Positions 1-64,000 of a stretch of DNA of 64,000 bases are shown one piece after another. A program made the position numbers and the translations under genes. Numbering within the stretch: position 1 is the first letter of the stretch; every line of letters starts with the position of its first letter. The DNA is from Acetomicrobium sp. S15 = DSM 107314 (GTDB lineage Bacteria; Synergistota; Synergistia; Synergistales; Thermosynergistaceae): contig NZ_JADEVE010000300.1 of NCBI RefSeq assembly GCF_016125955.1, positions 1 through 64,000 of the forward strand. Direction: 5' to 3'. The notes under the pieces were generated by a model. That model did no database searches and was not told the origin of the DNA. It saw nothing but the letters and a program-made list of their open reading frames with translations.

Positions 1-135
1 CTCGTAATATACACGCACGTCTCTGAAGTGTCGGTAGATATCGGCAGGGCAGACGCTTTGGCCATAGTGCTTGCCTTGGTTACGACTGTTTTGATCTTGA
101 TATACGAGCGCGCCTTCGCTGCCAGGAGAAGATAA
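1..135 (+). CDS. C-terminal end of a membrane permease (partial)
   Basis: Frame 1 is open from the window edge to a TAA at 133-135 and gives 44 residues. These hold one hydrophobic helix (roughly ALAIVLALVTTVLILIYE) followed by a basic tail ARRR. That pattern is typical of the last membrane segment and cytoplasmic tail of an ABC importer permease of the iron/molybdate/thiamine type, but so little is visible that the substrate and even the family are uncertain. A short hairpin follows at 153-170. Confidence 0.5.
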   Translation, partial: LVIYTHVSEVSVDIGRADALAIVLALVTTVLILIYERAFAARRR

Positions 136-152
136 ATTAAATTTGCGCAAGA

Positions 153-176
153 CCTAACGAAAAAGTTAGGGTTTTG
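153..176 (+). terminator. Weak intrinsic terminator after the partial permease
   Basis: CCTAAC (153-158) pairs with GTTAGG (165-170) across a six-base loop and is followed by GTTTT. The stem is only six pairs, so this is a modest terminator at best. Confidence 0.4.
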
Positions 177-179
177 TCT

Positions 180-208
180 TTGACCGAAACAACCGTCCGT
201 GTCATAAT
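180..208 (+). promoter_or_regulatory. Sigma-70-like promoter for the small gene at 230-613
   Basis: TTGACC (180-185) and CATAAT (203-208) are separated by exactly 17 bases. Transcription would begin near 215, just upstream of the small gene and downstream of the preceding hairpin. Confidence 0.45.
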
Positions 209-229
209 TTCAAGCGAACCAAACTTGAG

Positions 230-613
230 TTGCGAAGCAAAGAAAGGCATATTAAGGCAAAGGAGGCATATACACTGGGGCTCAACAGCGCAAAGCAAAT
301 AAAAATCTTCGATGCGCCTTTGTCTGAGGCTTGGGAGGCGCTTCTTAAAAGTGTATCCAATTTGCGTTTTAGGGTAGAATACGTCGATGAGGCCAAAAGG
401 GTTGTTATATTCAGTTCTGGATTTAGTCTGCTATCTTCTGGGACGAGGCTCGGTTTTAAACTGAACGAATCAGGTGAGAGCATGACCGAGGTAATAGGGA
501 AGGCAAAAGCCAAAGGCATAGCCTTGATCGATTACGGCAGGAGCGGCAGGGAGCTCGATAAGGTCTTTTCTTCCATGGAGGACCTCTTAAAGCGACCCGC
601 TACGCGTGCGTGA
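230..613 (+). CDS. Small protein of unknown function
   Basis: I do not recognise this family. The frame gives up to 127 residues, soluble and without signal peptide or membrane segment. An N-terminal stretch with alternating strands and helix (IKIFDAPLSEAWEALLKSV, then RFRVEYVDEAKRVVIFSS) is reminiscent of small helix-grip or START-like folds, but this is only an impression. The first standard start is TTG at 230, which has no ribosome site. A perfect AGGAGG lies at 261-266, eight bases before an in-frame CTG at 275, so translation may really begin there and give a 112-residue protein. The gene has its own promoter at 180-208 and ends before a strong hairpin at 690-730. Confidence 0.6.
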   Translation: MRSKERHIKAKEAYTLGLNSAKQIKIFDAPLSEAWEALLKSVSNLRFRVEYVDEAKRVVIFSSGFSLLSSGTRLGFKLNESGESMTEVIGKAKAKGIALIDYGRSGRELDKVFSSMEDLLKRPATRA

Positions 614-689
614 GGACATAACGAGAATGAATTGTAGCTTTATGCTAAACATTTTTATTATGTTGGCACAGCAATCGTGAGTTGTTTGA

Positions 690-730
690 CATATAAAAGA
701 GGGGCGCATGGCTCACCCCTCTTTTATATG
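690..730. terminator. Bidirectional terminator between convergent genes
   Basis: A perfect 15-base inverted repeat (690-704 with 716-730, 11-base loop) has an A-rich outer left arm and a T-rich outer right arm. It can therefore stop transcripts from both the small plus-strand gene and the minus-strand YfcC gene ending at 753. Confidence 0.8.
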
Positions 731-752
731 TATATGAGTTTTTAAGATTTCT

Positions 753-2147
753 TTAAGCTGGCCCCCAGTGCAAAAGCTGTAACACCACAAGCGCTATCGC
801 AGCAAGCACGAGCTGGATGGCTATGAGAGGCGCGGCCCACTTTACATACTTCTCGTAGGGAATACCAGATAATCCCAAGCATCCCATGAGCACGCTTGCC
901 GTAGGGATGATGCAGTTTGTAAAGCCGTCACCGAATTGGAACGCTTGCACAGCCACCTGGCGAGTGATTCCCGTGAGGTCTGCCAAAGGTACCATGATGG
1001 GCATTACGGTAACGGCCTGCCCAGAACCTGAAGGAATGAAAAAGTTGATGACGATGTTTGCGAAAAACATAAACACTGCTCCCACCACAGGTCCGAACAT
1101 TGCAATAGGAAGGGAAAGGTAATACACAACGGTGTCGATGATCTTTCCGTCAGTCATGACGACGGAAATCCCCCTTGCCATGCCTATAACCAAAGCTGCG
1201 TAGGCCATTGAGCTGCATCCCTTAACGAAAGCTATCGATGTTCCGTTGATGCCCAGTCCTCCGAGTAGGCCGCAAAAGACCGCAACCATGAGGAATACCA
1301 CCGAATAATGGTCTATTCCCCATTGAAGCCGCAGCGATCCGTAAATGATGGCTCCAAACGCTACAACCACGATCGCGGTGCATATCATGTGTCTTGTCGT
1401 CATGGCCTCTTTTTCTTCGAAGATGTTGTTTTGGGCCGAAGGCTCTTCAATAGAGTAGGTTAGGCTATTGGTCGGATCAGCCTTTATTTTTTTGATATAC
1501 AGGTAAACAAAACCGAAGACGAGTATGTAATTTACTACGTGGAAGAACACCCTCACGCCAAACCCAGAAAACATTGGAAGCTCAGCTATGGTGTGGGCGA
1601 TACCAACGGTGAACACGTTGCCCCACCCGACGTTGAAGCCGATGTAAGAACCGAGGTATATCATGGCAAATCCTACCACGTTATCGTAACCAAGACCTTT
1701 AGCGAGCACTATCCCAAGAGGGATCAAAGCTACCACCGGGTTGGCGAAAACACCAGTGGCACCTCCGATGGACATGAGAAACATGATGATGGCTACAGCC
1801 CATATCTCTTTGCCCTTAAGTTTGTGAATTATGTGGTTCATACCCACGCGGATAGTTCCCGTCTCTTCTAATATTTTGATCGCCCCTCCGACGAAAAAGA
1901 CCATAAAAATCATAGAGGCAGACTGGATCCATCCTTTTACTACAGCATTAAAAACATCCCAAAAACCCTGGGGATTTGGATCCACAATTCTGAACGAGTC
2001 AGCCACAACCTTAGTGATTGTTCCTTCTTTTACCCGTTCGTATTGCCCGGCGGGGACAATCCACGTAAGGACGGCCATTAAGATGGTGATGATAAACATA
2101 AGGGCAAAAACATGCGGTATTTTACTTTTCTTAACCCTATCAGACAT
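753..2147 (-). CDS. YfcC/DcuC-type C4-dicarboxylate or amino-acid carrier
   Basis: A 464-residue polytopic inner-membrane protein with about 11-12 hydrophobic segments. It matches the YfcC / C4-dicarboxylate anaerobic carrier family (Pfam DcuC-like, which also includes arginine/ornithine-type exchangers) in length and in features such as the N-terminal helix followed by VPAGQY, the GGATGVFANPVVALIPLG loop, and the C-terminal FIPSGSGQAV motif. The ATG at 2147 has a good GGAGA site. It lies 13 bases after the amidohydrolase gene on the same strand, so the pair is very likely one operon: the enzyme releases an amino acid or similar product and the carrier moves substrate or product. The exact substrate cannot be read from the sequence. 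Confidence 0.85.
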   Translation of the reverse strand: MSDRVKKSKIPHVFALMFIITILMAVLTWIVPAGQYERVKEGTITKVVADSFRIVDPNPQGFWDVFNAVVKGWIQSASMIFMVFFVGGAIKILEETGTIRVGMNHIIHKLKGKEIWAVAIIMFLMSIGGATGVFANPVVALIPLGIVLAKGLGYDNVVGFAMIYLGSYIGFNVGWGNVFTVGIAHTIAELPMFSGFGVRVFFHVVNYILVFGFVYLYIKKIKADPTNSLTYSIEEPSAQNNIFEEKEAMTTRHMICTAIVVVAFGAIIYGSLRLQWGIDHYSVVFLMVAVFCGLLGGLGINGTSIAFVKGCSSMAYAALVIGMARGISVVMTDGKIIDTVVYYLSLPIAMFGPVVGAVFMFFANIVINFFIPSGSGQAVTVMPIMVPLADLTGITRQVAVQAFQFGDGFTNCIIPTASVLMGCLGLSGIPYEKYVKWAAPLIAIQLVLAAIALVVLQLLHWGPA

Positions 2148-2160
2148 AAAAATCTCTCCT

Positions 2161-3372
2161 TTACGCTTTAGTGTTGTTTTGTGGATTTAGTGCGTCCAAT
2201 ACGTAACGGACAAAAACAGCTATGCCTACTGGCAGAGCCTCATCCGGAAAATTGAATTTGGGATTGTGTAGCGGAATGATTTCCTCTCCCGCCACGCCAA
2301 GGCGAAAGATGACCCCCCGATTGACTTTTTGTAAGAAATAGGCGAAGTCTTCTGAACCCATCAGAGGTTTGGTCAGCCGAACGACTTTTTCTTCTCCAAG
2401 CACGTCTGTTGCGGCAGTAGCGAGTCGCTCGGTTTCGCCTTCGTGATTAACCACTGGGGGGATGCCAAAGGTGTAGTCGCATATTGCCTTGCATTGATAG
2501 GACGAGGCGATATCATTACAGATAGATTCGATACGTTCGCGTATATATTTTCTGATTTCAGGAGAGAAACATCTGACCGTGCCCGCTATTTCCGCTTCTC
2601 CTGGAACGACGTTGAAAGCGCTGCCGCTGTGGATTTGGCAAACCGAGATAACGGCTCTCTCGTTGGCATCTATCTCTCTCGCGAGGATCATTTGGAGGCT
2701 TATTACCGCTTGGGCTGCAGCCGAGAGGGCGTCGGTGCCTCTGTGTGGATAGGCCCCGTGCGTTCCCTTGCCCACCATATTCACTTTAAATGTGTCGCCT
2801 GATGCCATAAAGGGACCCGGGTATACGCCTATAGAACCGAGCGGAACTTCTACCCCCCCGTGAAGTGCGACAATGGACTCTACTTTTGGGTTGTCAAGGA
2901 CGCCGCATTCGATCATTTTCGCTGCGCCGTAAAGCGTTTCTTCGGCGGGCTGGAAAAAGAGCTTCACCGTGCCTGCGAGCTTGTGGCGGATCTTTTGCAG
3001 AACCTTTGCCGTAGCGAGAAGAATAGCGGTATGGCCGTCGTGGCCACAGGCGTGCATAACGCCAGGGTTTTGTGATGAATAAGGAACCCCTGTGGCTTCT
3101 TGGATGGGAAGAGCGTCCATATCGGCCCTAAGGCCAATTACAGGCGGCGCGCCTTGCCCCCTCCATTCTGCAGTTCCTCTTATTATGGCGAGGACGCCCG
3201 TTTCCATATTGATAGGCACCACTTCGATCCCAGCTTCGCCGAGCTCTTTTTTGACAAAAGCTGTCGTTTCCCGTTCCTGAAACCCCAATTCAGGATGCTG
3301 ATGAATATGATGCCGTGCGCGGACGGCGTAGTCTTTTACTTCTTCTACCAGTTCCCAGACCTGTTCCCTCAT
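2161..3372 (-). CDS. M20 family amidohydrolase (N-acyl-amino-acid hydrolase/carboxypeptidase)
   Basis: A cytoplasmic metallohydrolase of 403 residues, the usual length for the M20D aminoacylase/IAA-amino-acid hydrolase group. The metal-binding signatures are present in order: HQHPELGFQE near the N-terminus, ADMDALP, CGHDGH, the catalytic/metal pair in FQPAEE, a His in ALHGG, and the distal MGSEDFAYF. The family hydrolyses amide bonds of N-acyl or N-carbamoyl amino acids and dipeptides with two zinc or manganese ions. The ATG at 3372 follows a GGGGG-type ribosome site. It is first in a two-gene operon with the YfcC carrier. Confidence 0.9.
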   Translation of the reverse strand: MREQVWELVEEVKDYAVRARHHIHQHPELGFQERETTAFVKKELGEAGIEVVPINMETGVLAIIRGTAEWRGQGAPPVIGLRADMDALPIQEATGVPYSSQNPGVMHACGHDGHTAILLATAKVLQKIRHKLAGTVKLFFQPAEETLYGAAKMIECGVLDNPKVESIVALHGGVEVPLGSIGVYPGPFMASGDTFKVNMVGKGTHGAYPHRGTDALSAAAQAVISLQMILAREIDANERAVISVCQIHSGSAFNVVPGEAEIAGTVRCFSPEIRKYIRERIESICNDIASSYQCKAICDYTFGIPPVVNHEGETERLATAATDVLGEEKVVRLTKPLMGSEDFAYFLQKVNRGVIFRLGVAGEEIIPLHNPKFNFPDEALPVGIAVFVRYVLDALNPQNNTKA

Positions 3373-3485
3373 GTATTAACCCCCTTGTGGTTTTGAAAAG
3401 TTTTTATGTCCGAAAATAGGGAACGGAGGTATTATATAAAATCAGACGCAAATAACGCAACCCACGCAGGTTAGTTTGCTTAAAA

Positions 3486-3530
3486 AGCGAGGGCGCCGGG
3501 TGGTATTGAAAGAAATTTGGCGCCCTCGCT
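3486..3530 (-). terminator. Intrinsic terminator for the DUF6448 gene
   Basis: A 12-base perfect inverted repeat (3486-3497 with 3519-3530). Read on the minus strand it is followed by TTTTTA, a standard uridine tract, just downstream of the gene ending at 3592. Confidence 0.75.
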
Positions 3531-3591
3531 GCGGCTTTTAAAAACTGCTTTTCAGTTGCTCCCTTTCGCTAAGAAACATGCACTCCGGTTT

Positions 3592-4191
3592 TTAGTGATG
3601 ACCTCCATCGCCTGAAATCATATTGTGAAGTTCTTCCACATAATGAACGAACGCTACGTAGGCTTCAACGTATTCACGCCCGGCCTCAACCGACTCGTCT
3701 TTATGTTTTTTCGCCTCGATCAACTTTTCAAAACGCGCTTTAATACCTCTCTCGGCAGCCTCAGCGATTTCCCCGGCAAGAGCTTCTACGTCGCCGTCGG
3801 CGATGGCCTTGTCAGCGGCGGCTACAGGCGGTTCCACGTAACCGGCTGGTTTGAGCCCGGTGTATGGTGCGCCCTCGCCAGCACGGTGGAGCCTAACGAG
3901 GGTTTCAAAGAAGTATATGTCTGCCAACTCTCTGGCTTCTGGCCCTTTTGACCGCACGTTGGTCGCTTTGTCGAAGGCAATGCGTATCTCTTCTTCGCTC
4001 TCCTTGTTTACCCATTTCAATACCGGCGCGATGTTGCCCGTCTCCAAGGCCAACCGCGCTTCCGTTACCACGGGGCCGTCGAGCGTGTCGCAGTGGGCTA
4101 GGGCTTTATTGGGCCATATCATCAGAGCAATTATCCCGATAATCCCGATGACAACCGCAAATTCAACCGCTTTACTCGTCAAGGAATACAT
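3592..4191 (-). CDS. Secreted DUF6448 family protein
   Basis: A 199-residue protein starting with a signal peptide (hydrophobic residues about 10-25, then NKALAHCD), so it is exported. The mature part begins with HCDTLDGPVV, the hallmark I associate with the DUF6448 family, is mostly helical and acidic, and ends with a His-containing tail (GDGGHH). The conserved HCD and terminal histidines make metal binding possible, but this is inference. It is a single-gene unit with a terminator at 3486-3530. Its function is unknown. Confidence 0.8.
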   Translation of the reverse strand: MYSLTSKAVEFAVVIGIIGIIALMIWPNKALAHCDTLDGPVVTEARLALETGNIAPVLKWVNKESEEEIRIAFDKATNVRSKGPEARELADIYFFETLVRLHRAGEGAPYTGLKPAGYVEPPVAAADKAIADGDVEALAGEIAEAAERGIKARFEKLIEAKKHKDESVEAGREYVEAYVAFVHYVEELHNMISGDGGHH

Positions 4192-4409
4192 TTCAACTCT
4201 CCTTTCGGGTCTTGTTTTAGAAACTCACATCTTTTACCATCCCTTCGGTTGCGCCTTAGTCTTTTAAAGCGCATAAATTACCTCCTTGTCGTTGAAGCTG
4301 TGGTATTAAAAGCTTTTTCTGACTCGTCCGCCGTGGGATAGAATTCTGTCTCTTCCTTTTGAATGCGCAGGGCAAGGGCCGCAAAAAACGGTACGAGCTA
4401 TAACCTTTC

Positions 4410-4796
4410 CTACAGATCCTCCCACGTATCGCCGCTTGTACAGAAACCGTTCAGCTGCCTTTCGAGATAGCGCTTCAGGACTACTGCGTTATTGTGCTCC
4501 CTATCCTTAGCTGCGAATAGGAGCGTAACGTCGCCATTTATTGCAGCCTCAAGTATGGCTTTTAAGACGTCAGGTTTTCCGTCGAGTTCGAGCGCATAAT
4601 CGCGCGCGAACTCTTCCCATTTAGCGAGTTCGTGGGCGAACTCACGGCGAAGGACTTCGCTGGGCGCTGCATCTTTAAGCCATCCGTCGAGCTTCAAGTC
4701 GTCTTTCTTTACCCCTCTTGGCCACAGGCGGTCCACCAGGAAGCGCTTGCCGTCCGATGGAGAGGGAGGGTCGTAAACGCGCTTTGTGTAAATCAT
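4410..4796 (-). CDS. DUF488 family protein (YeaO-like)
   Basis: A 128-residue protein starting MIYTKRVYDPPSPSDGKRFL and containing RLWPRG and the terminal LLFAAKDREHNNAVVLKRYL region, all typical of the DUF488/YeaO family. Biochemical function is unknown. I chose the ATG at 4796 because its ATGA overlaps the stop of the flavodiiron gene by four bases; the longer frame upstream lies inside that gene. The overlap implies translational coupling and possibly a role in the same oxygen/NO stress response. Confidence 0.85.
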   Translation of the reverse strand: MIYTKRVYDPPSPSDGKRFLVDRLWPRGVKKDDLKLDGWLKDAAPSEVLRREFAHELAKWEEFARDYALELDGKPDVLKAILEAAINGDVTLLFAAKDREHNNAVVLKRYLERQLNGFCTSGDTWEDL

Positions 4797-5980
4797 CTGG
4801 CCACCTCCTCGGCCAGCTCCTCTCCCAATTGGCGGCAACGATCGAGGGCTGCCCTGTCTGGTTGCCACTTGGCCTTAATGCTTTTTGCGGCGACTTTTAT
4901 CCCGGCATCAGAAAGAGCTTCTTCGATTTTGCCTACTGCCTCGCCGCTCCATCCGTAGGAACCGAAGGCGGCGCCCACTTTGTTTTTGAATTTAAGCCCT
5001 CGAAGGTCCTCCAACACGGGCGCAACCGTGGGGAGGATACCGTTGTTTAGCGTCGGAGAGCCGATGATCACGGCCTTTGCCTTGAAGATCTCTACGATCA
5101 CGTCGTTTCTATCCGATGCGGCCAGGTGGATGAGTTTGTTGGGTATTCCTTTGACTGTAAGGCCACCGCTTATGGCCTCTGCCATCCTCAATGTGGCTTT
5201 CCACATCGTGTCGTAGAGGATGACGGCCCCTTTTTGGGGGATTTGGCGCGCCCACTCTTGGTAATTCTTCACAATCTGAAGCGGATCTTTGCGCCAAATT
5301 ACGCCGTGGCTGGGGGCGATAATATCTACGGGAAGCTGCAAAGAAAGAAGTTCGTCGATCTTCTTGAGCACAAGGTCGCTGAAGGGGGTGAGGATGTTTG
5401 CGTAATATTTGAGCGCTTCCTCGTAAAGCTCTTCTTGATCCACTTCATCGTTAAAGCGAAAGGCCGTAGCATAGTGCTGGCCGAAGGCGTCGTTGGGCAT
5501 AAGGATGTTTCGACCCGATATGTAAGTGAACATACTGTCAGGCCAATGCAACATCGGGGCGTCTATAAAGAGAAGCTCCGAGGAGCCGAGGGAAAGGCGC
5601 TCCCCGTTTGACACCGTGCGAATATTCCAATTCTGATGGTAGTGCCCGGGTATGCTTTCCAATCCGCGCTTTGAGGTTATAAGGGTCGCGTTTGTGGCGA
5701 TTCTCATAACCTCGGGCAATGCGCCGGAGTGGTCCATCTCTGCGTGGTTTGTGACGACGTAGTCGATCTTGGAGGGATCTATGATCTCGCGGATATTATC
5801 CAAGAGCCTGTCGCTAAAAGGTTCCCACACGGTGTCTATAAGAGCCACCTTTTCGTCCACAATGAGATAGGCATTGTAGGATGACCCTCTATGCGTGGAA
5901 AGCTCGTAGCCGTGGAATTTGCGGATGCCCCAATCCACGGCACCTACCCAGTAAACTCCTTTGGAGATCTCGACCGCCAT
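4793..5980 (-). CDS. fprA: Flavodiiron protein (FprA, A-type flavoprotein)
   Basis: A 395-residue cytoplasmic enzyme that reduces oxygen and/or nitric oxide in anaerobes. The N-terminal metallo-beta-lactamase-like domain carries the diiron ligands: H79, E81, D83 and H84 in NHAEMDHSG, a further His in MLHWPD (H145), D164 and H225. From about residue 250 a flavodoxin domain follows, with the FMN-phosphate loop YDTMWKAT at 256-263. There is no C-terminal rubredoxin or flavin reductase module, so electrons must come from separate proteins. It has its own promoter (6057-6084) and overlaps the DUF488 gene by four bases. Confidence 0.93.
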   Translation of the reverse strand: MAVEISKGVYWVGAVDWGIRKFHGYELSTHRGSSYNAYLIVDEKVALIDTVWEPFSDRLLDNIREIIDPSKIDYVVTNHAEMDHSGALPEVMRIATNATLITSKRGLESIPGHYHQNWNIRTVSNGERLSLGSSELLFIDAPMLHWPDSMFTYISGRNILMPNDAFGQHYATAFRFNDEVDQEELYEEALKYYANILTPFSDLVLKKIDELLSLQLPVDIIAPSHGVIWRKDPLQIVKNYQEWARQIPQKGAVILYDTMWKATLRMAEAISGGLTVKGIPNKLIHLAASDRNDVIVEIFKAKAVIIGSPTLNNGILPTVAPVLEDLRGLKFKNKVGAAFGSYGWSGEAVGKIEEALSDAGIKVAAKSIKAKWQPDRAALDRCRQLGEELAEEVAR

Positions 5981-6056
5981 TTTAAACGCCTCCTCAACCT
6001 GCCCTTTCGGGCCTTAGGGTTACTGATCTCTCCTTAGGTTTTAATATTTAGGTATC

Positions 6057-6084
6057 ATAATACCATAATTGGTTTCTCTGTCAA
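6057..6084 (-). promoter_or_regulatory. Promoter of the flavodiiron gene with an operator-like palindrome
   Basis: On the minus strand TTGACA (6084-6079) and TATTAT (6062-6057) are 16 bases apart. GGTAT-CATA-ATACC at 6051-6064 covers the -10 box and could bind a repressor. The 5' leader is about 70 bases. Confidence 0.6.
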
Positions 6085-6242
6085 GCCCTCGTAAGAAGGC
6101 TGCTTGGATTCATGACATTTTCCTTAGCTTACAGGGCAAGGCCGCTAAAAGGTGGATTAGGTTATGTGTCGTTATAAGACGACCTGACGGCCGCATAAAA
6201 CTGGTCGGCGGGCGGACAGGTCATTTTCGTCTCAATACAATA

Positions 6243-6275
6243 CACTGCGAGGGGGCATTTTGCCCCCTCGCAGTG
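6243..6275 (-). terminator. Strong stem-loop downstream of the Gly/Met-rich gene
   Basis: Perfect 15-base arms (6243-6257 with 6261-6275) with a TTT loop. There is no long uridine tract on either side, so it may act as a weak terminator or as a 3'-end stabiliser for the minus-strand gene ending at 6315. Confidence 0.6.
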
Positions 6276-6314
6276 AGTGGTTTCTTATCTATGAGTATTA
6301 GGCGATTTCGCCTA

Positions 6315-6767
6315 TTATTGTCGATTTTCAGAGAAGTTGAGCCGCTGTTCGAACCGCCATCGCGCTATCTCGTTTTGGAGAGAAAGCATCCTTTCATGAA
6401 GTTGGGATGCCTTAGCCCTATCTATGCGGCCTTCATACACCATAGACTGAAGCTCTAAACGAGTTCTTTCGAGCTGGCGCATATTTTCGGCGATCTTGGG
6501 CGGAATTTCTGTGCCGTAAGGGGCATTGTTCAATCGCGACCTCGAGTCAAAATCGCCCCCCTGTGGGCCGTATCCCCAGTTCATCGCACCCAGCCCGTAA
6601 CCGCATCCTCCGTAACCTGACCTCCAGCCTCCCATCATGCCTCTGGGGCCATAACCTCCGCCCCACATGTGGTGCGGTTCGAATCCATAACCGCCATACG
6701 CTAAAGCGGAGCCAGCCGCCGCAACGAGCGCTACCAATGCCAAAACGGCTATTGTCGAACGTTTCAT
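6315..6767 (-). CDS. Exported Gly/Tyr/Met-rich protein with a helical Spy/CpxP-like C-terminus
   Basis: A 150-residue protein with a clear signal peptide (residues 1-23, ending SALA). A low-complexity segment at about 24-75 is rich in Gly, Tyr, Trp, His and Met (HHMWGGGYGPRGMMGG). A charged helical region at about 85-145 (ENMRQLERTRLELQSMV) resembles the periplasmic Spy/CpxP/ZraP group in layout. Those proteins act as envelope chaperones or metal-responsive factors. The Met/His-rich segment could bind copper or another metal, but I see no defining motif. Single-gene unit. Confidence 0.65.
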   Translation of the reverse strand: MKRSTIAVLALVALVAAAGSALAYGGYGFEPHHMWGGGYGPRGMMGGWRSGYGGCGYGLGAMNWGYGPQGGDFDSRSRLNNAPYGTEIPPKIAENMRQLERTRLELQSMVYEGRIDRAKASQLHERMLSLQNEIARWRFEQRLNFSENRQ

Positions 6768-6954
6768 GCCTATCGCCTCCTGTACTTTGTCTCTAATTTC
6801 TAACTTGGTTCGATTTTATTCTCGGTTATTAAGTTGCGCCTCGGCATTTTACGAAGCCCTAAGATAGGCAATAATACGCAACCCTGGGGATGGCTCTGGT
6901 TGCCCCCTTCATCGTAGCTGCGCCGGAGCGGCATTATATGCAAGCAGCGTTAAC

Positions 6955-7377
6955 TTAAAATCTGCGGAGACTGCGGATCTTTTCGTGCGCCCAGTCGAGC
7001 ACGGCCTTCAATCTGTCGTTTAAGAGAACCTGTGCCTCTTCGTATGGGACCCATCTGTATTCGTTGTGCTCCGGTCGCCCAAGCTCTGTAGAAACGGGAA
7101 GTGTAACTTCTTTCGCCTTTGACTCCGCTATGTAGAACCTCGCGACCTTGCCGCGACCGTATGGAGGGGTTTCTATGAAGTCGTCGTAAAACCGAAGGCC
7201 GGTTAAACCCGTCTCTTCAGCGACCTCACGCTTCGCTGCCTCAAGCGGATCTTCGGATTGCTCAATTCCCCCTTTGGGGAAGTCCCAGTTTCTGTAAGCT
7301 CGAAGTAGTAGATACAGGATTTTATTGCCTTCTACGAAAAATATGACGGCGCCTGAGCTTTTGCTTTTTACTTTCAT
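6955..7377 (-). CDS. Nudix hydrolase
   Basis: A 140-residue protein with a textbook Nudix box at about 36-58 (GGIEQSEDPLEAAKREVAEE, followed by TGL), which coordinates magnesium and cleaves nucleoside diphosphates linked to another moiety. The flanking sequence (AVIFFVEGNKILYLLL, WDFPKG) resembles the small dinucleoside-polyphosphate or RNA 5'-pyrophosphohydrolase subgroup, but specificity cannot be fixed. The ATG at 7377 lies two bases after the stop of the 2Fe-2S subunit gene; an upstream in-frame start would run into that gene. It is therefore the fourth gene of the molybdenum hydroxylase operon. Confidence 0.88.
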   Translation of the reverse strand: MKVKSKSSGAVIFFVEGNKILYLLLRAYRNWDFPKGGIEQSEDPLEAAKREVAEETGLTGLRFYDDFIETPPYGRGKVARFYIAESKAKEVTLPVSTELGRPEHNEYRWVPYEEAQVLLNDRLKAVLDWAHEKIRSLRRF

Positions 7378-7379
7378 TT

Positions 7380-7850
7380 TTAGTCGTTGCTCCTGCGGCA
7401 AGAGCTTACGGCATCTCTTATGCCCTCGTATCCTGTGCAGCGACATATGTTGGACGATAGCCACTCTTCAACCGTTTCGTCATCGGGATTTGGGTATTTA
7501 CTCAAAAGCGCGTGAGCGTTGAGCAGAAAGCCGCTCGTGCAGAAGCCGCACTGAAATCCACCGTAATCGGCGAAAGCCTTTTGGAGTTCAGGGTCGTTTA
7601 GGCCCTCTATCGTAGTAACCTCATGCCCTACGGCTTCAACTGCAAGCATCATACAAGACTTCACCGGGATGTCGTCTAAAAGGACAGTGCAGGCGCCGCA
7701 ATCACCGTTTTCGCACCCCGCTTTGGCGCCCGTCATACCTAAGCGCTCTCGCAAAACCCTAAGGAGTGTGTCCGCCGGACGCAGGGCGACCCGCCGCTTT
7801 TTGCCGTTTACAGAAAGCGTTACCTCGTTAAGCCCGCTGTATATCTTCAT
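7380..7850 (-). CDS. Molybdenum hydroxylase, 2Fe-2S subunit
   Basis: A 156-residue small subunit of a xanthine-dehydrogenase/CO-dehydrogenase-type enzyme. The N-terminal plant-ferredoxin-like cluster site is CENGDCGAC plus a later Cys in PVKSC. The C-terminal helical domain carries the second cluster ligands CGFC and CRCTG. It passes electrons from the molybdenum site to FAD. Its ATG shares one base with the stop of the FAD subunit (TAATG), showing coupled translation. Operon order: large, FAD, 2Fe-2S, Nudix. Confidence 0.93.
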   Translation of the reverse strand: MKIYSGLNEVTLSVNGKKRRVALRPADTLLRVLRERLGMTGAKAGCENGDCGACTVLLDDIPVKSCMMLAVEAVGHEVTTIEGLNDPELQKAFADYGGFQCGFCTSGFLLNAHALLSKYPNPDDETVEEWLSSNICRCTGYEGIRDAVSSCRRSND

Positions 7851-8680
7851 TACTTTCGCACCCCCAGCTCCTCAAAAATTTGAGCCACCGAAAGTTCCGT
7901 AAGCAAACGGCGGTAATCCGACGAGGCCCATACGTCGGATATAAACGACCTGGCAAAGGGTTCGATTAGCTCGGCAAAAGGACCCGCGGCGCTGGCGTCT
8001 TCTTTAAAGCCACCGGTTGAGTCGAGCAAAACGGGGTAACCGAAAGCTCCACTTAACGCGATGCGGATCGCGCCTTTTGCCTTAACTCCAGCTGCAGTTA
8101 CGATGGGATAAGCGATGCGCCCTCCCTTTGTTTTGCGCACAACGCTATAGGGAAGTTCAAGCGCCTCCTTTGGCACCGCCATTTGCACCAGGAGCTCACC
8201 CGGCGCGAGTTTCAGCCTCTTGTCGAATATGGCCCTTAAAGGCACCCAGTGCGTAGATTTTTCTTCCGCAATTAAAGCCTCTCCTTCGCAAAGCAAAAAA
8301 GGGAGGATCGCCTCTCTATAAGGTAAGCGGCCGCAGACGTTTCCGCCGAGCGTCAGGCGGTTTCTTACGGTCCTGTCGGCAATGCCGCGGCAGGTGCGAG
8401 CAAGAAGCGGAAAGACCTTCGAATCGGCGATTTCAGAAAGCACAAGCGCGCTTCCAAATACTGCCCTTTCCCCTTTTATGCCTAAAACCCTGCATTCTGG
8501 TATCGATTTTATGTCTATGAGCGCACCAGGATAAATCTGCCCCTTTCGGCAAAGCGTGACGATTTCCGTCCCCCCGCCGTAGTAAAGGGGCGCCCTTTTG
8601 CTTTCTTTAAGCTCAGCATAGGCCTTTACGGCCTCTTCTATTGTTTCAGCCTTGCAGTAATCGAAGTCGAAAGGAATCAT
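7850..8680 (-). CDS. Molybdenum hydroxylase, FAD-binding subunit
   Basis: A 276-residue medium subunit (CoxM/XdhB type). The FAD pyrophosphate-binding segments are visible: YYGGGTEI near residue 37 and TLGGNVCGRLPY near residue 130. The C-terminal half matches the CO dehydrogenase flavoprotein C-terminal domain. I set the start at the ATG at 8680, whose ATGA overlaps the stop of the large-subunit gene by four bases; the slightly longer frame has no better site. It receives electrons from the iron-sulfur subunit and passes them to an unknown acceptor. Confidence 0.9.
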   Translation of the reverse strand: MIPFDFDYCKAETIEEAVKAYAELKESKRAPLYYGGGTEIVTLCRKGQIYPGALIDIKSIPECRVLGIKGERAVFGSALVLSEIADSKVFPLLARTCRGIADRTVRNRLTLGGNVCGRLPYREAILPFLLCEGEALIAEEKSTHWVPLRAIFDKRLKLAPGELLVQMAVPKEALELPYSVVRKTKGGRIAYPIVTAAGVKAKGAIRIALSGAFGYPVLLDSTGGFKEDASAAGPFAELIEPFARSFISDVWASSDYRRLLTELSVAQIFEELGVRK

Positions 8681-11010
8681 GCTTCTTCCCCCCTCATGAC
8701 GCGCCATGTTCTTTCTGCCGTTACGGGAAGCTTGTTTATGGGTCTTCCTATGGCTCTTGAAACGGCGTTTGCGAGGGCAGCAGGAATCCCTATCACTCCC
8801 TGCTCTCCCATCCCTCTCATGCCGTAAGGGCCGTCTTTTTGTGGCGTTTCTACGAAGTCGATGTAATATTTCGGGTCGCTCCCGATGCGCGGTAGCTTGT
8901 AAGTGCGAAGCGATCCATTTACGACCTGGCCGCGGTCGTTAAAGAAAAAGCCCTCGCTCGTGGCGAAGCCCAAAGCCATTTGTATTGCCCCTGCGAGTTG
9001 GCCTCTTGCGATTGCGGGGTTTATCAGTTTACCTACGTCGAGCACAGAAGCTGCGGATATCACCTCGAAGCTGCCGTCGCGAAGGTCCAATTCGACCTCA
9101 ACGGCTTGGGCGCCGAATGTCCATTCCAAAGCGGGGTGCCCTTGGCCCGTCTCAGGATCGATCTCGGTGAGGCGCCTGGCGATGTAGCGCCCCCTTCCTA
9201 TAACCTGTCCTCCTACGGCGTGCCCGTTTTCGTAAACGTAGCCGAGCGCTACCTTGGACAGCTCAAGGCCAATTTCGGGTTCATCTGGCAAAAACACGCG
9301 CCCTCCCGAAACCTCAAGCTCCTCTGGCAGACAGTGTAAGACCTGGGCGGCAGTTTGTTTCATCTGGTTTATGGCGTCATCGCAGGCCTCGATGACGGCC
9401 TTTCCTACCATGAAAGTGGTCCTGCTCGCCGCGGTGGCCCAGTCGTGAGGGTGCCGCCTGGTGTCGAGTTCCGTTACCACGTGGATTTTATCGAGGCCAA
9501 GCTTCAGCCTTTCGGCGGCGATCTGTGCTATGGCCGTCATAGCGCCGGAACCTATTTCCACGGCGCCAGTAATCACGTTTGCGCTTCCGTCTTCGTTAAA
9601 GGTTACAATAGCCCCTGCATCGGCACTCGTGGGCATGGCCGGCGACTTCCAAAGGCAGGCTATGCCCTTGGCGCGCACCTTTCCGTTGCCTGTTTTTATC
9701 CTGTCCCCTTCGCTCCATTTGATCATTTCGGCGGTTTTGCTTATGCACCTGCGCAAGTCCCCCGTGTTCAAGTCGAGGACGCTCCCTGTAGGTGTCGTAT
9801 CGCCGGCTTTTATGGCGTTTTTGAGGCGAAGCTCCACAGGGTCCATGGCAAGTTTTTCGGCCAGGACGTCGAGCGCTCTTTCTACGGCGGTGGCGAGCTC
9901 TATGTGCCCAAAGCCCCTGTAAGCTGTGGCGAAGGGGTGGTTTGTATAAACACAGAGAGAGTCGCAGCGCACGTTATCGACCTTGTACGGGCCCGTGCAG
10001 GATATGGCCGCGGCCCTGCTGATGTTTACGGCGTAGTCGGCATACCCCCCGCTGTCGAACAAAAACAACAGATCCATGCCGAGTATCTGCCCGTCCTTCG
10101 TTGCAGCTATCTTTATGGTTGCGTCAAGGCCTATATGGCCGGGCGAGGAGGTCATATCCTCCTCGCGGCCGTTGACAAGCTTAACTGGGCGGCCGCCCGC
10201 GCTTTTTGAAAGAAGATATGCCAACCCCTCGAGCTGGATCCCGGCTTTGCCTCCAAAACCGCCGCCCAGATATGGGGCTATCACGGCTATCTTTCCTATG
10301 GGGATGCCGAAACCGATAGCAAGGAGTGACCGCACAACGAAAGGGGCTTGTGTTGAAGATATGATTACGACGGACCCGTCGGGGCGGATTTCGGCTATCG
10401 AGCCGCGTGGTTCCATGGCGCCGTGGTCTCCCGGCGGAAAAGAGACGTCAACCTCCACTACTGTGTCCGCTTCCCTGAAGGCCCGCTCCACATCGCCTTT
10501 TCTGATCTTCGTCCTGTTTGCCACGTTTGTTCCCGGCTCTGGCATTATTGCCGGTATGTGTCGGTAAGAAGCCATGTCCTCGTGAAGGATGGGAGCGTCC
10601 GGCTTTAGGGCGTCCTTGGGCGAAAGCACTGGCCGCATCGGCTCGTATTTAACATCCACCAAAGCGGCTCCCGTCGCGGCCGCGGCTTCGTTTTCTGCCA
10701 CTACGGCGGCTACGGGTTCGTAAAAATGGCGGACGACCCCTCTTGCAAGCGGGGGTTTGTCTCCCAGATAGATGCCCAAGTTCCATGGAAAGTCTTCCCC
10801 TGTTACTACGGCCAAAACGCCGTCTGCATTGCGTGCCTTTGACGTGTCTATCGAAACGATCCTGGCATGAGCGTGAGGGCTCGTGACTAAAGCGGCATGA
10901 AGCAGCCCCGGAAAATAAATGTCATTGACGTAGCGTGCCCTTCCTGTGACTTTCTCCGCGCTTTCTATACGTGCCATTGACTCTCCAACAGAGCGGAGTA
11001 TGTCCTCCAA
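8677..11010 (-). CDS. Molybdenum hydroxylase, large molybdopterin-binding subunit
   Basis: A 777-residue large subunit of the xanthine dehydrogenase/aldehyde oxidase family, which hydroxylates N-heterocycles or aldehydes with water. An N-terminal a/b hammerhead domain (about 15-125) is followed by the molybdenum cofactor domain with GGGFGGK at 249-255, AYRGFG at 363-368 and the catalytic glutamate E736 in GMGEQG. There is no selenocysteine or fused subunit. The AYRGFG loop, as opposed to AYRCSFR, argues against CO dehydrogenase. The substrate is probably a purine, nicotinate-like or other heteroaromatic compound; no neighbour settles this. It is the first gene of a four-gene overlapping operon. 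Confidence 0.93.
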   Translation of the reverse strand: MEDILRSVGESMARIESAEKVTGRARYVNDIYFPGLLHAALVTSPHAHARIVSIDTSKARNADGVLAVVTGEDFPWNLGIYLGDKPPLARGVVRHFYEPVAAVVAENEAAAATGAALVDVKYEPMRPVLSPKDALKPDAPILHEDMASYRHIPAIMPEPGTNVANRTKIRKGDVERAFREADTVVEVDVSFPPGDHGAMEPRGSIAEIRPDGSVVIISSTQAPFVVRSLLAIGFGIPIGKIAVIAPYLGGGFGGKAGIQLEGLAYLLSKSAGGRPVKLVNGREEDMTSSPGHIGLDATIKIAATKDGQILGMDLLFLFDSGGYADYAVNISRAAAISCTGPYKVDNVRCDSLCVYTNHPFATAYRGFGHIELATAVERALDVLAEKLAMDPVELRLKNAIKAGDTTPTGSVLDLNTGDLRRCISKTAEMIKWSEGDRIKTGNGKVRAKGIACLWKSPAMPTSADAGAIVTFNEDGSANVITGAVEIGSGAMTAIAQIAAERLKLGLDKIHVVTELDTRRHPHDWATAASRTTFMVGKAVIEACDDAINQMKQTAAQVLHCLPEELEVSGGRVFLPDEPEIGLELSKVALGYVYENGHAVGGQVIGRGRYIARRLTEIDPETGQGHPALEWTFGAQAVEVELDLRDGSFEVISAASVLDVGKLINPAIARGQLAGAIQMALGFATSEGFFFNDRGQVVNGSLRTYKLPRIGSDPKYYIDFVETPQKDGPYGMRGMGEQGVIGIPAALANAVSRAIGRPINKLPVTAERTWRVMRGEEA

Positions 11011-11058
11011 TGCGCCTTCCCCCTCTTAAACTGAATTTATTTAATTGTATCACTAACC

Positions 11059-11089
11059 TTGGGGTCAGCTCTTTACTTTTTGTGTTTTA
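11059..11089 (+). repeat. Dispersed TTGGGGTCAG repeat, copy 1
   Basis: The segment starts TTGGGGTCAG and continues CTCTTTACTTTTTGTG. It matches 62187-62218 almost base for base, and 62325-62353 is a decayed version. It lies about 50 bases upstream of the minus-strand molybdenum hydroxylase operon. Confidence 0.7.
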
Positions 11090-11174
11090 GGCCCTTCTAC
11101 GCGTTTAGCGGTGGCACTACTCCTCTTGGCGCTTGGGCTCATATGCGCCGAAGGTGACGCCATAAGGGTGTGCC

Positions 11175-13106
11175 TTATCCAATGGTTGCAGGCACATAAA
11201 CCCCGCCACTTAGGTCGGCCATTTTGCGGCAGAGATTTTCTTGGTCTTTGTGGCCGGTTGTCACGTCAATGAAAAACGAGAGCATGCCACGACGTCGCAA
11301 GACATGGCAGAGCTCAAACATCTCCTCGTAAGGATCTTCGGACAGCAAGATGGGCACATTGGGCTTGCCGTCGCTTATGACCACAATGGTTGATATCGCA
11401 TCATGGTACTTAATTCCATACAGGCGCAGCATATCCAAAGCCTTCCGCAGGCCGTCAGGAAGCGGGGTAGAACCGCACACTGGGATCTCCTTCAATCTCT
11501 TGGCAGCAGCGACATAGTTGTTTGTGAAGGGAAGACATACAAAGGCCTCCGCAGGCCTCCCTTGTTTAAACGCTATCAGGCCAACCTTGTCCTTATAAAG
11601 CCTGGCGTCGCATAAGAGATCAAACGCCACGCCCTTTGCTTTTTCGAGCGTGACCCCCACGTGGACTGACCAGCTGTTATCCACCACAAAAGCGATGACG
11701 TAGTGAGAGCGATGTCTCTTTGTTTTCTCCCGCAAATCCTGCAATGTCACCTCAAAAAGGCTTCCATGAACTGCGGTTCGACAAACTGCAGCTCTCAATG
11801 TGGCATCCATAGCTATATTTGAAACATTTCCCTCGAAGAACTTTGGGCGAATATACTTGCCCTTTCCCTCGCCGATAACCTCCATGTCTCTCTTTCCGAG
11901 AGCAGATTGGGCTCTTCGCAAATGCCTCGCCGCCGTACCTTCATTTTCAAGCGACATCTCTTCAATCTCAGGTTGCTCGATAAAGGTCACGGCTGCCCCC
12001 TTCGCGTTTCCCTCCTCCTTAGGCTCTCCGTTAGTAGAAATGGGAACAGGCTCGCCCAATATCTCCTCGAGATGTCGCTGTAGCTCCCTGGTGTCGAGCT
12101 CCACGGGAGTGAAGGGATCATGGGGGAGGCGATGTCCCAAGGCAAGCGTGGCGGCCTCCAACATGTCTGATGCATTCACATAGGTGCGTCCATTGAAAGC
12201 GGCCATAGCTTTGGCGCACTCGAGGATAGTTATGTCAGCCCTGTGACTTTCTACCCCCATCTTGAGGACAAGGCTTGCGACCGCCTCATATAACCGCTCG
12301 GCTACGGATACGCTCGGAAGCAACCTTGTAGCTTGCTCGATGGAGCTTCTTAGGCGATGTTGTTCTCCCTGATACTGGGAAATGAAACGCTTTGGGTTTC
12401 TCAGGAAAGCTTCCCGCCGCTTCATAACTTCTGCGCGGAGTCTTTGGTCTTTAAGCGCTTGGTTTTCTACCTGGAGGCCTATTCTATCGGCTATCTGAGG
12501 GCGCAATTCCCCCTCTTCTGGGTTCATTGTGCCTATAAGGATGAAGCGAGCCGGGTGGCTTATTGAAATTCCCTCTCTTTCGACCACATTTACGCCTAAA
12601 GCAGCTGCGTCGAGCAGTATGTCGGTGATGTGATCGTCGAGGAGGTTTATTTCATCAATATATAAAATACCACGATTTGCCTTGGCTAAAAGACCCGGCT
12701 CCAAGGCTTTGATACCATCCTTGAGTGCCCGAGTTACATCTATGGTGCCTGCCACCCTGTCTTCGGTCGCGTTGAGGGGAAGGTCGACAAAACTGCGAGG
12801 CTTTATCGTAACAGGTAATTTTTCACCCTTCAATACTCTTTCTCTGCATCTGTCACACTGGGCCATTTCATCAGTAGGGTAACAGTTAAAATGACAATCT
12901 GATACGACCTCTATGGGCGGCAAGAGGACAGCCATTCCCCTTGCAGCTGTGGACTTAGCCGTGCCGCTCGTACCCTTTATGAGGACTCCACCTATGTTGG
13001 GGTTTATGGCATTTAGGACCAAGGCCATTTTCATGTGCCTTTGGTCTACAATCGCGGAAAAAGGGAAGAGATAATCATCCATCGTGACATCATCTTCTTC
13101 CATCAT
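11175..13106 (-). CDS. ChlI-ChlD type chelatase ATPase fused to a VWA domain
   Basis: A 643-residue fusion of two subunits of AAA+ metal chelatases. The N-terminal ATPase half resembles BchI/ChlI: Walker A GTSGTAKS at 45-52, Walker [11 protein letters not shown] at 147-156, the arginine-finger region [10 protein letters not shown] and a Cys cluster (C71, C75, C84, C87). After an acidic linker (about 350-400) a VWA domain (468-643) carries an intact MIDAS motif D476-x-S-x-S. Such fusions energise insertion of magnesium, cobalt or nickel into tetrapyrroles with a large ChlH/CobN subunit. No such subunit or tetrapyrrole gene lies here, so its target is open; a MoxR-VWA-like role in metalloenzyme assembly is an alternative. 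Confidence 0.85.
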
Positions 13107-13153
13107 GAAAAATAGACTTAAAACATGCTTTGTCCTCAGTTATGCTCTTTTTA

Positions 13154-13188
13154 GACGTAGCGGATACCTCTAAAGTATCCGCTACGTC
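13154..13188 (-). terminator. Stem-loop after the ThDP enzyme gene
   Basis: Perfect 14-base arms (13154-13167 with 13175-13188) with a seven-base loop, between the ThDP enzyme gene and the chelatase gene. The uridine tract on the minus strand is poor, so some read-through into the chelatase gene is possible. Confidence 0.6.
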
Positions 13189-13200
13189 CCCTTTCTCTTT

Positions 13201-14984
13201 TTACGGCTTGCGCACTTTCCGTTTACCAAACGTCGGCTCCGCTGGAGGAATGGGCGGCATCTGCCATGTTGTGGTGATGGGAACAGGTGTGTCACGATTT
13301 ATTATCACATCCAGCACTGTAGGTACGCCCGACTTAATCGCCTCTTCAAAAGCGCTGGCAAAATCCTGGGGCTTTTCTATACGTACGCCACGCCCTCCCA
13401 TGGACTCGGCCATCTTGGCGAAATCCGGGTTCCACAGCTCTCCAGTCTTTGCCTTCTTGAAGCTGGTCCCTATCTCTCTTCCATCTAAGTAAAAACGCTG
13501 CAGGTCTCTGATGCAACCTATAGTGTAATTGTTAAGAATAACCCACACGGCTGGCAAGTCATATTCCACGGCTGTAGCTACAACGTGAGGCATCATAATA
13601 AAACCTCCATCGCTGCAGAGACAGACGCACGGTGACTCAGGTCTCGCGAGTTTTGCTCCAAGCACACCGCACACGCCGAAACCCATAGCTGCGAAGCCGC
13701 CCGCAGAAAGATGGGTCTTCGGTCGAGGTGTATCCCAGTATTGCTCCGCCCATGCTTGATTGTTCCCCACATCGGCCACCAAGATTGTGTCATCCGGTGC
13801 GCATTTGCGCATGTCCAAGAGCACGCGCCTTGGATCAAGGGGAACCTCTTCGTTCTTCTCGTAAGGGGTCACAAAGTTTCGCCATTCCGTTTTATAGCTA
13901 TAGACCTCATCGAGCCATGCTTTGGAGTTGCACTTAACCCCTTTAGCCTTTGCCACCTCAAGCATCTGCCTTATGAAGCACTTAGCATCCGCCACGATAC
14001 CGAGTGCCACTGGGTAGTTACGCCCAATTTCGCTGGGGTCGATATCGACATGGATGAGTTTTGTCGGGGGTATGTTGTAGGCATAGCCAGGAAGCCACGA
14101 TGCTGCATGGAGATCGGCAAAGCGGGCTCCTATTGCCAATATGACATCGGCGTTTCTCGCTGCCTCCGCTGCTGGATAGTGTCCCCAGCAGCCTGCTACG
14201 CCCAGGTAAAGCTCCTCGCTTTCGGACATAACCCCTTTGCCCATCAATGTGCTATATACAGGGATACCCAGATAAGCTGCCAGAGCCTTTAGCTCTTCTG
14301 TAGCACCGGAAACGACCACCCCGCCCCCGGCCAAGATGAGCGGTCTGGGTGACTTGACGAGCATGTCGAGAGCCTTCTCTATGGCCTCTGGGGAGGCTTG
14401 TGTGCGCCAATTAATGGGCATAGACCATTCTTCTGGTTCTGGGATCTCTACGTCTGCCTTCTTTATGTATAAATCATAAGGTATGTCCAAGTGACAAGGC
14501 CCGGGTCTCCCTGTGCGCATTAGCTTAAAAGCTTTTGGAAGATATCTAACCAAGTCTTCAACCTTATGAACCTGCCAAGAATGTTTGACGACGGGCTTCG
14601 CAACAGAAGGAAAATCAGCAGGGAAGTAGCGATATTCCTCCTGAAGGGCGCCTGTATCGAACTGGTCTGTAGTAACCTGCCCTGTAATGGCAAGAAAAGC
14701 TGACGAGTCGTAGAAAGCATTGGCTAAAGCTATCATTAGATTCATAGGACCCGGGCCAGTTGAGGTGTATACGAGAAGTGGAACGCCTGTGAGGCGAAAA
14801 TATGCATCCGCCATAAACCCCGCTGCTTGCTCTATGCGTGGCCAAATGACCTGAATCTTATCCGTCCTGTCGTAAACGCCGTCCAAAAACCTATTGCTCC
14901 ATGTCCCGCATAGCCGAGGATATAAGGGATTTTTTCTTTGATAAGATACTCAACTATAATCTCATTCCCACTATGCTCAGCCAT
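13201..14984 (-). CDS. ThDP-dependent acetolactate-synthase-like enzyme, interrupted by a -1 frameshift
   Basis: Three thiamine-diphosphate enzyme domains are recognisable: an N-terminal PYR domain, a central domain with DIDPSEIGRNYP, and a C-terminal PP domain with the GDG-type ThDP motif in SDGGFIMMPH and NNYTIGC. The reading is broken. The real start is an ATG at 14984 behind GGAGG, and it encodes MAEHSGNEIIVEYLIKEK, then GYAGHGAIGF. At the run of five A (plus strand 14885-14889) one base is missing, and the remaining 561 codons (13201-14886) continue in the other frame with LDGVYDRT. With six T the two parts join into a normal protein of about 594 residues. ThDP specificity (acetolactate synthase, sulfoacetaldehyde or oxo-acid lyase) is not decidable. 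Single-gene unit. Confidence 0.8.
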
Positions 14985-14999
14985 AAAACTCACCTCCGT

Positions 15000-15638
15000 C
15001 TTATCTTTTGAAGTGGTAGCGTTATGCTAACTCTAAAAACCACCTCCTTGCTTTTTGGTTTCAAAGATTTAGTTGCAAAAAACCACTAAGATCTTACAGT
15101 TAACAAGATGTCGGGAAGGCACGCTTTTAAGAAAATTATATGTCTGGGTATAATGTTACGCAAGTCAACAAGCTGCCGCCGTGGTTGAGGGCAGGCAGAG
15201 AAGTTAGCCGAGGTTTGTTCTTTTTAGCTCTGTGGCAAGGAGCGGTGGTCCTATCCAAGGGCGAAAACAAAGGAAAGGTACCGCGGTGTTTGACCACGAG
15301 ATTGGGCTATCTTTGCTTTCGCTGGGGAAAAGTTCACGAAAATGATGCTCGAGGCAGCTATCTGAAGTTGCCCAAGTTTACTTAACTCCACTTAGCGGGA
15401 ATTTCGACATCTTCCCTCCGCTTATTGCCTCTTGAAACTCCTTGCGTATCCTTTGACTTGCTGGTACTTTTCCCTTGGTGGTCTACTCTCTATTGGGTTT
15501 TGCAATAAATCTACTTTACTTAAGGCCACCACTTTTTACAGGAAGTATAAGACGTGACCTCATAGCATTCCTCCTCATCACTATAACCAGATTGAAAGCA
15601 TAGAAACATAGGGATTTTTTCGAACGGATTCATAATTC
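15000..15638. other. Gene-poor stretch with repeat copy A and decayed sequence
   Basis: No convincing gene. It contains repeat copy A (15187-15297), followed by sequence at about 15390-15590 whose minus strand carries short coding-like fragments broken by stops. It looks like remains of a mobile element, but I cannot name the family. The oxoprolinase promoter begins at 15639. Confidence 0.5.
15187..15297 (+). repeat. About 110-bp direct repeat flanking the oxoprolinase island, copy A
   Basis: It matches 20743-20857 in the same orientation. A core of 38 identical bases (15201-15238 equals 20757-20794) is followed by a diverged middle and a shared end (GAAAACAAAG, then CCGCGGTG). A further partial unit start (CCGCCGTGGTTGAG) sits at about 15177-15190. 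Confidence 0.8.
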
Positions 15639-15666
15639 TTGACATTTAATCCATTTTACTTATACT
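15639..15666 (+). promoter_or_regulatory. Promoter of the 5-oxoprolinase operon
   Basis: TTGACA (15639-15644) and TATACT (15661-15666) are 16 bases apart, leaving a leader of about 130 bases before the first gene. The leader holds three direct 9-base repeats CAAAAAGCT at 15759-15785, immediately before the ribosome site. Confidence 0.7.
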
Positions 15667-15758
15667 TATAACACATGCACTTGCGAAAGAAATTGTTATT
15701 TGCTTATACGGCAGTGAGGTTTGTCAGGTATTTACTGAAATAGGTAAACAGGCAGCTT

Positions 15759-15785
15759 CAAAAAGCTCAAAAAGCTCAAAAAGCT
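15759..15785 (+). repeat. Three tandem CAAAAAGCT units in the operon leader
   Basis: Three perfect contiguous 9-base units end 3 bases before the AGGAGGTGG ribosome site. They could be a regulator site or a slippage-prone tract affecting translation. Confidence 0.7.
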
Positions 15786-15802
15786 TATAGGAGGTGGATC
15801 AT

Positions 15803-17035
15803 ATGTCCCAACAGCAGTCACAAATGAACGTCGGCAGTGAGGAGCAAAAAAGTAGGAGAGAGATGTTGAGCGTTTTATTAGGAGCGGCGTTTTTAATGGC
15901 AACGTCTTCTATAGGACCAGGCTTTTTGACGCAGACAGCCGTTTTTACAGCGCGACTAAAGGCTTCTTTTGCCTTTGCGATTTTGCTTTCAATTATTATA
16001 AGTTTGATCGTTCAGTTAAATGTTTGGCGGATACTGGCCGTTTCTAAGATGCACGCTCAAGACGTAGCTAACAAAGTATTTCCAGGGCTTGGGTATTTCA
16101 TCGCCTTTTTGGTTGCCCTGGGCGGATTAGTGTTCAATATAGGCAATGTCGCAGGTGCCGCTATGGGGCTAAGGGTGGTTGTAGGAATACCCATTGTATG
16201 GGCGGCAATTATTAGTGCATGCATCGGGATAATGCTATTCCTTTATAAAGAAATGGGGCGAGCCATGGATCAATTTACCAAGATATTAGGTTTTATCATG
16301 ATAGCGCTGGTCATATATACTGTATTTGTCACCAAACCTCCCGTTGGGATCGCCATAAAAGAGGCTTTCATGCCTTCTCAAATCGACTGGATGGTCATTA
16401 TTACACTGATCGGTGGCACAGTCGGAGGTTATATTACCTTCTCCGGCGCACATAGACTATTAGACGCAGGGATTTACGGCGTTGAACGTGTTGGAGACGC
16501 GACCCGTGGGGCAACCAATGGGGTCTTAATAACAGCGGTCATGCGCATACTCCTTTTCTTAGCGATACTTGGGGTTGTCTGGGCAGGTCATACTTTAGAT
16601 CCATCCAATCCTCCTGCTTCTGCATTTAGACTCGGCGCAGGAGAAATTGGCTACAGGATATTCGGCGTCATATTATGGGCAGCCGGGATAACATCTGTCG
16701 TAGGTGCCTCTTTCACGTCCATATCTTTCTTGCAGACTTTGTTTAAGAGTATCCAGAAAAATAACCGCTGGTGGATCATCGGGTTCATTGTAATATCCAC
16801 TGCCATTTTAATAACGGTGGGGCAGCCAGTTACTCTGTTGATCTTTGCTGGTTCAGTTAATGGGCTGATCCTGCCCCTGGCACTTTTGTCCATTTTGTTA
16901 GCCGCACATAAAAAAGAAGTTGTCGGAGACTACAAACACCCCATTTGGCTCACGATAATCGGTTATGTTGTGGTAGCCATAACTTTATGGATGGGAATCG
17001 TCTCACTTGGGAAAATATTTACTATGTTTAAATAG
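15803..17035 (+). CDS. Nramp-family transporter of the oxoprolinase cluster (YcsG-like)
   Basis: A 410-residue protein with about 11 membrane helices and the Nramp/LeuT-type fold, equivalent to Bacillus subtilis YcsG, which sits in the same gene neighbourhood. Classical Nramp metal transporters have DPGN in helix 1 and MPH in helix 6. Here helix 1 reads SIGPGFLTQ (36-44) and helix 6 reads TFSGAH (212-217), so the usual metal ligands are not conserved. That suggests a non-metal substrate, plausibly 5-oxoproline or a related amino acid. I chose the ATG at 15803 over the in-frame GTG at 15794 because the GTG lies inside the AGGAGGTGG ribosome site. It is the first gene of a five-gene operon. Confidence 0.88.
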   Translation: MSQQQSQMNVGSEEQKSRREMLSVLLGAAFLMATSSIGPGFLTQTAVFTARLKASFAFAILLSIIISLIVQLNVWRILAVSKMHAQDVANKVFPGLGYFIAFLVALGGLVFNIGNVAGAAMGLRVVVGIPIVWAAIISACIGIMLFLYKEMGRAMDQFTKILGFIMIALVIYTVFVTKPPVGIAIKEAFMPSQIDWMVIITLIGGTVGGYITFSGAHRLLDAGIYGVERVGDATRGATNGVLITAVMRILLFLAILGVVWAGHTLDPSNPPASAFRLGAGEIGYRIFGVILWAAGITSVVGASFTSISFLQTLFKSIQKNNRWWIIGFIVISTAILITVGQPVTLLIFAGSVNGLILPLALLSILLAAHKKEVVGDYKHPIWLTIIGYVVVAITLWMGIVSLGKIFTMFK

Positions 17036-17111
17036 ATTTTCAGGGCAAAGAGCTTAAAACGAATTGAGAGTTCTTTGCCCTCATTTTTAGTAAAGCGAGA
17101 GGTGTATTTAA

Positions 17112-17861
17112 TTGACTGAATATCTTGAACCTAAGATCCTCAGCGCTGGCGATAGTGCTGTAATAGTAGAGTTTGGCGATAGCATAGATATGAAGATTAA
17201 CGCGAGGGTGCAGCAGCTCCGCCAGCACATTGAGCGAGGGCAGTTTAACGGCATCGTGGAATTAGTCCCCACATACCGCTCTTTAGCAGTTTATTTTGAC
17301 CCTGTAGTGGTTGAGGATGTAGGGCTATTTTTTGAAAAGCTCAAAAAAATGGCCCAAAATACTAAAGGAGAGATCCCAGAAGGAGGCCTTGTCATCGTAA
17401 TACCTGCATGCTATGGAGGTGAGTTTGGCCCAGATATGCAAAACGTCGTTGAGCATACAGGCCTCACCGAAGCCGAGATAGTAAAACGCCATACTGCGGT
17501 AGATTACTACTGCTACATGTTAGGTTTTACGCCTGGCTTTGCCTATTTGGGCGGTATGGATGAAAGCCTCGCTACGCCAAGGCTAAAGGAACCGAGAAAA
17601 GTTATCCCAGCAGGAAGTGTGGGGATAGCGGGAAAACAAACCGGCATATACCCCATAGATAGTCCAGGTGGATGGCAGTTGATAGGGAGAACTCCTTTAA
17701 AGCTTTTCGATCCCGAAGGTGAGCCACCATTTTTGATCGATGCGGGAATGCGGGTTCGCTTTCGCAGTATAGACCCAAAAGAGTATGAGGAAATAGCAGC
17801 CAAAGTTGCTGCCAAAAAATACAAACCAGAAATTTTAACGAAAAGCGGTGATGCAAAGTGA
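17112..17861 (+). CDS. pxpB: 5-oxoprolinase subunit B (KipI-like)
   Basis: A 249-residue PxpB/KipI family protein with the conserved YCYMLGFTPGFAYLGG and TPRLKEPRKVIPAGSVGIAG segments and the GGWQLIGRTPL end typical of the allophanate-hydrolase-subunit-1 fold. With PxpA and PxpC it forms the ATP-dependent enzyme that opens 5-oxoproline to glutamate. It starts with TTG at 17112 after GAGAGGTG. Its stop overlaps the next gene by four bases (GTGA). A gap of 76 bases separates it from the transporter gene. Confidence 0.92.
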   Translation: MTEYLEPKILSAGDSAVIVEFGDSIDMKINARVQQLRQHIERGQFNGIVELVPTYRSLAVYFDPVVVEDVGLFFEKLKKMAQNTKGEIPEGGLVIVIPACYGGEFGPDMQNVVEHTGLTEAEIVKRHTAVDYYCYMLGFTPGFAYLGGMDESLATPRLKEPRKVIPAGSVGIAGKQTGIYPIDSPGGWQLIGRTPLKLFDPEGEPPFLIDAGMRVRFRSIDPKEYEEIAAKVAAKKYKPEILTKSGDAK

Positions 17862-18922
17862 TCTTTGAAGTATCGTCACCTGGGCTTCTTACGACCGTGC
17901 AAGACTTAGGCCGTTGGGGTTACCAAGGTAAAGGCATGCCAGTAGCGGGAGCCATGGATTCACAGGCTCTAAAAATAGGCAATATTTTAGTAGGTAATGA
18001 GCCAAAAGATGCAGCCTTTGAGATTACGGCGATGGGGCCGACACTGAGCGTAACAGAAGGCGAAGGCCTCATCGCCGTAACTGGAGCGGAAATAGATTTC
18101 ACTATAAACAAAGTTGAAGCACCTTTATGGCAATCCATAAGGGTGCAAGCTGGAGATACTATTACTCTATCAACCTTAAAAGGTCATGGTTGTAGGGCAT
18201 ATCTATGCGTCTCTGGCAGCATCGACGTTCCTGTAATAATGGGCAGCAAGTCGACATATTTAAGGGCCAAAATAGGAGGATTAGAAGGTAGAGCTCTTAA
18301 AGCTGGCGATCGGATTGCCACTGGGCCTTTAAAACCTTTGACTTGGCTTTCTGCCGATTTTACTTGCCCTGATCAGTTAAGACCGAAAAGGGACTTAGGA
18401 TTGCCTTTGCGAGTAGTCTTAGGGCCGCAAGATGAGGCCTTTACAGAAAACGGCATAAAGACCTTCTTGGAATCCGAGTACACGATAACAAACGAAGCGG
18501 ATAGGATGGGTTACAGGCTTGAGGGCCCAGTAATAGAACATAAAACCGGACCAGATATCATTTCGGATGCTATACCTTTGGGCACAATCCAAGTGCCTGG
18601 GCATGGCAAACCGATATGCATGTTAGCTGACAGGCAAACTACTGGAGGCTATACAAAGATAGCTGTGTTATGCACTCCTGATATAGCAACCTTAGCTCAG
18701 CGGATGCCAGGGCAAGCAGTGCACTTTAAAGCCGTATCTTTAGCTGAGTCAATTGCCGCTGCGCGAAAAGAGAGAGAGCAAATAGAAGAGCTACTTGAAT
18801 TGCGGGCTTCTTGTAGATCTCGTAGGAGTCCTTCGCAAACAAAGAAGCTTAACAAGACCTTTCATTGGACGCTAAAAGTGAGGGATAAATCCTACGATGT
18901 AGTTGTGGAAGATCTCAGTTAA
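17858..18922 (+). CDS. pxpC: 5-oxoprolinase subunit C (KipA-like) with an extra C-terminal tail
   Basis: A 354-residue PxpC/KipA (allophanate hydrolase subunit 2 fold) protein. It starts with the family signature SPGLLTTVQDLGRWGYQGKG and shows GAMDSQALKIGN, CRAYLCVSGSI and ADRQTTGGYTKIAVLC. It starts with GTG overlapping pxpB. After the family's normal end (about residue 310) there is an additional basic linker and a short segment, TFHWTLKVRDKSYDVVVEDL, that looks like the first strands of a biotinyl/lipoyl-carrier type domain without a lysine motif. It may be a relic of a fusion. Confidence 0.9.
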   Translation: MIFEVSSPGLLTTVQDLGRWGYQGKGMPVAGAMDSQALKIGNILVGNEPKDAAFEITAMGPTLSVTEGEGLIAVTGAEIDFTINKVEAPLWQSIRVQAGDTITLSTLKGHGCRAYLCVSGSIDVPVIMGSKSTYLRAKIGGLEGRALKAGDRIATGPLKPLTWLSADFTCPDQLRPKRDLGLPLRVVLGPQDEAFTENGIKTFLESEYTITNEADRMGYRLEGPVIEHKTGPDIISDAIPLGTIQVPGHGKPICMLADRQTTGGYTKIAVLCTPDIATLAQRMPGQAVHFKAVSLAESIAAARKEREQIEELLELRASCRSRRSPSQTKKLNKTFHWTLKVRDKSYDVVVEDLS

Positions 18923-18944
18923 CTTATTGGGAGGTGCGTTTTCG

Positions 18945-19718
18945 ATGTATGTGATAGATTTAAACAGTGACTTAGGTGAAAGCTTTGGTGCTTGGAAGAT
19001 GGGTAGCGACGAGGCCGTTTTGCAGTTTGTCAGTTCAGCCAATGTAGCCTGCGGTTTCCATGCAGGCGACCCCATGGTCATGCTTGCCACTGTGAGAGCT
19101 GCCAAAGAAAAGGGCGTTGCCGTAGGGGCACATCCAGGCTATCCAGATCTAATCGGTTTTGGTCGAAGGAATATAGATGTAACCCCGGATGAGGCGTACG
19201 CATATACCTTATATCAAATTGGCGCTTTGCAAGCGGTATGCAATGCTCTTGGTTGCAAGCTGCAACATATCAAGGCTCATGGAGCATTATACAATCAGGC
19301 AGCTAAAAATCACGCTTTAGCAGTTGCCATTGCGCGAGCCGTTAAAGACGCTGGCAACGGTCTCATTTTGCTTGGCCTTGCCAACTCGGAATTCGATAAA
19401 GCCGCTGCCGAGGTAGGGGTACCCTATGCCGCTGAAGCCTTTGCCGATAGGGCTTACCAAGCGGACGGAACATTGGTACCGCGTAAAGTCCCTGGTTCCA
19501 TGATACATGACGTTAACCTAGCCGTGGCGAGGATGATCCGTATGGTCAAGGAAGGCAAGATCGAGACCATAGATGGCAAACTCATCGACCTCAAACCGCA
19601 TTCCATATGTTTGCATGGAGACTCCCCTAAAGCAGTTCAAATGGCTAGTGAGGTAAGAAAGGGCTTAGAAGCAGCAGGAATAGCGATTAGACCGATATCC
19701 GAGGTAATTAAGGCATGA
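18945..19718 (+). CDS. pxpA: 5-oxoprolinase subunit A (LamB/YcsF family)
   Basis: A 257-residue TIM-barrel-like protein of the LamB/YcsF family with its hallmark segments [11 protein letters not shown] at the start, [25 protein letters not shown] and [10 protein letters not shown]. It is the catalytic subunit that works with PxpBC. I use the ATG at 18945 behind GGGAGGTG; an earlier in-frame start at 18903 lies inside pxpC. The stop overlaps the next gene by four bases (ATGA). Confidence 0.92.
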
Positions 19719-20512
19719 AGGCAATAGACTATGCTATGAATACGCCCCAAGAGGTTCGCTTAGCCATAAGAAAAAAAGAGTGGATAGGTCCCACGGCAGG
19801 AATGGCTAAGGGGCATGTGCAGGCAAATTTGGCCATATTGCCAAAGGATTTAGCTTATGATTTTCTTGTTTTCGCGCAGCGTAATCCTAGACCATGCCCC
19901 GTGTTAGACATAACTGAACCAGGAGATCCTGAGCCAAAACTGGTGGCAAAAGGGGCGGACTTGCGGACTGATTTGCCCAAATACAGAATATGGAGGAATG
20001 GCGAGCTCGTTGACGAACCCACTGATATACTATCTTACTGGCGCCAGGACCTTGTGGCTTTCTTGCTCGGATGTTCTTTCACCTTTGAGTCGGCTTTGTT
20101 AGACGCTGGTATTCCAGTTCGTCATATCGAATGTGGTTGCAATGTTCCTATGTATATAACGAATATTCAATGCCTCCCTGCCGGAAGGCTCTCTGGCCCT
20201 ATGGTAGTGAGTATGAGGCCTATCCCAGCACACCAAGTGCCAAAGGCGGTTTTAACGACAGGGCGTTTCCCAGCAGTTCACGGTTCACCTGTGCACATAG
20301 GCGATCCTACTATTATCGGTATAAAGGACATCAGCAAACCGGATTTTGGCGATTCCGTACCAATAAACCAGGGGGAAATGCCGGTATTTTGGGCTTGTGG
20401 CGTCACTCCACAAGCAGCTTTGATGGCAAGCAAACCTCCCTTTGCGATAACCCATGCGCCTGGCCATATGTTCGTCTGTAATCCTAAGGATTCAGATTAC
20501 GCCATATTTTAA
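19715..20512 (+). CDS. DUF1445 putative hydro-lyase / D-glutamate-cyclase-like protein (YcsI-like)
   Basis: A 265-residue protein of the DUF1445 family, which includes bacterial YcsI and the related domain of mitochondrial D-glutamate cyclase. Conserved stretches include [48 protein letters not shown] and [10 protein letters not shown]-glutamate cyclase makes 5-oxo-D-proline, so a role in supplying or isomerising the oxoprolinase substrate is plausible. The gene overlaps pxpA by four bases and closes the operon; I see no strong terminator directly after it. Confidence 0.88.
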
Positions 20513-21158
20513 GAACTTAAAGACCTATAGATGGCTTTTGTTTTAAATTAAAAGAGATGACGAAAAATCATCGCTGTATTTTAAAGATCCATGACTCTAA
20601 CCTAACTTTTGCACCGTGATCTAAATTTTTGACTGATTTTGCCCATTCAGTAGTTGGAAAGCCTTTAAAAAATAGTGACTATCAGTGTAGGATGGGTGTG
20701 TTCGAGTTTTGAGGAAAGACCTATGTTGAAGGAAGTGTATTGGAGGGCAGGCAGAAAAGTTAGCCGAGGTTTGTTCTTTTTAGCTCTGTGGCAAAGGGAG
20801 AGGAGATTGGCTTTGGTCGACAGAGAAAACAAAGAAAGGTGCCGCGGTGGTTGACCAGAGAAATAAATGGGAGCGGGAGCCATATCTTAACGAAGAAGAG
20901 ATTTGCCTATCCAAAGCAAAACCAATCAATACTTAGCGATGGCAACTTTTAGATTAAAACGTTGCGAAGGAGCTATAGAGAGACGTCGACACCGTCATCG
21001 ACAGGGGGTTCAAGAGCATGGGCAGAGCTGGACTGCTGAGGGGGTACAAACTACGGGTGTGGTGCTATAACAAAAGCAGCTGGCTTGTGTTCTGGTCGAG
21101 ACAGCACAGCTGCTGAGTGAGCCCCCAACTGATAAACACAACGAGGAAAACCGCGCAG
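20513..21158. other. Gene-free stretch with repeat copy B and apparent mobile-element remains
   Basis: No credible gene. Copy B of the flanking repeat lies at 20743-20857. At about 20960-21115 a plus-strand frame reads TVIDRGFKSMGRAGLL, then YKLRVWCYN, coding-like but with stops and no start; I do not recognise it. It ends at the carAB promoter. Confidence 0.5.
20743..20857 (+). repeat. About 110-bp direct repeat flanking the oxoprolinase island, copy B
   Basis: It matches copy A at 15187-15297 in the same orientation; the two copies start 5,556 bases apart and enclose the whole operon with its promoter. See copy A for the shared blocks. Confidence 0.8.
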
Positions 21159-21186
21159 TTGACAAGCGCGGATGAGCGCGTATAAT
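21159..21186 (+). promoter_or_regulatory. Consensus sigma-70 promoter of carAB
   Basis: Perfect TTGACA (21159-21164) and perfect TATAAT (21181-21186) with a 16-base spacer. The transcript should start near 21193, giving a leader of about 140 bases. Confidence 0.85.
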
Positions 21187-21217
21187 GGAGCGAAAGCTAA
21201 ACCATAGGTGATTTTTA

Positions 21218-21247
21218 ATGGGCTTACGAAATCAAAGTTTGCCATAA
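21218..21247 (+). CDS. Possible nine-residue leader peptide of carAB
   Basis: ATG at 21218, with AGGTG seven bases upstream, opens MGLRNQSLP and stops with TAA at 21245-21247. The stop touches the first base of the terminator stem, so a translating ribosome would sit right at the hairpin. This is the arrangement expected of transcription attenuation. It is short, so coding is uncertain. Confidence 0.4.
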   Translation: MGLRNQSLP

Positions 21248-21297
21248 GACCCTGGTGCTCCCACGACGAACGAGCGGGAGCCCGGGGTCTTTTTTTA
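21247..21297 (+). terminator. Intrinsic terminator in the carAB leader (attenuator candidate)
   Basis: A 15-pair stem (21247-21262 with 21276-21290, one bulged base at 21256 and one U-G pair) is followed by eight T. It lies within the carAB leader, 36 bases before the carA start, so it can only make sense as a regulated terminator. Confidence 0.8.
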
Positions 21298-21332
21298 TGC
21301 CAATTTCTCTGTCTTAAAGGAGGCGATTTGTA

Positions 21333-22379
21333 TTGGAAGAGGTATGCCTTTCCTTGAGCGACGGTGCCCAATGGAGGGGGCTTGGACAATTATACGGAAA
21401 AGATGTAGAGGGTGAAGCGGTTTTTACCACAGCCATGAGCGGTTACCCTCAGTCCATTACGGACCCTTCTTATGTCGGCCAGATCCTGGTGTTCGCCTTT
21501 CCCCCCGTGGGGATTTACGGCGTGGATCACCCACTTGAGAGCGAGCGCCCGCAGCCGCGGGCTGTGGTGGTGGGGACGCTTCGGGAGGCACCGGAAGGCT
21601 TAAGCCTATCTCGGTGGCTTGAGGAGCACAATACGCCCCTGATAACGGAAGTCGATACGCGCTCTCTCGTCCGACACCTGAGAGAGCGCGGTACTGCCAT
21701 GGGGCGAATATCGCGTGATGGCGAGGCTCCTCGGACTTCAGAGCTCCCTCCGCTGGTTTCTGAGGTCTCTGCGAAGGAGGCGGCTGTATGGGAGGGAGAT
21801 GGCCCCACGGTCGCCGTAATGGATTACGGCGCGAAGATGGGCATCATTAGGGAGCTCGTCAAGCGAGGATGCCGCGTGGTGCGCCTGCCCCATAACTGTG
21901 ACCCAAAAAGCGTCTTGGCCTTCGACCCGGCTGGCGTGATCTTGAGCAACGGTCCCGGCGACCCCTCTAAGCTGCGCACCGAAATCTCGGTCGTAAAGGA
22001 TCTCTTGGGGAGCGTCCCAATCATGGGCATATGCCTGGGGAATCAGCTCTTGGCCCTGGCGTGCGGCGCGCGGACCGAGAAGCTTCCCTACGGGCACAGG
22101 GGGGCGAACCATCCGGTGTGCGAGATCTCATCCGGCAGGGGGTTCGTGACGAGCCAAAACCACGGTTACGCCATCGTGGAGGAAAGCCTTCATAACACAG
22201 GTCTGGTTGTGACTTATCGCCACCTGAGCGATGGGAGCGTGGAAGGGGTCTCTCACAGGGAATTTCCCGCCTGGGGCGTTCAGTTTCACCCGGAGGCTTG
22301 TCCCGGTCCCAGGGATGTAAATTTTCTGTTCGATCGCTTTGTCGATTCTTTGAAAGGAGCGGCGTACAATGTCCGTTAA
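21333..22379 (+). CDS. carA: Carbamoyl-phosphate synthase small subunit
   Basis: A 348-residue glutamine amidotransferase subunit. The N-terminal domain carries FTTAMSGYPQSITDPSY. The class-I amidotransferase domain has the catalytic triad C234 in GICLGNQ, H319 and E321 in FHPEA. It releases ammonia from glutamine for CarB. It starts with TTG at 21333 behind AAAGGAGGCG. It is slightly shorter than the Escherichia coli enzyme but complete. The last 11 bases overlap carB. Expression is probably controlled by the leader terminator. Confidence 0.95.
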   Translation: MEEVCLSLSDGAQWRGLGQLYGKDVEGEAVFTTAMSGYPQSITDPSYVGQILVFAFPPVGIYGVDHPLESERPQPRAVVVGTLREAPEGLSLSRWLEEHNTPLITEVDTRSLVRHLRERGTAMGRISRDGEAPRTSELPPLVSEVSAKEAAVWEGDGPTVAVMDYGAKMGIIRELVKRGCRVVRLPHNCDPKSVLAFDPAGVILSNGPGDPSKLRTEISVVKDLLGSVPIMGICLGNQLLALACGARTEKLPYGHRGANHPVCEISSGRGFVTSQNHGYAIVEESLHNTGLVVTYRHLSDGSVEGVSHREFPAWGVQFHPEACPGPRDVNFLFDRFVDSLKGAAYNVR

Positions 22380-25300
22380 AAGCGTATTAGTCCTCGGTTC
22401 GGGCCCCATAAAGATAGGCCAGGCCGCGGAGTTCGATTATTCGGGGAGTCAGGCCTGCAAGGCCCTCCGCGAGGAGGGGTGCCGCGTGATACTTTTGAAC
22501 AGCAATCCCGCTACTATACAGACCGACGTCACCATGGCTGATGTGGTTTACATAAAGCCGATGAACGCCGAGACCATTTCTTCGATAGTGAAGGAACACC
22601 GTCCAGAAGGGGTGATAGCGACGTTAGGAGGGCAGGCGGCCCTGAACCTGTGCGTCGAGTGCGAAGAAAAAGGGATATGGCGCGATGCGGGCGTTGAGGT
22701 CCTGGGTACCCCAGTGGAGGCCATAAAGGCGGCCGAAGGAAGGGAGCCCTTTCGAAACCTCATGCGGAAGATCGGCCAACCCGTACCTTCCAGCGCCCCC
22801 GTGACATGCGTGGAAGAGGCGCTGGAATTCGCTCGCAGCTGCTCCTACCCCCTCATCATCCGCCCCGATTTCACGCTGGGCGGGACTGGCGGCGGCGTCG
22901 CGCAAAACGAGACAGAGCTGAAAAAACGAGTGGAAGAGGGATTAGACGCATCGCCCGTTCACAAGGTCTTGGTGGAGGAGTACCTCGTTGGATGGAGGGA
23001 GTTTGAGCTGGAAGCCATGAGGGATGGCGCAGGAAATGCCATCTGCGTCTGCGGCATGGAAAACGTGGACCCCATGGGCATACACACGGGAGACAGCGTC
23101 GTGGTTTCGCCCATCTTGACGCTATCTGACCGTCAATGGCAGCGCCTTCGCTCCGCCGCTTTCGCGATAGTCGAGGCGCTGGACGTGCGGGGAGCTTGCA
23201 ATGTGCAGTTTGCGCACTCACCGGACGGGGAGGCTTATTACGTGATAGAGGTGAACCCACGAGCCAGCAGGTCGAGCGCCCTGGCGAGCAAAGCCACGGG
23301 ATATCCGATAGCGAGGATGGCAGCCAAGATCGCCCTCGGGAAGCGCTTGACGGAAATCCCGAACCCTACCACCGGCGTAGGAAGCGCTATGTCGGAGCCG
23401 TCCCTCGACTACGTGGTCGTCAAGCTCCCCCGCTGGTCCTTTGAGAAGTTCCCTGGGGCCGATGTTCGGCTTGGGACGCGGATGAAGTCCACGGGCGAGG
23501 TCATGGCGATAGGGCTTACATTTCCTCAGGCGCTGCTCAAGGCCTTCCGTTCCCTGGATGCCCCTTCACCTTTGACAGACCGTTATTTTAAAGAGGCAGC
23601 GTCCGAAGAGCTCTGGAAAGAGTGTTCGCTTCCCACTCACAGGCGCATGGGTGCGATGTTGGAGCTTTTGCGCCGCGGCGCTGCGTGCGAAGAGCTTTCG
23701 CACGCTACGGCGATCCACCCGTATTTTGTAGGCGAGCTCAAAGAAATCGTGTCCGTCGAGGATCAGCTTAAAGAGGGACCTTCACCGGATGCTCTGAAGA
23801 GAGCCAAGTTTTACGGCTTTTCGGATGAGGATATAGCCGGCCTTTGCGGCACATCCGAAGAGGTTGTTAGGGCATCCCGCCGCTCCCTTAGTCTTGAGAT
23901 CGCCCACAGGGAGGTGGACGGCTGCGCCGGTGAGGTGCCGGCCAGCTCCGGCTACTTCTATGGCGTCTACGGCGCCTGCAGCGACCCTTCCGTTTTGCGG
24001 GATACCCCTGCCGTGGCCGTGCTGGGTTCTGGCCCCATCAGGATCGCCCAAGGCGTGGAGTTCGACTACTGCTGCGTAAAGGCCATAGAGAGCTTGAGGC
24101 GCCGGGGCCTTCGGGCCGTCATGATAAACAACAACCCCGAGACGGTGAGTACCGATTACGATATCTCGGATGCCCTCTACTTCGAGCCACTCCATGTCGA
24201 GGATGTGACGGCCGCTCTCGAGCGCGAGAAAGCTGTAGGGGTCTTCTGCTCCTTCGGCGGGCAAACCTCGCTGAAGCTCGGGATTCGTCTCGCAAAAGAA
24301 GGCGCATGCCTCTTAGGCACAGGCATTCCGGCGATAGAGGCCGCCGAAGACCGTAGCCAGTTCTGTGAACTCCTCGAGGAGCTTTCGATATCCTATCCTG
24401 AAGGTAATGCGGTGCGAAACCCCAAAGAAGCTCGCGCGCTGGCAAAAAGGATAGGCTTTCCCCTCATAGTGCGCCCCAGTTTCGTCATAGGGGGGATCGA
24501 CATGCAGGTAGTATACGACGAAAAGGAGTTGGAGGAAGTTACGGCGCGTGCTTTCACCCACGCGCCCCTGCAATCGGTGTTGGTGGATCGCTTTCTCCAG
24601 GGAAGGGAGTTCGAGGTTGACGCCGTATGTGACGGTGAAGACGTGCTCATCCCTGGGATATTCGAGCATCTTGACCCTGCTGGGGTGCACTCCGGCGACT
24701 CTATAGCCCTCTTCCCTGACATCTCGCTGACGCCAAAAGAGAGGGAGGAGGTCGTGGAGATCGTAAAGGCCCTATCGGAGGCGTTGGATGCGCGAGGGCT
24801 CCTCAACGTGCAGTTCGTCCTCCACGACGACAAGCTCTACGTAATAGAGGCAAACCCGCGGGCCAGCCGCACCGTTCCCATAGCGAGCAAGCTCTCAGGC
24901 ATCCCCATGGTAGATCTGGCCGTGGGCGTGGCCTTAGGGGAAAGGCTTGGGAGCGCCGGCTTCGGGTTGGGGCTTGTAGAGCATCAAGGGCCTGTGGGCG
25001 TAAAGGTGCCCGTCTTTTCCACTGACAAGCTGCCCGGCGTAGACTCACGTCTCGGACCGCAGATGCAGTCTACTGGGGAATCGTTGGGTGTGGGGCGGAC
25101 GTTTTCGTCAGCACTTTGCGAAGCGCTTTCGGGCGCCGGGTGGCGCATCCCCAAGTGCGGACGCATCCTCTTTAGCGTGCGAGACGATCAAAAGCCCTTT
25201 TTGTCGCCCATAGCCTCGGCTTTTTGCGCCATGGGATGGAAGCTATTTGCGACATCCGGCACAGCCGCGGCGCTTTCTAAATGGGGCTTGCCCGTCGAGG

Positions 25301-25521
25301 CGGTCCCTAAGGGCGAGGCCTTGGTAAAAGCCATTGTAAAGCGCTCCTACGACATGATCATAAACGTCCCAGGGAGCAGGTTGAGCACCGTTAGAGACGG
25401 TTACGCCATGAGGAGGGCTGCTGTGGAAACCGGGATACCGTGCTTCCACAGCTTGGAGGTGGCTCAGGCGGTCGCCTCAGCCCTGACGGCCGCGGAGATG
25501 TCCGTTACAGTTACGCCGTAA
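22369..25521 (+). CDS. carB: Carbamoyl-phosphate synthase large subunit
   Basis: A 1,050-residue enzyme with two homologous ATP-grasp halves. The first half (about 1-400, starting VLVLGSGPIKIGQAAEFDYS) makes carboxyphosphate. The second (about 540-930, VAVLGSGPIRIAQGVEFDYC) makes carbamoyl phosphate. An oligomerisation domain lies between, and a C-terminal MGS-like allosteric domain (about 935-1050, FATSGTAAALSKWG) is where UMP/IMP/ornithine effectors bind in other species. Full length, no frameshift. It ends 11 bases inside the convergent phosphoribosyltransferase gene. Confidence 0.97.
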   Translation: MSVKSVLVLGSGPIKIGQAAEFDYSGSQACKALREEGCRVILLNSNPATIQTDVTMADVVYIKPMNAETISSIVKEHRPEGVIATLGGQAALNLCVECEEKGIWRDAGVEVLGTPVEAIKAAEGREPFRNLMRKIGQPVPSSAPVTCVEEALEFARSCSYPLIIRPDFTLGGTGGGVAQNETELKKRVEEGLDASPVHKVLVEEYLVGWREFELEAMRDGAGNAICVCGMENVDPMGIHTGDSVVVSPILTLSDRQWQRLRSAAFAIVEALDVRGACNVQFAHSPDGEAYYVIEVNPRASRSSALASKATGYPIARMAAKIALGKRLTEIPNPTTGVGSAMSEPSLDYVVVKLPRWSFEKFPGADVRLGTRMKSTGEVMAIGLTFPQALLKAFRSLDAPSPLTDRYFKEAASEELWKECSLPTHRRMGAMLELLRRGAACEELSHATAIHPYFVGELKEIVSVEDQLKEGPSPDALKRAKFYGFSDEDIAGLCGTSEEVVRASRRSLSLEIAHREVDGCAGEVPASSGYFYGVYGACSDPSVLRDTPAVAVLGSGPIRIAQGVEFDYCCVKAIESLRRRGLRAVMINNNPETVSTDYDISDALYFEPLHVEDVTAALEREKAVGVFCSFGGQTSLKLGIRLAKEGACLLGTGIPAIEAAEDRSQFCELLEELSISYPEGNAVRNPKEARALAKRIGFPLIVRPSFVIGGIDMQVVYDEKELEEVTARAFTHAPLQSVLVDRFLQGREFEVDAVCDGEDVLIPGIFEHLDPAGVHSGDSIALFPDISLTPKEREEVVEIVKALSEALDARGLLNVQFVLHDDKLYVIEANPRASRTVPIASKLSGIPMVDLAVGVALGERLGSAGFGLGLVEHQGPVGVKVPVFSTDKLPGVDSRLGPQMQSTGESLGVGRTFSSALCEALSGAGWRIPKCGRILFSVRDDQKPFLSPIASAFCAMGWKLFATSGTAAALSKWGLPVEAVPKGEALVKAIVKRSYDMIINVPGSRLSTVRDGYAMRRAAVETGIPCFHSLEVAQAVASALTAAEMSVTVTP

Positions 25522-26086
25522 ATATGGGGAGGTCGGCCAGGTAGATGAGGTCTCCTCCGTAGGCGTCTCCCTCTTTCAAGACCGCCGCTCTCGTGGTTAT
25601 GATGGCCCCTGTATGAGAGAGTATCTCCTCCACGCCGCGGATGCTCCCGCCGGTTGAGACCACGTCGTCCACGATGGCCACCTTGCGGTTTCGCAGGAGC
25701 TCTACGTCAGGCCCGTCTATCACCAAGAGTTGGCTCCCCTTAGTGGTTATAGATTTCACCTCCACGCTCAAGGGATTTTGCATATACCCCTTCACGCTCT
25801 TTCTGCAGACCACGTAGCGCGGGTGCCCCAAGAGCGTGGCGAGCATTTGGAGCAGAGGTACCACCTTTGCCTCCGGCCCAACCATGATCTCGAAGTCCTT
25901 CCCCGCAAGCTGTACAGCCAGCGCGCCCGCGCAGACGTTTACCAGTTGCGCGTCCCCCAACATCACGAACGAGGCGATCCATAACCCCTCGTCCAATTGA
26001 ACGACAGGGAGATCCCTCGTCAGCCCGCCGACGGAAAGCCTATAATGCGTCTGCCCTTCATATCGATAGCGCATATAAGTTCTCAT
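25511..26086 (-). CDS. Purine/pyrimidine phosphoribosyltransferase (type I)
   Basis: A 191-residue type I phosphoribosyltransferase with the PRPP-binding loop VAIVDDVVSTGGS at about 137-149 and an upstream VGPEAKVVPL segment. It resembles the adenine/xanthine/PurR-type PRT group rather than OPRT. It transfers ribose-5-phosphate from PRPP to a base in the cytoplasm. The first ATG (26086) directly abuts AGGAGG; the ATG at 26074 lies 12 bases after it and may be the true start (187 residues). It is divergent from an NCS2 permease about 100 bases away, which supports a base-salvage role, and its 3' end overlaps that of carB. Confidence 0.82.
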   Translation of the reverse strand: MRTYMRYRYEGQTHYRLSVGGLTRDLPVVQLDEGLWIASFVMLGDAQLVNVCAGALAVQLAGKDFEIMVGPEAKVVPLLQMLATLLGHPRYVVCRKSVKGYMQNPLSVEVKSITTKGSQLLVIDGPDVELLRNRKVAIVDDVVSTGGSIRGVEEILSHTGAIITTRAAVLKEGDAYGGDLIYLADLPIFTA

Positions 26087-26187
26087 CCTCCTCTATGACG
26101 TTTGCTTTTGTTTGCAAAAGCCCAATCCCTACAGTATTATTTGTAGCTGTCATCACAAATATGTCAATCTCTCGAGGAGGGCTCTGT

Positions 26188-27237
26188 ATGTTTTCGTGGG
26201 AGGACTTATTAGCTGCTCTTGCTGTGGTGGTTAACGGGTTGCCCCAGGGGCTTTTGGCCTTATCCTTTGGTTTTGCAGCTCTGCCCACCGCCATCGGCTT
26301 CGCCATAGGGGCTTTGGGGGCCCTATTTTTTAGCTCCGTGGCTCCTATATCGTTTCAGGCGGAGTCCATAGTATTGGCCGGCACAATAGGGCAAAACCGC
26401 AGGGAGCGATGCAGCATCGTCTTCTACACCGGCTTGGCGATGGCGATCGTCGGAGGGTTGGGCTTGCTCGAGCCTGCGATAGCTTTTGTGGGGCCAGCGG
26501 TGGAAAACGGCATGATGGCGGGTGTGGGTGTGATACTGGCGAGCGTGGCCATCAAGATGGTGCGCTCCCGTGCCGTCGTAGGCTGGTCGTCGCTAATCGT
26601 GGCCTTGTTTATCTACGCCTATACGAAAGACCTCGTCTATACGATCGTAGGGAGCGTGGTCATCGGCACGATCCCCGCCCTCTTCGGCGGGCATGCCATG
26701 GAGGTGCACAAAGAGTACGAGCGGATAAAGAGGGTGCCGCTCGTCCTTTCATCAAGGGTGATACGCGGCACCCTCGCCATGATGTGCATGCAGATAGGCG
26801 GCAATATAGCGTATTCGGGGATCACGGGGAAGATCGCGAACGCTTCCGTCAATGTGGACCACGTAACGCTGTATTCGGGGTTGGCCGACGCAGCCTCTGC
26901 GTTCTTCGGAGGAGGTCCTGTGGAGGCGATCATAAGCGGCACCGGGGCGGCTCCTCACCCGATGACTGCTGCCATTTTGATGATGGCCGTTATGGCCGCC
27001 ATCCTGGCCTCCGGGCTGTTACCGGTTTTGGGCAAGAAGGTGCCGAGCGAATCCATCGCCGGCTTTTTGTTCGTACTGGGGGCGCTGGTGGCGTTCCCGG
27101 CCAACATCCAGGCCGCCGTAGGCGCTAATCCCGTCGTGGGAGGTGTGGCGGCGGTGGTGACGGCAGCTACGGACCCATTTATAGGCCTCGTGGCAGGCCT
27201 CGCCGTAAAACTGCTTCTCTCTTTTGCAGGATTTTAG
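26188..27237 (+). CDS. NCS2-family nucleobase permease-like protein
   Basis: A 349-residue polytopic membrane protein with about 10-12 helices. It resembles the xanthine/uracil permease (NCS2) superfamily, with QAESIVLAG, ENGMMAGVGVILASVAIKM and AFFGGGPVEAIISGTGAAPHP in the positions of substrate- and ion-binding segments. It is shorter than typical members (420-460 residues). The ATG at 26188 follows GAGGAGGG; an in-frame upstream ATG at 26095 has no such site. Divergent to the phosphoribosyltransferase gene, it likely imports the base that enzyme uses. Confidence 0.75.
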   Translation: MFSWEDLLAALAVVVNGLPQGLLALSFGFAALPTAIGFAIGALGALFFSSVAPISFQAESIVLAGTIGQNRRERCSIVFYTGLAMAIVGGLGLLEPAIAFVGPAVENGMMAGVGVILASVAIKMVRSRAVVGWSSLIVALFIYAYTKDLVYTIVGSVVIGTIPALFGGHAMEVHKEYERIKRVPLVLSSRVIRGTLAMMCMQIGGNIAYSGITGKIANASVNVDHVTLYSGLADAASAFFGGGPVEAIISGTGAAPHPMTAAILMMAVMAAILASGLLPVLGKKVPSESIAGFLFVLGALVAFPANIQAAVGANPVVGGVAAVVTAATDPFIGLVAGLAVKLLLSFAGF

Positions 27238-27242
27238 CAGCA

Positions 27243-27701
27243 TTAGAAGATCAGCTCTATGAGCGGATCCGGAAGGTCCACGCCTAAGAGCCCTCGAAAA
27301 GCCCCATACGAAGCCAGCGAGAGGGCGACGGAGAAGGCAGCGACGAGCCAGAGGGGCAACTTCCCGCTCTCTTTGGATAAAAAAATGGCACAACAGAATA
27401 TATAGAGCGCTGTCAGCATGGTGTAGCTCTTGGGAAGGAAAATGATATATAAAGTCGTTATGGCCGCCATGGCGAAGGCTTGAAGCGTAAAGCCTTTAAA
27501 GCCTTCGCCTGCGGAATTCCAGTCCCGCGCGGCCAGGATGACACCGATCGATAGCAAAAATAACCCCAAGCAGGCCGGCACCGCGGCAGAGCCCGGGTCT
27601 CCCACTATGAGCCTTCGTGGGATCCTAAGCGATGCGGCAAAATAAGCGGCGCCGAAGGATATCAGCGCCGCGTCTATGGCCAAGGCGAAGAGCCTTTTCA
27701 C
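27243..27701 (-). CDS. Tripartite tricarboxylate transporter, small membrane subunit TctB
   Basis: A 152-residue membrane protein with four hydrophobic segments, the length and helix pattern of TctB. It starts with GTG overlapping the TctC stop by four bases. The TctA subunit normally follows TctB, but here the next gene is the convergent NCS2 permease, so this pair has to use a TctA encoded elsewhere (one is at 40578-42053). Confidence 0.82.
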   Translation of the reverse strand: MKRLFALAIDAALISFGAAYFAASLRIPRRLIVGDPGSAAVPACLGLFLLSIGVILAARDWNSAGEGFKGFTLQAFAMAAITTLYIIFLPKSYTMLTALYIFCCAIFLSKESGKLPLWLVAAFSVALSLASYGAFRGLLGVDLPDPLIELIF

Positions 27702-28681
27702 TGTTTTACGAGTCCCATCTCTTGCATTGTCTCTTTCAGATCCTCGTAAAGCTTATTGTAATAATCCATCATTTCCTTACAAACATAGAAGGTGTTCACG
27801 TAGCCGTTATCTCTCATGTAATTTTTCCACTCGATATCATCGACCGCTTGGATGACCAATCCTTCAAAGGCCGTCACGATCTCCTTGGGCGTCTTTGGCG
27901 GGAAGGCTAGCCCTCTGACTGAGCCGGCCGGTATGCCATGGTAGCCCAATTCACCCAGGGATGGCACATCCGGAAAGAGTGGACACCTGTCCTCTCCCAC
28001 GGCAGCGAGCACTCGCACCTCCCCTTCCGGTCTCGCATGAGGGGCCACTTCTGAGCCCGAGAATATGCCGGCATCTACGTGCCCTCCTAACAGGGCAGCC
28101 CGTTCATTAGCTCCGCCGTCGAAGGGAACCACCACGAACTCCACGCTCAGTTTCCTGTTAATTGCCTGGGCCACTATATCGGTCAAGGCGCCTGCTCCGG
28201 CGTTGCCCATGGTTATAGTGCGAGGATGGGCCTTGATGTCTTCGATCAGGTCCTGGATCGTTTTCCACCTGCTGTCCCCTCTCACGGCGATGACGTATGG
28301 CTCCGTGTTTAAAATCGCCACATGGGTGAGGGAATCCCACGGAAACTGCGCGAAGCCTTGGAGGCAGGCGGTAAGGAGATGGGTTCCAGCTATGCCCACC
28401 GTATAGCCATTCGGCTTCGAGTTGTAGAGCTTGGTCAGGCCCACGGCGCTTCCGCCCCCGGGGACGTTGTCTATCGCTATGGGTGCCGGGTAATGCTTTT
28501 GGAGCACCTGGGCAAATTTGCGCGCCAGCACATCGGTGCCGCCGCCGGCCGAAAAGGGGACAATGATCTTGAGCGGTTCGCTTGGGTATTCGTCGCCTTG
28601 CGCAAAAATCGTCACCGGCAGGGCAATAGCAGCAAATATCGCCAGCAGCAATGATGCCAAGAGCACCTTCATTGCCTTCAT
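27698..28681 (-). CDS. Tripartite tricarboxylate transporter substrate-binding protein TctC
   Basis: A 327-residue exported binding protein. Signal peptide at about 1-27 (ending TIFAQG), then the Bug/TctC-family start YPSEPLKIIVPFSAGGGTDV and VPGGGSAVGL. Family members bind carboxylates such as citrate, aromatic acids or amino acids in the periplasm. The ATG at 28681 lies seven bases after GGAGG; a GTG two codons upstream is inside the site. Confidence 0.9.
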   Translation of the reverse strand: MKAMKVLLASLLLAIFAAIALPVTIFAQGDEYPSEPLKIIVPFSAGGGTDVLARKFAQVLQKHYPAPIAIDNVPGGGSAVGLTKLYNSKPNGYTVGIAGTHLLTACLQGFAQFPWDSLTHVAILNTEPYVIAVRGDSRWKTIQDLIEDIKAHPRTITMGNAGAGALTDIVAQAINRKLSVEFVVVPFDGGANERAALLGGHVDAGIFSGSEVAPHARPEGEVRVLAAVGEDRCPLFPDVPSLGELGYHGIPAGSVRGLAFPPKTPKEIVTAFEGLVIQAVDDIEWKNYMRDNGYVNTFYVCKEMMDYYNKLYEDLKETMQEMGLVKQ

Positions 28682-28931
28682 CTTCACCCCTCCTTCGATG
28701 TCTCTTTAACGCTTCTTATTATACTACGCGCATTGAACCCCCTAAGGTTGCTTCATCTGCCATTACGGCATTAGGTTATCATTAAATTGTAGGCGGAATC
28801 CATAACAAGCATATGAAAATCCTGTTACAATCACATTAAAGCTGCTGCTTGCGGGCATAAGTGCCCAGTGGTAGGATTGCTGCAGCTTCGTTGCAAAGAA
28901 ATCATTGCGTCAATTACAGGAGGTGTATATT

Positions 28932-30596
28932 TTGAGAAGCGATAGGGCAAAAGCGGGAATAGAGAGGGCTCCGCACAGGTCATTGATGCTGGCCGCCGGA
29001 TACTCCCGATGGGAGTTCGAGCGCCCATGGGTGGGAGTGGTAAACGCTTATAATGCCATCATACCAGGGCACATTCATCTACAGCGCATAGCTGATGCCG
29101 CCAAGGCAGGCATATATGCCGCTGGCGGGTTGCCTCTGGAATTTCCCGTCATAGGCGTATGCGACGGCATAGCCATGAACCACTTGGGGATGAAGTTTTC
29201 ACTGCCGAGCAGAGAGCTCATCATGGATTCCATCGAGGTGATGGTCGAGGCCCATGCCTTGGATGCCTTGGTCTTGGTGACCAACTGCGACAAAATCGTC
29301 CCCGGCATGGCTATGGCGGCGGCGAGCCTGAACATCCCTTCTATTGTGATCAGCGGTGGGCCGATGCTCGCAGGCGTATACGAGGGAAAGGAGATAGACT
29401 TCTCTTCCCTATATGAGGCTGTGGGAAGCTGCGCCGCAGGCAAGATTTCGCGCGATGAACTCGATCGCATAGAGGAAACGGCTTGCCCGACCTGCGGTTC
29501 CTGCGCCGGCATGTTCACGGCGAACACCATGAATTGCATGATGGAAGCCCTGGGCCTTGCCCTCCCCGGCAACGGCACAATCCCAGCGGTGCTTTCGGCG
29601 AGAGAACGACTCGCCAAAGACACCGGAAGGGCTATAATGACGCTGATAGAAAAAAATATAAAGCCTCGAGACATCCTTACCCTTGAAACTTTCAAAAACG
29701 CCATCGCAGTGGACATGGCCCTCGGAGGCTCAACTAACACGACGCTTCATCTACCCGCCATAGCCCATATGGCGGGAATCAACCTCCCATTAGAGCTTTT
29801 GGATGAGATAAGCCGCAAATGCCCCCACCTCTGCAATATGAGCCCTGGCGGCCCTCATCACGTCCAAGATCTCTACGCCGCTGGCGGAGTGCAAGCTGTC
29901 ATGGCACGCTTAACCGAGGCCAACCTAATCAACGGGGACTGCATTACTGTCACAGGACGCTCCATGGCCGAAAATTTAAAAGGCGTCAAGGTTTTAAACG
30001 ACGACGTGGTACGACCGTTAAATAATCCATACCATAAAGAAGGAGGCATAGCAGTCTTAAAGGGAAGCCTCGCTCCGGACGGTGCCGTAGTAAAACAATC
30101 GGCCGTGGCACCTGAAATGTTGCGCCATCAAGGCCCAGCCCGTGTATTTAACTGTGAGGAAGATGCCTCCGCTGCCATACTGGGTGGGCAAATTAAGCCG
30201 AAAGATGTTGTAGTCATTCGATACGAAGGGCCAAAGGGAGGCCCCGGCATGAGAGAGATGTTAGGCCCCACGGCATCCCTTGCAGGCATGGGCTTGGACA
30301 AAGAAGTGGCCCTCATAACAGATGGGCGTTTTAGCGGTGCTTCAAGGGGCGCCTCGATAGGGCACGTTTCTCCCGAAGCAGCCGCTGGAGGACCCATAGC
30401 GCTAGTCCGCGACGGTGACATAATATCCATAGACATCCCAGCGAGAAAACTTGATCTTTTGGTAAGCGAGGAGGAATTAAAGGCAAGGCGCGCTTCTCTA
30501 AAGCCTTATGTACAAGAAGTAAAAAGCCATTTCTTGAGGCGCTATCGTCATTTTGCGACGTCCGGCGTAAAAGGAGCCGTATTGCTGGACGAATAA
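28932..30596 (+). CDS. ilvD: Dihydroxy-acid dehydratase
   Basis: A 554-residue enzyme of the IlvD/Edd family with the iron-sulfur ligand motifs [10 protein letters not shown] and [20 protein letters not shown], and the C-terminal [15 protein letters not shown]. It dehydrates dihydroxy-isovalerate and dihydroxy-methylvalerate in valine, leucine and isoleucine synthesis; the length and motifs fit IlvD better than Edd. It starts with TTG at 28932 behind AGGAGGTG. It is monocistronic, closed by a very strong hairpin at 30619-30672. No other ilv gene is nearby. Confidence 0.93.
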
Positions 30597-30618
30597 GCCT
30601 TTAGGGTTTAGTTAGATC

Positions 30619-30672
30619 GAAAATGTGGGCGGCACAGGTGGTCATATGGGCCTCTGTGCCGCCCACATTTTC
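30619..30672 (+). terminator. Strong hairpin after ilvD
   Basis: A perfect 19-base inverted repeat (30619-30637 with 30654-30672). The outer arms are A-rich and T-rich (GAAAATG / CATTTTC), so the T run of a terminator is part of the stem itself. Confidence 0.75.
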
Positions 30673-31552
30673 AGCCGAGATCAAACTATCAGCTCTATAC
30701 CGGCGCTCATGCACAATGTACAGTCTAATAATTGAAGGTCATTTGCGCACGGTCAAATGACAGTATATCGTGTCACCGAGGAGCTGTATCGCCGCCTATT
30801 ATATCGGCGTAGAGTGTTGAGATTAAACTCGAAGTGCTCGATATAACCGTGAACCGCGAATTGAAACAATGACAAGTTAGCTAAAATCCTTACCGGTCCC
30901 TGGCCCATTTTGCCTTTATGAAAGTGTATACAATCAAGACACCTTCCTAAGGGACTCAAGTTTAAGTATTATTATAATAACAATGATTTGTTCGGCTAAC
31001 TGTGATATTTCCTGTGCGATTTCATGGTGAATGTTGAGTAATCATCGAATATTTTGTTGTCGGTAACATATTTCAATGACATTACGAAGAAGACTCAAAT
31101 AGCAATATGAAGTTGTGAGATGGAGTGTTACAGAGTCTATAATTAAAAGCATTTGTAAATCGCAATAATAGCTCCTTGACATAAGAATCAGTTCCTGGTG
31201 GACAACAATGATTCAATACCTGTTTTTGGTTACATTTCTGTTTTCGGAACTCTTATCAGTATTTGTCGGCTTCTTGATTGTTCTTTCATAGAACCTTAAG
31301 CCTTGCAATTTGAGATGGTCGTTTACTTGCTTAAAATTGTTTATCTGAGGCACTTAGATTTTAATGGTATCCAGCAAAAATATTAATGCATACCATTCTT
31401 AATAAAAAGTGAGAGTTTGAGATGTTTTAGCGTGCCAAGATGCTATAATTTGATTCAAAATATCTAAGGAATTCAACTAAACCTATATTGTTGTGGGTTG
31501 ATACGGACTGATTATACATGACTTAGTAGTATATCAAAAGGGGGCGGATGAA
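30673..31552. other. AT-rich gene-free region upstream of the LIV operon
   Basis: About 0.87 kb with no credible gene on either strand. The base composition is clearly more AT-rich than the flanks. It holds small inverted repeats, e.g. GTCATTTG (30738-30745) with CAAATGAC (30754-30761), and probably the LIV operon promoter near its end (a possible -10 is TATACA at about 31513). No riboswitch family is recognised. Confidence 0.5.
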
Positions 31553-32806
31553 GTGAGGAAAACGGTAGTGGCAATATGTGTGTTTTCGCTGTTTGTGGTT
31601 TTGAGCGGGGCTGCCGTGGCAGCGGATACGATTAAAATAGGAGCTATCTATCCGTTCACCGGTCCTATGGCTGGCACAGCGAAGATGTGCAGAGACGGAA
31701 CATTGATGGCGGTTGATATCATCAACAACAAATATGGATTCGATTTCTTGTTTGCAGATACAGAAGGCATTCCTTCCCTCGGCGGTGCTAAGATTGAGGT
31801 GGTTTTCGCCGACAGCGCGGGCGATCCAAAGACGGGGATGAGCGAAGCGGAGAGGCTTATCACTTCTCAAAAAGTCGTAGCTCTGGTCGGCTGTTATCAA
31901 AGCTCGGTTACGAAGACCGCGAGCCAGGTAGCAGAGCGGTATGGGATCCCTTACGTCAATGGAGATTCATCTTCTCCTATGCTGACCGAGAGAAAGTTTA
32001 AATGGTTTTTCCGCACTGACCCACATGATGGTTTGTACGCCGCTCAACAGTTTGAGCATCTTATGCAGCTGGAGAAGGATTTCGGCGTTAGCCTAAGGCG
32101 CGTTGCTTTAGTCTACGAAAATACCGAATTCGGCACTTTTGCGTCCAGGGCCGAGGAAGAAGCGGCTAAGAAATACGGCTTTGAAGTGGTAGAAAACATC
32201 GCTTATACTACTGGCGCCACGAGCTTGACGAGTGAAGTGACCAGACTGATGTCTGCCAAGCCTGATGTTGTTATGATGGCTGCTTATATTTCAGACCAAA
32301 TCTTATTTACTAAAACATTTAAGACGATGGGTTTCGCTCCAAAAGTGTGGCATAACACTGCAGCTCCGGGTGAACCGGCTTATTTGCAATCTGTGGGAGC
32401 TGACGGTAATTATTTGTTCCTGCGCCAAGGCTTTTGCGCAGATCAGGCGGTCAACAAACCGGTAATAGCGGATGTCATGAAGATATTTAAAGAGAAGTTC
32501 GGTCAAGAAATGCTGGCCGATGCAGTGCGTTCCTTCCATGCCCCTCTCGCCTTAGCTGACGCGTTTAACCGAGCTGGCACCACTGAACCTGAGGCCGTTC
32601 GAAAGGCTCTCCTCGAGACAGACATACCTGGCAAGTATTGCTTGTCTCCCTGGGAAGGGATTAAGTTTGACCCAGAGACTCACCAAAACGTTCATGCCCA
32701 ATATATTATCTGTCAAATCCAAGACCAGAAGTTCTATACGGTATTCCCGAGCGAATTCGCTACTCGTAAGTCAGTTTTTCCATTTCCTAGCTGGGAAGGT
32801 CGTTAA
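31553..32806 (+). CDS. Branched-chain amino acid-type ABC substrate-binding protein
   Basis: A 417-residue LivJ-like periplasmic binding protein. Signal peptide at about 1-23 (ending AVAA), then the family start DTIKIGAIYPFTGPMAGTA and VVFADSAGDPKTGMSEAERLI. It binds amino acids or related organic acids; the exact ligand is not readable. It starts with GTG at 31553. It heads a five-gene operon (binding protein, two permeases, two ATPases), with a hairpin at 32852-32889 between it and the permease genes. Confidence 0.9.
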   Translation: MRKTVVAICVFSLFVVLSGAAVAADTIKIGAIYPFTGPMAGTAKMCRDGTLMAVDIINNKYGFDFLFADTEGIPSLGGAKIEVVFADSAGDPKTGMSEAERLITSQKVVALVGCYQSSVTKTASQVAERYGIPYVNGDSSSPMLTERKFKWFFRTDPHDGLYAAQQFEHLMQLEKDFGVSLRRVALVYENTEFGTFASRAEEEAAKKYGFEVVENIAYTTGATSLTSEVTRLMSAKPDVVMMAAYISDQILFTKTFKTMGFAPKVWHNTAAPGEPAYLQSVGADGNYLFLRQGFCADQAVNKPVIADVMKIFKEKFGQEMLADAVRSFHAPLALADAFNRAGTTEPEAVRKALLETDIPGKYCLSPWEGIKFDPETHQNVHAQYIICQIQDQKFYTVFPSEFATRKSVFPFPSWEGR

Positions 32807-32851
32807 GGTGAACGTGATAGTTTTTAGTAATTGAGGAGTGCAAAACTTAGA

Positions 32852-32889
32852 GGTGGCAGTTGCCTTAACTTAAGAAGGCAACTGCCACC
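32852..32889 (+). terminator. Intra-operon hairpin after the binding-protein gene
   Basis: A perfect 15-base inverted repeat (32852-32866 with 32875-32889, eight-base loop) without a uridine tract. It probably protects the upstream mRNA or partly attenuates, giving more binding protein than permease. Confidence 0.7.
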
Positions 32890-32930
32890 CAAGCGGTGCA
32901 ATAGCATCGCTGATTTGGGGGTGAAGGTGG

Positions 32931-33800
32931 TTGCTGTTAGGTTTTACTCACGCTCTGGTGGCGGGTTTGTTAATGGGGTTTGTTTATTCACTCATAGCGT
33001 CGGGTTTATCGCTGATCTTTGGCGTTATGAACATCGTCAATTTTGCTCATGGTGAGTTTTTGATGTTGGGCATGTTCGCCGCATATTGGTGTTCGGTCTT
33101 GTTGGGTTTAGATCCATTGGTGTCGATAGTTATAGCGGTACCGGTCATGTTTTTGATCGGCGTTGTGGTCTATAAGGTCATAATCAGGCGCGTTCTTAAA
33201 GGAAACCGGATAAGTCAAATATTAGTGACTTTTGGACTGAGTGTTTTTGTAGCTAACCTTGCCCTCTTATTATGGAGTCCAAACTATCGGCTGGTCGAGC
33301 GAAATTTAAGCTTCGCCATGGGCAACGTTAAACTACTGGGAATCCATGTTGGTATTCCCGAGATCATCGCCTCGGTAGGTTCTATCGTTATCTTTGCAAT
33401 TATGTATTATATAACGCACTTCACCAAGACAGGACGGGCTATTCAGGCCACCGCCATCGATCCAGAGGGCGCTCAAATAGTGGGAATAAACATTCAGCAT
33501 GTTTATACGATTACCTTTGGCTTGGGCGTAGCATGTGTTGGTGCAGCTGGAGTGCTCTTGGCGACATTCTATTATATTTTTCCCTATGTCGGCTCATTTT
33601 TTGCCATGATTGCCTTTGCTACTGTAGCATTGGGCGGTTTTGGAAGCATAGAAGGCTCTTTTGTTGCTGGAATACTTATAGGTATTATTGAGGCTTTGGG
33701 CGGCTTTTTTATAGGTCCAGCTGTAAAATACGCCATTGTGTTTATTGTATATATGATAGTAATTGTATTACGTCCAGGCACTGGTTTGTTTGGTTGGTAA
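32931..33800 (+). CDS. livH: LIV-type ABC permease (LivH)
   Basis: A 289-residue inner-membrane permease with eight hydrophobic segments. It shows the family stretches SGLSLIFGVMNIVNFAHGEF near the N-terminus and TKTGRAIQATAIDPEGAQIVGI, the cytoplasmic loop that contacts the ATPases. It starts with TTG at 32931 after GGGGGTG. Part of the LIV operon. Confidence 0.9.
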   Translation: MLLGFTHALVAGLLMGFVYSLIASGLSLIFGVMNIVNFAHGEFLMLGMFAAYWCSVLLGLDPLVSIVIAVPVMFLIGVVVYKVIIRRVLKGNRISQILVTFGLSVFVANLALLLWSPNYRLVERNLSFAMGNVKLLGIHVGIPEIIASVGSIVIFAIMYYITHFTKTGRAIQATAIDPEGAQIVGINIQHVYTITFGLGVACVGAAGVLLATFYYIFPYVGSFFAMIAFATVALGGFGSIEGSFVAGILIGIIEALGGFFIGPAVKYAIVFIVYMIVIVLRPGTGLFGW

Positions 33801-33829
33801 ACTGTGATTACTACGGAGGATACTATAAA

Positions 33830-34831
33830 TTGGCAAAAATAATTGATAAATCTATCGCTAAAGTGGTTTTATATGTTGTTATAGTATCAATTGTGCCATA
33901 TCTGTATAAGGGCACTTTTTATAGGCATGTATTAATCATGGTAGGCTTATATGGACTACTTGGAGTTGCTTGGAACATGATGGGAGGCTATACGGGTTTA
34001 TATTCTTTCGGTCAAAGCGCCTTTTTTGGAATAGGTGCATATACTTCGACAGTGTTGTTGACGCGCGCCAATATAAGTCCTTGGTTGGGCATGATATGCG
34101 GTGGTCTTTTGGCTGCGATTATTTCAGCTGGAGTGGCCTATCCCTGCTCCAAATTGCGCGGTCCGTATTTCACAATTGCATCGCTTGCCTTTGCCCGAAC
34201 CCTTCAAATCCTGGTTACTAACTGGAAATTTGTCGAAGGGGCGGTGGGGATACCCCTTCCTTTGATCGGAGATTCTTGGTGGTATTTACAGTTTAGGGAC
34301 AAAATTCCGTATCATTTTATTATTTTTGGGTTAATGGGGGTGGCTATTCTTATCTGCTATTACATAGAAGGTTCCAGGGTAGGATGCTATTTTAAGACGA
34401 TCAGAGATAGCGAAGAAGTAGCACAAGCCTTAGGAATTAATACGGTTAGATATAGAGTAATAGCCGCTATAATCAGCGCGTTTTTTACAGCCATTGCTGG
34501 AACTTTTTACGCGCAGTATGTTTTATATATAGATCCAGAAAGCGTTACACAACATATTTTAAGCGTGGAGATTGTCATGATAGCTGCCGTAGGCGGAGCG
34601 GGGACAATCTGGGGCCCCGTCTTAGGCGCCGTCATCCTAATGCCCTTATCTCAATATGCCAGGGCGCTTGTTGGTGGCACTGGTCAAGGGATAGATCTCA
34701 TAATTTATGGGGCTATCATAATGTTGATAGCTATTGCACAACCTACAGGGATCATGGGTTTGCTTAAGCGCAGATCACGCAACGGCTCAGAACCGAGCTT
34801 GAGGCCGCATTTGGAGGGAGAGGGAGGTTAA
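33830..34831 (+). CDS. livM: LIV-type ABC permease (LivM)
   Basis: A 333-residue permease with about ten hydrophobic segments, GGYTGLYSFGQSAFFGIGAY near the N-terminus and the ATPase-contact loop CYFKTIRDSEEVAQALGIN. I place the start at TTG 33830, nine bases after CGGAGGA; a longer in-frame version would overlap livH. It ends one base before the LivG start. Confidence 0.88.
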   Translation: MAKIIDKSIAKVVLYVVIVSIVPYLYKGTFYRHVLIMVGLYGLLGVAWNMMGGYTGLYSFGQSAFFGIGAYTSTVLLTRANISPWLGMICGGLLAAIISAGVAYPCSKLRGPYFTIASLAFARTLQILVTNWKFVEGAVGIPLPLIGDSWWYLQFRDKIPYHFIIFGLMGVAILICYYIEGSRVGCYFKTIRDSEEVAQALGINTVRYRVIAAIISAFFTAIAGTFYAQYVLYIDPESVTQHILSVEIVMIAAVGGAGTIWGPVLGAVILMPLSQYARALVGGTGQGIDLIIYGAIIMLIAIAQPTGIMGLLKRRSRNGSEPSLRPHLEGEGG

Positions 34832-34832
34832 C

Positions 34833-35591
34833 TTGGAAGCACAACCGCTCTTACGCGTTCAAGGTTTGACTATGAAGTTCGGCGGGCTTCTGGCAAACCA
34901 CGATGTGAGTTTTGACATTCACCCTGGCGAAATAGTCGGGTTAATAGGTCCAAATGGGGCGGGCAAGACCACGCTTTTTAGCTGTGTCAGCGGGTTTTTA
35001 CGTCCCACATCTGGTTCCGTAATTTTTAATGGTGAAGATATAACTGGATTAAAACCTTATGAAATATGCCAACGGGGTATCGTGCGGACCTTCCAAATCA
35101 CTCAGCCCCTATATGAAATGACTGTTTTAGAAAACGTGATGGCTGGCACGTATTGTCGATTTCGTCGACCCAAGGATGCCCGTTCGGAGGCCCTGTCTGT
35201 GCTCAAACTTACAGGCCTCTGGGATAAAAGAGATCGTATGGGCAGCGAATTGACCATACCCGATCGCAAACGGTTAGAGATAGCAAGGGCTTTGGGCACT
35301 CAGCCCAAATTGTTGATGCTCGACGAAACGATGGCCGGCCTAACTCCTACAGAAATACAACAGGCAGTCGATTTGATACGAAACATTCGCGCCCAGGGGA
35401 TAACCTTGCTCATCATCGAACATGTTATGGAAGCCATCATGCCTGTAGCTGACAGGATCGTGGTTTTGGACGCGGGGCGTTTGATAGCAGAAGGTGCCCC
35501 TAAAGATATAGCTCACGATCCAAAGGTTATAGAGGCCTATTTAGGGGAGAAACGATATGTTAGACGTAAAAAACATCAGAGTCAGCTATGA
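34833..35591 (+). CDS. livG: LIV-type ABC ATPase (LivG)
   Basis: A 252-residue ATPase with Walker A GPNGAGKTT at about 36-44, Walker B LLMLDETMAG and the H-loop IIEHVM. The signature loop is degenerate (LTIPDRKRLEIARAL in place of LSGGQ-R), as is often seen in LivG proteins. It starts with TTG at 34833 after GGGAGG. It overlaps livF by 35 bases, showing tight coupling. Confidence 0.9.
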   Translation: MEAQPLLRVQGLTMKFGGLLANHDVSFDIHPGEIVGLIGPNGAGKTTLFSCVSGFLRPTSGSVIFNGEDITGLKPYEICQRGIVRTFQITQPLYEMTVLENVMAGTYCRFRRPKDARSEALSVLKLTGLWDKRDRMGSELTIPDRKRLEIARALGTQPKLLMLDETMAGLTPTEIQQAVDLIRNIRAQGITLLIIEHVMEAIMPVADRIVVLDAGRLIAEGAPKDIAHDPKVIEAYLGEKRYVRRKKHQSQL

Positions 35592-36264
35592 TCACATTCC
35601 TGCCATTCATGACGTCAGTTTTAGGGTTGATAAGGGAGAAATCGTCACGATCGTAGGGTCAAATGGCGCCGGTAAAACGACCATTATCCGAGCCATCGCC
35701 GGCATTCTCCGGCTCGATCATGGGGAGATTCGTTTCCTGGATGAACAGATAGAAAAACTTCCTTCTTATGAGAGGGTGGCGCGTGGCATTTCTTTAGTTC
35801 CAGAGGGCCGGCACATATTTGGCAAGCTCTCAGTCCACGACAATTTGCTCTTGGGAGCTCATCTTGAGACGTCACCTGAAGAGATCCAAAGAAGGTTGGA
35901 GCAAGCCTATGAGCTTTTCCCGCGATTGCGGGAACGCAAAGGGCAAAGAGCCGGCACCCTGTCTGGAGGAGAACAGCAGATGTTGGCTATAGCACGAGGC
36001 TTAATGGCCAATCCAAAGCTTCTAATGCTCGATGAACCGTCTTTAGGGCTAATGCCTAAGTTGGTTATGCAGGTGTTTGACGTTATTGATCAACTTAGGG
36101 AAGAACGAAGCCTTACAATACTTCTCGTGGAGCAGAATGTTTATAACGCGCTCGAGCTTTCAGATAGAGCTTATGTCATCCAAAATGGGCGCGTGGTTAT
36201 CGAAGGCAAAGGAGAAGAATTGCTCGATAGCGATGTAGTGAGAAAAGCATATCTGGGCATGTGA
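35557..36264 (+). CDS. livF: LIV-type ABC ATPase (LivF)
   Basis: A 235-residue ATPase starting MLDVKNIRVSYDHIPAIHDV, with Walker A GSNGAGKTT, signature LSGGEQQMLAIARGL, Walker B LLMLDEPSLGL and H-loop LVEQNV. All catalytic motifs are intact. It is the last gene of the operon and begins within the end of livG. No clear terminator follows. Confidence 0.92.
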   Translation: MLDVKNIRVSYDHIPAIHDVSFRVDKGEIVTIVGSNGAGKTTIIRAIAGILRLDHGEIRFLDEQIEKLPSYERVARGISLVPEGRHIFGKLSVHDNLLLGAHLETSPEEIQRRLEQAYELFPRLRERKGQRAGTLSGGEQQMLAIARGLMANPKLLMLDEPSLGLMPKLVMQVFDVIDQLREERSLTILLVEQNVYNALELSDRAYVIQNGRVVIEGKGEELLDSDVVRKAYLGM

Positions 36265-36798
36265 TAATTTCTTTAGATCATTTATATTGTATATATCTCT
36301 GCAAAAATTGTGTAAATGGTGATTGATTATTACTATGGGAGTGTTTGCAAGCTTTTTGATGCAATTTATGGATATTTAACTGGTTTTTGGTGGTTTCCCC
36401 TGTGTTTATAGCTGGAAATTATGGGTGAATCTAAGGACATTGCTGAAGGGCTTCAAAATAGTTACAGCCAGAGAGAAAAGAACCATCTACAATGATGTTT
36501 GGTCTCGGCCGACCTCTCAATGCCCTTCTCTCGGGCGGATGACTGAAATGCTGGCCTATAAGCGGCGCAAAGGTGCCCGTGTCGGTCGTCGCGTCGACAG
36601 TATGAACTGGCTCCCAAGCTTGAGAGCTGCACTTGAGCTTGGCGGATACGACGTTTGTTACCATTCCAACCAACTTGCCCTGTGTCTCAAAATGAACCTG
36701 ATAAATTTTGGAGCAAATTGAACAATTGACACTTGTAGTTCAATGCCTTAGGATAACAATGTAAATGAGCACACAAATTTGATAGGGGGGGAAAGAGA
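36265..36798. other. Gene-poor spacer containing an unexplained GC-richer block
   Basis: AT-rich DNA interrupted by a GC-richer block at about 36500-36670 that is open on both strands (minus strand 36431-36673, plus strand 36425-36721). Neither frame has a ribosome site or family resemblance I know. It may be a gene or element remnant. Confidence 0.45.
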
Positions 36799-37779
36799 GT
36801 GAAATGTAAAAATAGGTGGAGTATGATGTCGGTTGGGCTAGTCGCTATATTTGCACTTCTGGTGATCTCAGGAGGAGCCCATGCGGCTTATCCCGAAAGG
36901 CCTGTCCAGATCATTTGCCCCTGGGGTGCGGGCGGTGGAACGGATCAGGTTGCCAGGACGATAGGTGCCATCCTGCAGGAAGATTTGGGCGTTCCGTTTA
37001 ACGTGGTAAACCGAACTGGAGGCAGTGGAGCTATAGGTCACATGGCAGGCGCTAAGGCTCAGCCCGACGGATATACGCTCACCATCATCACTATCGAACT
37101 CAACATGATGCATTGGATGGGCATGGCCGAAGTGACATACAAGGACTTTAGGCCTATAGGGATGGTGAACTACGATCCTGCAGCAATATGGGTCGCAGCC
37201 GATTCGAAGTGGAACAAGATGGAAGACCTCGTGAATGAGATAAAGGCAAATCCGGGCAAACTGCGCGCCTCCGGCACGGGCACGGGTGGCATATGGCATC
37301 TATCCATGGCGGGATGGTTAGCTGCGATGGGCCTGCCACCTAATGCCGTAACCTGGGTCCCCTCCACCGGAGCTGCTGAAGGATTGCGCGAGTTGGTGGG
37401 CGGTGGCGTGGACTTTGCGCCGTGCAGCTTGCCCGAGGGCATGAGCCTTTATTCGGCCGGCAAAATCAGGGGGCTCGCAGTCATGGCGGATGAGCGCATC
37501 AAAGCCTTCCCCGAGATACCGACGCTGAAAGAACTCGGCGTCGATTGGAGCCTCGGCTGTTGGCGCGGCATAGCTGGCCCTAAAGGGCTTCCCGATGACG
37601 TCGTCGGTGTTTTGGAACCGGCGTTGAAGAGAGCTGTCGAAAGCGAGCGCTTTGTGAATTTCATGGACCAGGTGGGTTACGGTATCATCTGGATACCAAG
37701 CGCCGAGGCGGTTGAATTTTTAGAGAAAGACGACGAGGTAATGGGCAACCTTATGAAGGAATTAGGTTTGGCGAAGTAA
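36799..37779 (+). CDS. Tripartite tricarboxylate transporter substrate-binding protein TctC (second copy)
   Basis: A 326-residue exported Bug/TctC-family protein. Signal peptide at about 1-29 (ending AHAAYPERP), then PVQIICPWGAGGGTDQVARTI and NRTGGSGAIGHMAGAKA. The ligand-loop tryptophan in CPWGAGGG is a common variant of the family's phosphate-loop-like site. It starts with GTG at 36799 behind GGGGGG. It stands alone, with no TctB or TctA beside it; the nearest TctA gene is 2.8 kb downstream. Confidence 0.9.
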   Translation: MKCKNRWSMMSVGLVAIFALLVISGGAHAAYPERPVQIICPWGAGGGTDQVARTIGAILQEDLGVPFNVVNRTGGSGAIGHMAGAKAQPDGYTLTIITIELNMMHWMGMAEVTYKDFRPIGMVNYDPAAIWVAADSKWNKMEDLVNEIKANPGKLRASGTGTGGIWHLSMAGWLAAMGLPPNAVTWVPSTGAAEGLRELVGGGVDFAPCSLPEGMSLYSAGKIRGLAVMADERIKAFPEIPTLKELGVDWSLGCWRGIAGPKGLPDDVVGVLEPALKRAVESERFVNFMDQVGYGIIWIPSAEAVEFLEKDDEVMGNLMKELGLAK

Positions 37780-37835
37780 AAGCCAGAATGCGGGAGGAGC
37801 CATTTTACGGCCGCCTCTCGCTCCTTTTGCCCATT

Positions 37836-37878
37836 TGTGATGATGCGCCACTCGTGTAGCGAGTGGCGCATCATCACA
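37836..37878 (+). terminator. Strong hairpin after the lone TctC gene
   Basis: A perfect 19-base inverted repeat (37836-37854 with 37860-37878) with a five-base loop, 57 bases after the stop codon. The uridine tract is absent, so it may stabilise the 3' end as much as terminate. Confidence 0.65.
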
Positions 37879-38017
37879 ATAGAAGCGAACCACTCAAGTA
37901 GCATTCTATGCCTCCTGCGCTGACCGTGTTTTTAAGGGCTTGTCGCTCTAATTTGGCCTGCGCCTAAAAATGGCAATTGTCATCGAAGCCTTAGCTTGAC
38001 AAAAGGGGGAGATTTTG

Positions 38018-38032
38018 TTAAGCTATACTTAA
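38018..38032 (+). promoter_or_regulatory. Candidate operator/promoter region of the arsR-type gene
   Basis: TTAAG-CTATA-CTTAA is a 5-5-5 palindrome. A TTGACA lies upstream at 37996-38001, and TATACT (38024-38029) within the palindrome could serve as -10, though the spacing (22) is long. ArsR-family repressors usually bind such AT-rich palindromes over their own promoter. Confidence 0.35.
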
Positions 38033-38056
38033 AAAGTTGCTTAATAGTTGGTGGTG

Positions 38057-38428
38057 ATGCTTTTGCCTCGGCAAACGCGAGAGGGAAAAGAAGACTTGTG
38101 CGAGGAGTTTTGCCCTTCCTGCAATCTCGGCTACCTCAGGGAGAAGATTTTGGAAGTGGCGGGGTTGTCGGAAATCTTTAAAGCGCTCGGGGACGAAACC
38201 AGGACGAAGATCTTATATTTATTGGCTCACCGGGAGCTTTGCGTCTGTGACCTGGCTTCGGTCTTGGGTATGAGTCTGCCCGCCATATCTCATCATCTGA
38301 GACTCCTCAAGATGCTGCGCCTGGTGAGGTATCGCCGCGATGGGAAGATGGTCTATTACTCTTTGGACGACGAGCATGTCCTGAGCCTGATCCGAGAGGC
38401 TCAGGCTCACTTCGCGGAGCAGAGATAG
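38057..38428 (+). CDS. ArsR/SmtB-family metal-responsive repressor
   Basis: A 123-residue winged-helix protein. The recognition region reads CVCDLASVLGMSLPAISHHLRLLKM, and the ELCVCDL motif in helix alpha-3 is the alpha-3 metal site of the ArsR/CadC group. An N-terminal CEEFCPSC adds further cysteines, as in CadC-type sensors of cadmium, lead and zinc. It represses until metal binds. The start is uncertain: ATG 38057 or TTG 38063 (better spacing to GGTGG). It lies 86 bases upstream of the P-type ATPase gene, its probable target. Confidence 0.88.
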   Translation: MLLPRQTREGKEDLCEEFCPSCNLGYLREKILEVAGLSEIFKALGDETRTKILYLLAHRELCVCDLASVLGMSLPAISHHLRLLKMLRLVRYRRDGKMVYYSLDDEHVLSLIREAQAHFAEQR

Positions 38429-38514
38429 ACGTATTGCTTTTTAGTTGGGTTGGATTGTGTCGGGTTCGGCAAGGTTAAACTGTGCGCAAATTGCGCGATG
38501 GGGATGGTTGAAAG

Positions 38515-40509
38515 ATGAGTTCAAACCACGTAAGAGAAGAGGCGCAAAAACCGCCTCGAGGACCGAAAGAAGGAGCCTGCGGGTGCATCGCTCGGGTTGA
38601 ACCGGATCCTCGGCCCCTCGATCAGGAGAGTGAGGGGCCGTTGCACGTAGAAGAAGACGAAAAAAGGGGAAACCTCCGGCAAATCGCAGCAGCAGGTGCG
38701 CTCTTCTTGGCGGGTCTCATCTGGGGCGAACGGGTAAGCCGCACGCCGTTTGCGTGGGTTGAATACGCCATTTTCTTTTGCGCCTACCTTTTGGTCGGCA
38801 TATCCGTCATCCATACCGCCCTGCTCAACCTCTTTCACGGGCGGGTCTTCGACGAGAATTTTCTTTTAAGCGCAGCCTCCATGGGGGCTATCGCCATCGG
38901 CCAATTGCCCGAGGCCGCGGCGGTGATGATCTTTTACGCCTTAGGGGAATACCTGCAGGAGCGGGCAGAAGGCCGTTCGAGACGCTCCATAGCTGCCCTT
39001 TTAGATATGCGGACCGATCATGCCAATCTAAAGACAGGGGAAGCGATTAGGCGCGTCAGCCCGGAGGAGGTGAAGGCAGGACAAATCATCGTCGTGAAAC
39101 CCGGAGAGAGGGTGCCGCTGGACGGGGAAGTGTTGGAGGGGTCTTCTTTCGTGGACACCTCGGCCCTAACAGGAGAGCCCGTGCCACGTAGGATCGAGGC
39201 CGGCGAAAACGTTTTGGCTGGTATGCTCAATACCGATGGAATGTTAACGGTTAAGGTGGCCAAGCCATACGGTGAGTCTTCAGCGGCCAGGATCTTAAAG
39301 CTGGTGGAGGGTGCGGCGGCCCGAAAGGCACCCATAGAACAGTTTTTCACGGCATTTTCGCGCTACTACACGCCCCTAGTGGTCTTCGGCGCATTGGCTT
39401 TGGCTGTAATACCTCCGTTGATCACGGGAGAAGCGTTTTCCGGGTGGGTTTACCGCGCCTTGGTGCTTTTGGTCATCTCCTGTCCCTGTGCCTTGGTGAT
39501 TTCCATCCCATTGGGCTATTTCGGCGGCATAGGCAAAGCTTCCCGCCGGGGAATCCTGGTCAAAGGGGCGCGGTTTTTAGATGCCCTGGCCGATCTACAC
39601 ACGGTGGTCTTCGACAAGACCGGCACGCTCACCAAAGGCGTCTTCCGCGTAACGCAGCTTGCGGCGCGCGACGGTTTCTCCGAGGAAGAGCTGCTTTTCT
39701 TCGCTGCCCATGCTGAGGCATTCTCCTCTCATCCTATCGCCCGCTCTATACGAGAGACCTACGGTAAGGAGGTCCAGTTAGACGCCGTGAGTAATTACCG
39801 GGAGATTGCCGGTTATGGCGTAAGCGCATTGGTGGATGAGAAAAGAGTGTTGGCAGGAAACGATCGTCTTCTTCACAAAGAAGGGGTCCCTCATGATATC
39901 TGCGACTTGGGCGGGACCGCGGTATATGTGGTTGTGAATGGTTCTTTGGCCGGCCATATCGTCATATCTGACGAAATTAAGCCTGATGCCGAGGAAGCCG
40001 TAGCGCGCTTGAGGGAGCTCGGCGTAAAGAAGGTCGTCATGCTCACGGGGGACGGCGAGCCTGAGGCTCGACGTGTGGCACAAAATCTGGGTTTAGACGC
40101 CTACTTCGCCGAACTGCTGCCGGAGGACAAGGTGGCCAAGGTGGAAGAGTTAGCGTCTTCTTTGGGTCGAAGGCAAAAACTTGCTTTCGTGGGCGATGGG
40201 ATTAACGATGCACCTGTCATTGCCAGGGCCGATGTGGGCGTGGCAATGGGTGGATTGGGGAGTGAAGCAGCCATCGAACTCGCCGATGTGGTGCTCATGG
40301 AGGACAAACCCTCAAAGCTTGCCGTGGCGGTAGAGATCGCCGCGCGCACTGGTCGAATAGTGCGCGAGAACGTAACTTTCGCCTTGGGAATGAAAGCTTT
40401 TTTCCTGCTCCTTGGTGTTCTCGGGGTGGCCACGATGTGGGAAGCGGTCTTCGCCGATGTGGGCGTGGCCTTGATAACTATCTTTAACGCCGCCAGGGCC
40501 TTGCGGTAG
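38515..40509 (+). CDS. Heavy-metal P1B-type ATPase (zinc/cadmium/lead exporter)
   Basis: A 664-residue membrane ATPase with the P1B ion-pathway motif SCPCAL (CPC at 323-325), TGE at 219-221, phosphorylation site DKTGT at 367-371, the SSHP motif, and GDGINDAP. Eight membrane helices are expected. The C-terminal helix reads FADVGVALITIFNAARALR, typical of the ZntA/CadA (P1B-2) branch. It lacks the N-terminal GMxCxxC metal-binding domain; only a short CGC (22-24) lies in the acidic 50-residue N-terminus. Adjacent ArsR-type control supports Zn/Cd/Pb export. Confidence 0.93.
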   Translation: MSSNHVREEAQKPPRGPKEGACGCIARVEPDPRPLDQESEGPLHVEEDEKRGNLRQIAAAGALFLAGLIWGERVSRTPFAWVEYAIFFCAYLLVGISVIHTALLNLFHGRVFDENFLLSAASMGAIAIGQLPEAAAVMIFYALGEYLQERAEGRSRRSIAALLDMRTDHANLKTGEAIRRVSPEEVKAGQIIVVKPGERVPLDGEVLEGSSFVDTSALTGEPVPRRIEAGENVLAGMLNTDGMLTVKVAKPYGESSAARILKLVEGAAARKAPIEQFFTAFSRYYTPLVVFGALALAVIPPLITGEAFSGWVYRALVLLVISCPCALVISIPLGYFGGIGKASRRGILVKGARFLDALADLHTVVFDKTGTLTKGVFRVTQLAARDGFSEEELLFFAAHAEAFSSHPIARSIRETYGKEVQLDAVSNYREIAGYGVSALVDEKRVLAGNDRLLHKEGVPHDICDLGGTAVYVVVNGSLAGHIVISDEIKPDAEEAVARLRELGVKKVVMLTGDGEPEARRVAQNLGLDAYFAELLPEDKVAKVEELASSLGRRQKLAFVGDGINDAPVIARADVGVAMGGLGSEAAIELADVVLMEDKPSKLAVAVEIAARTGRIVRENVTFALGMKAFFLLLGVLGVATMWEAVFADVGVALITIFNAARALR

Positions 40510-40577
40510 GGATTTCATCGTATTTTTGTGTTATCCTATCTCCGTTGGATCGACGCTCCGATCGAGGAGGTATGGGC

Positions 40578-42053
40578 ATGGAAGGACCCTTAGCCGCTCT
40601 CGAGATGCTCTTTGAACCTATATCCCTCATGTTACTCTGTGGAGGCACGGCCTTCGGTATAATCTTGGGGGCGCTGCCCGGCCTCTCCGCTACTATGGGC
40701 CTGGCGCTTGCTATGCCCTTCGCCTATTATCTTCCTGTGGAGAAAGCTATGCCGCTGCTTTTGGGCGTCTATTTGGGGGCTGTCATAGGGGCTTCCATAC
40801 CGGCCATTCTGATCGGCATCCCGGGGAATCCTAACGCTATCGCCACCGTCTACGACGGCTTTGCGATGGCCAAAAAGGGCCTTGCTGGAAAGGCCTTGGG
40901 AGGGGCCACGGTGGCTTCGTTCTTAGGAGGGATGATCTCCCTCTCCTTCCTCGTACTCTTATCCCCTCAGGTAGCGCGGTTCGCCCTGCTCTTCGGCCCA
41001 CCGGAATACTTTGCCTTGGCTGTATTCGGCCTCACGATAATAGCTGCAGTTTCGGGAAAGGAGCTGCTCAAGGGCCTTGCGGTGGCGGTTTTAGGGTTTG
41101 CGCTTTCCCTCGTGGGTTTGGACAGCATGACTGGGGTTCCTCGTTTCACCTTCGGGAGCATCTACCTTATGGACGGTATTTCCCTCGTCCCCGCCCTCAT
41201 CGGGCTTTATGCCTTTGCTCAAGTCTTTTCCGATGTGGAATCCTTGGACGTCTTCAAACGGATTCATCTCTTCGGGTTAAAGGGGGTCAAATTCAGGGAG
41301 ATCCTCCTTTCCCCCAGGGAGATCGCTTCCAACCTGAGGACGATTTTTGAGTCGGCCTTGATCGGCACGGGCATAGGCGCCTTTCCTGGGACCGGTGCGA
41401 GCATCGCTGTCTTCCTCGCTTATTTTCGAGCTAAGCGAAGGAGGCCAGAGCTGGGAAGCGGTGTATTGACGGGCGTGATGGCCCCGGAGAGCGCAAACAA
41501 CGCCGTCACGGGGGGAGCCCTCATTCCCACGCTCGCCCTTGGTATACCCGGTGATTCCTCCACTGCCGTGATACTGAGCGCCCTCATCGTCATGGGCGTT
41601 CAACCCGGTCCCTTGCTCTTCAGGGATCACATCCAGGTAGTCCACGTGATATTCATTTCATTGCTTCTGGCTAACATAGCCATGGTGGTATTCCAGCTCA
41701 TCGGGATAAGGTTCTTCGTGAAAGCCCTTGCCATTCCGCCTCAACTTCTGATGCCACTGGTGGTGGTCTTCAGCACCTTGGGTTGCTTTGCCCTCCAAGA
41801 GAGGATATCAGATGTGCTGTTAGCCCTGGTCTTCGGCGTAGGAGGATACGTCATGGAAAAGGGCGGCTTCCCCAAGGCGCCGCTGCTTTTAGGGCTCATC
41901 TTGGGTCCCATAGCGGAGCCGCAGTTCAGGAGATCCATGGTCTTATTTCAGGGAGATTGGACGCAGTTTTTCGCAAGACCCATATCGCTTGCGCTTTTCG
42001 TGCTTACGGCGGTCGCCCTGCTCTCCCCAATTCTGAGGAGGAAGGGCAGATGA
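40578..42053 (+). CDS. Tripartite tricarboxylate transporter, large membrane subunit TctA
   Basis: A 491-residue protein with about 12 hydrophobic segments and the conserved TctA stretches GIILGALPGLSATMGLALA, IPAILIGIPGNPNA, GAFPGTGASIAVFLAY and LALGIPGDSSTAVI. It is the transport channel of TTT systems. The ATG at 40578 lies seven bases after GGAGG; an ATG two codons earlier is too close. The stop overlaps the next gene (ATGA). No TctB gene accompanies it. Confidence 0.92.
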   Translation: MEGPLAALEMLFEPISLMLLCGGTAFGIILGALPGLSATMGLALAMPFAYYLPVEKAMPLLLGVYLGAVIGASIPAILIGIPGNPNAIATVYDGFAMAKKGLAGKALGGATVASFLGGMISLSFLVLLSPQVARFALLFGPPEYFALAVFGLTIIAAVSGKELLKGLAVAVLGFALSLVGLDSMTGVPRFTFGSIYLMDGISLVPALIGLYAFAQVFSDVESLDVFKRIHLFGLKGVKFREILLSPREIASNLRTIFESALIGTGIGAFPGTGASIAVFLAYFRAKRRRPELGSGVLTGVMAPESANNAVTGGALIPTLALGIPGDSSTAVILSALIVMGVQPGPLLFRDHIQVVHVIFISLLLANIAMVVFQLIGIRFFVKALAIPPQLLMPLVVVFSTLGCFALQERISDVLLALVFGVGGYVMEKGGFPKAPLLLGLILGPIAEPQFRRSMVLFQGDWTQFFARPISLALFVLTAVALLSPILRRKGR

Positions 42054-42826
42054 AGGTGCTCTTTTTGGGCACTGCAGGAGCGCTCCCGTCCAAAGAGAGG
42101 GACAATACTGCTCTCGCTTTCAGCGCAGGTCGCGAGGTTTTTATGGTTGATTGCCCGGGAAGCGCCGTCTCAAAGTTCCTGAAGGCGGGATGGGACCCGC
42201 TTGAGGTGAAGGCGTTACTCATCACCCACGGCCACGTGGACCACATCTATGGCCTGCCGTCCTTCGTGCACGCATCGTGGCTGCTGGGGAGGCGCGAGCC
42301 TCTGAGGCTTTACGTCACGGAACCTTATGTGGGAATGATTTACAGGATGATGCAGGTCTTCGGCCTTCCCGATAAGCGCGACATCTTTCCCTTGGAAATC
42401 GTCCCAGTGCCGCTGGCAGAATTTTCGCTCTCCCTGGGTGGGTCGCTTGAGGTTGTGACATTCCCCGTGGACCATGACCAGCCCAACGTGGGTGTGGCCA
42501 TAAAAGAAGGCGCCACTGGGGCGATGGCCGTCTACTCGTGCGATACAGAACCTTGTGAGGTCGTCGTGGACCATGCCAGGGCCGCTGACCTCCTCATCCA
42601 CGAGTGCAACGACTGCGTCGCCTTAGGAGAAAGACACCGAGGCCACAGCGCCGCAGAAGGGGCTGCTCGCGTAGCCGAAGCCGCAGGCATCAAGAAGCTA
42701 TTCCTTGTGCACCTGGGGAGAGGACTCTTGACGAGGGAGAGTTTGGCGCTGAAAGAGGCGGAGAAGTGCTACAGCGGCCTCGTCGCAATCCCGAACGACT
42801 TGGAAGAGATCGAGGTAAAGCCGTGA
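42050..42826 (+). CDS. Metallo-beta-lactamase-fold hydrolase (RNase Z-like group)
   Basis: A 258-residue protein starting MKVLFLGTAGALPSKERDN, with the zinc-binding motif ITHGHVDH, a later His in FPVDHDQPN, Asp in YSCDTEP and the terminal His in LVHLGRG. This layout matches the RNase Z / arylsulfatase-like branch, but gene context suggests a metabolic esterase or lactonase. The start is fixed by the four-base overlap with tctA, and its stop overlaps the next gene (GTGA). Coupled translation suggests that the imported carboxylate or sugar acid is hydrolysed here. Confidence 0.85.
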   Translation: MKVLFLGTAGALPSKERDNTALAFSAGREVFMVDCPGSAVSKFLKAGWDPLEVKALLITHGHVDHIYGLPSFVHASWLLGRREPLRLYVTEPYVGMIYRMMQVFGLPDKRDIFPLEIVPVPLAEFSLSLGGSLEVVTFPVDHDQPNVGVAIKEGATGAMAVYSCDTEPCEVVVDHARAADLLIHECNDCVALGERHRGHSAAEGAARVAEAAGIKKLFLVHLGRGLLTRESLALKEAEKCYSGLVAIPNDLEEIEVKP

Positions 42827-43722
42827 AAATAGCCGTAAGCAGCATGGCCTTCGAGAGCTTAGACGAAATCTTCGATTTCTTCGAGCAGCACCCAGGGATA
42901 TACCTGGAATTGGGCGTAGACCTTGGGGAGGAAGAGGTGGAGGCGATAGCGCGAAAAAGAATTCCCGCCTCCTCCCTCCATATACCATGTCCCCTTGAGA
43001 GACTCATGCCCAACATGGCAAGTTTCGACCCGCAAGCCCTCGAGACGAGCCTCGAAATCATAAATAGAAGCTTGGACGCCGCTGCTGTGTGCAAGGCTTC
43101 GGTGGCGGTTTTGCATCCCGGCTACGCTACAGATTCGCTCCTTCCCTCAGATCCAAAAAATCGCGACGCCTTCTTAAAAGAGATATCTGGGGAGACCACA
43201 TGCCATATCCTGGATGAGGCAAGTGTCACTACGAGCGCGGAATACCCGCTGTCGTCGGAGTATAAGTTGTATATGGCGCATTTGGCCGAAAAGGCGCGCC
43301 TTGCCATCGATATGGCAAAAAGGCGGGGAATTGCTATGGCCTTCGAGAACCTGAACCCTCGATACCTCTATCTGTGCCAATCCCCTCGCGATATGAGGTT
43401 TTTATCTGATAGCGTCGACGACATATCGTTCTGCCTCGACATCGGGCACCTGTGGATTTCAAGCTGTGCCCACGGCTTCGATTTCTACGCCGCCCTTTCC
43501 TCCGTCTTAGATACGGGGAAGGTTACGGCGGCGCACCTGAGCAATAACTCCACTGAAGGGATGAGGTTTTCTGACGACCACCGTCACCTGCGCGAGGGCA
43601 AAGTGGACGTAAAGAAGTGCCTCGAGGCCATCCTTCCCTACAAGCCAGACTTCCTAGTCATAGAGGTCAAAGGAGACCCGACCTCCGATGTAGATCTTTT
43701 AGCGAGCATCGTTACATCCTGA
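42823..43722 (+). CDS. TIM-barrel sugar-phosphate isomerase/epimerase family protein
   Basis: A 299-residue AP-endonuclease-2/xylose-isomerase-like barrel. Metal-ligand-type residues appear in the usual strands: H in AVLHPGY, E in MAFENLN, D and H in FCLDIGHL, H in AHLSNN, DDHRHL, and E in LVIEVKGD. It is probably an isomerase or epimerase of a sugar or related small molecule. It starts with GTG at 42823, overlapping the hydrolase gene by four bases, as the last gene of the TctA operon. Confidence 0.82.
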   Translation: MKIAVSSMAFESLDEIFDFFEQHPGIYLELGVDLGEEEVEAIARKRIPASSLHIPCPLERLMPNMASFDPQALETSLEIINRSLDAAAVCKASVAVLHPGYATDSLLPSDPKNRDAFLKEISGETTCHILDEASVTTSAEYPLSSEYKLYMAHLAEKARLAIDMAKRRGIAMAFENLNPRYLYLCQSPRDMRFLSDSVDDISFCLDIGHLWISSCAHGFDFYAALSSVLDTGKVTAAHLSNNSTEGMRFSDDHRHLREGKVDVKKCLEAILPYKPDFLVIEVKGDPTSDVDLLASIVTS

Positions 43723-43778
43723 ACGCGCCTCCTCGAACAACATTACTTTCAACGTGCTTGAGGCCAGAAACCGGTGAG

Positions 43779-43807
43779 TTGACATGGTTAAAAATGTTGA
43801 TTACAAT
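43779..43807 (+). promoter_or_regulatory. Promoter of the TRAP transporter operon
   Basis: TTGACA (43779-43784) and TACAAT (43802-43807) with an optimal 17-base spacer, about 140 bases upstream of the binding-protein gene. Confidence 0.8.
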
Positions 43808-43953
43808 ATGATTAAAGCTTGTGATTAGAATCATATTTCATATAGTGGAATAAAACCGCAGAGCGCCATGTAAAAATTCATTTTTTAGATGCTTGAGCAA
43901 GTTGGTGAAGTTGCCTTTGCTATTTTTAAACTTAAATGGAGGTGAAAAGGCTT

Positions 43954-44961
43954 ATGAGGAAGGGTAAGTGGTTGGTGTTTATAGGCATATTGTGCGTCGC
44001 ACTCCTATTTGCAGCTGTGCCGTCATCTATGGCTGCTCCGAAGTATGTTTTGAAATTCAATCATGTCTTAGCTCCTGCAGAGCCTTATCATCCTGGGTTC
44101 CTTGAATGGGCCAAAAGGGTCGAAGAAAGGACGAATGGTGATTTCAAGATCGAAGTTTACCACAGTGCGCAGCTTGGTGTCGAAGAAGACATAATAGAAC
44201 AGATCCGCCAGGGAGCAAATATCGGTCAAAACACAGATTCAGCGAGGTTAGGCAATTACATTCCAGGTATAGCCGTAATAAATGCTCCATATTTCGTCGA
44301 TAGCCTCGAAGAAGTGATCAAACTCAAAGACCTTCCCATCATTAAGGACTGGGAGGAGAAGCTCGCCAATGAATACGGTTTAAAAGTGGTGTCTTTCAGT
44401 TGGGTGCAGGGATTCAGGCATTTTGTTACCAACAAACCCATTAAGACGCCGGACGACTTGAAGGGCCTCCGAGTGAGAACTCCTCCTGCTCCGATCTGGC
44501 AGGAGTCCGTCCGCGCTCTCGGCGCAACGCCTGTGGCTTTGGCTTTCGGAGATATGTACCCTGCTTTGCAACAAAGGGTCATAGACGGCACCGAGCTCGT
44601 ATATAACAACATACCCGCCGGCAGGTTTTACGAAGTGCTCAAATACGTGAGTGAAACGAGGCACATTTTACTCGTCAATTTCGAAGTGATAAGCACGAAG
44701 TTCTTTAACAGCCTACCTGCCGAATATCAGCAAATCCTTGTAGAGGAGTGCGAAAGGGCCGGCATAGAGACTTCGAAGAGAATAATGGGCGAATTGGAGG
44801 CTAAGGCGAAACAAACGCTTATCGAAAATGGCATGACCATAGTTGAAGACGTCGATCTGCAGGCGTTCAAGAAAGCCGGAGAAAAGGCCTATGAGGTTTT
44901 GAAGCTCACCGAAGTAAGAGACGAGATTTATAAGCAGCTCGGCAAAACCAAAGACTGGTAG
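43954..44961 (+). CDS. TRAP transporter substrate-binding protein DctP
   Basis: A 335-residue exported binding protein with a signal peptide (about 1-26, ending SMAAPKY), then YVLKFNHVLAPAEPYHPGFLEWAKRV. The DctP signature region contains the ligand-binding Arg in DLKGLRVRTPP. TRAP systems use a sodium gradient to import C4-dicarboxylates, sialic acid or amino acids. The ATG at 43954 follows TGGAGGTG. It is the first gene of dctPQM plus an SDR gene. Confidence 0.92.
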   Translation: MRKGKWLVFIGILCVALLFAAVPSSMAAPKYVLKFNHVLAPAEPYHPGFLEWAKRVEERTNGDFKIEVYHSAQLGVEEDIIEQIRQGANIGQNTDSARLGNYIPGIAVINAPYFVDSLEEVIKLKDLPIIKDWEEKLANEYGLKVVSFSWVQGFRHFVTNKPIKTPDDLKGLRVRTPPAPIWQESVRALGATPVALAFGDMYPALQQRVIDGTELVYNNIPAGRFYEVLKYVSETRHILLVNFEVISTKFFNSLPAEYQQILVEECERAGIETSKRIMGELEAKAKQTLIENGMTIVEDVDLQAFKKAGEKAYEVLKLTEVRDEIYKQLGKTKDW

Positions 44962-44965
44962 AGAT

Positions 44966-45008
44966 TTTTTAAACCCCGTCCCTCTTTGAGAGGGACGGGG
45001 TTTAAAAA
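44966..45008 (+). terminator. Terminator-like hairpin between dctP and dctQ
   Basis: A perfect 19-base inverted repeat (44966-44984 with 44990-45008) with a TTTGA loop. Its position just after the dctP stop suggests partial termination or 3'-end protection, so that the binding protein is made in excess over the permease. Confidence 0.75.
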
Positions 45009-45104
45009 GGTGGGGCAATGTAGATATGTCGAGGACTTATCCGATGTTTTGCCTTATCACGAAATTGTCCAGCCTTGCATCTTCACGGAGGAGGCCGTAG
45101 CAGC

Positions 45105-45560
45105 ATGAGGAGGGTTTATGAGTATATCTGCACAATAGAAGCCTTGGTGGCTAAGGTCACCCTCGTGGCGATGGTAGTGCTCGTATTCTCGGCGGGAATT
45201 GCGAGATTACTTAGAAACCCCATCAACTGGGCGGTGGACATGAGCACATTTCTTTTTGCGTGGTCGTGCTTTTTGAGTGCCGATGTCGCCTGGAGGAATG
45301 ACAAGTTGATGTCTGTGGATGTCCTCGTAAACCTTTTCCCCGATAAACTTCGCAAGCGCATAAAATTGATAAACTACTTTGTCATATCGGCCTTTCTCAT
45401 CTTCCTTATCGTCTTCGGCTTTGTGCTTTCCTATACCACTCGTGCAAGGACGTTTCAGGGCATCCCGGGGTTTAGCTACACTTGGGTTACCCTCAGTGTG
45501 CCTGTAGGATCACTTTGTTTGTTGATCACTACAATTCTCAAGGGCAGGCGAGAGTTGTAA
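45105..45560 (+). CDS. TRAP transporter small membrane subunit DctQ
   Basis: A 151-residue protein with four membrane helices and the family loop DMSTFLFAWSCFLSADVAWRNDKLMSVD between helices 2 and 3. Start ATG 45105 lies ten bases after GGAGG. It pairs with DctM. Confidence 0.9.
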   Translation: MRRVYEYICTIEALVAKVTLVAMVVLVFSAGIARLLRNPINWAVDMSTFLFAWSCFLSADVAWRNDKLMSVDVLVNLFPDKLRKRIKLINYFVISAFLIFLIVFGFVLSYTTRARTFQGIPGFSYTWVTLSVPVGSLCLLITTILKGRREL

Positions 45561-45615
45561 GTTGTGCTTTAAAATGGCCCTTTAGGAAGCTTCGCTGTCG
45601 AGGGGGAATTCGCAT

Positions 45616-46902
45616 ATGCTATTAGTCGTATGCGCCTTTCTGGTCTTTCTGTTAATGGGGATGCCAGTGGCGTTCGCAATAGGTATCGGAGGCGTTCTAT
45701 TCTTCTTGCAGCATCCGGAGTTGCCCATCACTATACCTATACAGCTTGCAATAACGCAGACGCAAAATTTTCCTTTGCTGGCGATACCAATGTTCGTGCT
45801 CGCAGGAAATCTCATGAACGGGGCGGGCATAACGAGAAGGTTGTTGGATTTGGCGGAAGTCCTCACCGGCCACATGCGCGCGGGTTTGGTGCAGGTATCG
45901 GTAGTTCTTTCAGTGTTAATGGGCGGCGTTTCGGGGTCGTGCATAGCCGATGCGGCCATGGAGGCGCGTATGTTGGGGCCAGATATGATCCGTAGGGGGT
46001 ATCAGAAGGGGTTCGCTGCCGCAGCGATAACATGGACATCGCTAATTGTCCCTACAATCCCTCCGAGCATTGGTCTGATACTATACGGAAGCATCGGCCA
46101 AGTTTCTATAGGTAGGTTGTTTGCAGGCGGAATAGTGCCCGGACTTTTGATGATGATGTGCTATATGGTAGCGGTGTCGATCTATGCGAGGAAAAAGGGA
46201 TACCTGCCAGAAAGGTCATCGCGTGCTCCCCTGAGAGAGGTTGCCACGTCTGTGTGGAAGAACCTGTTGGCCTTGATATTCCCCGTGATTTTGCTCGTGG
46301 GCCTGCGCTTCGGCTTGTTCACCCCGTCAGAGGTCGGGTCTTTTGCCGTATTTTATGCCCTGTTCGTGGGTTTGGTAGCCTATAAGGAGCTGTCGTGGGA
46401 AAGTTTTAAGATCGTCTTGAGAGACAGCATAATAGATATAGGCGCAGTTATGTTTTTGATTGCTATATCTGGTATATTTAGCTATGGCATTGTATGGGAA
46501 AGAATACCGGAGCTAATAGCAAATTATCTCCTCAGCATTAGCGATAATTCAACCATACTTCTCTTTATTATCATGGTCTTTCTGATAATTGCTGGCATGT
46601 TTGTAGATGCAACGGTGCTTATCCTAATGTTAACTTGCATTTTTCTTCCAATAGCAACGCATGTAGGTTTAGACCCTGTGCATTTTGGCCTGTTTTTCGT
46701 GATAACGATTACAATAGGTAACATTACTCCACCTGTAGGTGCGGCGATGTATGCGGTGTGTACGATTTTGGACTGCAGCATTCAGGATTTTGTAAAGGGG
46801 TCCCTTCCATTTTTCTTGGCTGCTTTGGTTGTGATAGCGCTCCTTGTTTTATTGCCCGATGTTTTCCTGTTTGTGCCTAACTTGTTGTTCGGCGGCAAAT
46901 AG
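45616..46902 (+). CDS. TRAP transporter large membrane subunit DctM
   Basis: A 428-residue channel subunit with about 12 hydrophobic segments. The conserved stretches are MGMPVAFAIGIGGVLFF, PLLAIPMFVLAGNLM, GGVSGSCIADAAMEARMLGP and ITPPVGAAMYAVCTI. It is complete. Start ATG 45616 follows GAGGGGG. The SDR gene follows after 64 bases. Confidence 0.93.
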   Translation: MLLVVCAFLVFLLMGMPVAFAIGIGGVLFFLQHPELPITIPIQLAITQTQNFPLLAIPMFVLAGNLMNGAGITRRLLDLAEVLTGHMRAGLVQVSVVLSVLMGGVSGSCIADAAMEARMLGPDMIRRGYQKGFAAAAITWTSLIVPTIPPSIGLILYGSIGQVSIGRLFAGGIVPGLLMMMCYMVAVSIYARKKGYLPERSSRAPLREVATSVWKNLLALIFPVILLVGLRFGLFTPSEVGSFAVFYALFVGLVAYKELSWESFKIVLRDSIIDIGAVMFLIAISGIFSYGIVWERIPELIANYLLSISDNSTILLFIIMVFLIIAGMFVDATVLILMLTCIFLPIATHVGLDPVHFGLFFVITITIGNITPPVGAAMYAVCTILDCSIQDFVKGSLPFFLAALVVIALLVLLPDVFLFVPNLLFGGK

Positions 46903-46966
46903 TCTGTTTGACGGAGATAATTAAGGCGTTACGGACATTAAAACGACGCGTCAGGAGGGATGTCGA

Positions 46967-47725
46967 ATGCCTTTTGCCGGTAAATCTGTATTGATAACTG
47001 GAGCGGGGTCGGGGATAGGGCGCGCAACCGCCCTGTTGTTCGCTAAAAGCGGGGCCAGAGTAGCGATAAATAATGTTTCCTTGCAAAAAGGGAACGAAGT
47101 TATGGAGTTGATAAAGGATACAGGTGCTGAGGCTTGTTATGTCCCGGGCGATATATCGATTGCTGAGACGGCGAGAGAGGTTGTGGGAAAGACGATCACA
47201 GCTTTCGGCAAGTTGGACATCTTGGTCAATAACGCTGGCATCGTCATAGGAGGCAGGGTTGACAACACATCGGAGGAAGACTTGGATAGAACTCTGAGAG
47301 TCAACGTAAAAGGGACGTTTTTGGTTTCGAAATATGCCGTTCAAGAGATGAAGAAAAGAGGAGGCGGCGTGATCGTCAACGTTGCCTCTGTAGCCGCAAT
47401 AAAGGGCATACCCGACAGGGCTGCCTATTCGGCTTCTAAGGGCGCTCTCGTTTCCCTCACAAAGGCTATGGCTGCAGACTATATAAAAGACAATATCAGG
47501 GTAAATTGCGTTTGCCCTGGCACTACTTTCACCGAGGGACTCGCCGAGAGGATAAAAGCGTCTCCTGACCCCGAAGCCGCCTTGGCCGAATTTGTCAAGA
47601 GACAACCGATGGGGCGGTTGGGCAAGGAAGAAGAGATAGCGCATGCAATACTCTTTGCCGCGTGCGACGAGGCGGCCTTTATGACGGGCAGCATAATAAC
47701 CATTGATGGCGGCGCCAGCATGTAA
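46967..47725 (+). CDS. Short-chain dehydrogenase/reductase
   Basis: A 252-residue classical SDR: cofactor motif TGAGSGIG (residues 11-18), NNAG, the catalytic Ser in NVASVA, YxxxK as YSASK, and the C-terminal substrate-binding DGGAS end. It oxidises or reduces a hydroxy/keto group using NAD(P). Its position behind dctPQM suggests it acts on the imported organic acid or polyol, but the substrate is unknown. The ATG follows AGGAGGG by seven bases. Confidence 0.9.
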   Translation: MPFAGKSVLITGAGSGIGRATALLFAKSGARVAINNVSLQKGNEVMELIKDTGAEACYVPGDISIAETAREVVGKTITAFGKLDILVNNAGIVIGGRVDNTSEEDLDRTLRVNVKGTFLVSKYAVQEMKKRGGGVIVNVASVAAIKGIPDRAAYSASKGALVSLTKAMAADYIKDNIRVNCVCPGTTFTEGLAERIKASPDPEAALAEFVKRQPMGRLGKEEEIAHAILFAACDEAAFMTGSIITIDGGASM

Positions 47726-47780
47726 ACTCCGCCTAAGATTTATAATTTTGCCAAAGGCTTAATTTCAACGTTGCAGGCAA

Positions 47781-47818
47781 ACAGAGTACACGCCTTTTAA
47801 GTGAGGCGTGCACTCTGT
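47781..47818. terminator. Terminator between the SDR gene and the chemoreceptor gene
   Basis: 15-base arms with one mismatch (47781-47795 with 47804-47818), followed by CGTTTTGTC on the plus strand. It lies between two convergent genes and could serve both. Confidence 0.7.
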
Positions 47819-47846
47819 CGTTTTGTCTTCGAGATTTATCGTCAAG

Positions 47847-50009
47847 TCAATCCTTCGGCACCAACCCTCTTTGCTCCTGTGCGACTATCCTATAGGAGGC
47901 CAAGGCCTTGTCGAGCTCCCGCAGAACTCGCAGCTGTGCCTCTCGTATACGTTCTAACTCCTCCAACTGGGAGGCGACCTCCTTGGCCGACCTTTCCACA
48001 GCTTCTGCAGCTTCCTGTCCCTGACCTACCATGCGGACGATGTTGTCCATGGAGGCTGCCATCTCTTCGCTCCCTGCCGATTGTTCTTCGGCAACCGCAG
48101 CTATGGATTGGATGCCGTCGCTTATCTTCTTCACCTGTTCCATGATGTTCTGTATCTGGGCGTTCGTGGCCTGAGATGCCGCTACGGCGTTTTCTATCTC
48201 CCTCACTGTCTCTTCCGTGTCGACAGCGGCTGCGCGCGTGCGTTCGGATATCTCGCTTATGACCTGGCTCACCCTGGAGGCTGCCTGATTCGACTGCTCT
48301 GCGAGTTTCCTCACCTCATCGGCGACGACGGCGAAGCCCCTGCCTGCCTCCCCTGCCCTGGCTGCCTCTATAGCGGCGTTCAAGGCGAGCAGGTTCGTCT
48401 GGTCAGCTATGCCAGCTATGGTCGTGACGAACTCGCTTATCCCCGATACGGAGGACTCCAAAGCTTTGACGGCCTCTCGTATGCGGCGCCCTGCCTCCCC
48501 TACCCTGTTTATGATGTTTACGGTCTCTTCCACTGCCTTGCCTCCGTCTATGACGCTTTGCGTGACGGCGCTGGCGTTTTCGCTCAAAGACGTGGTTATC
48601 TGGGCGGTGTTCTGAGCTCCGGAGGACACCTCCTCTACGCCTGCGTTCGTCTCCTCGGCGGCTGAGGATATGGAGGCTACCATGGAGACTATCTCCTTTG
48701 CAGCACGCAGGCTCGCCTCCATGGCCTCCCCTACCTGAGAGCTTATCTGCTCCATGGCCTGAGAGCGCTCCTCCAGTGCGTCGTCCAGCTCCTTACACTT
48801 GCTCACCAGGCCTTTGAAGGAATCTGCGATCTTTTCAAAAGCCCCCAAGACCGCCTTTATCTCGTTGCGGCTTTCCATGTCGCCTTTTACGCTCACGGTT
48901 AAGTCTCCGGCTGCGATGCGGCTTGCAATTTCAACCAGACCCTTCAGCGGCTTAAGCAGCCTCGATACGAAGAAGGCGACGAGGGCGAGGCCTATGACAA
49001 GGGAGGGAAGGCCCCATAGCATCATCTTGGTCCTCATGGAAAGGAGCGGTGCCACGATCTGACTCTCTGGGAGGGACAATGCCACGTAGGAGTTTAACCC
49101 CTTCACGGGGAATACGGCGGCCATGGCACGACCTTTTCCGGAGCCGTAAAAGAGGTTCACTATACTGCCTCCGGTCAGGTTCGCCTTCTCCTTCTGGAAG
49201 GCCTCCCAGAAGGCGGGCATGACAGAGGAAAGAGAGCTTCCGGATTCGAGCGTGGGGTGTCCTATGACGGTGCCGTCTTCGTCGAAGACGAAGGAGGAGC
49301 TTTCCTCTCCGAACTCGGTGTTCTTGACGTAGTCTATGAGAGGAGCTAAGGATACGTTAGAAGAGACTACGATTGATGCTTCGTCGGTCTTGATGAGTTT
49401 ATAGGCCCCGAAGTGAGGCATACCTCCTATGTCTACAATGCCTCCATAATGTCCTTCTCCTTCGAGGAGGGCCTTGTATGCCGGGCTTTCTTTTTCGAGC
49501 GCCGTACCGACTATGCGGTTTCCAGAGGCATCGGTTATCGTGGTTGAAACCCTCACCAGGTGGCGTGTTTCCCCTTCTTGGTGCAGTTGGAACACAGTGA
49601 ACTGCCCTCCAAACTGTTTTGACCATGTGTCTACGAGGCTGTTGTCGCCGGTGAGCTGGGTGAGCCCTCCACCGGAAAGATATAAATATATTACTGGCAG
49701 GTTAAAGTTGCCCACTTCAACCATGTTGGTAGAAGACGGCATGAGCCTGCCGTTTTCTATCTGGCTCGAGGCGACAGAAAGGCTCGCCTCGTTCGCGCGC
49801 TCTAAGAGCGAGAGTTGGGCCGCGAGGGCGCTTTTTAAGCTTTCGGCATATCCGTCCGCCTGCTCTACCTCGCCTGCCACCAATTGGTCCTTGGCGGAGA
49901 TGTAACTTCCCAAAAACGCGGCGACTATTATGCCTACCGTCACCAACCCCGCGGCCAACAGCACCTGAAACGTCAAAGAAAGACCGCTACGAGTCCTTGA
50001 TTCAGTCAT
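47847..50009 (-). CDS. Methyl-accepting chemotaxis protein
   Basis: A 720-residue chemoreceptor. Membrane helix 1 lies at about 12-37. A large periplasmic ligand domain, about 40-330, is of the single-Cache (Cache_3/Cache_2) type, judged by [17 protein letters not shown] and [13 protein letters not shown]. Membrane helix 2 is at about 335-357, with HAMP after it, then a long coiled coil with the hairpin tip [33 protein letters not shown]-type sequence near residue 530. There is no CheB/CheR pentapeptide at the C-terminus. The ATG at 50009 is preferred over the upstream GTG because of its spacing to GAGGGG. It senses small organic acids or amino acids by analogy; the ligand is unknown. Confidence 0.92.
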
Positions 50010-50309
50010 CTTAGTTACCACCCCTCATGAAAGCTTGTTTGTATGTAAAATTGAAAAACCTTTGGTACATCCTCGTGCTGGGTCGACTTTTTATAAAAAT
50101 TCTAAGCCAAAATCAAAGTTGTGCCAACTCGTTTCTTGTATCAAGACCGCTATTTAATTTATAGCTAAGTTAGAAATATATCTAATTTTTGATCGTTTTT
50201 GGCAGCATCTCCGGTTGTCCTGAAGAATTGTGCATTTCCGGATTATGGTTGGGTTAAAATAAAGTCGTGGCAGGAAAGCGTTTAATGCCAATATGCGGAG
50301 GGATATTTT

Positions 50310-51578
50310 ATGGAGATACGCATTCCCTATGGGGATTCGCACTTGGTTTGCGATCTGCCCGATGAGAGGGTGGTCGGCGTTCTGGCTCCGGCGGCGGAGA
50401 GAACGGTCGGCGACGAGAAGGAAATCGTGCTCGATGCCCTTGAAAACCCGATCGGTTCACCGCTCTTAAGGGAGCTCGTTAGAGGCAAGCGCCGCATCGT
50501 CGTGATAACGAGCGACCATACAAGGTCTCTTCCGAGCCACGTAACCCTGCCTCTGCTCTTGGAGGAGATAAGGCGCGGCAGCCCCGGTGCGGAAATAACG
50601 ATACTCATAGCCACAGGGGGTCACAGGGCTCCCACGACTGAGGAGATGCGAACGAAGTTCGGCTCCCAAATTGCCGATAGCGAGCACATAGTTGTCCACG
50701 ATAGCCACAATGGAGCATCGTTGGTTTATATGGGGCGCCTTCCGTCGGGCGGCGATTTTTCCATAAACAGGCTTGCCGTAGAAGCCGAGCTCTTGGTGGC
50801 CGAGGGGTTCATCGAGCCGCACTTCTTTGCCGGCTTTTCGGGTGGCAGAAAGAGCGTCCTGCCAGGCATAGCCGGATATGAGTCGGTGCTTGCAAACCAC
50901 TGTGCCGAATTCATAGCCCACCCGAAGGCTCGCACAGGCATCCTCGAGGGGAACCCGATTCACGAGGACATGCTTTACGCAGCCGAGGCGTCACGCCTGG
51001 CCTTCATTTTGAACGTAGCCTTGGATTCGCAGAAGAAGATATGCGATGCCTTCGCCGGCCACTGGAACGAGGCGCACTTGGCGGGCTGTGCCTTCGTAAG
51101 AGATCGGTCGTGCGTGAAGGCATCTTTCGCTGATATCGTCATAACGAGCAACGGCGGCTATCCTTTGGATCAGAACATATACCAGGCAGTTAAGGGCATG
51201 ACGGCTGCCGAGGCCACGTGCAGAGAGGGCGGCGTAATCATCATAGCTGCTGAGTGCAGGGACGGCCACGGTGGCGAGGCCTTTTATCGTGCCTTCGAAA
51301 GAGTGCACACCCCCGGCGACCTCATGGAGGAGATCCTTCTTAGAGGAAGAGACGAGACGCAGCCGGACCAGTGGCAGATTCAGATCTTTGCGCGCGTTCT
51401 CATGCATCATCCTGTCATAATGGTGACGAGCGCCCCTAAGGATATGGTGGAAGCGCTCAACATGATGTGGGCGCCTTCGCTCGAAGAGGCGTTAGCGATG
51501 GCGGAAGGGCTTTTGGGGGACAGGAAGGCTAAGATCACCGTCGTGCCCGACGGCGTTGCGACCATAGTAGAACCGTGA
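50310..51578 (+). CDS. larA: LarA family (nickel-pincer) lactate racemase-like protein
   Basis: A 422-residue LarA-family enzyme. Lactate racemase uses a nickel-pincer nucleotide covalently bound to a lysine. The equivalents are visible: SDHTR (D69, R72), TGGHRAP (H105), EPHFFAGFSGGRKSVLPGI with H171 and the cofactor lysine K181, and H197. Many family members act on other 2-hydroxy acids. The cofactor genes larB, larC and larE are not in the window. Start ATG 50310 follows CGGAGGG. It ends two bases from the convergent ATPase gene. Confidence 0.88.
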   Translation: MEIRIPYGDSHLVCDLPDERVVGVLAPAAERTVGDEKEIVLDALENPIGSPLLRELVRGKRRIVVITSDHTRSLPSHVTLPLLLEEIRRGSPGAEITILIATGGHRAPTTEEMRTKFGSQIADSEHIVVHDSHNGASLVYMGRLPSGGDFSINRLAVEAELLVAEGFIEPHFFAGFSGGRKSVLPGIAGYESVLANHCAEFIAHPKARTGILEGNPIHEDMLYAAEASRLAFILNVALDSQKKICDAFAGHWNEAHLAGCAFVRDRSCVKASFADIVITSNGGYPLDQNIYQAVKGMTAAEATCREGGVIIIAAECRDGHGGEAFYRAFERVHTPGDLMEEILLRGRDETQPDQWQIQIFARVLMHHPVIMVTSAPKDMVEALNMMWAPSLEEALAMAEGLLGDRKAKITVVPDGVATIVEP

Positions 51579-51580
51579 GT

Positions 51581-52741
51581 TCAGTAGGCCATGCCCAAAA
51601 GCCATAAAGGAATTACTCCAGGCAGAGGGACATCCAGGCCATCTCTTACGACTATGTCGGCTTTTTTGCGGCTTTTGCCCCTACCTCCGACTTCTATGGT
51701 AACGCCATCAACCCAAAAATCGTAGGCCCGCTCGTCGTCGGAGGCAAATATTTTCCTTCCAGCCTCCTCCAGGGCGCAGGCTGCAAAGGCCTCCCTTACG
51801 TTGGCCACGTTTCCGTTTAAAGCATGATAGGTAGATGGGTCGTAGAGAAAGAGCTTGGCTCCCTTAAGATGTGTCTTCGTCTCCATGCCCTTCCTCTTCA
51901 CTACTCGAATCAGACAGATGCGTGCCATGACCTCGATTAGGTCGTAGAGTTTTGCTTTGCCTACTCCCCATTCGCGCGTCAGCGATTCTATATTGAGTAC
52001 AGGAATGGGTGAGGTGGCAAGATATCCGACAACTGCCTGCATGAGCCGCAGGTGATTTTCCGTTACCTGAGGCGTCCAATAAGGGACGTCAGCGAAAAGC
52101 ATCTTCTCAAGGAGGCCTCTCAACCTTTCAGCGTAATGTCCCTCTAAGAAAAAGGGCCTCAAACCTTGGTTTAGGTACTCCTCAAAGGCGGCGAGAAGGT
52201 TTATTGAATTTACAACTTCGCGGAGAATAGAGAGATCGGGATTGAAGGGGTTTAAAGTGAGAAAGGTGCGCCCAAACCTTAAGGCGATGAATTCACGGAA
52301 AGATAGGAGCGGAATCCGCACCTGGATAAACCTGCGAGAGAGGTCTGAAACGCTGGCTTCCAGTGCTGCGCTACTGCTATCAGTGGCCCAGATTTTCTTG
52401 CCAGGGAAGGCGTCGTAAATGGCCTTCAGATGCCGAGGCCACTCGCGGATACAGTGAACCTCATCTACTATAATGCCATCATACCCCGCCGCGAAGGCTG
52501 CCTCGCCCAAATCCCACAATGGGACCGGCACCACCAGGGGATGATCGGCAGGGATATATAATGACCCGCTCGCCTTAGATAAAGCGAGCGTGGTCTTACC
52601 TACGCCTCTCGGACCTAAGACGAGCAAACCTCTGGACGATAGGTCTATCTTATCAAAATGCGGGCGCAATGTTTGAGGCAGGCTCAGGATGAGGCGGCTT
52701 TGAATCACTTGCAGCTTTTGTAGCAGTTCTTCTATAATCAT
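51581..52741 (-). CDS. AAA-type ATPase with a C-terminal winged-helix/DUF4143-like region
   Basis: A 386-residue protein of the AAA_14/DUF4143 group: Walker A GPRGVGKTT at 43-51, Walker B GIIVDEVHCI at 89-98 (D93, E94), and a sensor-1-like region KKIWATDSSSAAL. Residues about 225-290 (LNIESLTREWGVGKAKLYDLIEVMARICLIRVV) look like a winged helix, and the C-terminal part resembles the PD-(D/E)XK-like DUF4143 domain (FWVDGVTIEVGGRGKSRKKADIVV). The cellular role of this group is unknown. Two operator-like palindromes sit upstream (52759-52805). Single-gene unit. Confidence 0.82.
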   Translation of the reverse strand: MIIEELLQKLQVIQSRLILSLPQTLRPHFDKIDLSSRGLLVLGPRGVGKTTLALSKASGSLYIPADHPLVVPVPLWDLGEAAFAAGYDGIIVDEVHCIREWPRHLKAIYDAFPGKKIWATDSSSAALEASVSDLSRRFIQVRIPLLSFREFIALRFGRTFLTLNPFNPDLSILREVVNSINLLAAFEEYLNQGLRPFFLEGHYAERLRGLLEKMLFADVPYWTPQVTENHLRLMQAVVGYLATSPIPVLNIESLTREWGVGKAKLYDLIEVMARICLIRVVKRKGMETKTHLKGAKLFLYDPSTYHALNGNVANVREAFAACALEEAGRKIFASDDERAYDFWVDGVTIEVGGRGKSRKKADIVVRDGLDVPLPGVIPLWLLGMAY

Positions 52742-52758
52742 TGTAATCCCCTCGATCC

Positions 52759-52805
52759 GTTCTATGATAGAACGATTTTAGCACATTTTCGTTCTCGTAC
52801 AGAAC
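52759..52805. promoter_or_regulatory. Two operator-like palindromes upstream of the AAA ATPase gene
   Basis: GTTCTATGATAGAAC (52759-52773) and GTTCTCGTACAGAAC (52791-52805) share the pattern GTTCT-N5-AGAAC and their centres are 32 bases apart, about three helical turns. They flank a minus-strand TAAAAT -10-like box. This is the layout of a cooperative repressor site. Confidence 0.65.
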
Positions 52806-52958
52806 CGAAATATGCTATTTTATTCATATTCGTCCTTTGGAAGTACGCCTTTGATTATGATCAGTTTTGAGACAAAACTATACGGCGTTGGCCCACGGGC
52901 GCTAAAATAGATTTTTGAAAAGGCCTTGCAAAAGGGAGCCTGTGAAGGAGGAGAAATC

Positions 52959-54227
52959 TTGGATAGCAGGTTTGTGGTCATAGCGGATGACCTCACCGGC
53001 GCGAACGACACGGGCATCCAATTCGTGAAGCTCGGGTTTACGGCGGCCACGCTGCTCGATCCTTCGGCGTTGCGCGAAGAGGCCGAATATGATGTGGTGG
53101 TCGTAGACACGGAGTCGCGCAACGTAAGTCCGGATGAAGCGCGCAAGTTGGTGAAAAAAGCCGTCTTTGAACTTCTTCCCCTCTGGGGCGAGGCCATATT
53201 TTACAAAAAGGTGGATTCCACCTTGCGGGGAAATATCGCATCAGAGCTATCCGCTCTGCAGGAGCTTTTAAATCCCTCTTGTATAGTCTTCGCTCCGGCT
53301 TACCCAAAAAACGGCCGCACAACCAGAGACGGCATCCACTACCTTCACGGCGTCCCGGTGGATCAGACGGAACTCGCCAAGGATCCGAGAAAACCTGTAA
53401 CCACGTCCGATCTTAGCGAGCTCCTCGCTTCAGGGGGTTTCTCTTCGCGCCACCTCTCCTTAAAGGTGGTAAGAGAAGGGTCAATACCTGCGGTGCTTGC
53501 GGCAGCCGGAGGGGGGCTTTGCCTTTCTTTCGACGTGGAAGAAGACGACGACTTCACTGCCATTATAAACGGAGTCGCATCGGCGGTAGATGTCGAGCGT
53601 GTGCTGTGGGTAGGGTCTGCGGGATTGGCCGAAGCGCTGGCTGCGCACTCGTCGATCGGTCGGTGCGGGTGTGGTGGGCCAGCTTTGGCCGTCGTCGGCA
53701 GCGCGAGTGCCACAAGCAGAAGCCAACTCCGGAAAGCGGCTTCTGAAGGGCTAGTTACGGTTGTAGCGGTGGACACAGCGCAGGCGCTCCTTCAGAGAGA
53801 AAGGGAACTCGAGCGAGCGTGTGCGCAGGCGGTGAAAAAGCTTGAAGGGGGCAAATCTGTAGCGATAGCCTCCTCCTTGGAAGAGCGGCAGTGGGAAGCC
53901 TCTCGCGAGGCGGCCGCAAGCCTTGCGATATCGATGGAAGAGGTGAGCGAACGCATAGCGGCGTTTCTGGCAGACCTTGCTTCTTCCGTTTTGAGCAAAT
54001 CGCGCGCGAGCGGGCTTTTCGTCACCGGAGGGGATATAGCCGTGCACGTCTTCGGGAGGTTGGGCGCCAAGGGGGCGGCGCTTTTGCGCGAGATCGAACC
54101 CGGCATACCGCTTACGACGCTCCTCGGCGGGGCGTACCACGGCATGCCGGTTATAACGAAGGCGGGGGCTTTCGGCGACGAAAATACGCTCTGTCGCAGC
54201 ATGAAGCTTTTGGTCGGGCGGCGATAG
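52959..54227 (+). CDS. DUF1537 family sugar-acid kinase (four-carbon acid sugar kinase type)
   Basis: A 422-residue two-domain kinase. The N-terminal domain starts with ADDLTGANDTG (9-19), and KVDSTLRGN is the substrate region. The C-terminal nucleotide-binding domain has FVTGGDIAVHV and GMPVITKAGAFGDENTL. Family members phosphorylate D-threonate, L-threonate, D-erythronate or related 4-carbon sugar acids. The usual partner PdxA2/dehydrogenase is absent here. It starts with TTG at 52959 behind AGGAGG. It is probably transcribed with the flavoprotein gene after it. Confidence 0.88.
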   Translation: MDSRFVVIADDLTGANDTGIQFVKLGFTAATLLDPSALREEAEYDVVVVDTESRNVSPDEARKLVKKAVFELLPLWGEAIFYKKVDSTLRGNIASELSALQELLNPSCIVFAPAYPKNGRTTRDGIHYLHGVPVDQTELAKDPRKPVTTSDLSELLASGGFSSRHLSLKVVREGSIPAVLAAAGGGLCLSFDVEEDDDFTAIINGVASAVDVERVLWVGSAGLAEALAAHSSIGRCGCGGPALAVVGSASATSRSQLRKAASEGLVTVVAVDTAQALLQRERELERACAQAVKKLEGGKSVAIASSLEERQWEASREAAASLAISMEEVSERIAAFLADLASSVLSKSRASGLFVTGGDIAVHVFGRLGAKGAALLREIEPGIPLTTLLGGAYHGMPVITKAGAFGDENTLCRSMKLLVGRR

Positions 54228-54299
54228 CGCGAAATCGGTTCGTCCTCACTGGATAAAGTCTATGCACTTAAGAGATTATTTTGAAGGAGGCAGTGCGAT

Positions 54300-54857
54300 A
54301 TGAAAGCAATCGGCATCGTCTGCAGTCCGCGGAGGAACGGCAACTCTGAGGTCTTGGTCCGCGAGGTGTTGAACGCCGTTGTAGATGGCGCAGCGAAGGT
54401 GCTTCGTCCCAACGAAATGAAGATCAGGGGATGCCAGGGATGTTACGCCTGCAAGGAGAAAGGCCGCTGCGTTGTGGAAGACGACATGCAGGAGTTATAT
54501 CGAGAGATCGAAGAGGCCGATATCGTAGTTTTCGGCACCCCTATCTACATGTATGGTGTGGCCTCACAGTTTAAGGTCGTGCTGGATCGCCTCTTCGCGT
54601 TTTTGGGATCAGCGCCCGATTTTAAAAGCAGCCTTCCCAAGGGTAAAAGGGCGGCTTTGGTGGTCTCGCAGGGATACGAGGATGCGCAAGAATACAGTGC
54701 TCATATAGCCCAGATGAAGGAATCGCTCCGCGTAGTCGGTTTTGACGAGGTAAAGACGCTGGTAGCCTCGGGACTCAATGAGCTGGGCGAGGCGGCGAAG
54801 CGGCCGTCTTTGGTTCAAGAGGCCCAGATGTTGGGGCGAGCCTTGCGCTCGGCTTGA
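54300..54857 (+). CDS. Iron-sulfur flavoprotein (NADPH-dependent FMN reductase family)
   Basis: A 185-residue flavodoxin-like protein with the FMN-phosphate loop SPRRNGNSE at 9-17 and the 4Fe-4S cluster motif C45-x2-C48-x2-C51-x5-C57 that defines iron-sulfur flavoproteins of strict anaerobes. The PIYMYGVAS segment binds the isoalloxazine ring. It carries electrons, perhaps in oxygen or peroxide defence. The ATG follows AAGGAGG. The gene lies 72 bases after the kinase gene. Confidence 0.9.
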   Translation: MKAIGIVCSPRRNGNSEVLVREVLNAVVDGAAKVLRPNEMKIRGCQGCYACKEKGRCVVEDDMQELYREIEEADIVVFGTPIYMYGVASQFKVVLDRLFAFLGSAPDFKSSLPKGKRAALVVSQGYEDAQEYSAHIAQMKESLRVVGFDEVKTLVASGLNELGEAAKRPSLVQEAQMLGRALRSA

Positions 54858-54887
54858 GGTTTTTGAGGCGAGGGCGGTTTTCAAGTT

Positions 54888-56000
54888 TTAACCGACGCTT
54901 GCGCCCTCGCTCCATAGGCGCTCTTCTATGGCCTCATCCGCAGTCGAAGGGAGGATCCAGGCGTCTTTCGCATCGACAGATACTGCGCAGCCCGACGAGC
55001 ATGTCGGCCTGCCGAGTTCAGTGGCGCACCACGTTTCGCCTGTCGGCTCGTGCTTCAAAATATAGTGCGTGATTGTGCCGCCGAACTCCACATCTGCAAT
55101 CCTCCAACCCCCGCTTGCGTCAGAAGCGCGAATCTTTACGTCCTCTGGCCTCACTACAGCGGTGACGCTGGAACCGCAAGAGATCCTCCCCTCGCATCGC
55201 GCTGTCAGGCTGCCGAAGAAGGATTTGACGGTGGCGTGGTTGCGAGAGCCCGATGCCACTATGCCGCTTACGAAGTTAGCCTGCCCGAGAAAACGCGCCA
55301 CAAAGGTATCCGCCGGCTTTAAATATACCTCCTCCGGTGACCCCGCCTGTTTCAGCGTTCCTTCGCTGAGTATCGCCACGCGTGAGGCAATCGCCATGGC
55401 CTCAGCCTGGTCGTGGGTGACGTATATAGATGTGAGACCGAGATCTCTATGCCAGCGCTTGAGTTTTGCGCGCAGCTCTTCTCTGAGGCGCGCATCGAGG
55501 CTCGATAGCGGTTCGTCGAACAGCATGACGGCAGGGTTTGTGACGAGCGCCCTTGCCAAGGCGACGCGCTGGAGTTGCCCACCCGACAGCTGGCTCGGCT
55601 TCCTATCTTCCAGGCCTCTGAGCTCCACTGCCTCCAATGCTTCGCGGGCTTTCCTTTTTCTGTCGTCTTGGCTCATCTGTTGCAGCTCCAGCGGGAGCGT
55701 GACGTTTTCCTCCACCGTCATGTGCGGCCACACTGCGCCAGTTTGAAAGACCAATCCCACTCGGCGCTCCTCTGGCGGCACGTGCTTAGTTCCCCTCGTT
55801 ATGACTCGCCCGTCCAGGGCGATGACGCCGGCGTCAGCCCTCTCCAGGCCGGCCATTATACGCAAGAATGTCGTTTTCCCTGAGCCGCTCGGACCCAGAA
55901 AACAGAAGAACTCTCCTGCCTGCACGGAAAGCGTTACTTCCTCGAGGGCTATAGCGTCTCCGAAGCGCTTGCATAACCCTTCTATGACGAGTTTGGACAT
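54888..56000 (-). CDS. ABC importer ATPase (iron(III)/polyamine/thiamine FbpC-PotA group)
   Basis: A 370-residue ATPase with Walker A GPSGSGKTT at 35-43, Q-loop in VFQTGAVWPHMTV, signature LSGGQLQRVALARAL, Walker B VMLFDEPLSSLD and H-loop YVTHDQ. A C-terminal TOBE-type regulatory domain (about 240-360) contains VVRPEDVKIR. Third gene of a binding-protein/permease/ATPase operon, starting two bases after the permease stop. Confidence 0.93.
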   Translation of the reverse strand: MSKLVIEGLCKRFGDAIALEEVTLSVQAGEFFCFLGPSGSGKTTFLRIMAGLERADAGVIALDGRVITRGTKHVPPEERRVGLVFQTGAVWPHMTVEENVTLPLELQQMSQDDRKRKAREALEAVELRGLEDRKPSQLSGGQLQRVALARALVTNPAVMLFDEPLSSLDARLREELRAKLKRWHRDLGLTSIYVTHDQAEAMAIASRVAILSEGTLKQAGSPEEVYLKPADTFVARFLGQANFVSGIVASGSRNHATVKSFFGSLTARCEGRISCGSSVTAVVRPEDVKIRASDASGGWRIADVEFGGTITHYILKHEPTGETWCATELGRPTCSSGCAVSVDAKDAWILPSTADEAIEERLWSEGASVG

Positions 56001-56002
56001 GT

Positions 56003-57691
56003 TTACCTCCCGAAAAGTGACGTGCCGTATCTGCGTAAGAGGAACAATGCAAATCCGAAGAGCAACGTGACAAGCACGCTGAAGGCTGTGCTGTAGGTAG
56101 TATACCCTGCAGCCTCCAGGTTATATACGGTGACACCTATCGTTTCGTTCCCAGAAGTCCACAACAATCCGGAGACGGTGAGCTCCGTCAACGCGGTTAC
56201 GAACACGAGAAGGACTGCAGCCTGCCAGTGCGAGCGCAGAAGCGGAAGCGTTATCCTGACGAATTTCCTTATAGGCTTAAGGCCCACAACTTGCGCCGCC
56301 TCCTCGTAAGATGGGTCGAGTTGAAGGAATCCGGCAGCGAGGGTCCTCGTGGCAATGGTAAAGAATCGCGCTACATAGGCAAGAAGCATAACCCATCTCG
56401 TGCCGTAGATGTGCAAGGGAAGCCAAGGATCCACCCAAGAGAGTATCATCGCCAGGGCGAATACCGTGCCGGGGATGGCATAAGGGATCGAACCGACCCT
56501 GTCAATCCAGAGGAAAATCCCCTTTCTGCGTGCCACGCCCCGAGCCACGACAAACCCCAAGGCGATCGTTGCGGCCGCAGCCCCCGCTGCGAGGACGAGG
56601 CTGTTGAATGTGGCCCTCCATGTCTCGTTCAAGCCGAAGAGGACGAAGGCGTAGTTCTTGAGCGTTGCCGTCGATAACGAAAGTTTCACCCCATAGGCCG
56701 GCAAAAGCGACGTGAGGATCAGCGCCGCGATCGGGCCGAGGGCTGCGCATCCCAAAAATATAAGTACCGTTGCGGACAAGATGAACCTCGTCCTCCCTAT
56801 GGCAAATCGATACGGCTCCTTTGCGGAAGAGGGCGTGCGGTAATGGGCTTTTCTTATCAAGCGATGTTGGAAATATAACCCCCCCACTGCGACGATTGCC
56901 CCTAAGGAAGCCAAAATTGTCACCTTGGCGAAGGATACCTCCGTAAACCCCACAACCTGCTGGAATATATACGTTGAAAGGACAATTAAACCGCTGGGCA
57001 GAGCCACGAGCGCCGGCACGCCGAAGTTTCCAAGCGAGCCCACAAAAGCCAACACTCCGCCTGCTGCTATACCGGGCGCCGCCAGAGGGATGGTGATCCG
57101 CGAAAGTATCCTCCACCGCTTAAAGCCGAAGGTCGCAGCGACCTCCTCGACCTCTGGCGGTATATTTCGCAGCGCCGCCATCGTAGAAAGATATACGACC
57201 GGATAGTGCAGAATCCCGAGGAGGGCGATCGTGCCGTCTAAGCCGTAGGCGTTCCAAACCACTACCCTTTTGCCGGCTATTAGGCTCGCCAAGCGGTTGA
57301 ACCACCCCACCGGACCCCAAAGCTGCAACCACCCGAGGGCCTGCACGTAGGGCGGGAGAAGGAGGAAAAGGAGCGTCGCCGCTGTGATGGCGCCTTTAAA
57401 AGGGATGTCGCTTTTGACCACAAGGAGTGCTCCCGATGTGCCGATGACGATAGAAATTGCAGTAGCGGCCAGCGATACGACGAAGGTGTTTTTGAGCACC
57501 ATCCAGGTGGAAGGGTTTTTGGCTACCTCCATGAGTGGCCCAAGCGTAAGCCCTTCTCCCGGGACGAAAAAACCTCCGAGGAGCAGGCGGAGCAATGGAT
57601 AGGCTGTGGCGAGGGCAAGCACGCCGCAGACCACAGCCGTGGAGATGGGAATGGGGCTTGGGCTATTGGGGGAGTCCGAAGAGCTGGGCAA
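56003..57691 (-). CDS. ABC importer permease, fused double-domain (FbpB-like)
   Basis: A 562-residue membrane protein with about 12 helices in two homologous halves, each with an EAA loop (ATFGFKRWRILSRITIPLAAPGI and AQVVGLKPIRKFVRITLPLLRSH) that contacts the ATPase. This doubled form is typical of FbpB iron(III) permeases and their relatives. It starts with TTG at 57691, overlapping the binding-protein gene by 29 bases. Confidence 0.9.
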   Translation of the reverse strand: MPSSSDSPNSPSPIPISTAVVCGVLALATAYPLLRLLLGGFFVPGEGLTLGPLMEVAKNPSTWMVLKNTFVVSLAATAISIVIGTSGALLVVKSDIPFKGAITAATLLFLLLPPYVQALGWLQLWGPVGWFNRLASLIAGKRVVVWNAYGLDGTIALLGILHYPVVYLSTMAALRNIPPEVEEVAATFGFKRWRILSRITIPLAAPGIAAGGVLAFVGSLGNFGVPALVALPSGLIVLSTYIFQQVVGFTEVSFAKVTILASLGAIVAVGGLYFQHRLIRKAHYRTPSSAKEPYRFAIGRTRFILSATVLIFLGCAALGPIAALILTSLLPAYGVKLSLSTATLKNYAFVLFGLNETWRATFNSLVLAAGAAAATIALGFVVARGVARRKGIFLWIDRVGSIPYAIPGTVFALAMILSWVDPWLPLHIYGTRWVMLLAYVARFFTIATRTLAAGFLQLDPSYEEAAQVVGLKPIRKFVRITLPLLRSHWQAAVLLVFVTALTELTVSGLLWTSGNETIGVTVYNLEAAGYTTYSTAFSVLVTLLFGFALFLLRRYGTSLFGR

Positions 57692-58682
57692 ACTTCCTCT
57701 TGTCCTCCTCGCGCACCTGCGATAAAAGCTTCGGATCGCCCTGGAGAAATTTGATTTCGCTAAAGCGCGGATATCCTTCGGGTGGCGTTACGTCACGCCT
57801 TATCGGCATATAAGAGGCGGTCTCTGCGGCTAGCTCCTGCCCCTCCTTCGAGAGGACGAAGTCCACAAAACGCTTCGCCAGCTCCAAATTTTTGGCGCCC
57901 TTTGCTATAGCCACCGGCTCGGTTATTACCGGAAGCCCTTCTGTCGGGTAGACAAAATCGACGGGAGAGCCGGCCTTTTTAGCTTTGAGCGCTTCGAAGT
58001 TGACCAGCATGCCGTAAGGCCTCTCCCCGCTTGCCGTCATCTTCTTCACGTCGCCGTTGCCGCGGACGATCTGGACGCCGTTATCCTTCAACCCTCGGTA
58101 AAACTCCCACCCCGCAAAGCTTTCCCTGGTGAGGACGCTCAGGTTGAAGGCCGCGGCTCCGGAATAGAGGGGAGACGGCATTACGACTTTATCCTTCGCC
58201 TCTGGCGAAATCAAAAAACGCCACGAGGGGTCTGGTCTCTTTCCCTCCGTGTTATAAACTATGCCGGTGGCGATGAGCTTCGTTCCCGTATATGTGTGGT
58301 CAGAGTCGACGAAGGTCGGATCTATCGCCTCGATTTCGGGCGAGGCGTAAGGTTCCAAGAGGTTTCTCTCCTTGAGGCGCTCGAGCGTGGGGGCGTCTGC
58401 CACGAAGAGCACGTCCGCCTGGAGACTTCCGCCCTGCACCTCCATGAGAAAGCGCGATATCACTTCCTCTGTGCCCGAGCGAAAGACTTTTACTTCTACG
58501 TTCGGGTGCTTGGCTTTAAATCCCGAGATGAGCTTGCTCACGTCGTCTTGGGGTTGTGAAGTATAAAGCGTTATACTCCCCAAAGCTTCTTGGGAAAAGG
58601 CCCCATCGACGAGGACGGGCATGGCCAGCAATGCTACGGATAGAGTCAAAAGGAGTGTTGCTTTAACGGTTGCGCGATACAT
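57663..58682 (-). CDS. ABC importer substrate-binding protein (Fbp/iron(III)-type)
   Basis: A 339-residue exported binding protein with a signal peptide (about 1-30, ending AFSQEALG). The mature N-terminus GSITLYTSQPQDDVSKLISGF is the start pattern of FbpA/AfuA-type class-II binding proteins, and PSPLYSGAAAFNL and KRFVDFVLSKEGQEL are conserved regions. The usual pair of adjacent ligand tyrosines for iron is not evident, so a phosphonate, 2-aminoethylphosphonate or other anion ligand is possible. It heads the three-gene importer operon. Confidence 0.9.
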   Translation of the reverse strand: MYRATVKATLLLTLSVALLAMPVLVDGAFSQEALGSITLYTSQPQDDVSKLISGFKAKHPNVEVKVFRSGTEEVISRFLMEVQGGSLQADVLFVADAPTLERLKERNLLEPYASPEIEAIDPTFVDSDHTYTGTKLIATGIVYNTEGKRPDPSWRFLISPEAKDKVVMPSPLYSGAAAFNLSVLTRESFAGWEFYRGLKDNGVQIVRGNGDVKKMTASGERPYGMLVNFEALKAKKAGSPVDFVYPTEGLPVITEPVAIAKGAKNLELAKRFVDFVLSKEGQELAAETASYMPIRRDVTPPEGYPRFSEIKFLQGDPKLLSQVREEDKRKFAQLFGLPQ

Positions 58683-58903
58683 AAACTTTCCCCCTTACGC
58701 AATATGTTTTTTAGGACAATTGAAAGCTTACCACAATGATCGCGCCGCCATCGTTAAAAGATCATCACTGTCGGGTAACGAATTCGTAACGGTCCCCTAA
58801 ATAGGGCCATGCAAAAGAGCGAGATCCCTTTTGGACATGCCCTTTAGGTGTATTATAATTCTAAAAATGATCGCTGCATTGCGAATGACAGAGGGTGAGC
58901 AAT

Positions 58904-59923
58904 TTGGCCGCTAAAAATGCGATTCAAATAGCGGAAATAAAGGATTTAGAGGCGGGAAATCCTTTTGTAACCGCTGGAATCCTCATGATGGCGAGGGAGA
59001 GGTTCACGAAAACCCAGCAGCCGTTCTGGGAAGTCACGATAATGGACGCAAGCGGCATGCTGGATGCCAAGATATGGTCCGACGGCAAGTGGTGGGACCT
59101 CAGAGAAGGGGGCAAAAAGGCCTTTACTCCCGACAAAGCCAGCGTTCTCGAGAACGCCGTGAAGCGGCCGGTAGGGGTAAAGGGCGTGGTCGCTGAATAC
59201 AAGGGCAAGCTGCAATATAACTTCATAGAGATTTGCATCTTGGACCCGCTTAAATACCCCTTGGAATCTTTCCTGAGAAAATCGCCGATCCCGTTGGAAG
59301 ATATGTTGAGGGAGTTTTGGGCCTTGGTTCATGGATGCGACGAGCCATTGCGGTCCTTTTTGTCAAAAGTTTACAGCGGAAGTTTCTTGGAACAGTTTCA
59401 GGATGCCCCGGCGGCGCTCAGCTACCATCACGCCTATGTGCACGGCCTGCTCGAGCACACCATCGCCGTTACGAAGAGCGCCAAGGCAATCGGCGAGTCT
59501 TACTTGGAGCGAGGTTTAAAGATCGACATGAATGTTTTGATCGCGGGCGGCCTTTTGCACGATATAGGCAAACTCGACGCTTATTGTGCCGATCCGTTGC
59601 CGGGGATGACTATCCAAGGCGCAGTGATAGACCATATTCCGCTGGGCTACGCTATGTTCGTGAAGCTGGCTAAAGAATATGAGCTCGACGAAGAGACGGC
59701 GTTAGAGATAGGGCACATCTTGGTGAGCCATCACGGCAAGCGTGAATATGGATCGCCCGTTCTGCCGAGCACGCTCGAGGCGCTTATAGTATCTGCTGCC
59801 GACGAATTGGATTTTCTCATGTTCTGTTGGAATTCCGCCGAAGGCACAGACGACTTAGACCTCTCGGACTTCCACAAGCCCGCCCAGCGGAGGTTTTGGA
59901 AGAAACCCTCACAAGTATCCTAA
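58904..59923 (+). CDS. YhaM-like 3'-5' exoribonuclease (OB fold plus HD domain)
   Basis: A 339-residue protein. The N-terminal OB-fold domain (about 5-110, ending VKGVVAEYKGKLQYNFIEI) is followed by an HD hydrolase domain with AYVHGLLEHTIAV, GGLLHDIGK and SHHGKREYG. Gram-positive YhaM has the same plan and degrades RNA/DNA from the 3' end. The TTG at 58904 lies eight bases after GAGGG; a GTG three codons upstream falls inside the site. Its last four bases overlap the convergent cardiolipin synthase gene. Confidence 0.85.
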   Translation: MAAKNAIQIAEIKDLEAGNPFVTAGILMMARERFTKTQQPFWEVTIMDASGMLDAKIWSDGKWWDLREGGKKAFTPDKASVLENAVKRPVGVKGVVAEYKGKLQYNFIEICILDPLKYPLESFLRKSPIPLEDMLREFWALVHGCDEPLRSFLSKVYSGSFLEQFQDAPAALSYHHAYVHGLLEHTIAVTKSAKAIGESYLERGLKIDMNVLIAGGLLHDIGKLDAYCADPLPGMTIQGAVIDHIPLGYAMFVKLAKEYELDEETALEIGHILVSHHGKREYGSPVLPSTLEALIVSAADELDFLMFCWNSAEGTDDLDLSDFHKPAQRRFWKKPSQVS

Positions 59924-61380
59924 AGCAGCGGGCTGAACAGCTTAGCGATGCCGTAAAAAGTGCGCTTTACTAAGGGGTGTTTCCCCCAGTCAGAGGCGCA
60001 AAGCTTCCTGGAGTTGTTTATGTATCTTTCCTGAGCGGCCAAGACTTGAGAGGCTTCATTCCTTCCGTAGAGGATGAGATCCAGCTCGAAGTTCAGCGCG
60101 AAGGAGCGAATGTCGAAGTTGCTGGTGCCCAAGAAGGCGAGGTCGTCGTCGATGGTCACGGTTTTGGCATGAATAATGCCGCCTTGATAGAGATATATAT
60201 CCACGCCCATGTCGAGCAGCGGCGTAAAATAAGCCTTGGCAGCGCTTCCGACGATAAGCTGGTCGGTTCTTTCGGGCACTATGAGCCTCACGCGCACATC
60301 CATTAATGACGCCGTTTCTAATGCATGAAGGGTCTCGCTTTCCGGTATAAAATAAGGCGTAGTAATGGTGACTTGTCTTTGCGAGGTTAGTATGGCAGCT
60401 ACGATGAGCCTCTGGTAACTTTGATACGGATTGTGTGGCCCGCTTGGGACGACCTGCACGATAGAATTGCCCTCAGGCTTGACCTCCTGCAGGACATAGT
60501 CCACGTTGTCAAAAGAAGGCTTTTCGTGGGTTTCGACGTACCAGTCTTCGTGAAAAACGCCCTCAAGCTGGACCACGACAGGACCTGCTAACCTCAAAGT
60601 TAGGTCATGCCAATGAAGACCCTTGGCTTTGTTTTTATAAGAAGGTTCGATGATGTTGTGCGAACCGGCGTAACCGACTTTGCTGTCTATGACGGCGATC
60701 TTCCGGTGGTTTCGTATATCGTAGCGGGCGGTCGAGTGCGTCCGCCGCAGAAGTTTTATGGGCAGCGCTTTTGCTATCTTGATGCCTGCTTCTTCGAACA
60801 TGCGAGCGTGCTCTTTTAAAAAAACCTTGGAGCCCACTGCATCTACAAGCATGCGGCACTCTACACCCCGCCCGGCGGCACTTTCGAGCGAACGAAAGAG
60901 CCTTTCAGTGACCTCGTCGTAAGAGAATATGTAATATAAAAGGTTGACGTAATTCTTGGCACCGTCTATGTCTGCACATAGCCTATCTATAAAAGCCTTC
61001 GTGTCGTTTATGAGTTCCAGGGAGTTTCCCGGCATCGGCTCCATGTCCACCATTCTACTGGCCAGGTAACTTATTCTGATGTGGCGGTTGTCTAAATCGG
61101 GATGGTGGAGGTTTTCGAAGAGGCGGGCTCTCAAGTTTTTGATGCTGTCCCCCAGCTCTCGGAGCAGCATCTCGCGGCGTTCTATCCTTTCCCTCGGCAG
61201 TCCCGTCGATCCAAAGAGCGAATATAGGATCAACCCGCCCCAAGGCCATATGTTGATGGCCAAAAGCCAAGCCATGGCCGTGGCCGGCTCATGGCGCAGC
61301 GGCACATAACACAACATGAACACCCGAATGATGAAGGAGGTCATGTTGTATAAACCGAGAATTATTACCGTGAGGTTCAT
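59920..61380 (-). CDS. cls: Cardiolipin synthase (phospholipase D superfamily)
   Basis: A 486-residue membrane enzyme. Two N-terminal membrane helices (about 1-60, with AWLLAINIWPWGGLILYSLFG) precede two PLD catalytic domains with HxKx4D motifs: HRKIAVID and HAKTVTID, followed by GTSNFDIRSF. It condenses phosphatidylglycerol into cardiolipin. The length is normal. It lies 21 bases after the phosphoesterase gene on the same strand. Confidence 0.93.
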   Translation of the reverse strand: MNLTVIILGLYNMTSFIIRVFMLCYVPLRHEPATAMAWLLAINIWPWGGLILYSLFGSTGLPRERIERREMLLRELGDSIKNLRARLFENLHHPDLDNRHIRISYLASRMVDMEPMPGNSLELINDTKAFIDRLCADIDGAKNYVNLLYYIFSYDEVTERLFRSLESAAGRGVECRMLVDAVGSKVFLKEHARMFEEAGIKIAKALPIKLLRRTHSTARYDIRNHRKIAVIDSKVGYAGSHNIIEPSYKNKAKGLHWHDLTLRLAGPVVVQLEGVFHEDWYVETHEKPSFDNVDYVLQEVKPEGNSIVQVVPSGPHNPYQSYQRLIVAAILTSQRQVTITTPYFIPESETLHALETASLMDVRVRLIVPERTDQLIVGSAAKAYFTPLLDMGVDIYLYQGGIIHAKTVTIDDDLAFLGTSNFDIRSFALNFELDLILYGRNEASQVLAAQERYINNSRKLCASDWGKHPLVKRTFYGIAKLFSPLL

Positions 61381-61401
61381 GCCGCCTACTTCCGCTTTTT
61401 A

Positions 61402-62187
61402 TTAAACTGCTATGCTACCGGTAGCATATATGGCATCACTCAGCAGCTCCGCTTTTTGCACTGAAAAATCGCACACCAGGGGGAGGTGATCTGAGAAACT
61501 CACCCTCGGCACGAAGAAGTTTTGCATCTCGATACCGGGGCTGTAAAGTACAAAATCCAGCGCGAAGCTCGGGTAGCTGCTGGGAAATGTCGGCATGTCG
61601 GCGGCATTTGCGTTCTTCAAGTTAGCTGCTTCCATCAAAGGTGCCAGTTCCCTTGCACCGCCGAAGGTGTTTCCGTCCCCTGCTAAAATAATAGGTTTTT
61701 CGATTTTGGCGCACCTGTCCTTCAGCTCTTCAAGCTGTGCTTTGCGCGCGCCCGGTCCCAAGGACAAATGAACGAGGAAGAGCACGAAATCCGAGTATTC
61801 TATCTCGAGCACCGCCCTTTTCATGCCGCGGCTTAGGTAACGCCTTCTGTAGGTGACGGGAGGCACTTTTGTCACCACCGCATTGCCTTGAAATCTCAAG
61901 ACCGGGGCTTTTGCGATGAAGGAATTCCCGTGATATTTGCAGGCGAAAACGGGAAGGCCTCCGATTCGCGATGCCACGATGGCCGGCTGGCTTGCCCCAT
62001 TTTGCCTATAAGACCCGCCGTCTGACTCTACCAACCCCACTATGTCGGGGTTTAGCTTCGCTATGAAGTCGGAAATCTCCCAGAACCTGTCTTCGGTCTT
62101 CCTGAAGCAACCCCAAAAGGGGAAAGGCAGATGATAATCCCATCCCGTTCCGGTGCCATACCTTACGTTATAAAGCACCAACCGCAT
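61402..62187 (-). CDS. Endonuclease/exonuclease/phosphatase (EEP) family protein
   Basis: A 261-residue EEP-superfamily hydrolase starting MRLVLYNVRYG (Asn ligand), with the metal-binding Glu in IVGLVESDGG, the HLSLGPG loop, GDGNTF (usually GDFN) and the terminal catalytic SDHLPLV. No signal peptide. The nearest families include endonucleases and lipid or inositol phosphatases; the neighbour cls supports an envelope-lipid role, but this is inference. The ATG at 62187 has no ribosome site: the dispersed repeat (62187-62218) directly abuts it. Confidence 0.85.
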   Translation of the reverse strand: MRLVLYNVRYGTGTGWDYHLPFPFWGCFRKTEDRFWEISDFIAKLNPDIVGLVESDGGSYRQNGASQPAIVASRIGGLPVFACKYHGNSFIAKAPVLRFQGNAVVTKVPPVTYRRRYLSRGMKRAVLEIEYSDFVLFLVHLSLGPGARKAQLEELKDRCAKIEKPIILAGDGNTFGGARELAPLMEAANLKNANAADMPTFPSSYPSFALDFVLYSPGIEMQNFFVPRVSFSDHLPLVCDFSVQKAELLSDAIYATGSIAV

Positions 62188-62218
62188 TGGGGTCAGGTCT
62201 TTACTTTTTGTGCTTTTA
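62187..62218 (+). repeat. Dispersed TTGGGGTCAG repeat, copy 2
   Basis: It matches 11059-11089 closely in the same orientation, and its first base is the last base of the ATG triplet of the minus-strand EEP gene. Confidence 0.75.
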
Positions 62219-62324
62219 TTTTTATAGTCCGTGTGTTTTGCCACCCCTTGCCCTTGCCCCTTTAGCTTTAACGACAAGGCTCGTTCATATTATCGGCAAA
62301 TTATACCATGTCATTCGAACATCG

Positions 62325-62353
62325 TTGGAGTCACATCTTTATTTTTTGTGTTT
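62325..62353 (+). repeat. Dispersed repeat, diverged copy 3
   Basis: TTGGAGTCAC followed by ATCTTTATTTTTTGTG resembles copies 1 and 2 with several substitutions. It lies about 110 bases from copy 2. Confidence 0.5.
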
Positions 62354-62435
62354 GCCGGTCTTTGTTAGCTTTCTTCGTCTTACCTCTTGAATTTCACATC
62401 TTTTTCACACATCGCTCATCGCATATTACGTCTTA

Positions 62436-62483
62436 CACTCACTCTCACATTCACTTTCACATTCACATTCACATTCACTTTCA
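62436..62483 (+). repeat. Hexamer tandem repeat (CWYTCA, eight units)
   Basis: Eight consecutive six-base units: CACTCA, CTCTCA, CATTCA, CTTTCA, then CATTCA three times, then CTTTCA. It lies just downstream of the MATE gene on the minus strand. Confidence 0.85.
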
Positions 62484-62507
62484 CTCCCCCACGTCTCACC
62501 TCTCACA

Positions 62508-63914
62508 TTATTTTCCCTGACAACCCAGCTCGTCGTTTGCCGCAAGTTTGGGCTTATTAGAGAATATAGATACGTTCCACTCTTTAAGCAGCCCGTTGAA
62601 CAAAAATAGTGAGATTGCGAATCCGGTGATGGCCGATAGGGGTTGGCACCACCATATTCCCTTTATGCCGAAATAGATGTTGAGAATGATGGCCATCGGT
62701 ATGCGCATCAACATGTTTCTCGTCAGTTGCACGATGAGATTGTAGATGGTGTGCCCGGCGCCTTGAAATACCGCTCCGATGATTACCGTGAGTGCGATAA
62801 GAGGATATGCCGTGGTGGAAGCGCGGATGGAAGCCGAGGCATAGGCGAGCGTCGTATCTTCCGGTTTGAATATCGCTAAAAAGGCCCATGGCGCAGCGAA
62901 AAGCGCAACCCCAACGCCCGTCATCAGCAGGCTTGCCCATTTGGCGGAAAAGATGAAGCCGGATCTGATCCTGTCGTGTTTTTGCTGTCCTAAGTTATAG
63001 GCCACGAACGGTATCAGCGCAGAGCTGAAGCCAAACACTATCAAGAAGGCGAGGTCTTCAATCCTGTTCCCTAACATCCAACCGCTGATAGCAGCCTCGC
63101 CATACTTCGATAGGAGCTTGTTCAAAACTGCAGCTCCTACGGAAAAGCTTATCTGGGATATCGAAAGCGGCAGTCCCAGCGCTAAGAGGCGGCGCCAGAT
63201 CAGCGGAGTGTTCCTGTTTATGGCTATACGAGGGAAGATCTTGCTGCGCCTATTTAAGTTGATCCACGAAAAGGAAAGAGTACAAAGCCTCCCTATGAGT
63301 GTGGCTATCGACGCGCCGGCGACCCCCATGTCGAGGGAGAACATTAAAATTGGGTCTAAGGCGAGGTTGAGGGCGTTCCCGATGATCAGGCTATACATCG
63401 GGATCAAGGCTTCGCCTTGGCTTCTGTAAGTGGCGTCTAAGAGCATCGAGCATGCGGCGATCGGAAAGCTCCATATTTGCCAGAAAAGGTAATCGCTTAT
63501 CAAAGGGAGCGTCGCCGTGGTGGCGCCCAGATGGTGGAAAAACCATGTCCTGAAATTTGCCGACAGGAAGACGATCGACAACAGGGACAAGGAGATCATG
63601 AGGGATAGCGCTGCACTCGACAAAACCCTGGCGCGGTTGATTTTCTTCATGCCGAGCGCTTTGCCAGTGAGGGCCGTCACCCCTACAGCGCATCCACCTA
63701 AAAGGGCATATTCCACGATGACAACCGGCATGGTAAGCGACACGGCGGCAAGCGGCACAGTGCCGAGCCACGATATGAACAAGGTGTCGACTATGTGAAA
63801 TATCGTGTGCCCTACCATCGTTATTATGGACGGGATAGCTAAGCGCCAAAGCACCGATGATACTTTGTCGTTACCCATATCGACGTTGCTCGACAAGCGA
63901 ATTGCCACAACCAT
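62508..63914 (-). CDS. MATE family multidrug/metabolite exporter
   Basis: A 468-residue transporter with 12 hydrophobic segments in two homologous halves and MATE features such as PAIPSIITMVGHTIFHIVDTLFI-type helix 1 and TLIGRLCTLSF. It exports drugs or metabolites by sodium or proton exchange; of the DinF/NorM branches I cannot choose. A GGTGGAGGA site lies just upstream; the ATG at 63914 is very close to it, so a GTG at 63908 may be the true start. A tandem hexamer repeat lies directly downstream of its stop. Confidence 0.9.
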   Translation of the reverse strand: MVVAIRLSSNVDMGNDKVSSVLWRLAIPSIITMVGHTIFHIVDTLFISWLGTVPLAAVSLTMPVVIVEYALLGGCAVGVTALTGKALGMKKINRARVLSSAALSLMISLSLLSIVFLSANFRTWFFHHLGATTATLPLISDYLFWQIWSFPIAACSMLLDATYRSQGEALIPMYSLIIGNALNLALDPILMFSLDMGVAGASIATLIGRLCTLSFSWINLNRRSKIFPRIAINRNTPLIWRRLLALGLPLSISQISFSVGAAVLNKLLSKYGEAAISGWMLGNRIEDLAFLIVFGFSSALIPFVAYNLGQQKHDRIRSGFIFSAKWASLLMTGVGVALFAAPWAFLAIFKPEDTTLAYASASIRASTTAYPLIALTVIIGAVFQGAGHTIYNLIVQLTRNMLMRIPMAIILNIYFGIKGIWWCQPLSAITGFAISLFLFNGLLKEWNVSIFSNKPKLAANDELGCQGK

Positions 63915-64000
63915 TCCTCCACCGTGCGCGTTCCGCACTATAAGACTTAAAGCTCGGATCTGGTCAAGTCCCAAATCTCCTGTAAAAAGGGAAGCGTCAC

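Follow-up and report, generated by a model that had tools for sequence, protein, structure and literature searches.

ATPases of the ParA type Ia and RepA (repABC) kind carry a DNA-binding domain of their own and repress their own promoters through imperfect palindromes that overlap the promoter, and the RepA proteins bind only the parental operators, with ADP favouring specific binding (PMC4492784). Among winged-helix proteins, BrxR represses defence genes via inverted repeats near the promoter (PMC9122601), and the type IV antitoxin AbiEi is a reported autorepressor of defence loci. PDC-S01, a candidate defence family of PADLOC, is described as ranking fourth in frequency among the defences of prokaryotes, most candidates of that set still awaiting validation (PMC12988326), and an AAA 14/DUF4143 gene of Thermus near a CRISPR locus showed a 6.6-fold change with a plasmid present (PMC4406477). 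A survey of the open-access literature turned up no operator or autorepression for AAA_14/DUF4143 proteins. Autorepressing ATPases are known (ParA/RepA), and none was found described for the AAA_14 family matching PDC-S01.

In the window, the whole 64,000-nucleotide stretch of Acetomicrobium sp. S15 DNA analysed here, palindromic sites lie on the promoter of an ATPase's own gene, as in the autorepressing ATPases of the ParA/RepA kind. From the sequence and a structure model, we consider it likely (probability about 0.7) that the ATPase uses these palindromes as operators to repress its own gene. By analogy, the protein is best read as working like ParA/RepA without being a ParA/MinD member: it belongs to AAA_14 and not to MinD/ParA, no ParA/CbiA-type profile is among its Pfam matches up to E 1, and its gene is solitary, with no parB or repB partner seen. 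The sites also differ, in that the palindromes number two or three and keep a pitch of 32-34 bp, and autorepression, measured in those systems, is what we infer here. The likeness to BrxR would lie in repression through inverted repeats; unlike the ATPase, BrxR and AbiEi are dedicated regulators or antitoxins, and the BrxR site is a single pair of 11-bp repeats separated by 5 bp (PMC9122601), versus a three-turn-pitch array here.

Paired palindromes at the promoter of a solitary ATPase gene

Two 15-mers had been noticed earlier, 32 bp apart around the likely -10 of the minus-strand ATPase gene, and this description was confirmed: both are exact GTTCT-N5-AGAAC palindromes (Table 1), and their centres, at 52766 and 52798, are separated by 32 bp, i.e. 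3.05 helical turns (32/10.5), which puts both on the same face of the DNA. Read along the minus strand, O2 comes first, followed by the good extended -10 TGC-TAAAAT, then O1, a GAGGGG-like ribosome site and the start codon ATG of the ATPase; the promoter core TAAAATCGTTCT, with the likely -10, is invariant in the seven-row alignment of close orthologous promoters. The likely -10 is absent from the output of a consensus promoter scanner because the -35 is poor. A poorer third site has a counterpart in G001, which carries GTTTTGAGGTAAAAC at the matching position; the case for it as an operator, made from sequence, is weak because the relaxed motif that it matches is no rarer than its control.

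Table 1. Positions in the window of the ATPase gene, its candidate operators and the neighbouring gene
Feature	Position	Strand	Basis and remarks
Solitary AAA_14 ATPase gene, 386 aa	51581..52741	-	ORF; PF13173 E 2.3e-15
Predicted winged-helix region, residues 228-299	51845..52060	-	Structure model, fold comparisons
O1, downstream palindrome GTTCTATGATAGAAC	52759..52773		Candidate operator, putative role; over the inferred ATPase transcription start; kept in 7/7 close promoters
Likely -10 TAAAAT (TGCTAAAAT between O1 and O2), TGC before it as extended -10	52775..52780	-	Read from the sequence
O2, upstream palindrome GTTCTCGTACAGAAC	52791..52805		Candidate operator; over the -35 position; exactly 32 bp from O1 in 7/7
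Possible third, poorer site GTTTTGAGACAAAAC	52864..52878		Lies 73 bp, or some seven turns, away from O2; relaxed-motif match
Divergent DUF1537-type gene (SBD_N, NBD_C)	52926..54227	+	ORF, profile matches; neighbour of the ATPase

Single sites are near chance, and it is the pair that carries the signal. The window has four single-site matches at no more than one mismatch, including three exact ones, where shuffles gave 1.76, and the 2.44-Mb genome has four exact sites against three for the reversed control pattern. When relaxed to GTTYT-N5-ARAAC, the motif occurs at eight places in this genome (15 for the control), of which two form the O1/O2 pair and a third is the site at 52864. Any two of the four sites would fall within 50 bp by chance with a probability of about 2.5e-4. 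The pair pattern GTTYT-N5-ARAAC-N17-GTTYT-N5-ARAAC, with one mismatch allowed, was searched for in 185 Synergistota genomes and found at seven places in six of them, every one directly before an orthologue of the ATPase; the reversed pair pattern was found at none in the same 185 genomes. It was missing from the other 179, among them G009, where only remnants of the gene are left, and G034, which is of the same genus and has no copy of the gene. The genome-wide motif search proposed in the earlier note thus ties the pair to this one gene; its concern that random hits might be frequent is borne out for the single degenerate motif, as common as chance, and not for the pair. A LexA-type or other regulon was rejected, given only four exact sites in the genome and one pair. 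One further exact site, GTTCTTTCATAGAAC at 31280-31294, stands without a partner 273 bp upstream of an ORF resembling an ABC-transporter binding protein and is probably a chance occurrence.

A DNA search with the intergenic region against 61 genomes (the window's own and 60 relatives) gave matches in six, and these same six hold the close full-length orthologues found by protein searches at no less than 71% identity: the own genome, G001 (91%), G018, G026, G040 and G045 with two copies. All seven promoters have both palindromes at exactly 32 bp, so the motif is conserved upstream of the close orthologues, where its absence had been named earlier as grounds for doubt. Four of the genomes belong to another family (f9) than the window's, and there the pair is intact amid differing neighbour genes; in the three f9 loci with flanks read (L007, L008, L011) the flanking genes are unlike those of the window and DUF1537 is not adjacent. 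The sites therefore go with the ATPase, and co-control of the divergent DUF1537 gene, which had been suggested, is not needed and was rejected as a necessary role. Besides the ATPase, no gene recurs beside the sites in most of the loci whose flanks were annotated or read.

Some neighbourhoods deserve mention in their own right. At 1972453-1972737 of contig C1 of G009 (L020, L026, L038), a decayed remnant of the ATPase gene without the paired operator lies beside a P-type ATPase gene, and this P-type gene also adjoins the intact ATPase copy of G040 (L008), which suggests gain and loss of the ATPase. Small genes near the copies at L019, L007 and L020 look by eye like toxin-antitoxin pairs (nucleotidyltransferase/HEPN, HTH, AbrB-like).

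The ATPase and its predicted winged helix

By profile the window protein is an AAA_14 member (PF13173, 57.2 bits, cut-off 27), with a Walker A motif GPRGVGKTT read in its sequence, and PF13173 was matched in 17 of the 17 members scanned. A weak DUF4143 signal (E up to 1) was seen in 14 of 17 members; the window ATPase scored below the curated DUF4143 cut-off (PF13635, 13.4 against 28.1 bits), and its genome gave no match to the PF13635 profile. The PADLOC model of PDC-S01, displayed with no curated cut-off, matched the window ATPase at E 4.1e-13 (47 bits), and the best E values of PDC-S01 models in three members scanned ranged from 4e-13 to 1.5e-22. The ATPase may belong to the candidate defence family PDC-S01. 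Canonical DUF4143 relatives are without paired sites.

The structure model was built from seven sequences (mean pLDDT 62.7, pTM 0.64) and is best in the C-terminal half and poor in the ATPase N-terminal half. Its helices at residues 228-243, 251-258 and 262-274, with strands at 278-281 and 296-299, make up a predicted winged helix. Next in the chain is a domain of mixed alpha/beta structure, which we take to be PD-(D/E)XK-like. Foldseek matches included SmtB/CzrA and MarR-type repressors (E 0.01-0.1) beside Apaf-1, and VIA-align gave Z 8 for SSO1545 and PABY2304 and Z about 6 for Z-alpha winged helices on residues 228-300; the nearest solved structures to the predicted winged helix include dimeric repressors. 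Such scores are middling and indicate the fold, not the function. In overall AAA plus winged-helix fold, the model resembles SSO1545 (2fna), PABY2304 (2qen), Apaf-1, CED-4 and plant NLR at an equally middling Z of about 7-8, and we know of none of these as an autorepressor. No solved autorepressor ATPase was prominent in the fold comparisons, which are uninformative on the mode of action, and a profile search against solved structures returned nothing better than E 0.097. The winged-helix-like region ascribed to the ATPase in the earlier note is supported at the moderate confidence of this model and resembles the SmtB/CzrA/MarR repressors; the winged helices of STAND/Apaf-1-like ATPases can also mediate protein contacts instead of DNA binding.

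Spacing of the sites in distant homologues

Homologues from 49% down to about 25% identity in Synergistota, Bacteroidota, Campylobacterota, phage contigs and an archaeal plasmid have different palindromes or direct repeats, at 32-34 bp. The distant ones came from plasmid and phage records and viral contigs, with the plasmid matches fetched in part; viral scans with a single protein gave nothing useful. The G054 homologue (49%) has the pair GGACTACGATAGTCC/GGCTTATCATAGACG, 32 bp apart around TGTGCTAAAAT; Parabacteroides L042 (39-40% identity) has three TTTCT-N5-AGAAA-like palindromes at 32+32, and Segatella L049 has TCCCTCATTGAGGGA at 33+33 with an imperfect first copy. Runella L043 and Emticicia L046 share GTTTT-N6-AAAAC at 33, Persicobacter L048 has TTGTGAAATTAAATTCACAA at 32, Aliarcobacter L044 has a 34-bp pair, and the archaeon Methanosphaera (L066) has three copies of TATTTTGTAAAAGATAAAA at 32+32. 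Two viral loci were fetched after the hypothesis had been formed: L076 has three sites at 33+33, and L075 is weaker, with a best self-match at lag 33 and a combined dyad and repeat score that fails to beat its shuffles. Half-sites resemble one another only where the proteins are more than 70% identical (4.54 of 5 letters); otherwise they agree in 2.4-3.1 of 5, and the similarity of operators shows no overall rank correlation with that of the proteins (0.06). These comparisons are best read as a DNA specificity that changes fast on a fixed geometry.

The spacing was measured as the best 20-nt self-match at lags 14-70 against dinucleotide shuffles, in regions of 160 nt upstream plus 5, first for 31 regions and then for 34. 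Over the 34, the mean z peaked at lag 32 (1.91) and was 1.61 at lag 33, with no other lag above 0.45. Lag 32 or 33 was best in 18 of the 34 (1.2 expected) and some other lag in 16; the corresponding control counts were 1, 0, 1, 1 and 2 of 34 for segments drawn at random from these loci, and 3 of 128 for regions upstream of other ORFs. When dyad symmetry was scored together with repeats at 32-34, 20 of the 35 regions came out above every one of 40 shuffles and 15 did not. Among those failing these tests are the nifJ-linked Bacteroidales subclade, Acinetobacter, Thermococcus and Parab4. Near-copies were left out, five in the lag test (G001, G018, G040, G045b and IMGVR41) and the same without G001 in the combined score. 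Inspection by eye preceded the statistic for several of these 34 regions, and not for L075, L076, Thermococcus and the 79 DUF4143 regions.

The five loci of that Bacteroidales subclade (L053, L057, L059, L060, L061) have no 32/33 pair; nifJ is annotated directly downstream of the ATPase in L053, L057 and L059. A TTTTGC...TTTGCAAA-like site occurs in the subclade, with hints of a lag of 40-42 in two loci. The records of L042, L059 and L062 (NZ_OY7257xx), labelled as P. distasonis plasmids, may be chromosomal pieces because they carry the housekeeping genes carA, mnmE and nifJ. Broken or truncated ATPase copies were seen at L064, L067, L058 and L056 (B. finegoldii, P. distasonis, Bergeyella, Persicobacter), some still with spaced repeats upstream.

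Within the broader DUF4143 proteins, PF13635 is present in 83 of the 185 Synergistota genomes. Of the 90 DUF4143 loci, 81 had a usable start and upstream DNA and 79 remained after removal of near-copies; 60 DUF4143 stretches were part of the PF13635 matches listed, taken down the list blind to the upstream DNA. Lag 32 or 33 was best in 11 of the 79 non-redundant regions, where 2.8 were expected. A weak excess of comparable size was also seen at lag 22-23 (e.g. L134); this is close to two helical turns and may be the same arrangement in a two-turn form. On a midpoint-rooted FastTree of 111 proteins (five short or broken ones and four near-copies dropped), a strict paired-site label was carried by 13 of 31 rows in the clade that unites the window family with its relatives in bacteria and archaea and by 8 of 20 in a group of about 450 aa (18 rows and a separate pair); the label leaves out the window itself, with a self-match of 13/20. 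None of the 60 canonical DUF4143 rows carried it, and the 32/33 pitch as a trait of the whole DUF4143 family was rejected. Several long branches meet under midpoint rooting, so these group counts weigh more than the depth of the tree. The 450-aa group (clade B; L149-L157, L165 and relatives) has mostly direct repeats rather than dyads, and TTCGTCGTAAAA-like direct repeats at 33 bp stand before several of its genes.

How the sites may work

The palindromes could instead be what the ATPase works on, an array for nucleation or loading in the manner of iterons or a partition site, lying in the promoter only as the nearest non-coding DNA. Two or three evenly spaced copies do look like a loading array, some relatives are encoded on plasmids and phage contigs, and the fold is akin to that of archaeal and ORC-type AAA ATPases. 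We nevertheless hold this to be unlikely: the Synergistota sites bracket the core of the promoter, only L051 among the annotated plasmid loci has a replication gene beside the ATPase, and the ATPase gene is otherwise solitary.

An unlinked repressor, the alternative offered in the earlier note, is disfavoured by our results; it would be encoded by the host and read the palindromes to silence a horizontally acquired gene. This reading draws on the winged helices of such ATPases, which may bind protein, on operator binding by the ATPase being so far a proposal, and on the sites overlapping or abutting host-type promoters in Bacteroidota and Synergistota. But the pair is without a second target in the 185 Synergistota genomes and missing where the ATPase is missing, and each phylum would need a repressor of its own, all arriving at a 32-34 bp pitch on different letters. 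With the pair so tied to the ATPase gene and its geometry kept in distant homologues, a host repressor seems improbable.

That the palindromes form hairpins in a leader RNA, acting in attenuation or translation, is very improbable. O1 would be partly transcribed, but O2 lies upstream of the -10, and the sites of Segatella L049 and Parabacteroides L042 lie upstream of the likely -7, which we assign from the Bacteroidota motif TAnnTTTG. A fixed helical pitch is moreover a property of DNA, and an RNA element was rejected, the RNA-family search giving no match above the gathering score. Functionless chance palindromes, which would fit the single motifs being as common as control patterns, can hardly explain an exact pair in seven of seven close promoters and nowhere else, with a pitch that recurs across phyla, and are contradicted by the lag statistic unless the sampling was biased.

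Autorepression by the ATPase, which the earlier note had called conceivable, is the best-supported of these readings, given a pair exclusive to the gene, a geometry that is kept and a predicted winged helix, from which we infer the binding itself. Each palindrome would be bound by an ATPase dimer via the winged helix, and two or three dimers would touch on one face of the DNA to form a cooperative complex over the -35, the -10 and the start. The nucleotide state of the ATPase (ATP or ADP), or a ligand, would decide whether the complex holds. The pitch would be conserved because it is set by the protein oligomer, and the letters read by the recognition helix would drift by lineage.

More tentatively, the solitary STAND-like ATPases, a large family that spans bacteria and archaea and takes in much of PDC-S01, might silence themselves through two or three winged-helix dimers at a three-turn pitch, until a trigger such as phage DNA or replication stress changes the nucleotide state or strips the protein off the DNA and the gene is turned on. 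Each lineage would have a private operator code, and copies in one cell would therefore avoid cross-silencing. A built-in operator of fixed pitch would offer a first concrete molecular activity to look for in the abundant AAA_14/DUF4143 ATPases, pointing to DNA binding, oligomer geometry and nucleotide control. A promoter reporter could reveal the inducing signal, and the upstream region could predict the DNA target of each ATPase.
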